Translations under genes and position numbers: made by a program | Assembly: GCA_033297075.1 (NCBI GenBank) | Contig: MU858103.1 | Span: 62,001-126,000 of the forward strand | DNA: 64,000 bases | Origin: Rhypophila decipiens | Taxonomy: Eukaryota > Ascomycota > Sordariomycetes > Sordariales > Naviculisporaceae | Direction of reading: 5' to 3' | The notes under the pieces: model-generated | What the model was told of the DNA's origin: nothing | Seen by the model: the letters and a program-made list of their open reading frames with translations, nothing else | Database searches by the model: none | In this document: positions 1 through 64,000 of the stretch, one piece after another | Position numbering within the stretch: the stretch's first letter is position 1 | Layout: each line of letters begins with the position of its first letter

Positions 1-48
1 TCCATCGTTGCCATCGATGGGCCCCGCGTTCGATTCGCGGCTGACGCA
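1..48 (+). tRNA. tRNA-Gly (anticodon GCC), 3' part; 5' end outside window
   Basis: Seen by folding. An anticodon stem of 5 bp (3-7 with 15-19) closes a 7-base loop (8-14) with T33 followed by anticodon GCC at 10-12. A 4-base variable region (20-23) precedes a perfect 5-bp T arm (24-28 with 36-40) with loop TTCGATT, then the seven 3' acceptor bases (41-47) and discriminator A48. The D arm and 5' acceptor strand lie before the window. No CCA is encoded, as expected for a eukaryotic nuclear gene. Confidence 0.9.
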
Positions 49-51
49 ATC

Positions 52-64
52 TTTTGGGTTTTTT
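52..64 (+). terminator. RNA polymerase III terminator of the tRNA-Gly gene
   Basis: Runs of four T (52-55) and six T (59-64) begin four bases after the tRNA 3' end. This is the standard Pol III termination signal. Confidence 0.75.
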
Positions 65-530
65 GTTCTTATTTTCTTCAGTCACGACTCCACAGCTCAA
101 AAGAACGGCGTTTAAGATTTTGGCGTTTTTTCTGTCTTTTGCCCAACATTCTTCGCCACTTGACACCCCAAGGATATCGGAGTTCGGAAGAGTTCAGGCC
201 ACCGAACCGGCTGCCAGGGTCCACACCCCGCATTACGCAAGCCTTCTTGGCACTGCCCGCTTGAGCGTTAACCCCATAGCGTGACCCGCCCTGTGACGCA
301 GCTTGCTTTGGGTGGTGTGAGTGGCAAGTGAAAGGTTCCCAAAGTCTTTCTCAGTCTGGACCATTCATCAATCATCACTCGCTCAATCAACGACCTTTTC
401 TCTTCTCCAAAATCCAAACACTCTCACAAAAACTTTTGTGTATCGATCGCATCGCGCAGTCAACCAAAACATCTGCTCTTTCACCCTAAATCCTAGGCCG
501 TTTCATAATCGAGCCGCGCACAATATCGCT
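65..530. other. Intergenic/5' leader between tRNA-Gly and the Pmp3 gene
   Basis: No convincing coding sequence. The region just before 531 is C/T-rich with many CAA/TCA words, typical of a filamentous fungal 5' leader. An open frame enters the Pmp3 start codon from upstream, but the family N-terminus starts at the ATG at 531. Confidence 0.6.
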
Positions 531-1151
531 ATGTGCTCGACCGACATCTTCCTCGGCTTCTTGGCCCTTTTCTTCCCACCACTTGCAGGTTAGCACCGCT
601 TCCCATCGCCTGATCGCTTCCTCGTCTGGTGGCTAGTCAATGATAACTTTGCGATACTAACTTTACATCAAATAGTCTGGGTAAAATGCGGCATCTGCTC
701 CGCTGACTCGATTATCAACATTCTCCTATGCTGTCTAGGCTACGTACGTCATCCTGCTCGTTCCATTCCAACTGTTTCCCCAACTAACCCTTCGGTCGTC
801 TCATAGCTCCCCGGTTTGATACACGCGTGGTACCTCATCGCGAAATATCCAGAGCCAAGCTACGAATACTCGGGGCCCCTCGACGCCGAAAATGGCCGCG
901 GTCAATACTATGTCTTTGTCCGTGGGGACGGCCGCCATGTCCAACGCCAACAACCCAAGCCTTTGAACAACCAGGGCGCCATGAACTACGGGACTGCCTC
1001 CACGTCGGCGCCTGCGCAGCACAAGCCGCAGCAATCTGGCCAGGTTGCTGTCGCGAACCACGACGACGCTGCGGGACCGAGCAACGGCCCGCCACCTCCG
1101 AGCTACGCCCAGGTCGTGGCTGGGGACCATAAAGTGCAGACCCAGGATTAG
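531..1151 (+). CDS. Pmp3/RCI2 family plasma-membrane proteolipid (UPF0057)
   Basis: Three exons: 531-588, 676-743 and 807-1151, giving 156 residues. Both introns are GT-AG. Residues 1-52 are a complete Pmp3 domain: a short N-terminus with MCSTDIFLGF, a first membrane span at about 6-20, the conserved Cys-containing turn around KCGICSADSIINILL, and a second span ending in LGYLPGLIHAWYLI. Family members are small plasma-membrane proteolipids affecting membrane potential and salt/cation tolerance. The C-terminal roughly 100 residues are hydrophilic, Gln/Pro-rich, and end in a PPPPSYAQVV stretch that resembles a PPxY ubiquitin-ligase docking motif (inference). The start was chosen by family N-terminus; the upstream open frame has no family similarity. 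Confidence 0.9.
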
Positions 1152-1848
1152 TGGTCACCTCCTGAGGAGAGTGGCTATGGGGGGAGTGTCGGCACTGGAC
1201 GGGACGACCGTCGGGGTCGGGATCTGTCGTGGTGGCATTGGGGGCTAGATTTAGGACGACAAGGCGGTAGGCAGAGGAGGATCTCGGGCTGGATTCCCTG
1301 GGTGGGAAAGCGTCGGTGATTCAACATCTCTTCTTCATCGTCTTTCGGTTTGTCTTGGTCTGGTGAGCCTTTGGAGCGGATCTGGGCTTTGTTTGGGTTT
1401 ATGATACACGTGCATGGATTGATGGGCGGGGTACTTGTTTGTTTATTTGCTTCTGGTCACAGAGGACGGCGTTTTGGGGGATCTAATTGTTCACGACCGA
1501 GCCGTGCAATGTATTTGTGGCTTTCCTTTTCTTTACCTAACCTAGCTACCTATTTCCAAACGGGTCTGCCTCTTTTACCACTTGTCTTGGTCATTTCACG
1601 GGGAAACAATAGTGCTTGTGGCATAATGTGAGCAAAGGCCCTTGTCTCGGTTTACGAGTTTTCAAACCCGCAATGCTAATTCTGTAAACTACAGACCACA
1701 ATCTTCCAAAGTACCAATCATTCTTCTCTGCCTGTCTATCTCTCGTGAAAGTCGTTGGAAGACGTTAGCTAACCATGTCTCCAACCCATTTCTCCTCCAT
1801 TGACAGCAGCATACCCATATTCTTCAAGCAGTATCTTGGAATCTCACT
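1152..1848. other. 3' flank between convergent genes
   Basis: About 700 bp between the Pmp3 stop codon and the stop codon of the minus-strand hypothetical gene. It probably holds the two 3' UTRs. No ORF with recognisable features. Confidence 0.5.
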
Positions 1849-2970
1849 TCACGTCGGCTTAAAAGCACCCGACTTGATATCCTCATAGGCCCACCTCAAC
1901 CAGTTATGATATTCCACCTCGAGGTGTTCACTCAGCCCTTGGACGACGTCATCTGGTGTTGCGTCGGGCATCCACATGGCCAGTATGGCTTCTATGCCGC
2001 TTCCCCTCTTTCCATTTCCAGTTTCTGAAGTTGAGCCATCATCACACCCTTCATCGGCGGCTATGTCTCTATAAGCGTAGTGTAAATTGGCAATGACTTT
2101 TTCGGACCCGTCCATGAGGGTCTCGTCGCCTATCATTTGGAGGGGGTAGTCTTTTAGGGGGTGCATCCAGGGCTTTTTTAGGGAGTGGGAGTCGTCTGGA
2201 GGGACGGGCATGAAGCGGGGGACACGAGAGTCTGTCATTAGGGGGCCCCATGGTTCGAGAACCTCACCGCGCAGAGTGCCGTCGGGATTGGGGGTCAGGT
2301 TTATGCCGTAGTGTTCTGGGTGGCCTTGCATTAGGTTGGGCGAGGAGGGGGTGAATGCGCTGTTTAGGAACCAGGATAGGAATGTGGTGGATGTGTAGTT
2401 TTGGAGTGAATTGCAGGGTTGGGCTGCGACGAGGTGGGATTGGGATAGTTTGAGCTTGTATTTTCTGGGATTGTTGGAACTGGAATTGGCGGCGGTGTTG
2501 AAGGGGTAGGAGGAGGATGCGAGGATCGAGTGCCATTCTTTGGTGCCGTCGTGGATTTCATCTTTTAGGAGGGCGCGCAGGCGGGCTGGGCCGAGGAGGG
2601 ATTTGAGTTTCTTGAGGGCTCGTCTGGCGTGGAGGAGCTCGAGGGAGGGGGTTGAGAGGTGAGGTTGTTGTTGTTGTTGTTGTTGTTTGCTGGGGATTAT
2701 TGTTATGGCGAGATCTGGGACACTGGTTGAGTGGTCGTTTGGAGGTAGTGATTCGGACTCGTGATACTGGATTCGAGGTGGTGGGTTGGAGTTGGAGTCG
2801 GGGTTTTGTTGGGTCGAGATTTTGAGCATGTTGTCGTCGTCCTTCTCGTCCTCGGATAACGGCGAGTAGTTGTATCGAGGGTAGGGGAGCATCCGGCAGA
2901 GGCCGAGGGTCGCCGCTATGAAGAGGACGGCCCCAAGACGGAGCATGGCAGTTGACATGTATACTTGCAT
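1849..2970 (-). CDS. Conserved hypothetical protein with N-terminal membrane/secretion segment
   Basis: Single open frame of 373 residues; I do not recognise a family. The N-terminus is hydrophobic (roughly residues 5-27, LRLGAVLFIAATLGLCRML), so it is either a signal peptide or a type II anchor. A low-complexity region follows with an acidic patch, a Gln run (residues about 94-100, encoded by repeated TTG/TTGTTG on the plus strand) and many Ser/Asn. The C-terminal half looks globular, with a segment including EVLEPWGPLMTDSRVPRF and a terminal WLRWAYEDIKSGAF. The ATG at 2970 is used; a second in-frame ATG four codons later (MSTAML) is equally possible. Confidence 0.7.
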   Translation of the reverse strand: MQVYMSTAMLRLGAVLFIAATLGLCRMLPYPRYNYSPLSEDEKDDDNMLKISTQQNPDSNSNPPPRIQYHESESLPPNDHSTSVPDLAITIIPSKQQQQQQQPHLSTPSLELLHARRALKKLKSLLGPARLRALLKDEIHDGTKEWHSILASSSYPFNTAANSSSNNPRKYKLKLSQSHLVAAQPCNSLQNYTSTTFLSWFLNSAFTPSSPNLMQGHPEHYGINLTPNPDGTLRGEVLEPWGPLMTDSRVPRFMPVPPDDSHSLKKPWMHPLKDYPLQMIGDETLMDGSEKVIANLHYAYRDIAADEGCDDGSTSETGNGKRGSGIEAILAMWMPDATPDDVVQGLSEHLEVEYHNWLRWAYEDIKSGAFKPT

Positions 2971-4898
2971 GTTCGTATTGCGACTGCGAGCTGTTTACGA
3001 GTTGAGTGGTGGGGATAATTTCGAGTCACTCAAGCCTCGGAACCATGAAGCTGGCAGTCATGGAAGGAACTCGGGTTCCGAAAGCTTTATACACATGCTC
3101 ATATCTTTGGCACCTTCCCCTCTTCTGGACACCTGCCTCGCACGATGCCAACATAGCTACCCAGTCGCAGCTGCATGGCACAGAAACGGCGTGTCATTCG
3201 GCTAGGATTCTTTCATCGGGTGGTCGACATAATCCGAAACAAATCCTCCCCCAATACACAGTCACCTCGTTCATGTTCTATCCCGTTCCCGTGGTCATGG
3301 ACGAGTGTAACAAGGACGAAAGTGCACACTGGCACCGTCACCAACTAGGATGGGATATAATCCACTGGGCCGCTGCCGAACATGCAGTTATGCAGCATTC
3401 CTGGCCGAGTGTAGTTACATACGAGACCATATCCAGAGTGACTGGGAATTTAGGTGTTACCCGTACAGCTTCGGATGTTGATATTCGCCTTGACAGCAAA
3501 TACAGATATGCACTGGGGAAAAGGTTCCGGGCCAATCAGCGCGATTCTTTCTCATGTACATGTAGTAGAGTCGTATACATGATCTAGGCTTGTTGGTTCA
3601 TGATTATACAAGCCCCCCTAACCTGCGATAGAGGCCAACCCATCACACACACCACGTCATGTGTGTAATGTCTACAATCAGAAACCTCCGATGGAATCAT
3701 GGAACCCCGCCAGACTCCAGTCCCAGAAGAATGAATGGGCACGAGATTTGATATTTACACATTTCGAACCCCCAAAGGCGAATCCTCCTTTGAGCCTCTC
3801 TCTGGTCCACTAGCAACAAGTAGCCATACACCACGTCTCTTCATGGCTTCCCAATAAAACGCCCCATGAATGCATAGAATGGCTACCTTTATCCCGATCC
3901 CTTCATCTCTGCTACACCTACTCTTAAAGTCGATCTGGGATCCACGCCCATGGTAGAGGGTCATGGGAAGAACGCCTCATTCTCATCTGTGTAAAGATTC
4001 AGTCATCTGCCCGCTTATGGCGTCCATTGCTTCTACTTTCTCCTTTCTCTTTCACCGGTTAACAGAGCATGTGAGGGTTTCAGTTAGTTACACGACGAAT
4101 CCTTCAGGTCGAGAGGCACATACTAACTAACACACGGGCACAGCAGATAGACTATCGATCTCATTATCCGAGAGGAAGTGGAAATATTCACACCAGCACG
4201 CCGCGGACTCAAGTAATCAACAAGTCTCAAGTCATCATTTGACAGCCATGCAAGTTATTCGGATTCATAAATTCAATAAAGCACTACAGTACCACGTACG
4301 TTATCTACAAACCGTGTCTGTGCTTGTCAAGATGTCGGGAAGGATCACCCAATATTTCAAATCATTCTTCACCTATTTACTCAGTAACCCAAGAACATCC
4401 CAGTTTCGGTACAGAGTACAGACCGGATATCAATACGGGGACAGGTTTAAATCCACAAAGTAAAAGAGATACCGTGCCGCATGCCGGTCCGTCAGGCAGT
4501 TGCCATTTGATGATTGATATTACCAGAAGCAGAAAGCATCCGAAGAGTCCGAATGACCGTATTGTACCCAAAATGTGGCCACGACCTAACACTAACGGAT
4601 CACACCTCTGGGCACATTGGGTTATTCACACAGTAAAAAAAGAAGGGTAGACCGTGCCATAGCAACACAGATGCGCAAGTATTCACAAGTCAAGATCCAT
4701 GTCATGAGTGAGCGGGTGGGGGTTAAAAGTTGAATTATCAAAGTCCTCCGCTAAACTATTTCAGTCACTATGGAAATTCCAGCCTTTCATGGGCCAAATG
4801 ACCGAAATTTCATAGTTGAAGAACGCATCGCCAGTCATGTCCCAAAATGGCATCCCAGGTCCCAGTTCAAATCAACCTACTCACCCAGGCCCCCCATC
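2971..4898. other. Gene-poor intergenic region, 1.9 kb
   Basis: The region contains a few open frames up to 193 codons (3006-3587, plus strand). None shows a signal peptide, a domain-like hydrophobic pattern or convincing splice sites. It is probably the shared flank of the hypothetical gene and the 3' side of arb1. Confidence 0.45.
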
Positions 4899-6552
4899 CT
4901 AGACATCCATCTCTTCTCCATTATCCACGGGAATACCGGCCAAGGCCTCCTCCTGGTAGTTGGGGCTGTGGATGCTGGGCGCAGGGCGACGGTCGGGGAC
5001 AGGCTCCTTGAACTTGACCATCAACTTCTGCGGCAAGAAGGTATAAAATGTCGGGAGCAGCTGCCTGACACTCTTGATGAACTTGAAGCCACCGGCATTC
5101 ATCGTGCAGACCGTCATCTGGATCGTCTGGCCAACCTTGAGATCCTGCAGGATGCTCTCGTCCAGGATGAACTTCACTTCCCCCGTGATGGAGAGAGCCT
5201 CGTTCAACGAGTTATCGTATCCATCCATGAGATCCTTGGGCCGCACCGTGATGAATCCACAGGTCTGGAGCTTGACGCCTATGGGCTTCAGATGATTGGA
5301 AGCAGAGCGGAACCAGGACCGGGCTCTATCGTTGGCGAGCGAGATGTTGACAATCTCAAAGGTGCCCTCCTCAGTATCGACGACCGCAGCATCTGGACCA
5401 GTGAGAGACTTGCCCAGCTCCGGGTCAAGCAGGATGGCAACCGCGGTACCAAATATAACGCGGGCAGTGGGTCCATCAAGCGGCTTTTGGTCCACCTGCC
5501 AGTCGCTGTCCTCACGGATAGCAATTACTTCCTCCTCGGGTCCGTCGCAGAAGAGGTATGCTGCGGCAGTGTTGAAGGCGCCAGGAAGTTTCGAAGTGAC
5601 TTTGACAACAGTAGGCATTTCGTCCAGCGCAGTCTCGCAAACCTTTTGGGCCTTTCTGACGTCTTCGACGTACTCGAGACAGACCTCGTGGTGCTCAACA
5701 TACTTGAGAAAGTTGAAGATTGTCTCCACTCCCATGCGATACAGCGACTCGTCCGAGACGGCAAGGTCGGATATCTCTACCGAGCTGGACATGGTGTTAG
5801 CACGGGTACATTTCGAAATGTGACTTTCCGTCCCTATACTTACCAGAATCCGGCAGCGACGCCAGCGAAGTCGACCTCCCAGTGCTCGGGGTGCTCCGGG
5901 TTGTACCAGCGGCGGTCCTGCTTGACATCACCACGCTGGACCACATCGTCGGCTGTGATCTCGCGGACCTCTGCCTTGGACAAGCCCTCCAAGTCCTCAG
6001 GGTCGACTTTCCTGGTGCTTTGGAATTGGCGTGTGGTACAGTCGACGCCGCCGAGGGCTAGATATCTTGAAAAGACGACGTCCCGCTCACTATCCATGCG
6101 GCGGCGGGCGCGGAACCGCTGGATGCACTCCTCAATGCGGTCCACAAAGGGTCTGTCGAGGGGATAGATGACCGTCTTTTCCTCCTCGTACTCCTTCGGC
6201 GTCAGAGGTGGGTCGCAGAAGAATTCTGTAAGCCCGAGATACGTCAGCAGGACATTACTATGACAGACAAACACAGCCCCCAAGGGCAGTGACTCGTTGG
6301 CGTACCTTCAAAGCCGGTCGCTTTCTTCTTGCCGCCTTTACGGCCGCGAGACTTCTTCTTCTTGGCGGGTTCTGAGTGCTGGACGAGGACGGTGCTTTTG
6401 CCCTCGCCCTCGCCCTCGCCCTCGCCCGGCTCTTGAGGCTGTCCCTCGGGATCCTTGTTTTCCTCTCCACTCTGGCCGTGGGTTTCACTCAAATCCAGCT
6501 TAGAAACCTCATCCTCGACCGTGGCGGAGTTGTTCTCTGGCGCTGAGGCCAT
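4899..6552 (-). CDS. arb1: Argonaute siRNA chaperone (ARC) complex subunit Arb1
   Basis: Exons (minus strand) 6552-6306, 6225-5844 and 5784-4899, total 504 residues. Junctions are GTACGC...TTACAG and GTAAGT...CCAG, with a gctaac branch site in intron 2. Residues 1-82 are acidic and contain an EG repeat (43-51) and a Lys-rich basic patch (64-77). The Arb1 core begins at TGFEEFFCDPPLTPKEYEEEK, continues through the IEECIQRFRARRRMDSER helix, and runs to the C-terminus. In fission yeast Arb1 joins Argonaute and Arb2 in the ARC complex and promotes heterochromatin through siRNA handling; in filamentous fungi the protein likely acts in quelling or heterochromatin (inference). The first ATG in a good context after in-frame leader codons was chosen. 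A long antisense frame over the gene is a codon-bias shadow. Confidence 0.85.
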
Positions 6553-9414
6553 CTTGACAAGTCCTGCGCTAGCTTCAAATGCGGTGTGACTGGACGGGTA
6601 GTAATTAATGGTGGGGGCTGTGAAGCTCTTTCTCAACTTTGATGTCCTGACAAGGGCAGGTCGGAAGTGAAAGCGATCTTGACTAGCAAGCTAGTCACAA
6701 GAAGAATGAAGGGCGTGCAGCGGTAAGGTGTTGACCCTCTCTCGCTAAGCTGCGAGGGAAAGCAGTGCGATGGAGTAGACAAGTGAGAGCGGGGATGGTT
6801 GACAATGTGGAAGAGGCTCGTGAATTGGGTTCAGCGGCAGTGGGAAATTGGATGCTGAGCTATCAGTAACTACCAAACTACCCAAGGTTCAGATGAAAGC
6901 ATGTGCGAAATCGTGGCTTCACCGGTTTCAGACCGGGTATGGACATCTGGATGACAACAATTCCAACACACATGGCATCCAGTTGTGCCTAGGTGAGTCT
7001 TGGGGCTGTGATGATATGTTCGATCAAGATTAGACGGTGGAATCTCAACCACGCTGTTGCTGCAGAGCAATTTGTTTGACAGGCAAGATGGAAGCTGCTT
7101 CGGCTTGACAAGCAGGACCTTCCCGCGCCGGCAAACCCGCGACACAGTTTGCGTTTGTCCGTTTGCTCCTGGCAGCTTTTGGGGGAAGGTGCGCCTTCCA
7201 CAAAGAGGTGACCCACCACCTGCCTGGGCATCACCAACAGAAGCGATCTCGAGGAAGGCATCTTCCCAGCCAGGTTCCTCAGCAACAGAAGCCGGTCTGG
7301 CTCACATGCCGTCGTCTGAAGGTCCAGGATAACCGCCAGAACAGACTAGCAGCAGGCAGCGCCGCCTCACGTCCCGCGAATCCAACAAGATATTAGATCA
7401 AAGCCTCAATGAAGTCTCTCCTAGCTCCCTCTGCCTAACCCCACGATCAAGGTAAGCAGATATGATTCGTCAAGCATCAAAGTCGTTGGACGAGGCAACT
7501 CCCACACTGAGGGCTAACATCAACGACCAAGCTTGATTGTTTCCCCCTGCATGTGTTGCCTTCAAGCAGTCCGCCCGTTGTTTCGGGTAAGAAACAGGCT
7601 GCATGATGCATCAGTGACTGTCCAAACAAGCAAAACTCTGGCGAGTAGTGAGGATATGGAAAAGTATGAAAGACATATGCGAAGATGTGCGTTTATTTGC
7701 TGGCGGCAATCCAGGGGGCCGGTCACCTGCCGAAGGCATCTGTCGACGGCCTCCGAGTGGATCTTATTTCTTGGGCTGAGGTAACCGACGCCAACAGATG
7801 CCACTCTGCCCGACCCAAGCAGATAACAAGCCAACGATATCATTCTCCAAGCAAAGAGATCCCAGAAAATACATTACCAACGAAAGGAAAGTGATAACCA
7901 ACGATGGAGAATGACAATATCGAAGCTGCCCAACTCGAACATGTCAAATCTCGCTGGAGTTGCCCGGAAACTGCCGAATGTCCAACTTCCCCATTCGTCA
8001 AAAATACGGGGCGCCGGAGCCGGAGAAATGATAAGAGCTGAATGGTGGCAACCATGTTCAGCACATCAGAGGACTGTAAAAGCTTTTCTCCATCTGAGAT
8101 GTGTGGTTACTCCCGTCGTCATCGCCATGTGTGACACTCCCACCAGCATGGGTACGTCGTGGTCAGTGAGTGACAGTGAAGATCATATTGCCCCTTCCGT
8201 CTTCAACTCTGTAGAACAGAGTGACTCTGACGCGTGTCAGGATAGGGTCGAGTGATCAGGTCGTGGCTTCACCCTCTTTCATATTGTGCTCAGCTTCAGC
8301 GATTATCCCCTGTCGACTTCGCATCCACTGTCTGTTTTGAGAATGGGTGAGGCAAAAAGGGAATAGGAATTAGAGCACAGAGCAATTAGTTCTCCTGCAT
8401 GACATTGTATTCCGTTGGGTGTGTTAGAACATGCATGTCGTAGGCAATGTCGCTCGCCGTATGCTGCGGACAAGGGAAAATGCAATGAAGGCGATGGGAA
8501 AGCATGAGATGAGTGGACGAGGCAGAATGGGAAATGTGGCTGTGAAGACGGGAATTCCTGTGTCACCCATTTTAACTGGCCGGCACCACCTGTCGGTTGA
8601 GTGAGGGGGTACCTAACGCCGGGCAGCCAACGCCACTGTACCTAGACCGCCAACTCCCGGCACGCATCATCGCCAGCGCCACAGCAGGTACCGCCCTGAC
8701 CCTCCTGGTATCCAATGTACACGTGTAAATGGCGCAGTTGAGGATTACAACCCCTTTTGTACCGCTGGGAGCGAGAAGAATTGGGTGAGAAGCCATGCTT
8801 CGCATCTCCTGTCCAAGCCCCCAGTAAGCGATCCTATTGGCGCTGCCTCCTCTTTTCCGACGCGGAGCTATTGAGCTGGAGCCACTTGGTATGCGCTGAA
8901 AGAATGGTACTGTAAAGACTGGGAGAAGGGGAAAAGGAACCAGAATGGATCTGGACTGGGATGATATCCAGAATGCAATGCGCTGCGGTTGAACAGGCGG
9001 AACTTCCATGGAAGTCGTCTCCTTCTCCCCCAAAACACACGTGTGTCACTCCGCCTCCCTTACACATCCCATCTGAGTAACTCTCCTTTCTGCTGGTAAA
9101 CCGTATCTCCTTTTTTTATTAGAAAAACGCCGCATCCCCTACACCATCTCACCGAGGTTTCTTTGTTTTTAACCTTCATGTCTCAATTAACTGCAACCGC
9201 TCCCACATCCAATTCTATTGACCAAAAGGTTGTGGGCGGTGGTCCATGCAACAGCAGCCCGACAGCCCCGACAGCGGCCCGTTCCCGAACTCACTCCCCA
9301 GTTGTCCCTCTCCATCTTTACCTTTATGAAGGATCGCTCTGTATCGGCAGACTTCCAAAAGATAAAGCCTCGAAGCGCCGTCTCGGCAAGATCCTCAAGC
9401 TTGCGGCTCAGAAG
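6553..9414. other. Large intergenic region, divergent promoters of arb1 and the inositol kinase
   Basis: About 2.9 kb with only short, featureless open frames on both strands. The stretch just before 9415 contains C/T-rich leader-like sequence. An in-frame ATG at 9178 opens into the kinase frame, so part of this may be transcribed as 5' leader. Nothing else recognised. Confidence 0.45.
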
Positions 9415-10776
9415 ATGGCGAACACTCGAGCGATTCCCAACCGCGCTGACCTAAAGCCCTATAATTTTGCCGTCGCTGGACAGTAAGCGCTGCATTCCCC
9501 TCAACGGCAGCCTTGCGCGCCGACGGTTGTGATACTAATTTAAGGCTCTCCCTCTAGCGAAGGCACTCTTTGCGACCCAGATGGCGAACTCTTCATCAAG
9601 CCATGCACCAAGCAGGAGATCGAATTCTACAACTCGGCCCTGAAACATCATGAGGCGTTCGCAGAGCTCATGCCCGAATTCTACGGCACCCTTAGCCTCA
9701 GCGATCCGAGCGACGTGGAGACATTAACCGAGAACGTCCCGCAAGTGGCGACGGATCAAGTGTTGCAAGCTGTCCAGGAAGCAGCGACAACATCAGAGGT
9801 CCCCAAGGAATGGAAACCCAACAAGAACCGCAAAATCCCAACGAACACATCGGTCGTGCTGAAGAACGCGGCGTATGGGCACAAGCGGCCCAACATTCTC
9901 GATGCAAAACTCGGATCGCGGCTTTGGGCCGACGATGCGCCGATGGAGAAGAGGAAACGGTTCGACGAGATCACCAAGGTGACCACAAACGGATCCCATG
10001 GCTTCCGCATCGCGGGCATGCGCGTGTATAAAGGCTCGGAAAACCCCGAGGAGCTGGACGCCGAAGGATACAAGGTCTACGGCAAGGACTACGGCAGGCT
10101 CACGGTCACGCCGCAAAACGTTGTACAGGAGATGAAGCGCTTCATCTTCAATCCCCAGGCTGGCATCGACGAAGACCTTGGGAAATTGATTGCTGGTGCT
10201 TTCGTCGAGGATCTGAGGCACGTGGAGAGAGTTCTTGCGGCCGAGGAGAGCAGGATGTACAGCGCCAGCCTGCTGTTCACGTTTGAGGGCGACGGGGATG
10301 CCCTCCGCGCCGCTATCCAACACGTCAAAGAGGCTGACCAGGCCCGGAAGGAAGCTTTGATGAAAAGGCTTCCCGGTCTGTCTGCCTCCCGTGTCGACAG
10401 CGGCATCGTTATGGACGACGATGGAGAACTGATTGCTGAAGTAGGCGAGAAATACGTTACCTTTGCCACCGACGGCGACGCCCAGATCCTGAGCCAAGTG
10501 CTTCCCAGTCCGCTGGAGGAACATATCAAGGTGCTGGAGATGGGGAGCGATGGGGCTTTTACCACGCCCGCTGCTCTGAGCGAGCTTGAGGAGGGAAGCG
10601 AGATGGACGAGGGCTGTGATGATTCCGAAATCTCGAGCTACCCGCCCATCTACTCGATCAAGCTCATCGACTTTGCACATGCGACCTGGGTTCCTGGCCA
10701 AGGGCCTGATACGAATGTTTTGTTTGGCGTCCGGAGTTTGATCAAGATCTTTGAGGAGCTCTCTGACACGAACTAA
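9415..10776 (+). CDS. Inositol polyphosphate multikinase (Arg82/IPK2-like)
   Basis: Exons 9415-9482 and 9558-10776, giving 428 residues. The intron joins VAG|H with GTAAGC...CTCTAG and creates the family AGHEGTLCDPDG start of the kinase domain. Diagnostic motifs are PNILDAKLG (PxxxDxKxG inositol-binding motif, residues 134-142, Lys140), SASLLFTFEGD (SLL-type motif, about 258-268) and LIDFAHATW near the C-terminus (metal-binding DFA equivalent). The family phosphorylates Ins(1,4,5)P3 stepwise to InsP5 and supports transcription and arginine regulation in yeast. An acidic linker (about residues 295-385) separates the SLL and DFA motifs. ATG 9415 was chosen because the family begins shortly before LKPYNFAVAGH; ATG 9178 would add 79 residues without recognisable similarity. 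Confidence 0.9.
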
Positions 10777-11769
10777 GTGATCGGTAATGAGGGCCTACGA
10801 ACGTCACGACCATCTGGCTTGAGGAGTTTTTGCTCTGGGGCGTGCAGCCTTGGGCGCAGCACACAAAAAGGCGAGCATATTTGCATGTTAGAGGCATCAT
10901 GACCATGACGACCGTTTTGTTTTTCTGCTATTTCTACATGTTCTTCATCGTTTGTACAGGTTTTTTTTCCTTCTCATGATCTCCTGTCAAAGTCAAAGCA
11001 CACATCCACAGAATCAAGTCCGAATGGCTGATTCAAAATCCAATGGCCGCGGCCATCGCGACCGCGACCGCCAAAGCCGCCTCCTCGCCCATTCTCGAAA
11101 AATCGCCCATTCTCGAAAAAAGGGAAAGAAACAGAGGCCACAAAACCACCATACTGCCGGGGACGCTACCTCAACAAGCCATGACCATGTAAGAGAGGCA
11201 ACGCAGCTTCCCACTTATGTGGACGCCCTCGCTGCTTCACCAGCTGCTGTAGCAACGGCACTCTATACCCTGTCATATTGTAAATAGCAAGCGAAGAGGG
11301 CACACTACTCAACATTCAACAATTGACCAAGCGGCGGGTCGCGGGCTGTGAGACTTGCCTGGGTTTGCTCGCTTAAAACATGAAGACCAAAGACCGCCGC
11401 ACGTAGATAACGAGAATAAAAAAAAATGATGAAATATTCTAGATGATACTGTGATTTATCTGGGGCTCGTTTTTTCTCCCTCATGCTGCTAGTCCCGGTT
11501 CAGTTCCAATGCGTCTGAGATCGCTTACTACACGACTTTGTAGGTACCTCTCACTACGGCCTCAGCCCTTATCTTCCGTCTCCGTCTCGACTCTATACGA
11601 AACAGTGAGACTGCGCTCCCACCATGGCCTTTTTTTTGTGACTAACTTCCAAGTATACCAGAGTTGTAATTGAAACCAAACCACAAGAGTATTCCATAGA
11701 CCACTAGTCACTGTACACGGCGTATGCATATTCACCATTACACGTTAACTTGGACACTGTAAGTCTATC
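10777..11769. other. Intergenic region downstream of the inositol kinase
   Basis: About 1 kb. T-rich stretches soon after the kinase stop fit a 3' UTR. A short direct repeat of attctcgaaaaatcgccc/attctcgaaaa type occurs at about 11093-11118. No gene supported. Confidence 0.45.
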
Positions 11770-12095
11770 GTACAAGCCGCCGCCGCTAAACCCACCGTAT
11801 GCCTGGCTAAAACCACCGTCTAGCCTTCAATCTAGGCATTTATTCGAGCTAGTTAAGGCATTTATCCAAGCTAGTCAAGGTATTTATTCGAGCCTATCAA
11901 GGTATTTATTCGAGCTTATCAAGGTATTTATTCGAGCCTATCAAGGTATTTATTCGAGCTTATCAAGGTATTTATTCGAGCTTATCAAGGTAATTATTCG
12001 AGCTTATTAAGGCATTTATTCGAATTAGGTATTGACCTTACGATACTAGATTGAAGGCCAAGACGGTAGTTTTAGCGGCGGTGTTATGTACAAGC
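11770..12095. mobile_element. Candidate non-autonomous MITE-like element with minisatellite core
   Basis: The inverted arms 11807-11835 and 12046-12075 match with few differences (tagattgaaggc...gacggt.gttttag). A further outer cgccgctaaa/ttagcggcgg pairing extends the inversion to about 11777 and 12082. The arms enclose a tandem 22-bp repeat. The heptamer gtacaag occurs directly at 11770-11776 and again at 12089-12095, just outside the arms, and could be a target-site duplication. There is no coding capacity, so it could only move with a transposase in trans. The mobile nature is inference; the inverted structure is seen. Confidence 0.5.
11836..12029. repeat. 22-bp tandem repeat (minisatellite), 8 full copies plus a partial
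   Basis: Units of 22 bp begin at 11836 and run to 12011 in eight full copies, with a degenerate partial copy to about 12029. The consensus is g(t/c)atttattcgagc(c/t)tatcaag. Outer copies diverge (tccaagctag, attattcgagc) while central copies are nearly identical, as expected for a slipping tandem array. There are no spacers, so it is not a CRISPR-type array. Confidence 0.9.
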
Positions 12096-12329
12096 TCAGC
12101 TGCTTGACTCCACATCCAACTGGAGCCCAGCCCGCCGGACGCTACCCCTCAGGGCCCTCCCTGCTTCAGCTGGCGCCTTGCCCGCGAGGCCCCACCTCAG
12201 CTGGCCTGCATAGCGCTACTGCCCAGTGGTACGGTACGCTCCAAATCTCCAACTGCATCCCAAACCGTGATCTTGAAATATTCCAACAGAACAAATCGAC
12301 AAGGAAAAGAAAAAAGAGGCATACACAAC

Positions 12330-14073
12330 ATGTCAATCCCAGGCATCCCGGGCCTAGGGCAGATTAACGCCCAGGTAATTACTTACTTGGCTTCCAATTC
12401 CCCTCTAATCGGCACAGCAAAATTCTAACCATCTCGCAGCCCACGCCATCAACAACATCCACAACACGAACCATAACCCTCGACCCAGGAAGCGAATGGC
12501 GCTTCGTAACAGCAAAAGCCACCTCCAGCTCGTCAACCAACTTCCTGACCAACCCTTCCTCCACATCGTCGTCCTCTTCCGGCGTCAAAGTCAAGTTATT
12601 AAGCGGAAGCGCCGAGCGCGACGGCACGTCGTTGGCTCTGAACAAGGTGTACACATTCTCGCGGACAAAATCCAAGATCTTCACCTGGGAAGGATGTTCG
12701 CTTGAAGTCACGGGGTCATGCGTAAACGAGAGCGTGTACCGCCCTGCGACGATGGAGGATAGTTGCATGGTTGGCTGGGTTAATCTTCATATGCTTATTC
12801 TGCAAGAGCAACGGGAGCGGGTTTCTCAGAGCTTGAAAAACCACCACCACCACCACCATGGGCATCATAAGAGGAGTGATGGTGCTGGTGCTGGGGGGAG
12901 TGGACCGCCTGGGCCGAGGGTGATGATTTGCGGGGCGCCAAACACCGGCAAGACAACAATGGCGAGGACATTAGCGGGGTATGCGACTCGTCAAGGGGGG
13001 CAGCCGTTGGTCGCGAGTCTAGATCCAAGAGAGGGGTTGTTGTCCCTCCCCGGGACGATCAGCGCGGCGGTGTTTGGCACGCTGATGGATATCGAGGATC
13101 CTAGGGGCGGGTTTGGGGTGAGGAACACGCCGAGTTCGGGGCCGAGCATGGTGCCTGTGAAGTTGCCGGTTGTGTATTATTTTGGGAGGGAAAAGGTGGT
13201 GGATGATGTGCCGCTTTGGAAGGACTTGACGAGGAAGTTGGCGAGTTCTGTTAGGGCCAAGTTGAAAGAGGTGGATGAGGTTCGGGCTTCGGGGGTTATC
13301 TTGGATATGCCTGGCTGGGAGGGGAGACCTGATGCTGTCGGGTTGGAGGTTATGGAGTGTGCTGTTAGGGAGTTTGCTAGTATGTTCTGTTGCCTTCCCC
13401 CTTTTTTCGGCTGGAGGAAATGGACAGCTGACTTGAGTGTGTGGTGTAGTCAATACGATTGTCGTTCTCGACAACTGGGAACTGGAGCAGGAGCTGCACA
13501 ACAAGTTCTTGCAGGAAAAGACGCCGTTTGGAGAGGCCATCAGCGTATTGAGACTGGACAAGTCCAACGGAGCCGTCCCGAGGGATCCGGCATGGTCCAA
13601 GACGGAGATGGAGGCAGCTATAAAGGAGTACTTCTTTGGAGACGCCAAGCAGACGTTGAGTCCCATGACGTTATCAGTCAGCTACGACGAGCTGGGCATC
13701 TTTAGGGCGCTGGATGGTATGTTGACTTTCCTTTTTCATCTATATAGCACTCTGGGTGAGCTGAATTGCTGACGATGGCATGATATGTGTAGAATCCGAG
13801 TCATACGATCCCGAGGATTCATCACAGCAGGTCCTCGAGCCAGCCGAGATCTCGTCGGAGCTGCGGTACTGGACGCTGGCCATCATAGATGCCTCGGTAA
13901 ACGACCCGCCCGAGACGATTCGGCTGGCGCCGGTTTTGGGGTTTATTGCCATTGCCGATGTAGACGAGGACCGGAGAAGACTCAAATTTCTCTCGCCCGT
14001 CATGGAGCAGCTGGGCAATCGGCCGCTGATCTGGGGCAAGTGGCCGGAGCCGTATCTCAACTTGCTCGGGTAA
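12330..14073 (+). CDS. clp1: Clp1: RNA 5'-hydroxyl kinase family mRNA 3'-end cleavage factor
   Basis: Four exons: 12330-12374, 12440-13379, 13450-13716 and 13793-14073, giving 510 residues. The N-terminal MSIPGIPGLGQ exon joins to RTITLDPGSEWRF, the Clp1 N-terminal beta domain. A His run (150-155) is followed by the P-loop GAPNTGKTT (180-188), the central kinase-like domain including VILDMPGW, and a C-terminal domain ending in LIWGKWPEPYLNLLG. Clp1 proteins act in the CF IA cleavage/polyadenylation factor with Pcf11 and, in animals, in tRNA splicing as RNA kinase; the fungal proteins mostly bind ATP structurally. The His run is an unusual local insertion before the P-loop. The start is fixed by the conserved short first exon. 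Confidence 0.93.
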
Positions 14074-14280
14074 TTTGCCATTCTTTGTTTGTTTGGGGAG
14101 ATTGCTTGGGCTGAGGGGACATCATCGACCTATAAGGACAGCAGTCTGCATCGTGGTTCTTTTGCTGCCTCTGGGGGGAGAATTCGTATTGTTTGCTCAT
14201 GCACTGGTTTCATTCATTTCTTTCTATGGACTTTACTCTCGGGAAGTAGCATTCTGTCTTGAGCGTTAGCATTTTGTATT
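14074..14280. other. Probable clp1 3' UTR
   Basis: About 200 bp of ordinary composition between the clp1 stop codon and the AT-rich tract. T-rich stretches are compatible with a 3' UTR. Confidence 0.35.
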
Positions 14281-14680
14281 GGCATTTACAGCGTAGGTTT
14301 ACATAAAGAAAGGCGCCTAATATTCAGGCACTAGTACTCTCATATATAGGCACTAGTCTAATACTCTAAATTTAATTTCTTAAGGCATTTATTCTGTTAG
14401 AATATATAGGTATAACGTTATTTATAATAGTATATATAATAGTAGTTATATAGTAGTATAGTTGGTAATAGTTAATTGATTATATTCTATAGAGAGTAAA
14501 GGGCTAAGAAGTAAAGGAGTAGCTAAATAATAAAAGTAAGGTATATAGGCTACTATATAGTCTATATATAACGTGATAGTAAATACTACTTTATTTATTC
14601 TAGACTATACTATTATAAGTAGTATTATATATTTACTAATACTAGGAGTCTTTTCTTTATAAGAGCTATTCTAGCTAGTT
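14281..14680. repeat. AT-rich, TpA-rich tract; probable RIP-mutated repeat relic
   Basis: The composition switches abruptly to very AT-rich with dense TATA/TAGTA words (for example 14399-14470 and 14530-14640) between ordinary GC flanks. No open frame survives. The words aggcactagt and taaggcatttattct (14380-14394) echo the 22-bp repeat units at 11.84-12.03 kb, suggesting a decayed copy of a related element. Repeat-induced point mutation is known in this fungal class and leaves such TpA excess; calling it RIP here is inference. Confidence 0.55.
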
Positions 14681-17600
14681 GTAACAACAGCGACATACCA
14701 CACCACTGAGCCACAAACCCATAAAAGGGCACGATTCTAGAACAGAAGAATCCGCTCTAGGATTGGTATGTATAGTGTATGTAACAGCCGTAATAGTACG
14801 ATCGTGACAGTGCCTATATATGAGAGGACTAGTACCTGTATATTAGGGGCATAAAGAAAAGGGGGCCCGTTGCTTTTTCGAGCATGTTTCGGCATCGGGT
14901 GGCTATTAATTGCTTAGTTGAAATAATGCTGCTGCCAGAAATACAGACACCCTCCCTTTTCCTTTCTGCGGTTTGTTTTATGCTTATCTTTTGACTTCGT
15001 CGTCACTACGTCCATCATACGGGGCCTACGATAATACGAGTGCACGATACGTATCTGGAAACATCCGTTTCCCATCTGTCACGAGGCGTTTTAGGCTTAC
15101 AGCTGCTGGAGACGTAGCGGACAGATATTGAGCCGCACCGCTGGGAGAGACAGACACGGCCTTGGACTTTGACATGTACCTCACGGATCTCTGTCGGTAG
15201 AGCGAGGTTACTCACTCTTTTATCGCCCGAAGTGAAACAATTTGCTCAAGTGACACCTTTCTTTCCATCTTTCGGGATAATGTTCATATATGCTTATGCA
15301 CATCTTGTGATCTTGATCGACCTTGCAAGGCATATGATCTTGATCATCCGTGGAGTCGATATGGGGTCAACTGTCAGTTATGAACATCATTGCCAGGAAG
15401 AATTTTGTAATCTCCAGCTCTGGTTCAATGAGCAGAATATCCGTACCGGGAACCCATCCGTGAATTTACAACAAATGTCGATGCTGCATATAGGGTATGG
15501 AGACATTGGATTCAGTCCACTTGAGGCTCCGGAACCAGCGGATATTACAAAAACCTTTACCAGGTACGGGTGTGAAGTGTTGATAGTAAAAGGCCGATCT
15601 GGCCCGATTTAATATGTCCATCACAATGGGATGGTAGTGGACAATGGTACCGACGAACAGGGTGCGTTACACCGGATTCTCGAGCCGTGATTACGAGAAG
15701 TGAGACTGACACTCGGAGACTTGCAACATGAAATGTGAGATCTATCCGTAGTGTACTTGTAAACTCATTTGGACCCTTAAGTCTTGGATCAAACCCTTTA
15801 GAATACCTACTCACTGAACGGATTGCAGGCAAGGATACGGACTCACGATCACCGTCCGGGGCAGTCGGGACGGTGGACATGCCCAGACGGGCCCACTCCA
15901 CCAAAATAAAAATGATCGACGGGATCCCCTGCCGATTTGGAGGTGTCAAGAGGGGGTGATGGGCACTTGGTGGTCTGTGCTGAAGATCTGCCCAGCCGGG
16001 CCCCAAACGCCAGGGCCCAGGAGGAGGAGGATAGTGTGTGTGTGGCACGAGCTTAACCACATCGTCGGGGGGGATGTGCTGTCCTCGGTCTCTGAAGGTA
16101 AAAGAGGCCATGTTTTCTTGATCATGAAATAGCTCTTTCCCGTGGGCGTGAGCAAGAAAAGGGAGAGTGAGAGCAATAAGCAACCAAGTCCGCAGACAAA
16201 AACGTGTTCCAAGCAGACCGGAGATGCACGCCTCTCTAATAGTAGACGTGATATGTGACTGATCATTTTGGATACCATCAGAGAGTTGGTCAGCCCAATG
16301 ATACAAGCATAAATTGTTCAAGTGGCTCGATAACTTGTTTCTTGGGAGTGTTGTCCTCATAAAAAGATAGAAAAAAGGGCTTGCGGCACTTCCGTCACTG
16401 TCACTGCAGTCACTTTCAGCTTTGGGAGACGATGGACCAATCGGCTTAGACTCTGAGCCGCCTAGGTTGGTCTGAGACTAGAGGCTTTATGCACGATAGG
16501 GCCCAGATGTTCAAGTGTTGGCATTTTTGCTTTTTTGCTCTTTTTTCCCGTGCTGTTCTTTGATGGTGTTTTCTGCCATGTGCGAGAGTTGTTGTTGTTG
16601 TTCGTTTTAAATCTCAATAGAACCGGAAATGCGTCCGTGGGATGGCCATCTGTTATGGGAATTGTTGCTGGCCGAAAGTGATGGGAATCTCGAGATCCCA
16701 TGTGGGGCGGTACTTTGCACTCGAGAGGCTGACTAGCACCCACATCCACAGCATCTGATCGCCATCTCACAATCTCGCCAGTATTGTTTGGTTCGTGTAA
16801 AAGTGAGCAAGATTAAGTCGCTGCAAACGGGGGATTCCGAGGTTCTGGCCGTCATTTTCCTGGAGATGAGAGATCGCTGGGATCGCGGGCTCAACTTCCG
16901 CTCCGAGAGAAATGGTTACAGAAGGTGATTTGGTATTTTCAGCGGCGCTTGGAAATAATTCCCCCGTTCACTTGACGTTGCAACAAGGGCCGATTGAGAA
17001 GCTTCAATCACACACCCTGGTGAAATTCAACGGCTTTTTTATGGCCCGTCGCTTCGCTTCGGTTTCGGTTCAAGACGGACCCTTGTTTCTTGAAGGGACA
17101 ATTTTTGCACCGCGCTGTTTCCGCTGGTGTTTGTGTCCCCATTGGTATCCGTATGGCACAACCTTTACGGCAGCTCGGGACTACGCGGCGGGAAGGATTT
17201 CAGTTCAAGAGTTTTGGTCGGACCGTTCATTGTTCAGCGGGATAACGGATGTTGATACAGTTTACTTCCTCTTCAGGTTTAGCGTCAACATCCTCTTTCC
17301 CTCTTTTTCGCTTCACACCTTCAATTCTAGCATTCTGGTAATATTGTTCTCCTTTGGGGTTTGGGGAAATTGGAGTTTTCTTTAATTGGTGATCACATAT
17401 CAATGGGATTTCGGCCTCGCATGCCTTGTCATCAATGAGTTCTCAAGGAACAAAGAGGGAAAAAAGTGTGATAGTTCATATCAAATCGCGAGACCCGTTT
17501 GTCGTGATGAGCTGATTTCTTGGTTTGAGCCATGGACCCCATGATCGCTTGGCCGGCATGAGAAAATGCTGGAAACGACCAATGATATCGACACCTTGAA

Positions 17601-20137
17601 GCCGCCGGGATCGTGAAGTATCGATCCCTTCAGATGCTGCCCGACCTCGCTCGACAAGCAAGACGGCTACCTGCTGTTGGAGGCTGCATATTTCAGGCTT
17701 TCTCTGTTACGGATATGCTGTGTTGCTGCTGCTCGCTCGAGCGGACATTACTGTTAGATGCACAAGATCGGGTGCCCCGCGATTAGTGTGCTGCGAGTGA
17801 TTCAGTCAGGCGGGAGGGGATCTCTATCGACCCATCCAAGACATTGAGATTGGCGGCCTTGGTCCATCGATATCACTTGTTCAAGATGGATCACACTCCG
17901 CCCCGTGCTGATGGCCACGTCAAACGATATCCGGTGAGGAGTTGGTCATCATGTCCCCCATTCTCGTTGCTGTCCGTTGGTATTGGCAGGGTGAGATCTC
18001 TCGCTTGCAGCCGAGGGATCGGTAGTTCGAATCCAACTCGACAATGAAGCGGTGAGCGTGAGCGTGAACGTGAGCGTGAGCGTTGGCCAGCGTCGGGGGT
18101 GGTAACGGTAGGATCGTGAGGCATCACGGCCTTGTTGTCAAAGGCTCACAGGGCCCCAGCCCTCCTTGCCTGTGCGGCTAGTGGCCCGGTGCACTGAACC
18201 CTGGTGACGGTTGCCCGCTGGCCGGTGGGCTGGGGATGTGCACAGGCAACCGCAACGCTAAACTTGTAGCCAGGAGCCCGTGCAAACGGGAGTTGAGTCC
18301 CCTGATCCTGCTGGATCCATCTTTGTGCAGCCCCCATATGGGCTGGGCTGCCTGACGTTCTTTTGGGGCTTAGCCTTTCCGGGACATGACATCTGCTCAA
18401 TTCCGACCCCGCCCCCTCCCATTCTCTGTCAATTCACCTCACAATTCGACCTCGATGATGACCATCCATGTCGGGTTCTTTTCTGGCCATTTCCAACAAG
18501 AAGCGGTTTGTTGGCGTCTTTTTCTCGACCAGTGAATGCCAACCACATTTTTTATTTTTTCCATTGTTCCGGTTTTTGCTTTTGGCTCCTCCCGCCCTCG
18601 CACTCCACCCAAGGCCACCATCCCCGCGCCTCGACACCGACTCTTTCTTTAGTTCCTTTCTCCTTTAGTGTGGTCTCCTTTTATGTGGGAGCCAGACTCT
18701 CGGCGTACCTATCTCGGGGCTCAAACCGGGATTTTCTTTCTCTTTGCTGTGCTCCGCTCACTGTGTCTCGGTCGCACGGTAGCCTTCACAACGCCAAAGT
18801 GAGCACGAGGAGAGGGGGGAGTGCACATCTCCATTCCGGCATTCATCAAGCCTTGGTAGCGTTGGAGCACTGCTGAGAGTAGTCGGGTAACACTAACCCT
18901 TATTCCACGACTGACCATGTTGATCACCTCATCTACCATGGTCGTTCTGCGCTGGCACAACGACAACAGCAGCAGCGATTGCTGTGTAGTTAATCCGGGA
19001 ATGTCTGCATAGTATGCTTGCAATGTGACTAGCTCTGCTCAATCAATGAGGGATCTGTGATTTGTCTCTCCTTTTCTGCTTTCTTTTTCCGCGTTTACCA
19101 GGTTGTACCGTGTTTGCTGAGATGGACCTCCTTTCTCCCTTTGCTTCAGTGTTGTTGTTTTGGCCCTTATCATCCAACAAGCCGTCACTGTTTGCTCCTT
19201 TATCCGCATCGTCTTTGTCATTCTCTCTATTCACGTTTCATTAATCTTTAACTACAAATAAAAGCCGATTTGTATCAGGAGCTCTTTATTCAACCCCCTC
19301 GAGCCGTATCCGTATACATAACGTGCCGGGTCTTGGTCGGAGGTGGCCGACCTCATACCAAGCGACCAACACCAAGCCCACCGCTGCACCTTGAAAGCCC
19401 GAAAAAAGAGTATCCCTTTCCTTGGATACCGGACGCCAGGCTGACAGTGCTGTGCATGCTTGTGCGTCATTGTCAAAGTCCCCGTCCCGGTCTTTGCCTT
19501 TTTTATTTCCTTTTTCTCTGTTCCCGCCCAGTAACCTGAGTGGTTCCTGCCCAGTCTTTGTTGGCGGGCGCTGCCTTTTTTCTCGTCATTCGTCACCACG
19601 TTCCAAGTCTCCACAGCACGAGATAGTACCAAGTTACCAACAGCGGTACTGGTATCCGTACCTACCGGTAACCGGTGCCTCCTTCAAAGAGTGTCAGTGG
19701 TCAGGCACTCGACAACCAACCAATTCCTCCCAGTCTGCCTATCGCCAAGATATTGGACCACTTGAACTGGACCTGACCTGATCTGATCACCTCGACCTGT
19801 TCACATCTTTTGTTGCTCTTTTCCTCCTTCTTCTTCTCTTCCAGGAACCTGTCACGATACCTTCAACACCGAACCCGAGTCTCGTTATTTCCCTACGGCA
19901 CCATTCTTGGACCAAACAACAGCAACAACTATTCCGCTTGGAATTTACTCGACGTCATTGGTCTTGGATGCCACTCACACTGGTCACGACACGACTCACA
20001 ACCGGCCATGATGCCTCGTAGTATTGGCATTCCTCCTCCCTTATGATACCGGCCTCGGCCCAAGGTCTTGTCAGTCCTACAGAGCTGGAGCTCGTCCTCT
20101 TTCATCGGGTCTCATCCGAGCCCAACGACGATCCCGG
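14681..20137. other. Long gene-poor region and 5' leader of the GPCR gene
   Basis: About 5.5 kb. Open frames exist (15557-16360 minus, 267 codons; 16912-17385 plus, 157 codons; 18280-18876 plus) but show no family pattern. Most of 18.4-20.1 kb is C/T-rich with many short pyrimidine runs, consistent with a long promoter and 5' leader for the GPCR gene. A small hexamer array lies at 18052-18081. Confidence 0.4.
18052..18081. repeat. Hexamer microsatellite (gtgagc)n
   Basis: Five tandem copies of gtgagc with one gtgaac variant. It sits next to a T-loop-like ttcgaatcc segment, which does not fold into a complete tRNA. Confidence 0.8.
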
Positions 20138-22463
20138 ATGGTTCTACTCGGTGCCCTCCTCGAGAGGGCCATCGGCTTCCAACATGATGTGACGACTCGA
20201 GAGGCTGCCGCCCAACCTCAGCAGCCAAAACACGTCGTCGACCTCCTCACAATATTGTCGCTCGCTGTCTCATCTATCAGCATCATTGCGACGCTTACTA
20301 CTCTCTACTGGTTTCTCAAGATGAGACGAAGCTTCCGCCATGAGTAAGACTCGGCTCCGACTTGTTCACAAGGCCATTTCTGCTTGATTTGAACTAACGT
20401 AAAGTTGCAGGCTAATCATGTTGTTAATCCAAAGCGACTTTGTCAAATCTGTCGCCTTTTTCGTCTTCCCCATTGTGACGTTGATACGAGGCCCTGTGGA
20501 GTCGAGTTCGCCCTTCTGCCAGCTCAGCGGGTTTGCCCTTGCCGTCGGCATCGAGTCGGCCGACATTGCTGTTTTATTGATCGCCGTGCATTCCGTCATG
20601 TACATCTTTCGGCCCAGATCGGGACTCTACCCCTACCGGCGAACCGCTTACATGATCTACTACCTTTTCCCGTTGGCGATGGGGTGCTTGGCGTTTGTGG
20701 ATGGCTCGGGATATAGGAATGTCGGACACTACTGCTACCTCCGGACCGACAACGGTTGGGCCCGCATGGCGCTCAGCTGGGTACCTCGCTACATCATTGG
20801 AATCAGCATCGTTTTCATATATGCCTTTGTCTACCTTTACGTACGCAAGAGGATGGGCGATTACGGCCGGAGGAGCTCGACGACCATGCCGTACCCGCCG
20901 TCCCCAGGTTACCGAGATAGCGAAGTCCCCCCGACACCCCCGATCGCCTATCATGGCTTGTTGTCCTCGGCTCCAAACTCACGACGCGGGTCAGCTGCAG
21001 ACTCGATTGTGAAGGGACAAAATCGAGGCTCGCTGTCCTCCGTCAGCACTCTCCGGTTGGAGCACGCGCCTAACTCGGGGACCGGAGGGGAGCAAGGAAC
21101 AAAATCAACATCACGTCCGTCACGCGCCGTTCACTGGAACAACAACTGGTCGGGTTTCAGTTTCGACAAACAACCCGGGACATCGTCGGCGGCGCTCTTT
21201 GAGGATGACGAGCAAGATCCGCTCGCCCCAGGTCGGCCATCCATTTCCAGCCCATTACCGGTTCACTCTCCTGCAAACTTGCACCATCGTCAGTCAATAT
21301 CCCAGGATCCGTCAGATACTCTGCCCGCCGCAAGGTACCCTGCTGGCCGACGCGGAAGCCTAAGTACACCTGCAGTGGGCGACAGGTCCTTCATGTCCGA
21401 CAAGAGGGCACGACACGTCTCATTTCCTACGCTTATTCCTCTTGAGGACCGGAGAGGTTCGACCTCGTCAGCGACGAACCTGGAACACAGGTTATCTCTC
21501 CCTTCGACAGAACACACAGAAAGCACCACGGCAAGCTCAACGACGGCCACCTCGTCTACGCTAACCGCAAAGAATGACGTCCAGCCCACCATAGCCCTTC
21601 CCTCGCCGCCCTTGCTCCCTCCACATAGGCAAGCATCCCCGGACCTCGTCGCGACCGATACGTTTGGCGGCGACGACTACGCAGGTGTTACCAAAAACCG
21701 CGAAAAGATACGCCGCCAGCTGCGGTCCTTGATAGTGTACCCGCTCGCCTACATGTTCATCTGGGTGTTCCCCTTTGTGTCTCACGTCATGGGTTATGAC
21801 GACACTTTGAATCCGGCTGACCCGAAATGGCTGCTGGTGGTCAGCTTCATCAGTCTGTGCATCCAGGGGACTGTCGACAGCCTCTTGTTTGCGATCCGAG
21901 AGCAGCCGTGGCGGTATGCCAGGGGCAAGTTCTGGACAGCGGTGGGTAACAGGCTCGGGAGCTACGTGAATTTCTGGGCGCGAGATGCAGGTTGGGGCTG
22001 GAGATGGAGAGGAGATGGCGTGAGGGGCGGTGCTGCAGGACGGACGAGGGAAGAGATGTTGGTAGATGGACGATTGGCCAGAGAACGGAGACAGGAAGAG
22101 ATTATGTTTGAGCGGGCCAGAGCCGGGAGGATTGCTGGTTCGGGAGGCATGGGTGGAGGGTATTTCTCGGGAGCTTGGAATGCGAATGTGATGAAGGGGT
22201 GGACTCGAGTCCCTCGCGGGAGAGGAAGCGTGGACGTAATTGGGATGCCCGCGGCGGTGAAGACCAGGCGGGAGTGGTGGGACGTTGACCCGCTAGATGG
22301 CGCCATGTCGGACGAGGATGAGGACATGAGAATCCGACGTGGTGATGACGATGTTGAGGGTTTTGCTGCGCTTGGATATCGAGATTGCGATGGAAATACC
22401 TCTCCTTCCTCTGGAACCCAGTCCGAGGGTGAAGGACGTCGAGTAAGTCAACCGGCGGGCTGA
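20138..22463 (+). CDS. Git3-type G protein-coupled receptor (glucose/carbon sensing, GPR-4-like)
   Basis: Exons 20138-20343 and 20411-22463, giving 752 residues; the intron GTAAGA...TTGCAG falls within the codon for Glu69. Seven hydrophobic spans are visible: about 34-60, then LIMLLIQSDFVKSVAFFVFPIV, the SADIAVLLIAVHSVMYIF region, YMIYYLFPLAMGCLAF, WVPRYIIGISIVFIYAFVYLY, and after a very long third intracellular loop of roughly 280 Ser/Pro-rich residues, LIVYPLAYMFIWVFPFVSHVMGY and LLVVSFISLCIQGTVDSLLFAIREQPWR. The N- and C-terminal halves match Git3 N- and C-domains. Git3/GPR-4 receptors sense glucose or poor carbon and signal through a Galpha to adenylate cyclase and PKA. The first in-frame ATG was chosen; the frame is open upstream from non-ATG codons. 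Confidence 0.88.
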
Positions 22464-23105
22464 ATGAGATTGGCTGTGTTTCTTTTTGTTCTTTTTTTCC
22501 GGTTCGCTTCCTTCCGGTTCTGGTTTCGCAACATACCCATTTGGTTCCGGGACCTTTTCTTGTCTTTTTCGTTTGGCGACGGCGTTTTGCAGGCAGGCGG
22601 ATTAGCATCATTATTATGGTCGGTTTACATTATACCCCTACGTTTTCTATGTTTTCTTTTCATCATTTTGCATATATCGGGGTTCTACAAGGGGCTACCT
22701 AGATGGACTCATGGCTTCAAGCTTTCTTTTTGGATGGGCAAATTGGTTCCAAGACCAGGAGGCTTCCTTGTTTACCGAGGAACACGGTTCAGGTTCGAAC
22801 AAAATGCATAGAAGCGGGTGACCTGGGACCATCGTATGGTGTTTTTGGACAGGTTGATTGGCCATTGGCCTGGTTCACTCGCATTTGGGTATTTCTATCA
22901 CCTAGTATTTAGGAATACATGAGTGCCTAACTTTTTGAAGATATAATGGACACGAATAAATGTAACTGGGTCTATCGGTCGAAACTATGCTCGCTTGCCA
23001 CACCTATATATATATGTCCAAATGTATGCATCCAAAGTGGTCATGAGCTCTCAGTCCAAAGAGTGTTGTTATGCCAAGAACAAAAAGAGATAAAAGGGCT
23101 GACGG
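22464..23105. other. 3' flanks of the GPCR and amidotransferase genes
   Basis: About 640 bp between convergent stop codons. T-rich beginning is compatible with the GPCR 3' UTR. No gene seen. Confidence 0.5.
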
Positions 23106-24005
23106 TTATACCTCGCCTCTAAGGAATTTAACAAACACTCTGGCAACTAATAACCCGTCATCTTGCTGATTTCGCTCCATGCCGGATTGGAAGAGTTCAG
23201 GAGTGAACAAGCCCATTTCCTTGCGAGATTCAAGGAGTTCGTGCATGATTGTGGGTGTGAATTCGGGATGGCCTTGGACGGTTATGGCTTTTTCGGGGAT
23301 GAGGAAGCCTTGGTTTGGGCAGATGCTGGTTTCTGCCAGGGGGAGGGCGGTCGCTGGGAGGGAGAAGACTTGGTCGCGGTGCATTTGTTGGAGTTTCTGG
23401 ATTTTAAAGGTTAGTGGAACTGGCACAGTGAGAGGAAGTGACCGGTGGCCGTTACACGACATTCGGCCGACGGTCTGACAACAGCAACGGATCCATGTAT
23501 GACAAGAAACGGTGACTTATAAAAGGGCTTGACCCACCAAAGTATCCTTCCCAAACAACTCCTTTCCTTTCTCACAGAGCCGCATCTCTGTGACGCTAAT
23601 CTCCCACCCATTATCACTCCGGTCGACGTGCACACCCAGCGCGCGCCCGACAATCTGGTGACCGAAACAGACGCCAATGACTTTGACCTTGCGGTCTTGC
23701 TCGAGGGCTTTGCGGGTATACTCGACCAGCGTGAGGATCCAGGGGTCGTTGTCAAAGGCGTTGTGTTTGGAGCCGGTGATGAGGATCGCGTCCACCTCGT
23801 CTAGTGATGGGTAGGATGATATGTCGCTGAAGACGACTGTGTGTCGGGAAAGGGACAAGATGGAGGACAAACGAGTTGGACTGTCGGCAAAGGCGCGCTC
23901 AAACATTGATTTAAAGACGCCGTAGTAGCCTGTTGAGTTGAAGGCTTTGTCTACCTGGGGGAGGGGCGTATCGGTCTCGAGGATTGCTAGACGGATTGGA
24001 GCCAT
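23106..24005 (-). CDS. Class I glutamine amidotransferase-like protein (GMP synthase GATase type)
   Basis: Exons (minus) 24005-23538 and 23396-23106, giving 252 residues; the intron has donor GTGGGT, a cactaacc branch site and acceptor AAATCCAG, joining KDTL|KLQQMHRDQV. The triad is visible: nucleophile Cys113 in GVCFGHQIVGRALG, and His199/Glu201 in QGHPEF. The domain is free-standing, as in yeast YLR126C and related proteins, with no synthetase domain attached, so the acceptor of the released ammonia is unknown. ATG 24005 (MAPIRLAIL) is used because the codons before it start from a TTG. It is divergent from the exopolyphosphatase gene with about 580 bp between. Confidence 0.88.
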
Positions 24006-24583
24006 TTTGAAGGATATGGGCAATGGATTCGTGGTTACAAAAATGTTTCTACTTTGAGGATATCAAGAAAGATGGCGATTGTTTACTTTGGTGGTGATAT
24101 CAGCATCTCAAGGGGGAGGGGAAGGGCATCGACGGCAAGCATGATTAGCATTACGTCTAAATACTTGCTGCTCTGCAAATCTATTATCAACCCATCCCTG
24201 TCCCTAAACCTATTGCTATCTAGTAGATACAGATAGATACCGCAGTAGTTGGGTTCTTTCAACACGGCAGCAGCGGAGGTCATGGCACCCTCGGGCGAGG
24301 TCAACCGGCATTGCACTGTTATCAGGGGCGGCGGGGCTTATCGGTTCCAGGTGGGAGATAGCGAAACGCTGGGACGGACAAATCCCGGTGTTAGTGGCTC
24401 CGTTTTCGGCGGGGTGACCGTCAGGGTTCCTGGCTGCCGTTTGGGAGGACCCTGTCTAACATGACGTGGGGCAGTTCTCGGCGCTCTCAGCTTTTGCGTG
24501 AGCTGCGAGACAACACTTGCACAATCATTTGCGGCGACAACTTTATCTCGACAGCGACAAATCGCTCTGTCTGGTGCAACGCA
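24006..24583. other. Bidirectional promoter region, amidotransferase/exopolyphosphatase
   Basis: About 580 bp between divergent start codons. Short open frames only. No specific regulatory motif recognised. Confidence 0.5.
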
Positions 24584-25935
24584 ATGGCTCCAGTACGGCC
24601 GTCATTAAAGACGTTTCTCGCAACTGCAAGAAAAGCGCTTGCTTCTCCCCCAACCCAAACATCGGCACCCTTGACATTTGTCTTGGGCAACGAGTCGGCA
24701 GGTAATTACTACCACCACTTACCAACCGTTAGAGAAGCCAATCGACTAACGACCATATAGACCTCGACTCCCTTTGCTCGGCCGTTCTACTCGCCTACTT
24801 CCGCTCCCAAATCCCACCGCACACATTGCACATTCCGCTCTCCCACTTGCCCCGAGCCGACCTCGCCCTCCGGCCCGAGCTGAACGCCGTTCTCCGCCCA
24901 GCGGGAGTAACAAACGACGACCTCCTCACACTCTCTGACCTTCCAGGCGCAGAGACTCTCGGGCCAGAAAACACCCGATGGCTCCTCGTCGACCATAACG
25001 CGCCAACAGGCGAGCTCGCCTCGCGATTCATGTCCAGGGAAGACTCTTTAATAGGCTGCATAGACCACCACGCCGACGAGGGCAAAATACCCCAAGATGT
25101 CAGCTCACGATCGGCCGGTGGGCCGCGTGTAATCGAGAGATCAGGGAGCTGCATGAGTCTAGTGGTTGACCATTGCCGATCGACCTGGGAGAAACTGAGC
25201 TCCTCCTCCTCACCATCATCACAAGACATTGAAATAGACGCCCAATTGGCGCATCTAGCCCTCGGCCCGATCCTAATCGACACGACAAACCTCACCTCCA
25301 AAGACAAGACTACAGAATGGGACATTTCGGCTGTCAAGTTTGCAGAGTCCATGATGGCCGCACCAATCTCAACCTTGTCAACCAATTCACATGACAGTAA
25401 CAACCAAGGCAGCCCATATTCCCGCTCCAAATACTTTGACCAAATAACGCACCTAAAAGAGGAAATCAAGTCCCTCTCCTACTGCGACCTCCTTCGAAAG
25501 GACTACAAACAATGGACCGAAGGCCCCCTTACATTGGGGACATGCGTCATAATGCGAGGATTTTCTTATCTCCTGCAGGAAATTGGCCCAAAGGAAGAGT
25601 TCCTCTCTGCTATACAGAAATGGAAAGACGAGCAAGGGTTGGATCTTGTAGCTGTCATGACGGTTTCGAAACAAGAGGGCGAGTTTACTCGGGAATTGCT
25701 TGTTTGGGCTTTTGGTGAGACGGCGATTAGGGTTGCGAGACAGTTTGTTGATGATTTTGGGGACAAGTTGGGACTTGAGAGGTGGAATTCTGGTAGTGGG
25801 GAGTTGGATCTGGATGATGGGCAGGAAGGACAAGGATGGAGAATGTGTTGGCGGCAGAGGGGGGTTGAGAGTAGTAGGAAGCAGGTTGCTCCCATGTTGA
25901 GGAATGCCATCAATAAGGTTGGGAGTAAGTTGTAG
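24584..25935 (+). CDS. Exopolyphosphatase PPX1-like, DHH/DHHA2 phosphoesterase
   Basis: Exons 24584-24701 and 24761-25935, giving 430 residues; the intron GTAATT...ATATAG with gactaac branch splits Asp40. DHH-family metal-binding motifs are in order: GNESADLDSLCSA (Asp40, Asp42), LLVDHN (Asp117) and IDHHADEG (Asp141-His142-His143), with LGPILIDTTN further on. A C-terminal DHHA2 domain follows to about residue 425. The family removes terminal phosphate from polyphosphate in the cytosol or mitochondria. The start is set by the first ATG upstream of the first motif, with only about 30 residues before the core strand TFVLGNESA. A Ser run (about 186-193) is a local low-complexity loop. Confidence 0.92.
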
Positions 25936-26544
25936 GATGGATTCGTTAGGTATCTACCGACCTAGCATCTCCGGATGAGCATACCTAGTCCAGGTTGAAG
26001 AATAGACTTGGTAAATTCAAGGACTGGCTTCACCGTGGAATGACAAGGCAACGTTGTGGTGATTCGACTTTTGTTGGGAATTGTTCACAGCGATGTTTAT
26101 TTTGCGGTTTTGAAATATCAAGGGCAACCTACTGAAGTCTTCGAATCTGGTAACTGACTGGTGCTGGTATGATTTAGTCGCATCTTTAGAGCATATACCA
26201 AAACTTCATCTCTTCCTCAACTCGGCTAGACAAATAACAAAGGGAATATTTCATCTCAAACCAATTTACTTAATGCAGTCTCCAATAATCTCGATTTCAC
26301 CTCGACCTTTTCTGGAATTAGTCCTACCTTGTTCGCCTACTTAGGACTGCAGATTGAACAAGTTCTGTCCATTATTACCCTGAATCACAACATATTCTTG
26401 TTTCATCTCATTTTAAACTACATAATACAGACAGCTTTTCCTACGCTTGAATATTCATATACAACATAGCTTACAGTTAAATACATAATTGCACATCTTC
26501 AGGGGGAGAAGACTTATCCACACCCGCTCAACATCATCTGCTCC
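25936..26544. other. 3' flanks between exopolyphosphatase and ATP25
   Basis: About 610 bp between convergent stop codons, relatively AT-rich toward 26.2-26.5 kb. No gene seen. Confidence 0.5.
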
Positions 26545-28629
26545 CTAATATTTCCCATTCCACAAACCATGCCAAATCCGTACACACTCCCTCTCACCCA
26601 AGAAGCCCGAATTCCGCCCCGAAACAGGCGGGACAGACCTAGCAACTGCCTCCCCAGACGGGTCCGCAACCCGGAGGCACATCTCCAGCGCGTCCCTCAC
26701 CTGCCCAATAGGCATCACACGGGGGACCTCCTGTGCCATCTCCTCAAAACACCACCTCACAGCCTGGAGCGCCCTGGCGCGATGACCATCCGCTGCAAAC
26801 CGCCTAAACAAATATGTATACATCTCTCTTGACCGGCGAATATATCGCTGGGGCGGGATCCTCCAGGTTTTCCAGAACCGGTTCCATTCACCCGCGTTGG
26901 CGTAGCTTTCTAGCAGGCTGATCAAGAGCTTCTCGGACGGACACGGACGGTTGTGAGTTTCGACGAATAGAAATTCCTCAAACTGGGTCAAGAGTCGACT
27001 GGTTTCTTGCACCAGGGCGGGACGAGCCACGAGGCCTTGGATTATAGCTATTATGACGTCGTTGTCCATTATGCTGCTACTACTGCTGCTGTTTGGGGAG
27101 GAGGCGTCACCGCGTACAAACATGCAATCAATCACCTCCATGGCTAGGCTAGACTGGTCCTGGACTTCAGCATGGGTTCCTCCTGGTATGGAAAATACGG
27201 CGCCGAGGATGGCAAGGTACTCACTGCGGGAGAGGGACTGGCCGGTCAATTGGGCCTCGCGGAAGAGAGAGCGTAGGTTCTCGAGAGTGTAGGATGGGAT
27301 GCCCGAGGTCCGGCCGAGGACTTCGGTTGAGAGCCGTGAGGGGAAGGATGTCGATGGGGAGAGGCCGGCTAGGGCACGGCGGTAGAGCTGCATTATTGGG
27401 GAGAGGGATGGGTTGGAGAGGTGTGCGGCGCGGTCGGTTGGGATTTGCCGGGCGAGGAGGGATTGGAGCTGGGAGAGCACGATGAGCTTTGTGTCGTGGT
27501 TGTGCTCGAGGAGGGTCTGGGCTTCGCTGGCTGTTGCGGGGCTCGTGATGTCCCAGTTTGCGACGTTGGCTAAGATTGCGTTTCTCGAGGGGGCGGTGGA
27601 AAAGGAGCGCCTGTTGGAGGATGACGAGCCGTGCTGATACCTGTCTTGTGAGCCACCGGTACGTTTTCCAGAACTAAAGGGGCTGCTGCTGTTGTCGGCA
27701 TTCCTGGGGTGTCCTATGCCTGCTGGTCTTGGGTTATTCCTCTCCAAGCCTCTCCTCAGTTTATCACTCCAGAGCTTCTCTAGGTTCAGTTCCTGTCTGC
27801 GCGACTCGGTCATCATTTGTACCACAACAGTCGTGCCCATGCGCGGGACGCCGAACCCGGTCGAGTTGCCGTCTTCGTCAAGGATCTCGATTTCCACGTC
27901 GGATCGACCAACGGTGCCGACATTGACGCAGATCCACCCCGTGGTGATACCGTCGTCGCCCCCTCGTGTCACACCCGAGCTGCCCAAAAGCTTTTCTTTT
28001 CGTGCTTTTCTCCTCAATCGAGTTTTGAGCACGTTGCGGCCGATGAGACCATCCGCCTTGGCATGGATACCACGTCCACGGAGAAAGCGCACAAGACGGT
28101 CAGCCGAAACGTGGAGATGGCGCTCGCTACGGGCTGTTCCGAACAGCATGAGCAGGTCGGGCCCAATGGCGGCGGGCGGGTCAAGCTCGCGAAGGTCGAG
28201 GAGCTTGAGGCCATCCAGGCCGAGCTCGTCCGATACGAACTTTACCAAGGGTTCCATCAACTTGGGCGAGCCTTCTGGAATATCTGGAAGCGGGGGAGGC
28301 TCGTGCAGCAAGGCCGGGTGCTTGGGGGGTTCGACTTGGAGGTACCACGGGACGTCGGCTCCGGACTCGGAGGGTTGCGATGCCGTGTCATTGTCCTTTG
28401 TTGCGTATTCCTCAATGGAGGGACTGCCGCGCAAATGTGGTGTAGTTCGAAGCGCAGAATAGCTCCTGATGTTGTGAGCAGGCGACTGATAACTCGTAGC
28501 CGAGAGGGGTGCCCAAGGGGTGCTCCGTCTGACTTGGTTTGTCGCAAAGCCATCGACAAAGAGTCGAAGTGCAGACCGCCTGCAGGCTGAGCAGCCGACA
28601 CTGCTTGTTAAAGGAAAAACGGAAGCCAT
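26545..28629 (-). CDS. ATP25: ATPase synthesis protein 25, mitochondrial (ATP25)
   Basis: Single exon of 694 residues from ATG 28629 (MASVFPLTSSVGC). The N-terminus is basic and Ser/Arg-rich, fitting a mitochondrial targeting peptide. Residues about 110-290 form a RsfS/Iojap-like domain (LGLDGLKLLDLRELDPP...LLMLFGTARSERHLHVSADRLVRFLR and GWICVNVGTVG). A linker rich in Ser/Asn and a helical C-terminal module follow. In yeast the precursor is cleaved; the C-terminal part stabilises the mRNA of ATP synthase subunit 9 and the N-terminal part aids ring assembly. Open frame before the ATG begins at a TTG and was not used. It is divergent from the mitochondrial RNA polymerase gene. Confidence 0.87.
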   Translation of the reverse strand: MASVFPLTSSVGCSACRRSALRLFVDGFATNQVRRSTPWAPLSATSYQSPAHNIRSYSALRTTPHLRGSPSIEEYATKDNDTASQPSESGADVPWYLQVEPPKHPALLHEPPPLPDIPEGSPKLMEPLVKFVSDELGLDGLKLLDLRELDPPAAIGPDLLMLFGTARSERHLHVSADRLVRFLRGRGIHAKADGLIGRNVLKTRLRRKARKEKLLGSSGVTRGGDDGITTGWICVNVGTVGRSDVEIEILDEDGNSTGFGVPRMGTTVVVQMMTESRRQELNLEKLWSDKLRRGLERNNPRPAGIGHPRNADNSSSPFSSGKRTGGSQDRYQHGSSSSNRRSFSTAPSRNAILANVANWDITSPATASEAQTLLEHNHDTKLIVLSQLQSLLARQIPTDRAAHLSNPSLSPIMQLYRRALAGLSPSTSFPSRLSTEVLGRTSGIPSYTLENLRSLFREAQLTGQSLSRSEYLAILGAVFSIPGGTHAEVQDQSSLAMEVIDCMFVRGDASSPNSSSSSSIMDNDVIIAIIQGLVARPALVQETSRLLTQFEEFLFVETHNRPCPSEKLLISLLESYANAGEWNRFWKTWRIPPQRYIRRSREMYTYLFRRFAADGHRARALQAVRWCFEEMAQEVPRVMPIGQVRDALEMCLRVADPSGEAVARSVPPVSGRNSGFLGERECVRIWHGLWNGKY

Positions 28630-29295
28630 TTCACTCTTGTATTTGCGAATTGGCAGCAGACAGTTCCCGTCTGCAGCCAAATAAAAGTCAATGCCCGGGT
28701 TTGGTACGGGATGAACTGGCGATGCCGACAAGGAGGACAAAAACTTTATCGCTGGCAAGGTTCGGCTTATCGCAGCTGGAGGTGGGTCTACTAACAGTGC
28801 AGCCGGGGTCCTTCCCCTGAGCTGCCCCTGCGCAGGCCTGCCTTATTAATCGGCTTGGCGTGGACCCGGGTGCCGCGTCGAAATTTATGGAGCACATCCT
28901 TTTCTAGAAAAACGGGTGCTGGAGCCAATCAGATGCCAGGATTGACGACCTGAGCTGCTTTTCGCTTTCCCGACAGCAAATTTTTGGGTCTTCGCTTTCC
29001 GTCTTCGTCTTATCATTTGATGCCTTCAACCTCCAGCGAGTACATTTCCATCCTTTAATATCTTTGCGCTTGGTCCACTCGCATTCAATCCGACGCGGCC
29101 ATCCGGATTGTTATGCTGTTTCCTTAAAAAATTGTTAATTCACTCTTTATAATCCACCCATCCTTCCATGTCCTAATCTCACCGCGCTTGTCCCTCTGCG
29201 AAAGGAAAAAGTCGACCTCCCCGGCGAGGGTTTCGTTATTCTTTGCTCAGCCTTCCTGTGCATCTTTCGCCCGCGGACGAGCACTTTCTTACCCC
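28630..29295. other. Bidirectional promoter region, ATP25/RPO41
   Basis: About 670 bp separating divergent start codons of two mitochondrial gene-expression proteins. Pyrimidine-rich leaders flank both starts. A specific shared motif could not be identified by eye. Confidence 0.5.
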
Positions 29296-32200
29296 ATGTT
29301 CGTTCGGTCCGCCGCCGCGGGCGCGGGCGCCGCGCGACAGCAGAATCTCCCGTTACAGCGCCTCCTCTCCTCGACAACGCTTTCTTCAGCATCAGCATGG
29401 AACGCTTCCTTCGGCCCGACTCCCGCTTCCAGCCGTCACATCGCGTCAAACCAAAACCCAAACCCGCGGCCGCGGAGAAGGAACAGTTTTCGCGGTCTCG
29501 CCAGTCTCGAACGCCATTTAGCTACGGCGGTCGAGGAGTACCGGCCAGATGCTCACTTTCAGGTCATGCCCAAGAGCATCTACGATCTCAGACCGATATC
29601 AGGTTCTCCCCTAGTCATCACCGATGAAAGACGCACGCGCTTTGTCGGGACCATAGGAAGAAGAGACGGACTCGGCCTCCATAGCGGCGTTCAGGAGATG
29701 CTCTGTGTCTTTGATGCCTGTATCCAGGTTGGGAGGCTGGAGCGGGCTGCGCAGGTGCTGAAGCGGCTGCAGACTGGCCTCCGCCCACAGGACCAGATGG
29801 AGCTCCACGACCGGTTCCTCGAGGCGAGATTGGTACAGATGCAAGAGGCGGCACCGGGTACTGACCTTGGCGACGACCTTCATGAGTGGTTCGAGGTCCA
29901 GATCCGCAGCAACCATCTTCCCCACACCCACGACACCATCGCGCTGTTACTCAAGGCCTCTCTTATCGGCTCCCCTGGCTCGATGCCGCTCAGGGTCAAG
30001 CGGTACATGAGCATGCTCGAGCGGGAGACAGCGCTCGAGAGCCTCTACATTGGTGGCCTCTTGGAACCTTCGGAACTGACGACGATTTCTCGCATCTGCC
30101 CCGAATACATTGCACAGGTTGAGGTGGACGAGTATCAGGCACTGGAGGCTGAGGCCGGTGAGGACTCCCACTTTCAAAAGGTCGAAAAGTCCACCTCTGG
30201 CCCTGTGCCACAAGTGCTGGTCACCCCTCAGAAAGGCGGGAGCCTCAAAATGCTAAGACATACCCTAGCTGTACTCGACGAAATACCCCAGGGCAGTACC
30301 ATCCAGTCTCTCGCACACGCGGAACAGAAAGAGATACAGACCAGGCTAGAGAAGGACTCGGCCGAGGCGGCGATAAGACGCTGGAAGGAGGAGAACCAGT
30401 CACTGCTGGACATGGGCCTCAATTCAGGACTCTCTCGCCCTTCATTGAGCACAAAGCTGTACACATGGCAGAAGGATCTCGAAGCGAGGCTCACCAGAGA
30501 GCTGGAACTCATCACTGCTTCCGAATCGGCAGAGAACAAATCCCCAACCGACCTGGAACGGTGCGAGTATGGTCCCTTCCTGCGTCTTTGCAGCCCCCGT
30601 CGGCTTGCGGCCACAACTATTCTGAGTACGCTGAGCGCCCTGTCCATGGCAGGAGTAGCGAAAGGCATTCCCCTGGTGACGCTGGTCAACCACATTGCGA
30701 GAACGGTCGAAGAAGAGATTCGCGTTCACAAGCTGCAAGAGCATATGACTTCGAATTCCAAACTGGCCCGCCGCCAGACCCTCAATCCGCGTCGGTTACG
30801 AGCGCTGGCCAAGAGCCGACGGGCACCGACAGATGCTGCCAATCCCGGGGCAGCACAAGACGAAACAGCGCCGTCGGCCATGGCCGAATTTGGTTGGACC
30901 TCTACCATCAGGTCACAGGTCGGCTGTGCGCTCTTCCAAGCCCTCATGGAGTCGGCAAAGCTCGAGGTGGTCAGAGAGCATCCCGAGACCAAGGAGTTCG
31001 TGACACAAGTCCAGCCGGCCTTTACACACATTACACAGCTGAGGAAGGGTAAAAAGATTATCGTCGCCATGCCAAACCAAGAGTTGATCGACTCCATGGT
31101 TGCCCAGCCAAACGCACACTGCCTGACACGCCACCTGCCCATGGTAGTTGAGCCCCAGCCCTGGTCCAAGTTTGACAAGGGCGGCTTTCTCGTCATGCCC
31201 GCCGAGCTCGTCCGGATCAAGAGCGGCGAGGCGGACCAGAAAATGTACGCCGAGGCCGCGCTGGCGAGGGGCGATATGGACCAGGTCCTCCGGGGCTTGG
31301 ATGTGCTTGGCAGGACTGCCTGGTCAATCAACAGGTCCGTCTTCGATGTCATGATCGAAGCATGGAACTCGGGCGGGGAAATCGCCAACATTCCTGCCCT
31401 CCACCCGGTCTTGGACATCCCACCCGAGCCCGAGGCGGGCGGCGACCCATCACTGAGACGGAACTGGATGCGTACCGTCAAGGTAGCCGAGAACGCAAAG
31501 GCAGGCTTGCATTCGGAGCGCTGCCACATGAACCTGCAGCTGGAGATCGCGCGCGCCTTCTTGGGTCAGACGTTTTACTTCCCGCACAATGTCGACTTCC
31601 GCGGGCGGGCCTACCCGATTCCAGCCTACTTGAACCACATGGGTGCCGATCATGTACGTGGCCTGTTGATGTTTGCCAAGGGGAAGCCCCTGGGCGAGGA
31701 GGGACTGCGGTGGCTCAAAGTTCACTTGGCCAACCTCTATGGGCTGGACAAGGCCAGTCTCGGCGAGCGCGAGCAGTTTGTCATGGACAACCTCGACAAC
31801 ATCCGCGAGTCGGTCTCCAATCCCCTCAAGGGCAAGCGGTGGTGGCTCAAGGCCGAGGACCCGTGGCAGTGCCTCGCCGCGTGCTTCGATCTAGTGGGAG
31901 CCCTGGACTTGCCGGACCCGACCCAGTACATTTCCCGCCTGCCTGTGCACCAGGACGGCACCTGCAACGGGCTTCAGCATTACGCCGCGCTGGGTGGCGA
32001 CACCTGGGGCGCCGAGCAGGTGAATCTTGTTCCTGGAGACCGACCTGCTGACGTCTACTCTGCCGTGGCCGCGAGCGTGGAAGATCTTATCGCAAAGGAC
32101 GCCGAGAAGGGCGACCCACTAGCCATTCTCTTGAAGGGCAAAATCGTCCGCAAGGTTGTTAAACAGACGGTCATGACCAACGTGTACGGAGTCACGCGGA

Positions 32201-33486
32201 TAGGCGCCCGGAGGCAGGTTGAGAAGCAGCTCGAAGCACTGTACCCGGACTTGCCCGCTCAAGCTGGCTTAGACTACTACCTTCCCTTTGCGACCTATAT
32301 CACCAACTGCATCTTCGCAGTCCTGGGGACCATGTTTCGCGGTGCACGTGACATCCAGGAATGGCTTGGAGAAATCGGTGCTCGTGTTTGCATGTCTGTC
32401 ACACCCGAGCAGATGGCCGAGCTCTTTGACCTCCCGACTCCTGACAAGACAGAACCCGCACAAGCCCCGGCCCCAGTCGTCAAGGGCAAGAAGGCCCGGC
32501 GCCAGCCGTTGCCCGCAGACCCCGAGGCGGCCCTTGTCGCCCGTTTGGAGAAGGTGCCCCTCAGCAGCCTCTTCCATTCCTCTATTGTCTGGACAACGCC
32601 ACTCCGCATGCCCGTGGTCCAGCCGTATCGCCGCACCAAGACCTCTGTCGTCCAGACATGTCTGGCGAATTTGCACGTCATGAAACCCGATCCGTTCGAC
32701 CCTGTCAACAAGCGGAAGCAACTACAAGCGTTCCCGCCCAACTTCATCCACTCGCTGGATGCCAGTCATATGCTTTTGTCGGCGTTAGAGTGCGACCGCC
32801 ATGGCCTCACCTTTGCTGCCGTGCACGACTCCTTCTGGACGCATGCCTGCGACATCCCGGCCATGAGCAATGTGCTGCGCGACGCCTTTATCAGAATACA
32901 CCAAGAAGACGTCATTAGCCGGCTCCTGGCCGAGTTTCAGGCGAGATACAAGGGCTCGTACTACCTGGTGACCATCAAGGGGGACACGGAGGTTGCCAAA
33001 AGAATTTCAAGTCTTCGCAGGAGCATGACCTCCAAGACTATGATGCTTGAACTCAAGACGGAATTAGAACGTCGGCGGCTTCTCCAGTCTTCAGATCCGG
33101 CAGAGGTCCAGAAGGGCAAAGAGATGGTGACCCCGACCTCGATATACGAAGAGTGTGCTCAGGCGTCTGACAAGGTGAACGAATTTGAGGAGGCCAGGGC
33201 GGAGGAGGATGACGCCGAGAGTGACGGCGATGTGGCCATGTCCCCATCCGAAGACGTTGAGCAACAAGAACGCGCTTTCATACCATTCCGACCGGAATGG
33301 TGGAAATACGCTGACAAGGAGACCGGTGATTTCAGCCGCACCATTGCCAAGAAAGACCTGACTCAGAAAACGGTGGCATATCAACGCACCACGCAGGTTT
33401 GGGCTCCCCTGACCTTTCCTGATATTCCCAAGAAGGGCGACTTTGACGTGTCGACGCTCAAGGACAGCAAGTATTTCTTTTCATGA
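29296..33486 (+). CDS. RPO41: Mitochondrial DNA-directed RNA polymerase (RPO41; Neurospora CYT-5 type)
   Basis: Single exon of 1396 residues from ATG 29296; the N-terminus FVRSAAAGAGAARQQNLPLQRLL is Arg/Ala-rich without acids, as expected for mitochondrial import. The T7-like core shows HNVDFRGRAYPIPAYLNH, the palm Asp887 in HQDGTCNGLQHYAALGG, the O-helix Lys956 and Tyr964 in KQTVMTNVYG, and the second catalytic Asp1178 in VHDSFWTHACD, with PPNFIHSLDASH before it. It transcribes the mitochondrial genome. Spacing Lys-Tyr is the usual 8, but the Tyr964-Asp1178 distance is about 60 residues longer than I recall for human POLRMT, because of a Pro/Ala/Lys-rich insert (about 1040-1085). The C-terminal extension after the core (1240-1396) is acidic in the middle. 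Confidence 0.95.
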   Translation: MFVRSAAAGAGAARQQNLPLQRLLSSTTLSSASAWNASFGPTPASSRHIASNQNPNPRPRRRNSFRGLASLERHLATAVEEYRPDAHFQVMPKSIYDLRPISGSPLVITDERRTRFVGTIGRRDGLGLHSGVQEMLCVFDACIQVGRLERAAQVLKRLQTGLRPQDQMELHDRFLEARLVQMQEAAPGTDLGDDLHEWFEVQIRSNHLPHTHDTIALLLKASLIGSPGSMPLRVKRYMSMLERETALESLYIGGLLEPSELTTISRICPEYIAQVEVDEYQALEAEAGEDSHFQKVEKSTSGPVPQVLVTPQKGGSLKMLRHTLAVLDEIPQGSTIQSLAHAEQKEIQTRLEKDSAEAAIRRWKEENQSLLDMGLNSGLSRPSLSTKLYTWQKDLEARLTRELELITASESAENKSPTDLERCEYGPFLRLCSPRRLAATTILSTLSALSMAGVAKGIPLVTLVNHIARTVEEEIRVHKLQEHMTSNSKLARRQTLNPRRLRALAKSRRAPTDAANPGAAQDETAPSAMAEFGWTSTIRSQVGCALFQALMESAKLEVVREHPETKEFVTQVQPAFTHITQLRKGKKIIVAMPNQELIDSMVAQPNAHCLTRHLPMVVEPQPWSKFDKGGFLVMPAELVRIKSGEADQKMYAEAALARGDMDQVLRGLDVLGRTAWSINRSVFDVMIEAWNSGGEIANIPALHPVLDIPPEPEAGGDPSLRRNWMRTVKVAENAKAGLHSERCHMNLQLEIARAFLGQTFYFPHNVDFRGRAYPIPAYLNHMGADHVRGLLMFAKGKPLGEEGLRWLKVHLANLYGLDKASLGEREQFVMDNLDNIRESVSNPLKGKRWWLKAEDPWQCLAACFDLVGALDLPDPTQYISRLPVHQDGTCNGLQHYAALGGDTWGAEQVNLVPGDRPADVYSAVAASVEDLIAKDAEKGDPLAILLKGKIVRKVVKQTVMTNVYGVTRIGARRQVEKQLEALYPDLPAQAGLDYYLPFATYITNCIFAVLGTMFRGARDIQEWLGEIGARVCMSVTPEQMAELFDLPTPDKTEPAQAPAPVVKGKKARRQPLPADPEAALVARLEKVPLSSLFHSSIVWTTPLRMPVVQPYRRTKTSVVQTCLANLHVMKPDPFDPVNKRKQLQAFPPNFIHSLDASHMLLSALECDRHGLTFAAVHDSFWTHACDIPAMSNVLRDAFIRIHQEDVISRLLAEFQARYKGSYYLVTIKGDTEVAKRISSLRRSMTSKTMMLELKTELERRRLLQSSDPAEVQKGKEMVTPTSIYEECAQASDKVNEFEEARAEEDDAESDGDVAMSPSEDVEQQERAFIPFRPEWWKYADKETGDFSRTIAKKDLTQKTVAYQRTTQVWAPLTFPDIPKKGDFDVSTLKDSKYFFS

Positions 33487-35459
33487 TAGGACTGGTGAGA
33501 CGACGGGCACTTGCATGGCGTTTTGGAGCCGATTGTTTATTTTAATTTTGGTTAATCCATGTTTTACATTGTCTCATTTACAATTGGGGTCTGGGTTGTC
33601 TCTATAAAGGGCGCTGGCGGGACTTGGACGGGGAACTGCGCTGAAAGGGGAGGGCTAAAAGAAGAACAATACATAGCTCCTTACGGACGAATTGCTGAGG
33701 GGCGATTAGCCGGAAGGGCGGGTTTTCCTTCGTTTGTATAAAATTATTGCCTGGCTAGGCCCCAGCCATTTAGAGAAAGGAGGACAGTGAGGTGTTTCGT
33801 TGCGTGTTTAGACCAGGACATGTACAATGCGGACTCTGGTTTGAGGAGTTGGGGAGGATATCTCATATATTCGCCTATCTGTTGTATAAAAGCATCTTGT
33901 AATAAACCTGGCGAGAGACAAGTACAATCTACACGGTTAATTCTAGGTTTGTGATTATCTGTGCGGTTCAGTAAAGAGTCCTTATTTGAGAGCAGGCTTT
34001 TGTTTGTTCTTCTCCCTTCTGTTCGTTCGCTTCAAGGGGTTGTTCTTGGGGACGGTGTTCACGTTCGGGATATTGTTCGCCCTTCTTACAGGACATAATT
34101 ACGGTCATGTACAAAACCATTTGACAAATTCTTGAGCTTCCGAACCACTCGATAGCCCATGGAATGAATGCCTCGAAAGAAAACCCCCCCCAGACAAACC
34201 AAATCGTATCCAGACTTTTGCCCCTCCCGGCCCAATTAGACAACAAGAGTGACATTCACCCGAGCAACTGGCTCAATGCCACTGTGATGGGATAGCACGA
34301 TGACACCTCAAGCTCGCCGAGAAAGATGCAAGATAGGTACACATACACTGCTTTCGTTGACCCACAGGACGTTGAAGGCATGCCATAGGAAGTGAACACT
34401 ACCTACCGACCTTTTGTCTGTCTTGGGTTGTTACTATTGCCTCCGGTCGTCGATGAGAGCGTTTCAATGTGATCGACCTTGGCACATTGGCATAACTAAT
34501 TATAGAAACTGGTCAAGACTCTACAGAAGATTTTGTTTAACGTTTTGTATCCGGGTTTATGAGTTGGTGTGCCTACCTTTCGTCTACTAAATTATCATAG
34601 AATATGTAGAGTATCTCGATGAACCGTGGTACTGTGTTGATGCAAGGTACGGTACCGGATAATATCTCGGGTTCTCACATTATTAGTTGACCCGGCTGTC
34701 TTTTATTTCCTCTCGGTTTGTTTGTAGTCTTCTCCTGGTTGATCCGCCCCAAATATGTTCTGTCTTTTCGATACACTGATAGACCGTCATCCGGCTCAGT
34801 CATCTCGCTCATCATGTCTGGGAACGGACGAATTATCAGCCGCCAGTTGCAAGACAACCATAGTGTGTGCCTCAAAAGTGGCCCCCCCCCCGATCAAGAT
34901 ACTAGAAGGTTTATGACCGGTTTCGGTGAGCGTCAGAGATGAAATGGAACAATACCTGCCCAGTGAAAGCTCTCATGATGGCATCTACCAGGTATTCACA
35001 CACCAAACGCAAGTCTTCGGATTGACAACGGCCGGGTCGCCTTATTACAGAGAGTCGGATACCAATGTAGCCAAGCCCTACAAATGTAGCAGTGACATAC
35101 TGGCAGACCTTCTCGTTACCGAGTTCGGGCAACGGATGGGACGTAACGGACTTTGACAGTCCGTCTTTCCGTTTTTTTCTGTCTTGGTTGTTTGGCAAGT
35201 CGATGGTTACCGGGTAAGCGCTTTCTAGAGATGATATGATATGACATGATATGATATCGTATGGCAAGGCCTGTATGTATTTTATATAAATGCATCCGCC
35301 CCGTTGCAAAGGCACTCGCGAGCTGCTTTCACATCCCGACAAGCAGTATAAGTGTGGGAGCTGTCAACTTATGAACACGTTCGCAATTCTCAGTTATTAG
35401 ACTCTAAAGTATAGCAAATCTCAACAAGTTCATCTCACATTACTTGTCAAGCCGGCAAT
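33487..35459. other. Intergenic region, about 2 kb
   Basis: Only short or featureless open frames. Homopolymer C runs occur at about 34184-34192 and 34883-34891. A tandem atgatatgat-type microrepeat (about 35230-35262) lies shortly before the secreted-protein promoter. No gene supported. Confidence 0.45.
35283..35290 (+). promoter_or_regulatory. TATA box upstream of the Cys-rich secreted protein gene
   Basis: TATATAAA lies 170 bp before the ATG at 35460. Canonical TATA boxes are common in strongly regulated fungal genes for secreted proteins. The position is compatible with a transcript start near 35330-35360. Confidence 0.45.
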
Positions 35460-36165
35460 ATGCGTTTCTTCCTGCCGTCCATCCTCAGCCTGCTCCTCCT
35501 CGGAGGCAGCAACTTCTTATTCGTGTAAGTTGACCAAATCTTTGCTCCCACCGACATTGAGGGCATCAAAGTACTAACTACCTACTCATCAATAGCCTAG
35601 CCGAAGCCCAAGACCCAGTTGAAGCCACAGGAGTCATCACCATCGGCAAACCTCTCCCAACCCTGCCCCTGACCTGTCTCCTGCAGAAGCCCCAATGCTT
35701 CACCCACACAACAACCGTGACGAGTACGTCTATTGTTTCTCTTTCTCTCTGCCGCTGTCTACAGAGAACCCGGAACTAAACTGTATTCCCATCAATAGGT
35801 CGATGCCCCAACAGGGAAATAGCCGACAAAGACTGCCCAACAGGACCAATCGCCTGCCCGGCAGTCATCAAGATCACCACCACACAAGTCCCCTGCAAGT
35901 GAGTACATTTACCAATTCAACCAAAGTTAAAACTGTAAGTCTCGATACTAAGCCACAAAATCTACCTGGAAGAACCAACTGCTGCCCTGTCACACCAACC
36001 AAGACAGTAACAGCCCCTTGCCTGGGGTGCATCACCCGCTGCGTGATTCCCACCCACACCGAGACCGTGACGACCGGGTGCGATGTCAAGCCGACTCTTG
36101 TTCCGATTCCGACCTTGATTACACGGACGATTGGCATCCCGCTTCCCACCAAGACATTGATGTGA
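35460..36165 (+). CDS. Small cysteine-rich secreted protein, unknown function
   Basis: Reconstructed from four exons: 35460-35524, 35596-35723, 35799-35898 and 35973-36165, giving 161 residues in one frame. Introns have donors GTAAGT, GTACGT and GTGAGT and acceptors AATAG, AATAG and GGAAG, the last with a tactaag branch. Residues 1-26 are a signal peptide (FFLPSILSLLLLGGSNFLFV then LAEAQ). The mature part of about 135 residues has around a dozen Cys and repeated Thr/Val/Pro motifs such as TKTVTAPCLGC and HTETVTTGCD. I recognise no named family; Thr-rich Cys-paired structure suggests a cell-wall or effector-like secreted protein. Intron 3 is the least certain because its acceptor is GAAG. Confidence 0.7.
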
Positions 36166-36428
36166 AGGCAGGGTCAAATTGTGAATAGGTCCATGGAAAA
36201 TTGGTGGACGAGCTGGAGCAAGAATTAGGCACCTAGGTAGATGGTGCTCAAGTCACGAGGTTAAGAGGTCACCCATTTTATACCGCCAGTCTCCAAAAGA
36301 AAGAAAACCGGTTGCTTCAACATGTGTCATTACTACATTTTTGCTAGCCATAGAAATGAGGACAGACAACAGATAGTTGGTCCACCAAAGTGCTCATAAT
36401 AATGCGCAACACACTCTCCATACACCCC
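36166..36428. other. Short 3' flank between convergent genes
   Basis: About 260 bp between the Cys-rich protein stop and the Arc1 stop. Nothing recognised. Confidence 0.4.
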
Positions 36429-37643
36429 TTACCGCACCTGAGCACCAGTCAAGCTCTTGACAGTACAAACCCCACCACTCTCAGTGACCAGCTTGCCCAG
36501 TCCACTCTTACCCTCCAATTCCTTGACAACCCCAGCATCAAACGCCACCTCCAGCGCATCCGTAGTCGTAAAACCAGGCTGGAACGTCTCCCAGACCTTC
36601 TTCTTGGGGTTAAGCACCTTCTCCGGCTCGCCCTGCCATCCCTCAAAATACACCCTCTCACCAGCCTTGGCATCCGCCGGCGGGCTCACGAGCTCAACCG
36701 GGCCCTTGTGATCGTCCGCCTCGCCCTCCTTGATCTTGGGCGACGCAGCAAGCACCATAGCCGACGACTTGATCCCCCTCATCTTGACCGGCTTGAGGTT
36801 GCAAACCACCACCACCTTGCGCCCTTGCATCTCCTCCAACGGCACAAGTCCGTTCAAACCCGAACAGACAGTCCGGCAGATCTGCCCTTCATACTCGGCT
36901 GTGTCGTCGGTGCCGGGCTTGTCGCCCATGGCGATAGTCGATACATAGAGCGAATCAGCCTCGGGGTGCTTGATAGCCTTGAGGATATGCCCAACACGGA
37001 GGTCAATCAGACAAGGCGAGAGCACCGCAGGTGCCGGGGGCGGTGCAGGTGCGCGCTTTTGCTTTTCCTTCTTCTCCTTCTTTTCCTTCTGGGGCTTAGC
37101 ACCAGTGGCGCCTTCAACAGCCTCGACAACAGCGTCCTTGGCGGCCGTAGCCTTTTCAGCAACAGCAGCAGCAGCCTCTTTTGTCCTATCAACAAGTGTC
37201 TGCGCTTGTCCACCGGCAGCAGCAGCAGCAGCAGCGGCGGCCTTTTCCTTCTTTAGACGCTCCTTCTCGGCCTTGGCATCGACGGGGGGCTTGACGTAGA
37301 GGATATTGTCCGCGTCGACGGGGATCTTGTCCGAGACGTTGAGGCCGAAGAGGGGGCTGTTTTGGACGAAATCGACAAGGCGGACAATGTTGGGATGGCC
37401 TTGTTGGCCGGTGCGCTCCTCGGGGGTCCAGGCCTTGACCAGCGGTGCGACGGCCTCGTAGACGGCGATGTCGGCCTTGCTGGGCTTGGTGCCGAGGACG
37501 GTGGTGCGGGTGGCCAGGTCGTTGTTGAGCGAGTCGAGGGCCGACTTGTCAGCGCCGGATTTGAGAGAGTCGGCACGGGCGATCCATTGCTGCATCTCCG
37601 TCTCCTCGGCGGGGGTGTACTTGAGTGCTTCGAGGGCGGCCAT
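36429..37643 (-). CDS. Arc1/G4p1-like tRNA-binding cofactor with EMAPII (OB-fold) domain
   Basis: Single exon of 404 residues from ATG 37643. Residues 1-120 form a GST-C-like helical domain (EEVL-type LVKAWTPEERTGQQGHPNIVRLVDFVQ) used by Arc1 to dock GluRS and MetRS. Residues 121-200 are an Ala/Lys-rich linker with an acid-poor basic patch (KEKKEKKEKQKR, 185-196) that would bind tRNA nonspecifically. Residues 209-400 are the EMAPII-like tRNA-binding domain (LIDLRVGHILKAIKHPEADSLYVS, NLKPVKMRGIKSSAMVLAAS). It stimulates aminoacylation by delivering tRNA. The frame stays open for 114 further codons upstream without any ATG; see findings. It is divergent from the SNF2 gene. Confidence 0.9.
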   Translation of the reverse strand: MAALEALKYTPAEETEMQQWIARADSLKSGADKSALDSLNNDLATRTTVLGTKPSKADIAVYEAVAPLVKAWTPEERTGQQGHPNIVRLVDFVQNSPLFGLNVSDKIPVDADNILYVKPPVDAKAEKERLKKEKAAAAAAAAAGGQAQTLVDRTKEAAAAVAEKATAAKDAVVEAVEGATGAKPQKEKKEKKEKQKRAPAPPPAPAVLSPCLIDLRVGHILKAIKHPEADSLYVSTIAMGDKPGTDDTAEYEGQICRTVCSGLNGLVPLEEMQGRKVVVVCNLKPVKMRGIKSSAMVLAASPKIKEGEADDHKGPVELVSPPADAKAGERVYFEGWQGEPEKVLNPKKKVWETFQPGFTTTDALEVAFDAGVVKELEGKSGLGKLVTESGGVCTVKSLTGAQVR

Positions 37644-38345
37644 GATTCGTGGGTTGTTGGATAGAGACGAGAATTGTTGGCGGAAGGGAGATACGCTTCT
37701 CAGAGTGGGCCGTGCAGCCCGTAGTGAAAACAGTTTGAAGGTGTTTTGTTTGCGTTGGTTGGGTATAGCTTGGGTTTTCGGCTGCAGAATGATTGACCTG
37801 GATGGGATGTTTTGGAGGGGTTGACAATTTTGACCACAAAATCCAATTGCGGGGCATTGACTCAGAAAGCTAGGTCCGTTTTGGGGATGGGACAGGATTT
37901 TGGGTGCAAACGGAGGTGGAAAACGGTCAATGCTTCGAAATGGTGAAACGGAGCCCCAAAGCTCGTGACGTCGTGGAGTCCCCACTCCCCCGGTCGCGTC
38001 TTTGCGCGAGGGCAGTGGCGTAAAGTGGTTCGCGTCGATCGCGCCTTCCGCCCTTTCTTTGACAATTTGATCTGAATTCCTTTAATTGATCCCCATTATT
38101 TCAGGAAATTCTGCGTCGCTAAGAATTATGATTCTTTTCCTCTGACGGGTATTGTTGATATTTACTTTAACTCTTTAACGGACTTGGAGCCTCTCTTTGT
38201 GATCAACAAAGTCACAGTCGGAATCCTCATCTTTTAACAGGGACGCACTCTGTTAATTGGAGCATTGGCAGTCGCCAAACTTGTTCCACTCATCTCCCCA
38301 GTCAAGTCTACACCAGGCTCGCTCATTCTGCTCAATCTCGCAACA
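37644..38345. other. Bidirectional promoter/leader region between Arc1 and the SNF2 ATPase
   Basis: About 700 bp between divergent starts. The 342 bp next to the Arc1 ATG are open in the Arc1 frame. The remainder shows no gene. Confidence 0.5.
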
Positions 38346-41089
38346 ATGAGTTACACCAAGCTCCGAGGGGAGCAAATCCTCGCCGAGGAAGAGGAAAAGG
38401 CGCGAGCTGAGAATGAAAAGTCAGAAGACAAGAGAAGGAAGAAGTGGAAGAGAAGGGCCATCACCAGGGAGGAACGGGACGCCAAGGCTAAAGACCTCGA
38501 CCAACTTCTGGCCCAGAGTGCCGCCTTTAGCAGCATCCTCACCAGCAAAACACAGGCACTCGGCCGAGTGGGCACCGGCTTGGACGGGAAGACGCTGGGT
38601 GAGCACGATCTCACCATGGCCAAACAGCCCAAATGTCTCGTCGGCGGCACCATGAGAGACTACCAGCTGGAGGGTCTCACCTGGATGTATGAGATTTGCA
38701 TTCAGGGCATGAGCGGCATTCTTGCCGACGAAATGGGTTTGGGTATGCTCTACTGCTCCCCCAAGCAAGACCATGGCTAATAACCGGCGCAGGAAAAACC
38801 ATCCAGACCATTTCCCTCATCGCACTGCTCAGAGAACAAGAGAATTATCTCGGACCACATCTCATTGTGGCACCTCTGAGTACGCTCTCCAATTGGATCG
38901 ACGAGTTCCATAAATGGGTTCCATCCATCCCCGTCGTCATGTACCATGGCACACCGGATCAACGAAGTGACATCTTCAAGAAGGATATCATGAAGCACAT
39001 GCATGGCGGCAGACCAAGTGATAAGTTCCCTGTGGTTTGCACGAGCTACGAGATGGTCATGAAAGACCGTGCTTCGCTCGGCAAGATCAACTGGGAGTTC
39101 ATCATCATTGACGAAGGCCACAGGATGAAGAACTTCAACTCGAAGCTCTTCAGAGAGCTCAAGACTTTTACTTCGGCAACGCGTCTGCTGATCACGGGAA
39201 CACCGCTGCAAAACAACCTGAAAGAGCTTTGGTCCTTGCTCAACTTTTTGCTGCCCAAGATCTTCCGGGATTGGGAGGCCTTTGAGAGTTGGTTTGACTT
39301 TAGCGATCTGGAGGACGAGGAAGGAACCGAAGAGTTCATCGCCGACAAGACGAAACAAGAGCTCGTCAAAAAGATGCATGTTGTGCTGCAACCTCTGCTT
39401 CTTCGCAGAGTCAAGTCCGATGTCGCCAAATATCTGCCCAAAAAGCGCGAATACGTGCTGTTCGCGCCCATGACCAAGGAGCAGACAGACTTGTACAATG
39501 TCATCAATGACAAGACCATTGATACACGAGCTTTTCTTGAGAACAAGGTGGTGGAGAGGCTCACTGGTGCCACCAACAGCCCAGCCCGTTCGCTCAGAAG
39601 CACCCCTCTGTCGTCAAGGTCGAGCAGCGTCAGGCTGGAGACGGATACCGACACTGATGTTGCTTCTGTGTCCACGAGGGAGAGCCCGCCGGATGTGAAG
39701 CCCGACAAGCCAAATGCTTTCGCCATGATGATGGGTGGCAAGCGCCCTCGTGGTCGTCCGCCCAAGAACCCGGCTGCCAAGGCAGCGGCTGCTGTTGCCG
39801 AAACCCCAACCAAGCCGACCAAGAAGGTCCCCAAAAGGAAGGAGCCCTCAGTCGCATCCTCACCGGCCTCCAAGAGTGCCAAGTCGAGCCGGCAGTCAAC
39901 TCCAGCCAGCAGTCGTCGCGGTAGACCAAGAAAGTCCCAGGTCTACACCGAGGCTGACTCGGACGAGGAAAAGCTCGATGACGACGAATTCGAGGCAAAG
40001 CTCGCCGAGGAGATTTCCAGGACCGAGGCCCAAGACTTGGACATTGCCATGAATGCTGAGGACTTTGAGCGAGCCCAGACTCTGGAACTGGCGAGTAAGT
40101 ATATTTTCTATTTAACCTCGATGGTGTAAGATCAGTCACTGACTTGTAACAGAACGTGAAATATCGGCCAAAAAGCTCGGAAATCCGCTTGCACAGTTGC
40201 GCCTAGTGTGCAACAGCCCACACAACTTCTACAACCCATGGTCGCCAGAAACCGGTGTCCATGTAGACGAGTCCATCGTCACCTCTTCTGGCAAGATGCT
40301 TCTCCTGGACCGTTTGCTCCCGGCCCTCTTCAAACGAGGCCACAAAGTCTTGATCTTCTCCCAGTTCAAGACACAACTGGACATCCTTGAGGACTATTGT
40401 CGTGAGCTGCGCCAATGGGATCTCTGCCGCATTGACGGCGGTGTTTCGCAAGTCGATCGACGCGCACAGATTGACGAGTTCAACAACAACCCCGACATGA
40501 AGATATTTCTCCTCTCGACGCGCGCGGGCGGGCAGGGTATCAACCTTGCCAGTGCGGATACGGTTATACTGTTCGACAGCGACTGGAATCCCCAGCAAGA
40601 CTTGCAAGCCCAGGACCGAGCTCATCGAATTGGTCAGACGCGCCCCGTCATTGTTTACCGCCTCGCGACTAAGGGAACAGTCGAGGAGGATCTGCTGATG
40701 AGTGCGGATGCCAAACGTCGGTTGGAGAAGCTGGTCATCAAGAAGGGAGGGTTCAGGACCATGGGGCAGAAGCTGTATATGCGCGAGGATTTAGATAAGG
40801 AGACCTTGCGCGCGCTCTTGCTCAAGGATGGACAGGTTTATAAGTTCTCTGGTGATAAGGAGTTTCTGAGCGAGCAGGACTTGGAGGTCCTATGTGATAG
40901 GTACGTCTTTTTCTTTTCGCTTGGTTAGACCACGTTACTGACAATTGATTTTCTCATCTCAGGAGTGATGCTGCTTATGCCAGGGCTGCCGAAGGCGACG
41001 GTAACGCTGATGGGTACAAGGTTGTCGAGACTGGCGTCAATGGCATCATCGCGGCTGGCGAGAATAAGGAGCTTACCAGGTCTCGTTGA
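38346..41089 (+). CDS. LSH/DDM1/Irc5-like SNF2 chromatin remodeller (Neurospora MUS-30 type)
   Basis: Exons 38346-38742, 38793-40094, 40153-40900 and 40963-41089, giving 857 residues. The first intron is only 50 bp and splits the Walker A motif DEMGLG|KT. Helicase motifs are clear: DEGHRMKNFNSKLFR (motif II), TGTPLQNNLKELWSLLNFLLP, and in the second lobe LLSTRAGGQGINLASADTVI and DLQAQDRAHRIGQTRPVIVYRL. The N-terminus has a charged coiled-coil-like segment. Between the lobes an insert carries two AT-hook-like patches (about residues 446-455 RPRGRPPKNP and 505-512 RRGRPRKS) and a C-terminal acidic part. Family members move nucleosomes for DNA methylation or genome stability. The C-terminal exon 4 was placed by frame and conserved end. 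Confidence 0.92.
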
Positions 41090-41482
41090 GTTACTGCTGC
41101 CCTCGTTTCTTTCACTCGACACTGTTACAGGCTGGCCCTTGTGGGCATGCACATGGACTACGACATGGAAGTTATGTTTTGGTTCTTTCAATGGTTTGCT
41201 TTTTTTCTTCTTGGTTATACCCTGGAGTTTGTACGGTGGAGTAGATTTGCTTTACTTTATCATGGGCGGAGTATGTTGGCGAGAGATCTGTTTGTCTGCA
41301 GGAGTATGGTCTCACAGACATTATCGCTTGAGCACTGGAGTGGATGCTGGCTGGATCTTGAAGATATATCCGGACTTGCTTTGGGTATAGTACTAGCACG
41401 CATACATGTGGCTACATAGCACGGGAGTTATCGGCTTCAAAGAACACGATGAGAATATATACAATCATGGCTGTGTGGCCAA
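41090..41482. other. 3' flanks between the SNF2 and HET genes
   Basis: About 390 bp between convergent stop codons. Nothing recognised. Confidence 0.5.
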
Positions 41483-43495
41483 TTATATAATGACGATTGT
41501 CCTTTGCCTCGCCTTCTCAAAGTCCATCCACCCAGAACTCACATCGGGCCGACTAAACATGCCGACACGGTAATACCTGCCCGGTGTCGCAGAAGCAGGA
41601 AACACAACAAGGCCGTAAACTCGCCGCTGCTTCACATGACCCAAACCAAGCCCCAACCACACGTCGGAATCACAAGTCCCGATCAAGACCATTTCCAGCC
41701 CATCTGGCAACCCACAATCGACATGCACAACCCAGTCCATCTCGAAGCCCGAGCTATCCTTGGCATATTCCTCAGGAAGCAGTGACAAGACTCTAGATGT
41801 GATGGCGAGCTCACCATCAGTAATCTGACCATATGGATTCAACCCCTTCAGTTCCATCTTGACGTCGAATTTGGCCACTACCACACTCATTTCTCCTTGC
41901 GCGGCGGCGGCGGCGGCGGCGGCGGTAGTAGTAGTCATCGCCGTCGTCGGGGGGATATCCAAGAAATCCAACCTCCCCATCCCACCGCCTTCCCTGGCCC
42001 AACTCCAACTCGGCGCGATGTACTCGTCCCTGTCCCCAAGCCAATCCATCAGCTGCTCAAATCCAGACCTCGAGACCACCGACAATGGATTATTCTTCTT
42101 CCCACTGGCACTGCCCGACTTGGCGCGACCAGAAGAACCATACCAAACCACTTCCCTCCCAAGATCCTCCACCCACAAGCCCGCAGCATAGCGATATCCA
42201 CTGACTTCGGCAACATAGCTCGCCAGCCCCGAAATAGCAGGCAGGTTATCGGCCCGTCTCGAAAACTCATAGGTCGCGAACCGCGGGATGAATATATTTC
42301 TCCAAGACTCGAGCAGTTCCTCTGTCATTTGACAATTCCCAATTCCATCTGCCTGTCCACCCCCCACCACAATGTCTGTGTTTCCCATACTAGTATCAGA
42401 CGGTTCCAAAAACGCCAACTGCTTCTTCAGCAACGGGCCTTGTTTCCCTTCTCGAAAGGTAAAGTTTGCACATCGGAGGTGGATATTTGTCCTGTCGAAA
42501 TATAAAAGTCTCGTCGAGAGGGCCTTCTCCTGAAACGTCCAGCCCCGGGTTGACCAGCGGGATTTTGACATTGCAGAGGCGAATTCCCATGCTGAGGGGG
42601 GGTCGATATTTTCTTGTTGCTCGTTTTCATTGTCGTCGTCCAGTTCTTGCTCTTTCTTTTGATCGTGGACTTGCTGTGTAGAACTAGTAGCTCGTCGGCT
42701 TTTCTGAATCTGACTTCTTCGCGCTGCTGGTAACTCATGATGACTCTGGCCCTGTTTTTCTTCTCGGGTTGCATGCCACTCTGCTTGCTTTTCACTGTGT
42801 TGATTGCGTCGTTGGTCAGTTATTTCCTTACAAGTGCCACTCTCAGGGAAACTTGAAGCACCGCCGGCGGTAAAAGGCTCTGACCGTGACCACCGCCCAT
42901 CAAGAAACCCAACCCGACAACTTGCGCTCCCCAAGCCAACGATGGTGACCCAAGCATTGGAATAAATCCGCCCCATCACCGCGCTTTCAGCTTCCCAATC
43001 CGCGAGATCATCTTGCAGGATACACAGCGAATCAATCCACAAATACGACAAGCCCAGTCGTCTCGTTACAGTTATAGCGTCGAGTAAGATGGGCGATAGC
43101 TCTTCTTTTTGAATCCCGACTTGTCCGAGTCGAGAAGATAACGACGCGCTGGTGATGGTGCATTGTGTAAGGGCGTCGGACGGTGGACCCCAGCAGTAAC
43201 TTAGTGCTGCGTACTTGTATTTGTGTTTCGGCCGCCCTTGTTTGTGGTCCTGATCATGATGACTTGGAAGATTACCATCGTCTTCGGGCAAGTGATTGTT
43301 GTCGGCAGTGTTGGTGATTTCAACCCTGACGGTGGGGTCCTCGTCTGTCCCAATGAAGAGCAGGCGGGTGGGTATAAAACCCGGAGACAAGACAGGATGG
43401 TTGCAGTGTTTTGCGCAGTGGGCGATGGCGGCCTCTATCGTGGTGATGTGCCGGACTGAGGAGGAGGTGGATGGTGAGGATGAGGGGTTACTCAT
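41483..43495 (-). CDS. HET (heterokaryon incompatibility) domain protein
   Basis: Single exon of 670 residues from ATG 43495. HET signature blocks are present: YAALSYCWG (95-103), YLWIDSLCILQDD (151-163), MGRIYSNAWVTIVGLG and, after a divergent linker, SRWSTRGWTFQEKALSTRLLYF. The linker between blocks (about 200-300) is Gln/Lys/Glu-rich and low complexity. HET domains trigger cell death after fusion of genetically different hyphae, or act in immunity-like responses; they are TIR-like in fold and often paired with NLRs. An Ala run (about 565-572) encoded by a gcc/gcg repeat lies in the C-terminal half. Upstream in-frame codons start from a TTG and were not used. Confidence 0.92.
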   Translation of the reverse strand: MSNPSSSPSTSSSVRHITTIEAAIAHCAKHCNHPVLSPGFIPTRLLFIGTDEDPTVRVEITNTADNNHLPEDDGNLPSHHDQDHKQGRPKHKYKYAALSYCWGPPSDALTQCTITSASLSSRLGQVGIQKEELSPILLDAITVTRRLGLSYLWIDSLCILQDDLADWEAESAVMGRIYSNAWVTIVGLGSASCRVGFLDGRWSRSEPFTAGGASSFPESGTCKEITDQRRNQHSEKQAEWHATREEKQGQSHHELPAARRSQIQKSRRATSSTQQVHDQKKEQELDDDNENEQQENIDPPSAWEFASAMSKSRWSTRGWTFQEKALSTRLLYFDRTNIHLRCANFTFREGKQGPLLKKQLAFLEPSDTSMGNTDIVVGGGQADGIGNCQMTEELLESWRNIFIPRFATYEFSRRADNLPAISGLASYVAEVSGYRYAAGLWVEDLGREVVWYGSSGRAKSGSASGKKNNPLSVVSRSGFEQLMDWLGDRDEYIAPSWSWAREGGGMGRLDFLDIPPTTAMTTTTAAAAAAAAQGEMSVVVAKFDVKMELKGLNPYGQITDGELAITSRVLSLLPEEYAKDSSGFEMDWVVHVDCGLPDGLEMVLIGTCDSDVWLGLGLGHVKQRRVYGLVVFPASATPGRYYRVGMFSRPDVSSGWMDFEKARQRTIVII

Positions 43496-43985
43496 GGAGC
43501 TGATCAACCAACTGGTGTATTCTCTCAAGGTGTTTGATATTTGTGATTTTGGATATGGTCATTTGTTTTGCAGGTTCCTTTACTTTTGAGTCTGCGGAAG
43601 AAGAGTCGGAATGTTTCAATGTTTTATCAACTTGGAAGTAGGAAAAGAGGCCTGCTGCTGTGCTGTCATGAGGCAGGGAGGTCACGGTGGATACTGAAGT
43701 ATCAAGGCAGTGAGCGGTGGGCCAATCAGATTCGCTGAAACTCGGCAACTTATAAAGCACGTATAAATCAAAATCGTCCGGCCCAGGGTGGCCTCCTTTT
43801 CGTGGGTCACGCAGGTAAATAATTGAAAGGACGAGAAAGCGAATGGATTGAGCAAGAAGAAACGGATGAAAACTCTATGGGATCAAGGTTTCCTTTGGTG
43901 AACGGGGAATAAGGTTCCTTCCTGCCTGATACAAGTGGCATGTTCTGGCTGCCCTCCGAGACCGGATGCTGAGTGAAAGTAATGT
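43496..43985. other. Intergenic region between the HET and DUF7708 genes
   Basis: About 490 bp between the HET start codon and the stop codon of the next minus-strand gene. It should hold the HET promoter. A heptamer-free, TATA-like tataaagc lies at about 43751-43758 on the plus strand. No gene. Confidence 0.45.
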
Positions 43986-45928
43986 TCAAAATTCCAACTC
44001 CATGGGCCTCTTCCACCTCGCATCGTTATCCGACCATGTGTCATGGATGACCCTAGGCAGGTGCAAAACCTCGTCATCTTCGTCAAATAGGTACTCCAGC
44101 CCTTCTAGCCTCGCCGTACTGGCAAACAAAAACTTGAGCGTAGGCGCTGCCTCGTCACCTGCTTGGTTCCTGTAGATGGATACCAAACCCTCCATCACAG
44201 CCCTTGTTCCCACCCCCCGCTTCGGATCTCTCATGAAAAGCTTCAGACCGTCTATGATCACCACAACAAAGATGTTTCGCCCTTGCAACTTGTCGAGCAG
44301 GATGTGAAAGATGGCGATGATGCCGTCAATATCCTCGGGATTATTCAGCAAGAGCTGGAATCGCTCGCCCAGAGACTGATCTTCGCCAAGCAGAGAGTGA
44401 AGGACCGCCCGTCCCCTGTCGACGAGCTGGAGGAGCAGACTCATTGCTAGCCCTGCTGCGGTTCCAACAAAGTCATTATCTCGGTGATGCTGACCACAGA
44501 AAAATACCAAAGGAATGATAAAAGGTGAAGCTTTTCGTCGTCGACGTCCTTGGTTCTGGTAATAAACCTGCTGACTTGCGTGGATCTCCAATAGGCGATT
44601 CACGATCTTGGCACAAACCAGCGAGACTTCTGACCGCGGCTGGGAAGGCGCTGCCGACCGGCTGTTTAGGAAGAGCATCGACGGGCGGTTTAGGACCAGC
44701 CAGGCCCGAATCCTGGGATTCGACTGCATGGCCACCACCCGTTCTTCCTCAAAGTCCTCGCCTTGAGCCGAGTTGTGTCGCCGAGATGGACGGAGGATCT
44801 GGTGGATATCTTCGCAGTCATGATATACCATGCCGGGGTCATAACCGAAATCGCCTAGCAAAGCGTCGATGTTGACAATTGGTGGCAACGGAGAGGGAGG
44901 CCTCGGAGATGGGCGTTGTTGGAGATATACCAGTTCCTGGAGACGAGAGAGAAGGTCATCTGTGTCGAAGCTCTTGCTGCTTTGGTTTACGGGGACGGGT
45001 TGGGTATCGAGCTTCTCTAGCATGCCTAGCGTGGCAACTTGACGTCTGGTGGCCTCGAGTTCTATCAGTTCGGTCCGCTGGGCAATGGTGTGGACCTCTT
45101 GGGCAATCTTTTGTTGAGCCTGTGCCGTTTGGACTTGGAGGACCAGCGATATTTTGTTTGCCTGCAGCCAGAACTGCTGGGACTTGAGTCTGACGTCCTC
45201 CATGTGCTCGGTGAGCTTCTGGGAGAAGCCGGTCGGGTCGACGACGAATTTGATACTGGTGACTGTGGTGACGGTGCCGGTCAGCATCATCTGAAGTGTC
45301 TCACGGGCTTATGAGAGAACCTACCAAAAGAATTCTTGATAAACCACAACAAAATTTGTCTCAGAGTGTCAAAGACGGCAGCAAATACGGCAGAGCAGCG
45401 ACGATGCAGGTTTTCGTCTTGAATAAAGACGGGAATCTTGCACAAATCTGATGAGTCCTCCAGCACGCGAGGGAGCTCCTCAAGCGCCTTGAGCATGGCG
45501 TCACGGTATAGCGATGTCTCGTGCATGGCCTTGAAGACCATGTTGAACCCGGTAAACAGGACAGACGAGAAGCCAAAGACATCATTCGGGACAAGTGAAA
45601 GGAGTGTCTGGCCAACCCCTGCGTGACGACACAAGGATCGAAATGCAAGTCTAACTTTGCCGAATATTGCGCTGGTTTCGGGATTCTTCAGTCTAGTTGC
45701 GATTTCCTGTAGGTCGTGACATGCTGCTTGAACTCCTTGGTCCAGCTCGGCCCAGTTGTCCTCTGTCGCGGCTACAGCGATATCATCTATCTGGGCTTGT
45801 TTCTTCTTTTTGCGGTATTCATTCACTGTCTGTATCAGTTGGTTGCGAGAGAGTATGCAGCTCTCGTAGAGCTCACTGTAATTCCGGCTTGGTGGTATTT
45901 GGGAGGATGGCTCCAACGAGAACTCCAT
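43986..45928 (-). CDS. DUF7708-type NLR-like protein with degenerate NTPase region
   Basis: Exons (minus) 45928-45325 and 45262-43986, giving 626 residues. The 62-bp intron has donor GTAGGT, a gctgacc branch site and acceptor CCACAG, and joins IKNSF|VTSIKFVVDP in frame; a shorter 34-bp option fails the frame. Residues 1-215 are helical and match the fungal N-terminal domain placed on STAND/NLR proteins (QGVQAACHDLQEIATRLKN..., LLSLVPNDVFGFSSVLFTGFNMVF). A coiled-coil middle is followed by an NTPase-like part with FFCGQH at the place of a P-loop and a Walker B-like VVVIIDGLKLFM. No Walker A Gly-Lys-Thr is visible and no repeats follow, so ATP use is doubtful. Confidence 0.75.
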
Positions 45929-46629
45929 GATATAAACTCAGTCTGGAGGGTCGGCAGCTAAAGTAGCGATGAAGATGTAGAAGATGGTGAGATCTTGTTA
46001 GTCTCGAGCAATATATGGAGATAATTATGAGGAGCGGCGGCGATGTGGCTCGGGTCTGAACATGTTTGGTATAAAACTACAAATGGACTTGGCGGTTAGG
46101 ATCATATCGCCGTCCCGGGTTACCTCCTGGCCTCCTGCTACAGACCGTTTGGAATTTACAGGCACGAGTATTCCGTCCTTACCAAGCAGGCGCCAAAATT
46201 CCAGGTTACAGGTATTGCAATATTCGCCAGCCATTTGTTGGTATTGGGCTTCAGTTTTGGCCCCCATGTATCTTGTTAGATGCCCGTGGCTCCCCAAACC
46301 TGCAGCTGGTGTCACACTGCATGAATCCCACGACTTAGCCGCCCGCCCATGCCCAACTCAATGAATGGCGACGGTTGTCCCCGATTGGAGGCCCAGGCAT
46401 CAGCGGCCCAGCCGCCCAGGGAATGGGCGAGTCTGGTATCACCATGTCTCTCTCCTTTGCCCACTCACCCGCTTCATTTGCTTATTTTGCATGGCTCGGA
46501 GTACGACCACCTGCTTCGAGATAGTACAAGACGAAAAAGATCCAGCTTTCGAATCACAATTGTCGGCCACTGTTGTGAACCCCTCAACGATAACCGCACT
46601 GACGGCTCCCGAGTCCCGACCAAGACACT
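45929..46629. other. Divergent promoter region between the DUF7708 and AAA genes
   Basis: About 700 bp between divergent start codons. A minus-strand frame of 80 codons from ATG 46267 with YCNTC is open but unsupported. Confidence 0.4.
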
Positions 46630-49600
46630 ATGTCCGAGCCCGTGTACGGATCTGATGTGGAGTCATCCAGTGTGGACTTATCCATTTCGGACGAGTCTGA
46701 GAGCAATGACAGAGGGCCCGGGACAAATACCACGAACCCTCCTGTTGACATGGCCAGTTCGGCCTTCGACCTGGCTGAGGATGTATCCTCCTTCGTCCGG
46801 GACCTGAAGCCATGGAGGGCCCTCATGCCAAGTGCTCTGAAAGAGCGTATGGAGGACGTAGCCATGAAGACCAAGGAACTGGAGTCCAGGTATGTACTCA
46901 AAGTTGATCACGGAGCAATCTTCCAATGTGGCCTGTCTCACACTGACTTGGGCCCTCGTCTCATGCGCTAAAGGAAGCCCAAAAATCGGCCTTCGGCCCC
47001 AGTTTGGGAACCCGTCGTCCTGAATCTGTCCATGGAGACATGGAGCAGAGAAGGCCCCTTGTTTCTGAAGGCTATTAAGGTAAAAAGACCTTGTATTGTT
47101 GCATATTACCGCAGTCCGCCATCGGGTGGCGGTTCTCAAGCTGTCCCAAAGTTGTCGTTGCCACCGTGGAAGCGAGTTGAGGGAACCGGCGACGAACAAA
47201 ATCTGCAGAGAGTCGGCATCCTGTCGCCTGATTTAGAGGATGAGATCATGCTGGTCACCTCTATCTCGGTTCAGACGCCTATGTTGTGAGTCTCTCGCTT
47301 TACATTCTCCAAAATAGCCCACACACTGCTAACATTAGGCCATCCCAGTTTCCCAGCTCCGTACAAAATCTTGACAGAATATTACCTCGACTTCAAAGCA
47401 CGGCTCGCACAATTAGAAAGCGAGCTGAAAAAGACAAGTTCCATCGTCAGCGACAAGGCGGAGTCGAAGGAGGCTGAACAGGACGACAAGGAGACAGCTA
47501 AGGATTCAAAGAAGTACAATTTCCACCTCGCCAACCGCACCGCTCATCTACGCTGTCTGGTCACTTTGATCGAGGACAACCTAGGAGACCGGATCCAACT
47601 CCGAGCACAGATTGCGGACCGGTCAATCAAGGAGATCGCTTTCGAAGACTTGTGGCATTTATTCAAGCCCGGTGATATTGTCTACTCGCGTGAGCCGGCC
47701 ACTGGCCGGGAGCGACTTTTTAAGATATATTACGTTACGGGCGGGATGATCCGTAGACGCAAGGTGCGCCGATATGAGGAGTCTGACTTTGATAATTTCG
47801 TCACCGCTGACAGACGCTTCGTCGGAGTCGGGTGTTGGACCCCGCTACTGCTTGCCGCCTACACTATGGAGTTTGATGGCACCCGATCTGGCCCACAGAA
47901 GCGCGAGATTCTTATCAAGTACTACTCGGGAAAGCAACCCATAGCCGAGCTCACCGCATATCCGGTGTGTTTTCATCCGGACAAAGACCTCCAATCCCGG
48001 TTCGAGAAGGCTGGCCGGCAGTTCTTGTCATCGGTTGGCCACAGGTACTATGACGGGCTCACGGTGCCTGTGGATCTCAGGAAGCCCATTGGGAACGGGG
48101 AGCAGTACCATGTCCGCCGCTGCTATGACAACATTGTCAGCGACGTTTACGTCGACTTTGAGGAGTTCTACAAGGTTTTTGACTACCTGAGGCCCCAAAT
48201 CTTCAAAGGCCTTAGAAACCCCATCCTTGATCCTACTGAAAGCAGCGAGGTCAGTGCCGCAGGGGGGATCGTCACTTACCGCGGGCATGAAGAAGTCGAC
48301 GCAAAGCTGTCCGAAACCTTCTCCTCACACAACAGAAAGTCCCTCGAGGCATTCAACCCGGACGAAGAGCCTGAGAGGCTAACCAGCGAGTTCTACAAAT
48401 TACTTCCCCAAGAAGTCCCAGCCTATGCCTTTCGTTATAGAAGGTGGTATCTCCTAGACACCAGTCTGCTGCAACCCATCAATCCCTCCCGGTACTCGGG
48501 CTTCGACGACCTCGTCATCCCTGAGCACTACAAAACGCTCCTTACCGCTCTCGTAAACAATCACACCTCAGGAATCCAAAAACGTCTTGAAAAGATAAAA
48601 AAGCACAAATCTTCTTCTTTTTCGTCCTCCCACCAACCGAAAATGGACATCGTGCCCGGAAAAGGCGAAGGCCTCATCCTCCTCCTCCACGGACCCCCAG
48701 GCGCGGGAAAGACCTCCACGGCAGAGACCATCGCGGCCTACACCCGTCGTCCCCTGTACTCCATTACATGCGGCGACATCGGCCTTGTCCCGAGACAAGC
48801 CGAAGAGTTGCTCGAAGAACATACCCTCCGCGCCGACAAATGGGGCTGCGTCTTGCTTCTCGACGAAGCCGACGTCTTCCTCATGCAACGCACCTGGAAA
48901 GAGATCCAGCGAAATGCTCTCGTCTCGGTCTTTCTCAGACAACTGGAGTACTATTCTGGCATTTTGTTCCTAACCACCAACCGGCCGGGCACAATCGACG
49001 AGGCATTCAAGTCGCGAATCCACGTTTCCTTGCGATACCCCGGCATCGACCTTCAATCAACTCGACAAATGTGGGAGAACATCCTCCACCGCCTCGAGAA
49101 GGAGAACGAGACGGCCGAGATAACAGTTCATTTCAAGAAGCCCATTCTCCTGAAATTCGCAGAGCAGCATTACAAGAAACGCGTGGCGAGTCAGTCGTGT
49201 TGGAACGGAAGGCAGATAAGGAATGCCTTCCAGACGGCGCTCGCATTGGGACATGCTGCTAGGCAGAACATGCTGCGTGGACGGGGAATCACGACAGAAG
49301 ATCTCGAGCAGATGGAACGGGAGATGGATGATGGGACAGACGAAGGCAAGGAGAGGAAAAGGGAATTCAGGAAACACTACATGACTGTTAAACTTACTCG
49401 TGATAGTTTCAAGGAGATTTCCAAGACGACCAACGAATTTGAGGAGTATATCGTTGCGTTGAGGGGCAAGGATACCGATGCTCAGCGGGACAACGAGGTC
49501 AGGGATGATGGCTATGACCCTGAGCGTCGGGCCACTGGGAACCGCGGTGGCCTTGAGCCTAGGCAGATGCCAACGGCTGGGAACTACGGTGGTGGAGGGG

Positions 49601-49634
49601 GTGTACGAGCGACGGGCATGGTGTATACTCATGC

Positions 49635-49666
<32 letters not shown>

Positions 49667-50019
49667 TTCAGCGACAAGACCATCAGGGGCATTCGCCTTC
49701 TTTGTCGGTTATTTCCGCTACTTCGTCGAGTAGGAGTGGGTTGAGTGGTAATACTGGGACAGGGGCAGGAGGGGAAAGCGGTTGGGGTCGATGGGGCCCA
49801 GGGGGAGTAGGAGCTGAGGGACATGCAAGCCAGGGATCATCATCACCAGAGATTACCTTGAATGGTGGGAGGTATGCCAATGTTGCTGCGAGCCAAGGGG
49901 GAACTGTGCCTCCTGGGAATCGAGGCTTAACGGGGCCTCGGATGAATCGGTATGGGGTGGACAGCAGCGAGCATGACGACGACGAGGAGGACGAATTTGA
50001 TGACGATGATGATTATTAG
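46630..50019 (+). CDS. Large AAA+ ATPase with DUF7025-type N-terminal region
   Basis: Exons 46630-46889, 46974-47285 and 47349-50019, giving 1080 residues. Introns are GTATGT...TAAAG and GTGAGT...CCCAG. The middle contains the DUF7025-type beta-rich region (LWHLFKPGDIVYSRE, CWTPLLLAAYTMEFDG, PVCFHPD). The AAA module has Walker A GPPGAGKT (639-646, Lys645), Walker B VLLLDEADVFL (Asp696, Glu697), sensor-1-like FLTTNRPGTIDEAFKSRIHVSLRYP and a C-terminal lid. The C-terminal 150 residues are low complexity: Gln run near 955, Gly/Ser-rich, and an acidic tail DDDDEEDEFDDDDDY. Such proteins are common in fungal accessory regions; the substrate is unknown. Confidence 0.85.
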
Positions 50020-50254
50020 GGTGATGACTATAGTTAGCTAGATTAAGTTAGTTTAATAATATTTCCAGCCTTTTAAGTTAGATTATATTCGGTTAATTTA
50101 CCTTAGCTTTCTAATACCTAGCTTGTTTGGAACCCTAGATAGGTAGTATAAGGTTGATCAACGACCGGCTAAATATCACCAACGTCCCTTCGTCCTGTAT
50201 GGCATGTACAATAAAGCCTGCCAAGGAATCGGACACTGACAGTGACGAGTTCTA

Positions 50255-52288
50255 CTATTGTGGTTGAATATGGCCATGCGGTGTCTTGTTTCCAGCGTAC
50301 ACCAGCTGATCATCCATGAGGCGCAAGTGCACATGCCCGTCCCCAAGATGGCTGGTCGCCGCACCCATCTGGTTAACAACTGCTCTCCGAGACTCCTCAT
50401 CCAGTGTAAGCATAGTTGCCAGCGTGGAGTTCTTCCAGACTTTTACGCCCATTTTGTTGGTCTCGATGACAGTCCAAATCAGGAACACAGCTACCAAGAC
50501 AATCTCGACTGCAAGAAAGCTCAGCCAGGCCCACCGCACCTCGACTACAGTAGTAGAAACCCATGCAGTGCCCGATATGTCGTGATGCCGGACAGCGATG
50601 GATTCCAATACTCTTTGTAGTGGCGGAGTAGTCTTATGTCAGACAAGGGCTATGTTTTGAAAGATGAGTAGTATGGGAAAACTCACAGCCCGTTTAAGCT
50701 CTCTGTGATGTTTTGGAATAAAGCTCTGGGAGTATCTTTATCCGTCTCCTTGTAGCTAAGAGGATCAAAAATAGAGGCCAGCCTCACAGATGCAAAGGTG
50801 TCCGCACCTTGGTTCGAACTCTGGTTGTCATATGCTGCCATGCTGAACCCCCACCCGGCGAGGTGCCTGGAAAGGCTCTTGGCGATAAAGGTCAGAGTGT
50901 CGCCTCCGATCGAATGACTAGAACCTGAAGTCTTGGACAGAATCTTCAGTGGCGGCGGCACCTGCTCGGTGGAAACATTCGGAGAAGGACGACCACGATG
51001 GTCTTGACAAACGGGATCACCTGTCTTGGATCTGGTGCAAACAAGTGGCCCCGTTCTTGGTTCCATTGCTGAAGGCTCATCATCGTCCCGCCAAAAGTTA
51101 ATCTCGGATGGTGTGGTTTGAAACAGATTTGTGCCATTAGACACGGATATGTTGTAGGTTTTCACGCAGGCGTGGACCAAGACTTCGACCGCTGTAACCT
51201 CATAGTCGGGGATTTGAGACGGACTTATCGGTGATGTGTCCATGTCTCTTGGCCAGTTATTCTTCTGCCAGGCCTGAATGAGCACCCAGTTGAGAATCCC
51301 CATTTGGTAAGGAACTTGATCTTCGGGAAATACTACTGACTTGTTTATAGGGACCAGATAGTAAAACATGTTGAAAGGGCTGGGTAGTGCAACTGAGAGA
51401 ACTGGGGGGATCGAGATGTCAATCCCCGTGGTTGAATTGGACAGCTCTTTAGGCCATGCGTCAATGCTATTGTATGAACTATGAGTCAGATCCTTGATCT
51501 CGTTGACCTGAAGGTGAGATGTTATATCGGCAGATTCCATGCAAATTGAAACCGACTCGAACAGGGGAAAGGTGCAGTCGACAGAAGGACAGTAAATAAC
51601 GCCACTGCCTGGTACCTGTTGCCATGCGTCTTGGTACCGTAATATCTCCTTGATGACTGATTTGTCGATCAGGGCCGCTACATACTTGGGCCGAGAAAGT
51701 TCTTGGGTTTCGGCTGACCAGATTCGGGCCTGAGTTTTCGTTGGCACCAGTTCTGATCGGTAGAATATGACTTCCTGTGTGGCAAGCGACATGATGATAC
51801 TTGTGACGTATATAAAGGCTCCGAGACTCGCCACGTGCTTGAGCCCAGCCTGAACAATAAGGTCCAGCGCGCCAATCAGACTTCTACTTGCCGAATCCAA
51901 GACCAGTAGCCAGCCAACTGATCGTGGACGACCATGGAACCAGTTCCATTTCCATTGCCCGAGCGCCTCGGTGACGGGAACCATGAAGAATCCTTTGGAT
52001 AAAGCGACCAACAGGGTCACGATTGTGTTCAAGTTGAGGTGAAGAGTCAAAGATTGGAGCGGCCGGTTATTGACAACATACAATACCACAGCCATTGCTA
52101 GACGGAGTGTCAGCGAGACAGTCTACAGAAGCCAGAACAAAATATTGTGAGCGGTAGATCCACCGCTTACCAATGAGGCATATTACACTACCAAGCATGC
52201 AAAAGATTTCGATTCTCCAGATTCGGAACAAAGAAGGGTTGGTGTTTTCTCGTCGATTCCTCTTGCAATGGGTGCTCATATCCTCCAT
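50255..52288 (-). CDS. DUF3176 multi-pass membrane protein
   Basis: Exons (minus) 52288-52171, 52097-50687 and 50612-50255, giving 628 residues. Introns: GTAAGC...TCTAG and GTGAGT...CAAAG, with all phases consistent. Hydrophobic spans include the start of exon 2 (AMAVVLYVVNN and LNTIVTLLVALSKGFFMVPV), then the DUF3176 signature GQWKWNWFHGRPRSVGWLLVLDSASRS, a long extracellular-like middle with N-glycosylation-type NST/NGT sites, and a terminal span FLAVEIVLVAVFLIWTVI in exon 3. No biochemical function is known for the family, which is expanded in filamentous ascomycetes. Exon 3 carries the family C-terminal half (KNSTLATMLTLDEESRRAV), so the gene looks intact. An ATG at 52288 was used; the frame upstream is open only from TTG. 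Confidence 0.85.
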
Positions 52289-53773
52289 TCTGACCACAAG
52301 ACGATCTCGTGCCGAAAATTTCGAGTAGGCGGTTCTTAACGATGTTACCGAAGAGCTGAGGAGATGCGTGGACTCTGGCAGGTAATGGCGTTGATAGTAC
52401 CGGCTAAAACCCCCCAGCACCAAAGCGTCGCTCGAGGTATGAAGCCGTCGGACACAAGATATTTATAAAAGCCGAACGGCGCCCAGCCGTACAACCTTGT
52501 TGCCTAAGTAAGATGCTTACAGAAAGCCGTGTGCTACACACCTGCACACATGCTAGATATTAATTACCATGTCGTTGTGCCGTAGCTGGACCCAACAATG
52601 CATATGATCGCCCTTTGATGCCTCCAATTAAGAACTTGAAGATCAACACACTACCAGCCGTGAATATCCCCCTCGCATATCAAGTCAAGTCTGTCTTTTG
52701 TCGTAGTGGTCGATGGAAATTGGGACCTACTCAGGTCAGGGTTAGGGTTCGTTAAGTGCTTGGCAAGGAAGTAGGATTCGACGTACAAGGAGAAAGGTCT
52801 ACTGGAACAAGCTTCGGGATGCATCGTCAACGCCGTTACTAATTGCAAAGTTATTAGTCAGAACCTTCAAGTTTTAAAAGCTCGGAGGTTGAGCGAGCTA
52901 ACATTTATTACAGAAGAAAGGACAGCATCCTTATGAAGGACAGCAAGAGATATGGGTGTATTAGGTCATGCTATTAACCACAAAACCTGCGCCGTGTTCT
53001 CCTGTGTGCACTCGGGGACGGCCTTGCGGACTTGGATAATATCTCCAAGCCACGAGGCTTAGTACATTCGGCAGCGAGTACTCTGAAGGCCTTGGGGTCC
53101 TCAGGATGCCAAGCAAAGTACCAAGAATGTAATTGTGCTTACTAGCGTACGCAGTGTTAAAAATGGAGATTAGTCAACTTCTCCTGGCCTGGGGGCCCTT
53201 CTCGAAGTGCGCCAACCCTACTGCATGCAAGGACTGGACACTATTCCGGTGTTGAACTTGATCACCTTCCTCTTTGACGTCACTATCGCGAGGCCTGGCA
53301 AAGAAGTGCCTTTCCGGAGTAACTAACCCAGGGCTTTGTTGCCCTCTCCATGATGTGATGCTATGCCAAGATCAATAAAAGCAATTTGACCACGGAGCTT
53401 ATTTCCTCTTTTAGCAGGAAGTAGCCTTCAATGCTGTCAAGCGTGGTGTTGAACAAACGAACTTGACCAATCAGCTCTGAATCAGCCCTGTGAGGCTTAG
53501 GCGTTACTGATAGGTGTGCAACCATGACATGAATCAGTAACTTGCTTGACGTTGAAAGAGGCACTCACAAGTATTAGTCAACCGCGCGTGCAGCAGTCTT
53601 GAGTCTGACAAAGACTCCTGAAGCCTGTTTCAGAAACGCCATTATTCAGTCCCATGCATAATACCTCTGTATACGGCGTGTAACGAGCTGCAGGTGTGCG
53701 GCGGCGATGGTTAGACCGTTGACTTGTCTACATTCCACATCACCGGGGATGCCTCTATATGGAACTCCGTCAT

Positions 53774-53793
53774 GGGGGGGGGGGGGGGGGGGG
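53774..53793. repeat. Poly-G tract (20 bases)
   Basis: A run of twenty consecutive G. Similar tracts occur at 61413-61427 and 62726-62744. Length may be unreliable in assembly. Confidence 0.85.
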
Positions 53794-54457
53794 CCTTGGG
53801 GATATATCGAGAGAGAACCTCATGATATGTCCCAAGAGGGAAAGCCGAAGAGATAAGTGGCCCTGCCTCTGGTTGACTTGTCCGGTCATAAATTCATATT
53901 CGGAGGCTCGTCGTTGATGCGACTCCGCCAAGAAGATATCAAGTCTAGTATCTCGATGGTCGCAGCCTTACCCGGTGACCAGTGGGGGCTGAAGGATGAT
54001 GTAATGTTATGATCATGTAATGCGATGAAATCCTAGCGAATGGCATATCTGATACTCATTATTATCATGATGATGTAATATCTCAATATGTGATGGGATG
54101 TTATCACAAGTTGGTCGCTGCCATCGGCTGTCATAAGGCCAAGATGGAAAGGAAGGGCTGAAAAGAGATATTAGTGGCTAGCTCGTATTTCATCATGGTC
54201 GACGACACATCAGGACCTATAAACAACATGATGTGATGGCGGGAGACCACACCGAGGACTCACGAGATGGTTGTCTTCTTGGAGATGTGGGAACATCCGG
54301 TGGTCAGACCTGGAGTTGGACCCCGAAGCGGAAGTTGAAAATGCAACATATGTTGTCTCGGTTAACAAAATTAGCACTCTCACCAAGAGGCCTCGTCTTG
54401 GAAGCCTTTGTCGAGAGTCAGGGTCACTGGTACTGTCAATTCCCAGCTTCTCTCAAG

Positions 54458-54463
54458 TATAAA
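54458..54463 (+). promoter_or_regulatory. TATA box of the RiPP precursor gene
   Basis: TATAAA sits 151 bp before the start codon at 54609. The following sequence is a pyrimidine- and CA-rich leader typical of highly expressed fungal genes. Confidence 0.5.
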
Positions 54464-54608
54464 GAGGTCCCTCATTCCGGTCGGACCTCTCCTTTCAAGC
54501 TTTTCATCCACAGACCACTACATCTCTACCATACCTGTTACAACAGACCAAATCAAGCCTTCCGAGCAATCAGAACTCAGCACACCATCTCCCGCACGAC
54601 ACGTCAAG

Positions 54609-55064
54609 ATGCGATTCTCATTCATCGCAGCTCTTCTCGCAGGCTCTGCCCTGGCCACCCCGGTATGACAAAGTCATTTGCCCGCCCGCTTTCTTTCAGC
54701 AAGAAGCTCTACTAATACCATTGTTCATAAACTCTAGCTCCAGCCGGTAGTCCATGTGAACGCCCACCTCACCAAGCGCGAGGCTGAGGCTGGCCCTCCA
54801 CCCCCGTCCTGGAAGCGTGAAGCGGGCCCTCCGCCTCCATCTTGGAAACGAGAAGCTGAACCTGGTCCTCCTCCGCCGGACTGGAAGCGTGAAGCCGGGC
54901 CTCCACCTCCTTCTTGGAAGCGTGAGCCTGAGCCTGAGGCTGGCCGTACCCCACCTTCTTGGAAGCGAGGACCGCCTCCTCCGGACTGGAAGCGTGGCCC
55001 TCCCCCTCCCTCATGGAAGAGAGAGGCCGCGGCCGAGCCCGGTCCGCCTCCTCCTAGTTGGTAG
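54609..55064 (+). CDS. Candidate RiPP precursor peptide: eight Kex2-bounded GPPPPxW repeats
   Basis: Exons 54609-54662 and 54738-55064 (donor GTATGA, acceptor CTCTAG), 126 residues. Residues 1-18 are a signal peptide (RFSFIAALLAGSALATP). After a short pro-segment ending in KR (31-32) follow eight repeats at 33-45, 46-56, 57-69, 70-80, 81-95, 96-104, 105-113 and 114-126, each ending in Trp followed by Lys-Arg (the last by stop). Repeats 6 and 7 have Gly directly after KR, so the core is a heptamer starting at Gly. The remaining copies have EA, EP or AA dipeptides before it, as trimmed by STE13-like dipeptidyl aminopeptidases. Predicted cores are GPPPPSW x5, GPPPPDW x2 and GRTPPSW x1. Pro and Arg codons vary between copies, so the peptide is under selection. 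The architecture matches dikaritin precursors and, alternatively, alpha-pheromone precursors, but the Cys of sordariomycete pheromones is absent. Confidence 0.85.
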
Positions 55065-55952
55065 TGTGAGAGACACTGGCGATTTGGCCGTTCTTTGATT
55101 AGGTGGCTACTCAATGTCGTGCTCCGTTCTGGTGGGGATGGAGATTGATTTCGCGAGGAATGCTGTTGATGAGGCTTTGAGGGAATTTTCCTTGGTTTTA
55201 CTCTTTTATCCATATTGAAATGATTCAAGTATCTTGGGAGTCATATCGATACTTTTTTGAGGTTCATTTGGAACGAAACATGATGTGATTGATAAATATA
55301 ACTCATCGTGAAGCACTCATTACTGAATAACAATTTACCGTCGATAGAACAGTTCCAAACCTGTATCTGTCGTAAATGCAAGAAACCTGTTTAGCAGTCA
55401 CTTTAAGTACCGGGACTTGGTCCAATATTCAACTTCTCTTTTGATGCTGTAACCTAACCCTAACCCTGACAGCCAACAAAAAAGCGGCCGAAAAGGGGCT
55501 GACCCTAACCCTAAGTTGTCGTCGCCGCCTCAAAGGGTCTTCCATCTTCCAAACGTAAAATACACAACTTTATTTGTATAAAAACGGGATGCAATATGGG
55601 TCTTGATTGAAATTTCAGTCTTGGGAATACAAATGAGTACAACAACGCCACAATTGGTAAACTCGCGTTCCTTCAGCCACGCAGGCGCTCCTCTTCATGG
55701 GCAAGGTTGGTGTAACAAGTCATCTAAGTCAGCAACTCTGGCTTTACTGGATTGGACCCAACAGACGCCCAGTAACAACAGCTTTCGGCACTGCAGCGCG
55801 ACTTCTCCCAGCAGGTCCCCGCCCCAATGTACATATCTGACAGTGGAGGATGACGACCCTATTGTTACAAATACAGGGCACCGCTCCTATTTCCCTCTAA
55901 TTTCTTCACACCTCCTATTCTCCTAGAACAAACAACCCAAACACACCACAAA
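55065..55952. other. Intergenic spacer with interstitial telomere-type repeats
   Basis: About 890 bp with 3' UTR of the precursor, two telomere-like tracts (separately listed) and a TATAAAAA at 55577-55584. No gene. Confidence 0.45.
55453..55514. repeat. Interstitial telomeric repeats (CCCTAA)n
   Basis: Two short blocks, 55453-55467 (CCTAACCCTAACCCT) and 55502-55514 (ACCCTAACCCTAA), lie 34 bp apart. TTAGGG is the telomere unit of filamentous fungi. The repeats are in the middle of unique sequence, not at a contig end. Confidence 0.85.
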
Positions 55953-56760
55953 ATGGCCTCCTCCTCCTCCTCGGCACGCACAGCCGAATACACACTGCTA
56001 CAGAGCTGGACCAAGCAACCGAAAAGCAGTAGTATATCATCCTGGCTTAGAACTGGCCTGCTCCTTTTGGTCTTTACAATCACAACCTTTGTCTCATTTG
56101 TCCTTGGACGGCACTCGGCAGAAATCACCAACTCTTCACAGGTAGAAACCGACACCAACAGCGAGATCTCATGCAAGTCTTTTCCCTTCCCCTCCAAGAT
56201 TATCCATTCGACAACACCAACATGACTGACCCTCTCATCTCGTTAAACCTCTAGTCCACAACCTCCCACACACCTTCGTCTACAACCGCACCTTCTCCGA
56301 AGGAACACACAGAACCGACCAAGCATGGGACGCTTTATTCCCCAAACAAATGGGCTATTTCTCACACCCGCAGATCGCCCACGGACACAGGTCGACCTTT
56401 TCCGTCTATCACTACTTGCACTGTCTGAATGGGATTCGTCAGGGTTATTGGGCTGTCTACGACATAGCTACCCAAGAAACTTCTACTTCTCAGGCTCGAG
56501 GTACTCATGGCCATGGCAAGGAGGATAAGGGAACAAAGAAGATTCTGGACATTCACAACCTTCCCATGATGATCTCGCCGTCGCATGTCAGGCATTGTAT
56601 CGACCTGCTGAGGCAGAATCTCATGTGCAATGCTGATTTGACGGTCGAGGTGAAGGATGATAAAGCTGGGGGCGTGCATGGGTTCGGGACGCAACATCAG
56701 TGTGTTGATTGGGAGGAGCTGGGTGGTTGGGTTGGGGAGTGGGAGCACAAGAGGGACTGA
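55953..56760 (+). CDS. DUF3328/UstYa-like protein (candidate RiPP oxidase) 1
   Basis: Exons 55953-56172 and 56255-56760, giving 241 residues. The intron uses a GC donor (GCAAGT) with CTCTAG acceptor; no GT donor gives a joined frame. A short cytosolic N-terminus is followed by one transmembrane anchor (about 31-51, LRTGLLLLVFTITTFVSFVL) and a lumenal DUF3328 domain (FVYNRTFSEGTHRTDQAWDALFPK, 82-104). The two family HxxHC motifs are intact: HYLHC (His126, His129, Cys130) and HVRHC (His184, His187, Cys188). Family members in ustiloxin, phomopsin, asperipin and epichloecyclin clusters form the crosslink on core peptides and sit in the membrane. It lies about 890 bp from the precursor; role by context. 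Confidence 0.88.
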
Positions 56761-56852
56761 GATCAGTTCATTTATTCATTATTTTGGTCATTATTCGAAT
56801 TCACCTTGAGAAATACGCATACGCAGTGTTAAATCATAGCCCCGGAATACAA
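56761..56852. other. Short convergent gap between DUF3328-1 and methyltransferase 1
   Basis: About 90 bp between stop codons; the two genes likely have overlapping 3' ends. Confidence 0.4.
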
Positions 56853-58501
56853 CTACTCTTGCTCCAAAACAACCTCAATCACAGCCATAGGCGACATGCC
56901 CCCAGCACACCTGGTAACGCTCTTAACCCCGAGTCTCTCATCCGCGCGCTTGATCACAGCGCCCCACTGCTCTTCGTTGCGCTCTTTGCTATCAAACATG
57001 GCCATCATAGCCAGGTCCTGCCGTCGCATCTGTCGCTCTATGTATCTGCTCGGCGGACCTCCCCCAGCTGGACCATTACCATCAGAGGTCGCTGATGGCA
57101 GCAGCCCAGAAGGTGGAGGAGGTCCAGGGACAACCAAATCATTGATCAAAATCCTCCCCTTCTTCTTCCTCTCCAAGGCAGGCACCAACCCCCTCAAAAT
57201 CCTCACACAATCCCCATCACTCCAATCATGCAACACCATTCTCAAGAAATACACATCCGCGTCCAACCAGACAGGCTGTTCAGAAAAGAAATCATGGTGC
57301 ATAAACTCTACAATCCCGCTCCTCTTGGAATCTGTCGTCTCTGTCTTTTTCAAGTCCAAATCCTGAACGACAATCTTGTTCAAGATGGTATCCCCATGTT
57401 TACTAGCAGCCAAGGCATGGGCAAAGTCCCCATTCTGCCCGCCACCCACGTCTACCACTGTCAGTTTTGTTGTTGAGACAAGACCTGCCCAGTCGTACGC
57501 CTCCAGTGCGGCGGTTGCGTCGAAACCTGGCATCATGTTTTGCATTACCGACATGGCGTTGCCGAAGCGTGCCATTCTCGCTGGTTGCTTGCGGAGAGTG
57601 TCAAAGAAGGTGACGGTTGTTTGTTCGGCTAGGTTATGGCCTGTTAGTGTTGTTACGGGCTGGGGGGCAGTACGGCCGCTACTGGCAGGCTGCTGTGAAG
57701 ATGATTTGGCGTTTTCATGATTGGTGGTCGTCTCAGATGGTGGTGTAATAGAGTTACTAGTACTATTGTTCAAGTTGTTTTGCATGATTGCGTGCACGAC
57801 GTGTGGTGCTGATGGCCACATGTCTTCACATGCTGAGCCGATCCTGTTTTCACAACTTGTCAGCTTCTATGGGTGGTTAGGATGGGTGTTTGAGTGTTTC
57901 GTACCAGTAATACAGTCCCGGGACCTGGGCTACCATGGCTGACAGCGCCGTGTGCGACACTGGGCCGCCCGGGGACTCTTGAAGCAGTAGATAGTTGGAA
58001 ACGGCATGCTGCATCAACCGGGTCATCTTGTCCTCCGAATCGGCCACGGTGCCCTTGTCAACTCCTTCTCCAGAAGCGGAAGAGACACAGAGCTTGGAGA
58101 GTGCCCTGATGGGAATCTTGGACCCTACTGGGAATTTGGAGGGGACCTTGTAGCGGTACATGGCATGCAGGCTTGCAAGGTCAAACTGATTGTTTTGATT
58201 ATTAGTCTCTCGACAACTTTGAATGATGTTGAATAATGGAGGAGTAACGTACGGCATGTCCAATTTGATTCAGGAGCCAGCCCATAGGCCCCATCAGGAG
58301 GGCCGTCAGCTCATCCAGGCTTGAGAGTGCCATCTCCAGAGACTTCTCGACCTCTGGGGACAGTGGCAGCTTGGGCGGTGTTCCCGGGTCGAATGACGGG
58401 CTAGGGAGTCCATTCTCGTGAAGAAAGCTCTCAAGAATGGTGGTATGTTCGAGGATGGACGATGCCAGTTGGACGGTACGAGGCTGAGGAGCAGGTGACA
58501 T
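56853..58501 (-). CDS. COMT-type O-methyltransferase 1 of the RiPP locus
   Basis: Exons (minus) 58501-58253, 58185-57905 and 57843-56853, giving 506 residues. Introns: GTACGT...AATCAG (gactaat branch) and GTACGA...AACAG; joined frame reads PGLYYW|IGSACEDMW. The N-terminal 200 residues are the dimerisation domain of plant COMT-like enzymes. SAM motif I is VVDVGGGQNGDFAHAL, the Asp motif is VVQDLDLKKTE, and the catalytic His is in MVLHDWSDGDCVRIL. A Pro/Gly-rich insertion (GPPPPSGLLPSATSDGNG) interrupts the usual VVPxPG...RQDL region. Such enzymes methylate hydroxyl or amino groups of natural products. It lies between the two DUF3328 genes. Confidence 0.9.
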
Positions 58502-59701
58502 TTTGTCGTGATTACTGTCATCAGCTCTGTGTGGAGTAGAAATACAAAGAGTTTAGACAGGAGTGATGACCATCAGAGACTCGGATCAACTAGGAAAGGG
58601 GCGAGTCAACTACATCTTTTCGGCCACAGTCCGGGGCATCGCAGAGACCCTGAAAAGGAGCCGTCGATTCGGCCAACAGTCGGTTCTACCCCGCTCCCAA
58701 CCTGCCGTTGGGCCAGTCCAGGATATCTCCATGTCCGGTGCGCTGATGCTTATCCCCGTTGCGTTGTTTACTTGCCTGCATGCAGTGAAGGATCCGGACT
58801 GTGTCGCCTGTACGACTGACGCCGACGGCACAGTTCACGAGTCAGATACGAAATACGCCCGTACGTCTAACTCGCAGCATATGCAACCCTACCTCTTCGC
58901 ATTTTATCTTTGTAATGTCTTAGAAGATGCCACCAAGAAACACATCACGCTCGTTGCCGCAAGCGTGCTTATCCTGAATGTTTTGGCCCCATTGATTAAG
59001 TAATGCTGCCGGCAAGTAAACAATCCGAGTCGCCCAGTAGCCATGTCTGCCGCTTATATCCGGGGACACTTGTTGATGTAAGATGGAGCGGCTGGGCCTG
59101 CACGGCGCCTTTGTGTCACCATGCGCGGACCAGTAAGCTGAGGATATTCAGAGGACCGGTCCGAGGCGTATCTCCGTGCCGCCTGGGGATCCTAAGTATC
59201 TGGGCCTCTAGGTCAATGACTTTGACCCAATCCACGCCATCAAAATTGGCTATGATTCGTTGAAGCTGCTGCCGGCCAAGAGACCTTGCGTAGTACGTAC
59301 GTGGCTGGATGCAACACAAATGTTGCCGCAGATCCCGAAGAGTTGAGATAATCATTAGTGCACTTATAACCATCTTCGGGTCGTTGCCGCGAGGGCACAT
59401 GTTTCTCCCGCGCCGCAGCGACGGTTCCAAGATAAACGGGCGGCGGCAGTCCACCACCTTCCCGATTCTAGGGTCATGGATGCATAAAGGAATCAGCAGG
59501 AGGGTGGTTGATCAATTAATTTGGCCGAGGTTACTAGAGATACCTCGGTGGGTAGTAACAACTAGTCGATCAACTACCAAAGGACGCTACATGTGCCATA
59601 TCGCTGCATACCCATGCCTCTCCTACCACCACCCACAACTAAGACAGCTGATAACCATTGAGCTGAGTTGCAAATGAACCATGATTGCAAACAACGCACC
59701 C
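58502..59701. other. Spacer between methyltransferase 1 and the second peptide gene
   Basis: About 1.2 kb. It contains the methyltransferase promoter and an open frame (58563-59003) that is doubtful. Nothing else recognised. Confidence 0.4.
58563..59003 (+). CDS. Doubtful ORF in the cluster, 146 codons
   Basis: Open from ATG 58563 to 59003 with a hydrophobic middle and C-terminus (MSGALMLIPVALFTCLHAV, HITLVAASVLILNVLAPLIK). I recognise no family, and it lies in the leader side of methyltransferase 1, so it may be chance. Kept at low confidence because it is long for a spacer and because small proteins are typical here. Confidence 0.2.
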   Translation: MMTIRDSDQLGKGRVNYIFSATVRGIAETLKRSRRFGQQSVLPRSQPAVGPVQDISMSGALMLIPVALFTCLHAVKDPDCVACTTDADGTVHESDTKYARTSNSQHMQPYLFAFYLCNVLEDATKKHITLVAASVLILNVLAPLIK

Positions 59702-59943
59702 TTAATCGTCGGTGTAGAGGTCGGGGTAGATGACGCCCGAGTCAGGGTCAGGCTCAGGGTAGACGACGGTGTCGTCAACATCAGGTTCGGGGTAGACGAT
59801 CAAGTCGTCCAGATCTGGGAGTCGTCAGGAATAAGAACGAACGGATATCTGCGTGCGTGAAAAGAATACTTACCCTTGGCCACCGGAGCGGCGAGCACGC
59901 CCATGGCAAGCGCCAGGGAGAGGAAGAAGGCGGTAGCCTTCAT
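59702..59943 (-). CDS. Candidate second precursor: tiny secreted acidic (V/I)YP-repeat peptide
   Basis: Not a long ORF; found by reading the minus strand. Exons 59943-59874 and 59814-59702 (donor GTAAGT, acceptor TCCCAG, a cctgacg branch-like site), 60 residues. Residues 1-19 are a signal peptide (KATAFFLSLALAMGVLAA) followed by PVAK. The mature part of about 37 residues is very acidic and contains three repeats: LIVYPEPD, VVYPEPD and VIYPD, with a fourth Tyr in DLYTDD. No Lys-Arg sites are present, so processing would differ from the first precursor. Tyr-Val-Ile-Pro-Asp-rich cores recall phomopsin-type peptides. It lies between methyltransferase 1 and DUF3328-2. Alternatively it is an unrelated small secreted peptide. 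Confidence 0.7.
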
Positions 59944-60522
59944 TGCGACCCGAGATGAGTCTGTGGATTTCTGCTGATTTCAGGTGAGACTGCCTTTATG
60001 GAAGAAAAAGGCTGGTAAGATAGTCAACGGCCTGGGAAATGGAAGCCTGCACAAAACAAAGGCCGTTGGCTTCTTATACTACTACTGCTGGCCGGCGTCT
60101 TTGCTCCTATAGTCCTAACCAGCTTGGCTTACTCCAGTCTTGATCCTGGCAGCAAGATGCTTTTGGCAACGCCATCCGTTACGGCGGTGACGACCTGCAT
60201 GGTGCCCACCTTGTCCGGGCTGCAGTCGGATTTTGGAAGTGGCTCCGAGTCATGATGTTGTACCGGCAAAGGATTGCCCAACTATCTGCAGCAGGCAAGA
60301 CATCAGAGGGCTGGCCTCCTTTGAGCGGTCATGGGCCCATGGCTGCCGGCCTGATTCGTTCCGCTCTTGGCCTTTTCTTCATCACTCTTCCAAATCCAGG
60401 TGGCTGACTCGACTCTGAATCGGAGAAACGTCGTCTCGTTGACTACCACTTTCTCACGTCTTCTGTCCTGAATTGCGCAAACCTTGCCACCCGGTAGTTC
60501 CGCCCTCCAAGGCAGTCTCATA
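59944..60522. other. Divergent promoter region between the second peptide and DUF3328-2
   Basis: About 580 bp separating two divergent starts, suggesting joint control. No gene. Confidence 0.45.
60073..60078 (-). promoter_or_regulatory. TATA-like box of the second peptide gene
   Basis: TATAAG on the minus strand, 130 bp before the ATG at 59943. A second CATAAAG lies nearer (about 59993-59999). Confidence 0.35.
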
Positions 60523-61408
60523 ATGTCAACAACAGAGAATAAATCTCTCCTCAAGGAGGGCATTGGCTATTCTGACGATACCGACAGTAACAGCTCTCAC
60601 CATGATGAACAGAACGAGCATGGCCACGTCAAACAACAACGCTATCCTCCCCTCAAGTGGTGGGTCTACGGCGGTCTGATCCAAGTGATCCTCATGGCCA
60701 TTTACACCGTCATCGCTCTCGAAATCATCCAAGCCTCTACCTCGACCACCTACGGCGATGCCCCCGACATCCACGGCAAGTATTCCCCCCTCTCCACCCA
60801 ATAATACTGAAACTGATACTAAACACCCAACTGTTCCACGTACAGCTTTCCCAGGCCTCATAGTGCGCTACAAATTCCGCCTCTACGACAACTTCATAAA
60901 CAGCCCCTACACGGGCGCCCCGACCCCAGAAAGCGACCTGGCATGGCACAACCTGCTGAATAACATGTCCATCCGCGTCTCAGCATCCGAACTAGCAGCG
61001 CATAACCAAACGAGCGTAGCCCTCCCCAACGGCGGGTACCTCGCCTGGCTGGGCGTCTTTCACGAGCTCCACTGCGTCAAGATCCTTCGCCAATGGTCTC
61101 GGCGTGATCATTACTTTCCTGAGTGGGAGAATGCAACTCTGCACGAAAAGAATCACCAGATGGTGCATATTGATCATTGTATCGACTGGCTGAGGAATGC
61201 GGCTGTCTGCCGGGCGGATACAAGTGCGTTGGCTGTGTTTAAGTGGGACAAGAGGATGCCGCATCCTATGCTGAATACGAAAAGGGTTAATCATCGGTGT
61301 GTGGATTGGGATATGTTGATGGAGAGTCCCGGGCATAGGGAGAGGGTGGTTGGGAAAGATGAGGTTGTTGGGTTGAAGAATCCGCTGATGGAGCATCATG
61401 ATGATTGA
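60523..61408 (+). CDS. DUF3328/UstYa-like protein (candidate RiPP oxidase) 2
   Basis: Exons 60523-60775 and 60846-61408, giving 271 residues. The intron again has a GC donor (GCAAGT) and TACAG acceptor, joining DIH|AFPGLIVRYKF in the same phase and the same place relative to the anchor as in DUF3328-1. A basic N-terminal tail and one transmembrane anchor (about 46-68, WWVYGGLIQVILMAIYTVIALEI) precede the lumenal domain. Both HxxHC motifs are intact: HELHC (His157, His160, Cys161) and HIDHC (His192, His195, Cys196). The N-x-T/S sites at NMS, NQT and NAT fit lumenal glycosylation. It differs enough from DUF3328-1 to act on another site or peptide (inference). Confidence 0.88.
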
Positions 61409-61748
61409 AGATGGGGGGGGGGGGGGGTGGTTTGACCTAGAGTGGAACTGTGATTATCTGTACGAAGTGGTATTGTAGTTAGATCGAGTTTTATTCGTCA
61501 TGAGCGTTGTGTCAGCGTCGCAATTTCAGACCTTGAAGGCACAGAGCCGCCATCCCGTCGCTAGCAGTAAAGACATGGATTTGTGAAGACACTGAAGGGT
61601 AAATGGGCAAGTCTTGACATGTCTTTATGTAGAGCACGTCGGATATTATAAGAGTAAGAACAGAATCACCAAGGCAGCTATTCGAGAAAACAATATGTCC
61701 AGACTTGAATTGGTCTTTCTCCCGAGAATAACATCAAGTACAAGCAAT
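61409..61748. other. Convergent spacer between DUF3328-2 and methyltransferase 2
   Basis: About 340 bp with the poly-G tract and nothing else recognised. Confidence 0.45.
61413..61427. repeat. Poly-G tract (15 bases) after DUF3328-2 stop
   Basis: Fifteen G beginning five bases after the stop codon. Confidence 0.8.
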
Positions 61749-63242
61749 TCACTTCTTCCTCCCAACCTGAATAACGGAATCAAGCCTACCAGGGGCATAC
61801 GTATCGACCCTCAGAATCTCCAACCCAGCACGATCCAACAAACTCTTCCACTCGCCGCTCGTCCGCTCCCTAGACCCCAAGCTAGCCATCATAGTCAGAT
61901 CAATACTCGCCGCCTGCCACGGAACACCTTGATCAGGCAAGACCATCTCGTCAATCAAGATCTGCGACTGCGGTCCAAAAGCCTCCTTCAATCTCGCCAA
62001 AATCTCCAGACACTTGTCATCCGGCCAGTCATGCAGGATATTCCGCAGGTAATAGAACCTCGCGCCCTTGACAGGTTGCTCCGTAAAGAAGTCATGTTCC
62101 TGCACCTTTACTCCGCTAGCGTCAAGCCCGCCCTTGAGAGGGGGCGGGAACATGGCTATGGTCTGGGGCAAGTCCTGCAAGACCAGCTTACCGCCGCCGA
62201 GTTTCTCGCCGCCAAATGCACCCATCAGACCGAGGCATTGGTGTCCGAAGCCTCCGCCTACGTCGACTAGTACTGTCTCGGGGGTAGAGGAAGAAAAGGC
62301 ATGTTCGGCAAAAGGAAACGCAACAAACCACGGCGCCGAGGCACCCGCCCCGTTGACGGTCATGACCTGCTGCAAGTGGCCGAAACGCTCAGGCTGGGTG
62401 GGCAGCCACATGAAGGCGGGCAAGGGGCCTGCTTCGGGAAAGGCCTTTTGGAAGGCGGTGGCGCTTGCTGAGGTGACGTCCTGGTATTTGGTCTTTGCGA
62501 GGAAGTCGGGAAGAGCTTGGAAGACGGGCCCGACGTTGTCGAAGAAGTGGTATATCCCGCCTCGGTAGCCTGGTTCGGCGAGGGTCTTGGTCAGCTTGTT
62601 GGCGGTGAATGTCCCGGTGCTGACCTCGGTGATTTGGCCGACTGAGGCGAGGTACCGTGCTAAACGGCCTGATCATGGTGTGTCAGTGGGATGTATTGTT
62701 TGGTTGACCTAGGTGTGCAGTGCGCGGGGGGGGGGGGGGGGGGGCCTGCCGGTCTGCGTGTAGGCCGCCGCCATCATAGGGCGTCCCCTGGCCTCCGGTN
62801 NNNNNNNNNCGCGCCCGCCCCCCCCCCGCCCGGGGAGGGCGGGGCCGCGCCCCGGCGCCGCCCCCCCGGCGCCCGGCGCGCGCCCCCGCCCCCCCCCCCC
62901 CCCCCCCCCCCCAGACTGATCAGCAAAGGGGCTGCGCCGGTCTTGGAAGCGAGCTCCTCGACGGTCAGCGGGTTGGCGGCGCTGGAGAGCGTCTCAAAGA
63001 GCTTGAGGTCCTCGCCGATGCGAGCCGCTGTGATTTCGAGATGCTGTCATCACTGTCAGTCTGTGATCTGGGACCGAGATGGTTGGTTGTGAGAGACTTA
63101 CAAGTCCAGCAAACCGATTCAGCGAGTCGGCCGGCGTCTCGATGCTCAGCTGGAGGTCTCGCAGAGCGTTGAGCAGCTTGATGCGGCCATCATCGCCGAC
63201 TTTGGTCGCGAGAGTCCGGAGTTGCGCCAAGATGGTGTCCAT
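61749..63242 (-). CDS. COMT-type O-methyltransferase 2 of the RiPP locus (interrupted by assembly gap)
   Basis: Exons (minus) 63242-63102, 63043-62911 and 62659-61749, about 394 residues if the gap is intronic. Intron 1 is GTAAGT...GACAG. Exon 2 ends in APLLISL at a long C/G homopolymer and the donor cannot be read; exon 3 starts at ARYLASVGQI after GTTTAG. SAM motif I is VLVDVGGGFGHQCLGL, followed by LVLQDLPQTI and the catalytic His in ILHDWPDDKCLEIL; the product end is DSVIQVGRKK. Homology and frame suggest one gene, but 10 N (62800-62809) and low-quality GC blocks lie inside the intron, so the exon 2/3 border is inferred. It belongs with methyltransferase 1 as a tailoring gene. Confidence 0.75.
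62726..62744. repeat. Poly-G tract (19 bases) inside methyltransferase 2 intron
   Basis: Nineteen G, with the N gap and a GC-only block following. Sequence quality is doubtful. Confidence 0.8.
62800..62912. other. Assembly gap and low-quality GC-only block
   Basis: Ten N at 62800-62809 followed by about 100 bases of almost only C and G ending in a run of over 20 C. This is not typical of the surrounding DNA and indicates an unresolved region. Confidence 0.9.
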
Positions 63243-63963
63243 TTTGACTTGGTCGGTTTGGCGAGGTTTGTTTGTTGTTTGATAACCTGAAGTGATGATA
63301 TCCAGCGTGGCTCTTGACGATGCCAGACAATTTCAACAGGTTGGACTGGTTCCCATGATTAATACTCTCTTCCGTGACGGCCCGGCGGGCAGTTGGAACT
63401 TGGGCGTTCCTGAATCCTGCATGTCTGCCTCTTGTGTAACACTTCCCAACGCTCTGCAACTTGAACTTGTCCAATGAATATCTCCGCCCCCAATGACAGG
63501 AAAGAACAAAGTCCCCTCGCACTGTCCTGCATGTCTTTCAGAGGCCCAGCTCACCCTTCGGCCAGACCAATAAGCCCGAGCTGATGCGGGACAGATAACG
63601 CACATAGCCAACTGCTTCAAGTCGTCTCTTCTCACTGTCCTGGACAATCCCACCTTCCATTTCTTCTTGGTCGTAAAAAGCACCATGGCGGCAAAACAAA
63701 AGTAAAGTGCCATCTCCCAGCCTTCTTTCTTGCCAACTTCGCATGCCTACTCCCGGGACGCTCGGCTTTGCGCACAACGTCGAGCAAAGTTCCCTAGTTC
63801 CCGCTTCTGTGCCACATCGATCGAGTCCCGATCCGACCCTGCGAACCGAATATCAATCAGATATGTATGGCTGACCGAGGACACACACCATCGTCGTAAA
63901 CATGCGGCGCAAAGAAACAGATAGAGTATCTCCACACCAACCAACTCATCGCGGCCAAGAACT
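63243..63963. other. Upstream flank of methyltransferase 2
   Basis: About 720 bp with no supported gene. It should contain the methyltransferase promoter. Open frames in it are short and featureless. Confidence 0.45.
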
Positions 63964-64000
63964 ATGGCGGAAACCCCCCGAGTCCCTTTGTGCGTCGAGC
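63964..64000 (+). CDS. Possible start of a further gene, truncated by window end
   Basis: An ATG at 63964 with a purine at -3 (aactATGG context) opens MAETPRVPLCVE to the window end with no stop. Only 12 codons are visible, so this is weak; a C/CA-rich leader precedes it. Confidence 0.2.
   Translation, partial: MAETPRVPLCVE

Follow-up and report, generated by a model that had tools for sequence, protein, structure and literature searches.

Structure and sequence of the KEP precursor gene

In the window, by which we mean the whole 64,000-nucleotide stretch of Rhypophila decipiens DNA analyzed here, a two-exon gene on the forward strand at positions 54609-55064 encodes, once spliced, a 126-amino acid precursor of the Kex2-processed repeat protein (KEP) class that is predicted to be secreted. 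Exon 1 (54609..54662) was read from the sequence as a signal peptide, MRFSFIAALLAGSALATP; a GT-AG intron of 75 nt (54663..54737) links this signal peptide with the open repeat frame; and exon 2 (54738..55064) comprises a short pro-segment followed by eight heptapeptide cores set between Lys-Arg and X-Ala/X-Pro dipeptides. The first-pass annotation had placed the gene correctly but had left the intron inside this span unmentioned. Its claim of a signal sequence agrees with the hydrophobic N terminus, which we judged by reading the sequence.

The spliced product holds the same eight cores that had been counted in the first-pass annotation, namely five copies of GPPPPSW, two of GPPPPDW, and one of GRTPPSW, where KEPs are recognized by at least three similar repeats with dibasic borders. 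Lys-Arg precedes all eight cores, with a spacer in between for six of them, and follows seven, while the eighth terminates at the stop codon, so the earlier description of Kex2-bounded repeats holds. As had also been noted, every core ends in Trp (8/8), and cores 6 and 7 begin with Gly directly after Lys-Arg, which settles where the core begins and that it is seven residues long. Neither Tyr nor Cys occurs in any of the eight. The spacers before cores 1 to 8 are, in order, EAEA, EA, EAEP, EA, EPEPEA, none, none, and EAAAEP, and all 12 of their dipeptides are X-Ala or X-Pro.

In the DNA, three overlapping repeat families were seen, with copies that match their reference copies at 61-85%. Comparing the cores in all 28 pairs (196 pairs of codons) gave 24, 24, and 115 differences at the first, second, and third codon positions, and the codon differences divided into 100 synonymous and 26 nonsynonymous. 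This excess of synonymous and third-position changes indicates that the peptide is conserved more than its DNA, as had been proposed. A DNA pattern for PPxWKRE gave six matches in the 45.7-Mb genome, five of them inside the KEP gene, and none in a reversed control; at the sixth match, on contig C33, reading revealed no repeat protein. The repeat array is far beyond chance. Pattern GGNCCNCCNCCNCC was dropped as a genome probe, since its 386 matches fell below the 488 of the reversed control, making it uninformative.

Searches of NCBIfam (E up to 0.1) and Pfam returned nothing for the KEP precursor, and the protein search did not return it as an annotated protein, unlike the product of the neighboring UstYa2 gene. 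This lack of annotation would suit a structural or cell wall-associated secreted protein, or a low-expression relic, from which no bioactive peptide is released. The 100 synonymous against 26 nonsynonymous differences among the cores, and the intact frame and splice sites, argue the other way, and we hold this explanation to be very unlikely.

The UstYa and O-methyltransferase neighborhood

On the same strand, 888 bp past the KEP stop codon, starts UstYa1, a DUF3328 gene at 55953..56760 (+) whose product, in our model (exons 55953-56172 and 56255-56760), carries HYLHC and HVRHC motifs. Between the two genes lie three telomere-like CCCTAA units (at 55458, 55503, and 55509; region 55458-55514). 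A second DUF3328 gene, UstYa2, is located at 60523..61408 (+), with exons 60523-60775 and 60846-61408 and motifs HELHC and HIDHC; its product is identical over 271 residues with an NCBI Rhypophila decipiens protein, and NCBIfam (E up to 0.1) returned nothing for it. GC-AG introns with the donor GCAAGT were modeled in both UstYa genes (56173-56254 and 60776-60845), and the UstYa2 model reproduces the NCBI protein exactly. Two O-methyltransferase genes (Methyltransf_2) were found on the reverse strand: gene 1 at 56853..58560, its N-terminal exons read by eye, and gene 2 at 61749..63242, likewise read by eye, the limits of both being approximate. Gene 2 contains an assembly gap (N at 62800-62809) with homopolymer flanks; the surrounding stretch (62720-62920), made up of a G run, the ten N, and C/G-rich sequence, looks like an assembly artifact that breaks the gene. 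Two UstYa and two O-methyltransferase genes lie within 9 kb beyond the KEP gene, and the DUF3328 neighbors that the first-pass annotation presupposed are present.

Just past O-methyltransferase gene 2 is a fungal rhodopsin-domain gene (L056:430-2152, +), which may mark the distal limit of the cluster. DUF3176 genes occur to either side (at window 50686-52122 and at L056:4490-6805), and a gene for a Git3-type G protein-coupled glucose receptor lies at window 20403-22460 (+). Pfam was scanned with 27 of the 157 window ORFs of at least 110 aa and with 8 of the 31 right-flank ORFs of at least 150 aa, and no tyrosinase was found among these.

Profile searches gave 67 UstYa matches in the genome, and 0.34% of the genome lies at most 1.5 kb from one, so the proximity of the KEP gene to UstYa1 is unlikely to be accidental. 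In a crude scan of 30 UstYa-match loci (drawn from the 67 matches, with some loci overlapping), a Lys-Arg-bounded repeat occurred only at the KEP locus. Both results favor a dikaritin-like RiPP, as do the position of UstYa1 next to the KEP gene on the same strand and the presence, inside 9 kb, of two UstYa genes with paired HxxHC motifs and two O-methyltransferases; together these are the strongest support for the first-pass reading. UstYa1, with or without UstYa2, would then oxidize or cross-link the Trp or Pro of the heptapeptides and an O-methyltransferase would decorate them, giving a new cyclic or otherwise modified Trp/Pro chemotype in a cluster with two precursors. Published type P-3 KEPs, with Trp and Pro in their repeats and DUF3328 genes near four of seven members, point in the same direction (PMC7329392). 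DUF3328 genes are reported to accompany 22% of KEPs and about 30% of those in Ascomycota (PMC7329392), and they are also described in print near 17 of 76 KEPs that share homology with the STE13-type KEPs of basidiomycetes; given these rates, the linkage may mean modification in Rhypophila too. By the figures given in PMC7329392, however, cores linked to DUF3328 genes show no enrichment of Trp (20.5% with versus 24.5% without). The KEP precursor, moreover, has STE13 spacers, a signature that PMC6339444 reports as absent from dikaritin and epichloecyclin precursors, and its cores contain no Tyr and nearly match one known as an unmodified peptide. On balance, we regard a UstYa-modified heptapeptide as possible but unlikely.

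A second small secreted peptide beside UstYa2

Between O-methyltransferase gene 1 and UstYa2, 4.6 kb from the KEP gene, we found a gene for a second small secreted peptide of 60 aa, MKATAFFLSLALAMGVLAAPVAKDLDDLIVYPEPDVDDTVVYPEPDPDSGVIYPDLYTDD, on the reverse strand at 59702..59943 (exons 59943-59874 and 59814-59702), which diverges from UstYa2 across a 579-bp gap. The peptide is Tyr-rich, contains three YP(E/D) repeats (LIVYPEPDVDD, TVVYPEPDPDS, and GVIYPDLYTDD), and has no dibasic/Kex2 site. Neither NCBIfam (E up to 0.1) nor Pfam returned anything for it, and no further copy was found in the genome. VYPEPD was absent from the text of the literature searched, an occurrence of IYPDLY was unrelated, and those of YPEPD were unrelated among the matches listed, as judged by titles and the starts of abstracts. 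Among six cluster genes, 14 shared promoter 9-mers were counted, against a null mean of 2.4 and a null maximum of 89; as these come mostly from the single promoter region of the second peptide and UstYa2, we claim no coregulation with the KEP gene.

Of 13 candidates in a protein search with the second peptide, nine were returned as matches, and one of these, from Rhypophila sp. PSN 637, is identical. The other eight are 59-84% identical over 62-100% of the query and come from Lasiosphaeria, Podospora didyma, Echria, Xylaria, Rosellinia, Parahypoxylon, and two further sources, genera which we take to belong to the Sordariales and Xylariales. An alignment of the nine proteins showed 25 invariant positions within the final 37 of the peptide and not one in the first 23. 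Five of the eight homologues have a longest contig equal in size to that of a UstYa2 homologue (6970587, 3990345, 4140511, 32040, and 6727), and in Parahypoxylon the homologues of the second peptide and of UstYa2 have consecutive locus tags, AAE478_008742 and 008743. Lasiosphaeria has homologues of both on longest contigs of unequal size, and Xylaria and Rosellinia had no UstYa2 match among the 44 UstYa2 homologue proteins. When UstYa1 was compared with these 44, identity reached at most 27% among the eight matches listed, with no UstYa1 orthologue among those.

This pairing across species suggests that the second peptide is a substrate of UstYa2, and it seems a better candidate substrate for the cluster UstYa enzymes than the KEP; the UstYa and methyltransferase genes more likely act on it. 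The same comparison tells against modification of the heptapeptides, although for UstYa2 only: its homologues occur in species where no GPPPPxW relative was found, though short unannotated genes may hide there, and are paired in those species with the second peptide. Two of the KEP relatives described below (from Macrolepiota and Termitomyces) belong to genera other than those of the second-peptide homologues, and none of the three is on an equal-sized longest contig; because short genes often go unannotated, the absence of the KEP from the second-peptide species is weak evidence. UstYa2 and the second peptide make up a conserved pair; as far as is visible from sequence comparison, the KEP is a lineage-specific neighbor. 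The first-pass annotation missed this second conserved, precursor-like peptide, which seems to fit the UstYa enzymes better.

Both peptides could instead be substrates in one cluster, with UstYa1 and an O-methyltransferase modifying the Trp/Pro heptapeptides and UstYa2 modifying the YP(E/D) peptide, an arrangement we think quite improbable. If true, the heptapeptides would be STE13-trimmed, Trp-centered UstYa peptides, and the second peptide would represent a new UstYa substrate class common to Sordariales and Xylariales genera. The second peptide is probably the more novel feature of the window and a more interesting lead than the KEP. The locus also illustrates a trap in fungal RiPP mining, where a KEP beside UstYa genes is taken as the substrate although a conserved mini-peptide, rich in Tyr and free of Kex2 sites, lies nearby; mining based on KEPs would be expected to miss this second peptide, which tracks UstYa2 across species.

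Processing of the heptapeptides and comparison with known systems

The explanation we favor, and consider probable, is that the KEP gene encodes a precursor of linear, Trp-ended heptapeptides processed by Kex2, Kex1, and Ste13, an ascomycete addition to a known kind of peptide. The signal peptide would take the precursor into the secretory pathway, Kex2 would cleave after Lys-Arg, a Kex1-type carboxypeptidase would trim the Lys-Arg to expose the C-terminal Trp, and a Ste13/DPP-type enzyme would take off the X-Ala/X-Pro spacers. Enzymes of the DPP-IV type are not known to cut X-Pro where the next residue is Pro. Trimming would thus be expected to halt at the core, where Gly-Pro-Pro is predicted to be a poor substrate, guarding the core from the very enzyme that strips its spacers; in core 5, Gly-Arg may serve likewise. 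The products would be a secreted mix of linear GPPPPSW, GPPPPDW, and GRTPPSW, most probably without cross-links, that may have an extracellular role in signaling or in biotic interactions, which is also the role supposed for Trp-ended Agaricomycetes peptides. The processing steps, linearity, secretion, and function are all inferred. Candidate processing enzymes were sought in the genome by profile: P_proprotein (Kex2-type) had one partial match (profile positions 1-58 of 86), interrupted by a single in-frame stop that an intron may explain, and DPPIV_N matched twice over its whole profile, in frames that stay open for 933 and 816 aa.

X-Ala/X-Pro spacers are a published STE13 signature of alpha-pheromone precursors, and the first-pass annotation had raised a divergent alpha-pheromone as its main alternative. 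It was right about the architecture, since the signal peptide, Lys-Arg sites, X-A/X-P spacers, and C-terminal Trp of the KEP precursor are alpha-factor-like, and the genome has one match to the STE2 receptor family, without stops. The identity itself is a different matter. At G000:C19:94887-95546 we found a precursor in which ten WC[NH]KPGQPC repeats follow a signal-like N terminus, nine of the ten then continuing with Lys-Lys-Arg or Arg-Arg, with spacers rich in X-A/X-P. By its motif, this gene is likely the alpha-pheromone precursor of Rhypophila decipiens. Ascomycete alpha-pheromone precursors, including this one, have a signal peptide, Kex2 sites, and X-Ala/X-Pro spacers as the KEP does, but the WC[NH]KPGQPC core differs from the Cys-free GPPPPxW core, which lacks the two Cys, and is encoded by a separate gene. 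A GQPC-type two-Cys core is one published ascomycete alpha-pheromone type, and the Pleosporales core differs. Published pheromone KEPs are rarely near DUF3328 genes (3/216), and the Pfam scan of 27 of the 157 window ORFs (at least 110 aa) showed no mating gene. An alpha-pheromone identity of the KEP gene was therefore rejected, and we consider a mating pheromone precursor, or a duplicate recruited to mating, extremely unlikely. The likely pheromone gene elsewhere weakens this alternative and does not thereby prove the RiPP one.

The alpha-pheromone motif behind our first genome patterns was WCxxxGxxCW. With Trp required after the second Cys, the first pattern gave 15 matches (reversed control, three), of which ten were read in frame, none of these ten being a Lys-Arg repeat protein, and the second gave no matches (reversed control, three). 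A looser pattern gave 233 matches (reversed control, 144), with the ten clustered copies on C19 among about the first 100 matches listed. Each of the ten WC[NH]KPGQPC copies of the C19 gene (L062, G000:C19:94401-95900) is followed by Phe, where other Sordariales alpha-pheromones have Trp.

Dikaritins such as ustiloxin, phomopsin, and asperipin-2a resemble the Rhypophila KEP in that both have secreted Kex2 repeat precursors with UstYa genes nearby. The Tyr of the dikaritin core, the site of ether cyclization, is missing from the KEP cores, and the KEP precursor, unlike a dikaritin's, is not free of STE13 spacers. A further difference is that the window and right-flank ORFs scanned with Pfam (27 of 157 and 8 of 31) include no tyrosinase. 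In the work of Umemura in 2020 (PMC7329392), a Trp/Pro type of KEP, P-3 (#165), is described in which W is accompanied by P, with members in Ascomycota and Basidiomycota (Fonsecaea, Cladophialophora, Galerina, Psilocybe, and Coprinellus). Type P-3 and the Rhypophila KEP are alike in their W and P repeats and nearby DUF3328 genes, a likeness drawn from the description of the type.

Our search for relatives, in which 7992 candidates sharing the most words with the KEP precursor were scored, returned three proteins (P0001, P0002 from Macrolepiota, and P0003 from Termitomyces), all with repeated Trp-[KR]R units. Their E values of 7e-9 to 4e-5 and identities of 38-46% extend over short low-complexity repeats. 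Repeats such as GPPGWKREPEPEA, GPPPPWKREAEA, and NPPSWKREP are like the GPPPPxW array, but with cores that are shorter or varied, and the likeness of GPPPPxW to mushroom peptides could have arisen by convergence, the motif being short and of low complexity.

Basidiomycete systems are among the closest known. PMC9769878 reports that many basidiomycete KEPs combine STE13 motifs with a C-terminal Trp, a combination also seen in the Rhypophila precursor, where every spacer dipeptide and every core end conforms and two cores are spacer-free. According to the same paper, QMRPPSW and QYKAPSW from KEP 490115 were released in Pichia with STE13 trimming, AADW types are also among the Trp-ended cores, GPPAPSW from KEP 447393 is a secreted peptide that LC-MS/MS detected in the supernatant of Coprinopsis cinerea, and the peptides are described as linear and minimally modified; neither UstYa nor DUF3328 is mentioned in its main text. 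The string GPPPPSW was absent from the main text of the literature searched, and PPPPSWKR and PPPPDWKR did not occur in those main texts either, so the exact peptide appears unreported as far as main texts go. With GPPAPSW, other Trp-ended cores, and type P-3 KEPs already known, and STE13 spacers speaking against a dikaritin, the new RiPP chemotype proposed in the first-pass annotation is unsupported. The near-identical unmodified mushroom peptide suggests that the KEP product is probably of the signaling type rather than a new chemically modified natural product. The Rhypophila KEP would then be an eight-copy, apparently unannotated ascomycete addition to the Trp-ended peptides of STE13-type KEPs. 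STE13 trimming is reported for Coprinopsis KEP 490115 and predicted here from the X-A/X-P spacers, and the GPPAPSW of Coprinopsis cinerea and the GPPPPSW described here, both heptapeptides with a C-terminal Trp and with Kex2 processing that is predicted for GPPPPSW, differ at one of seven residues.
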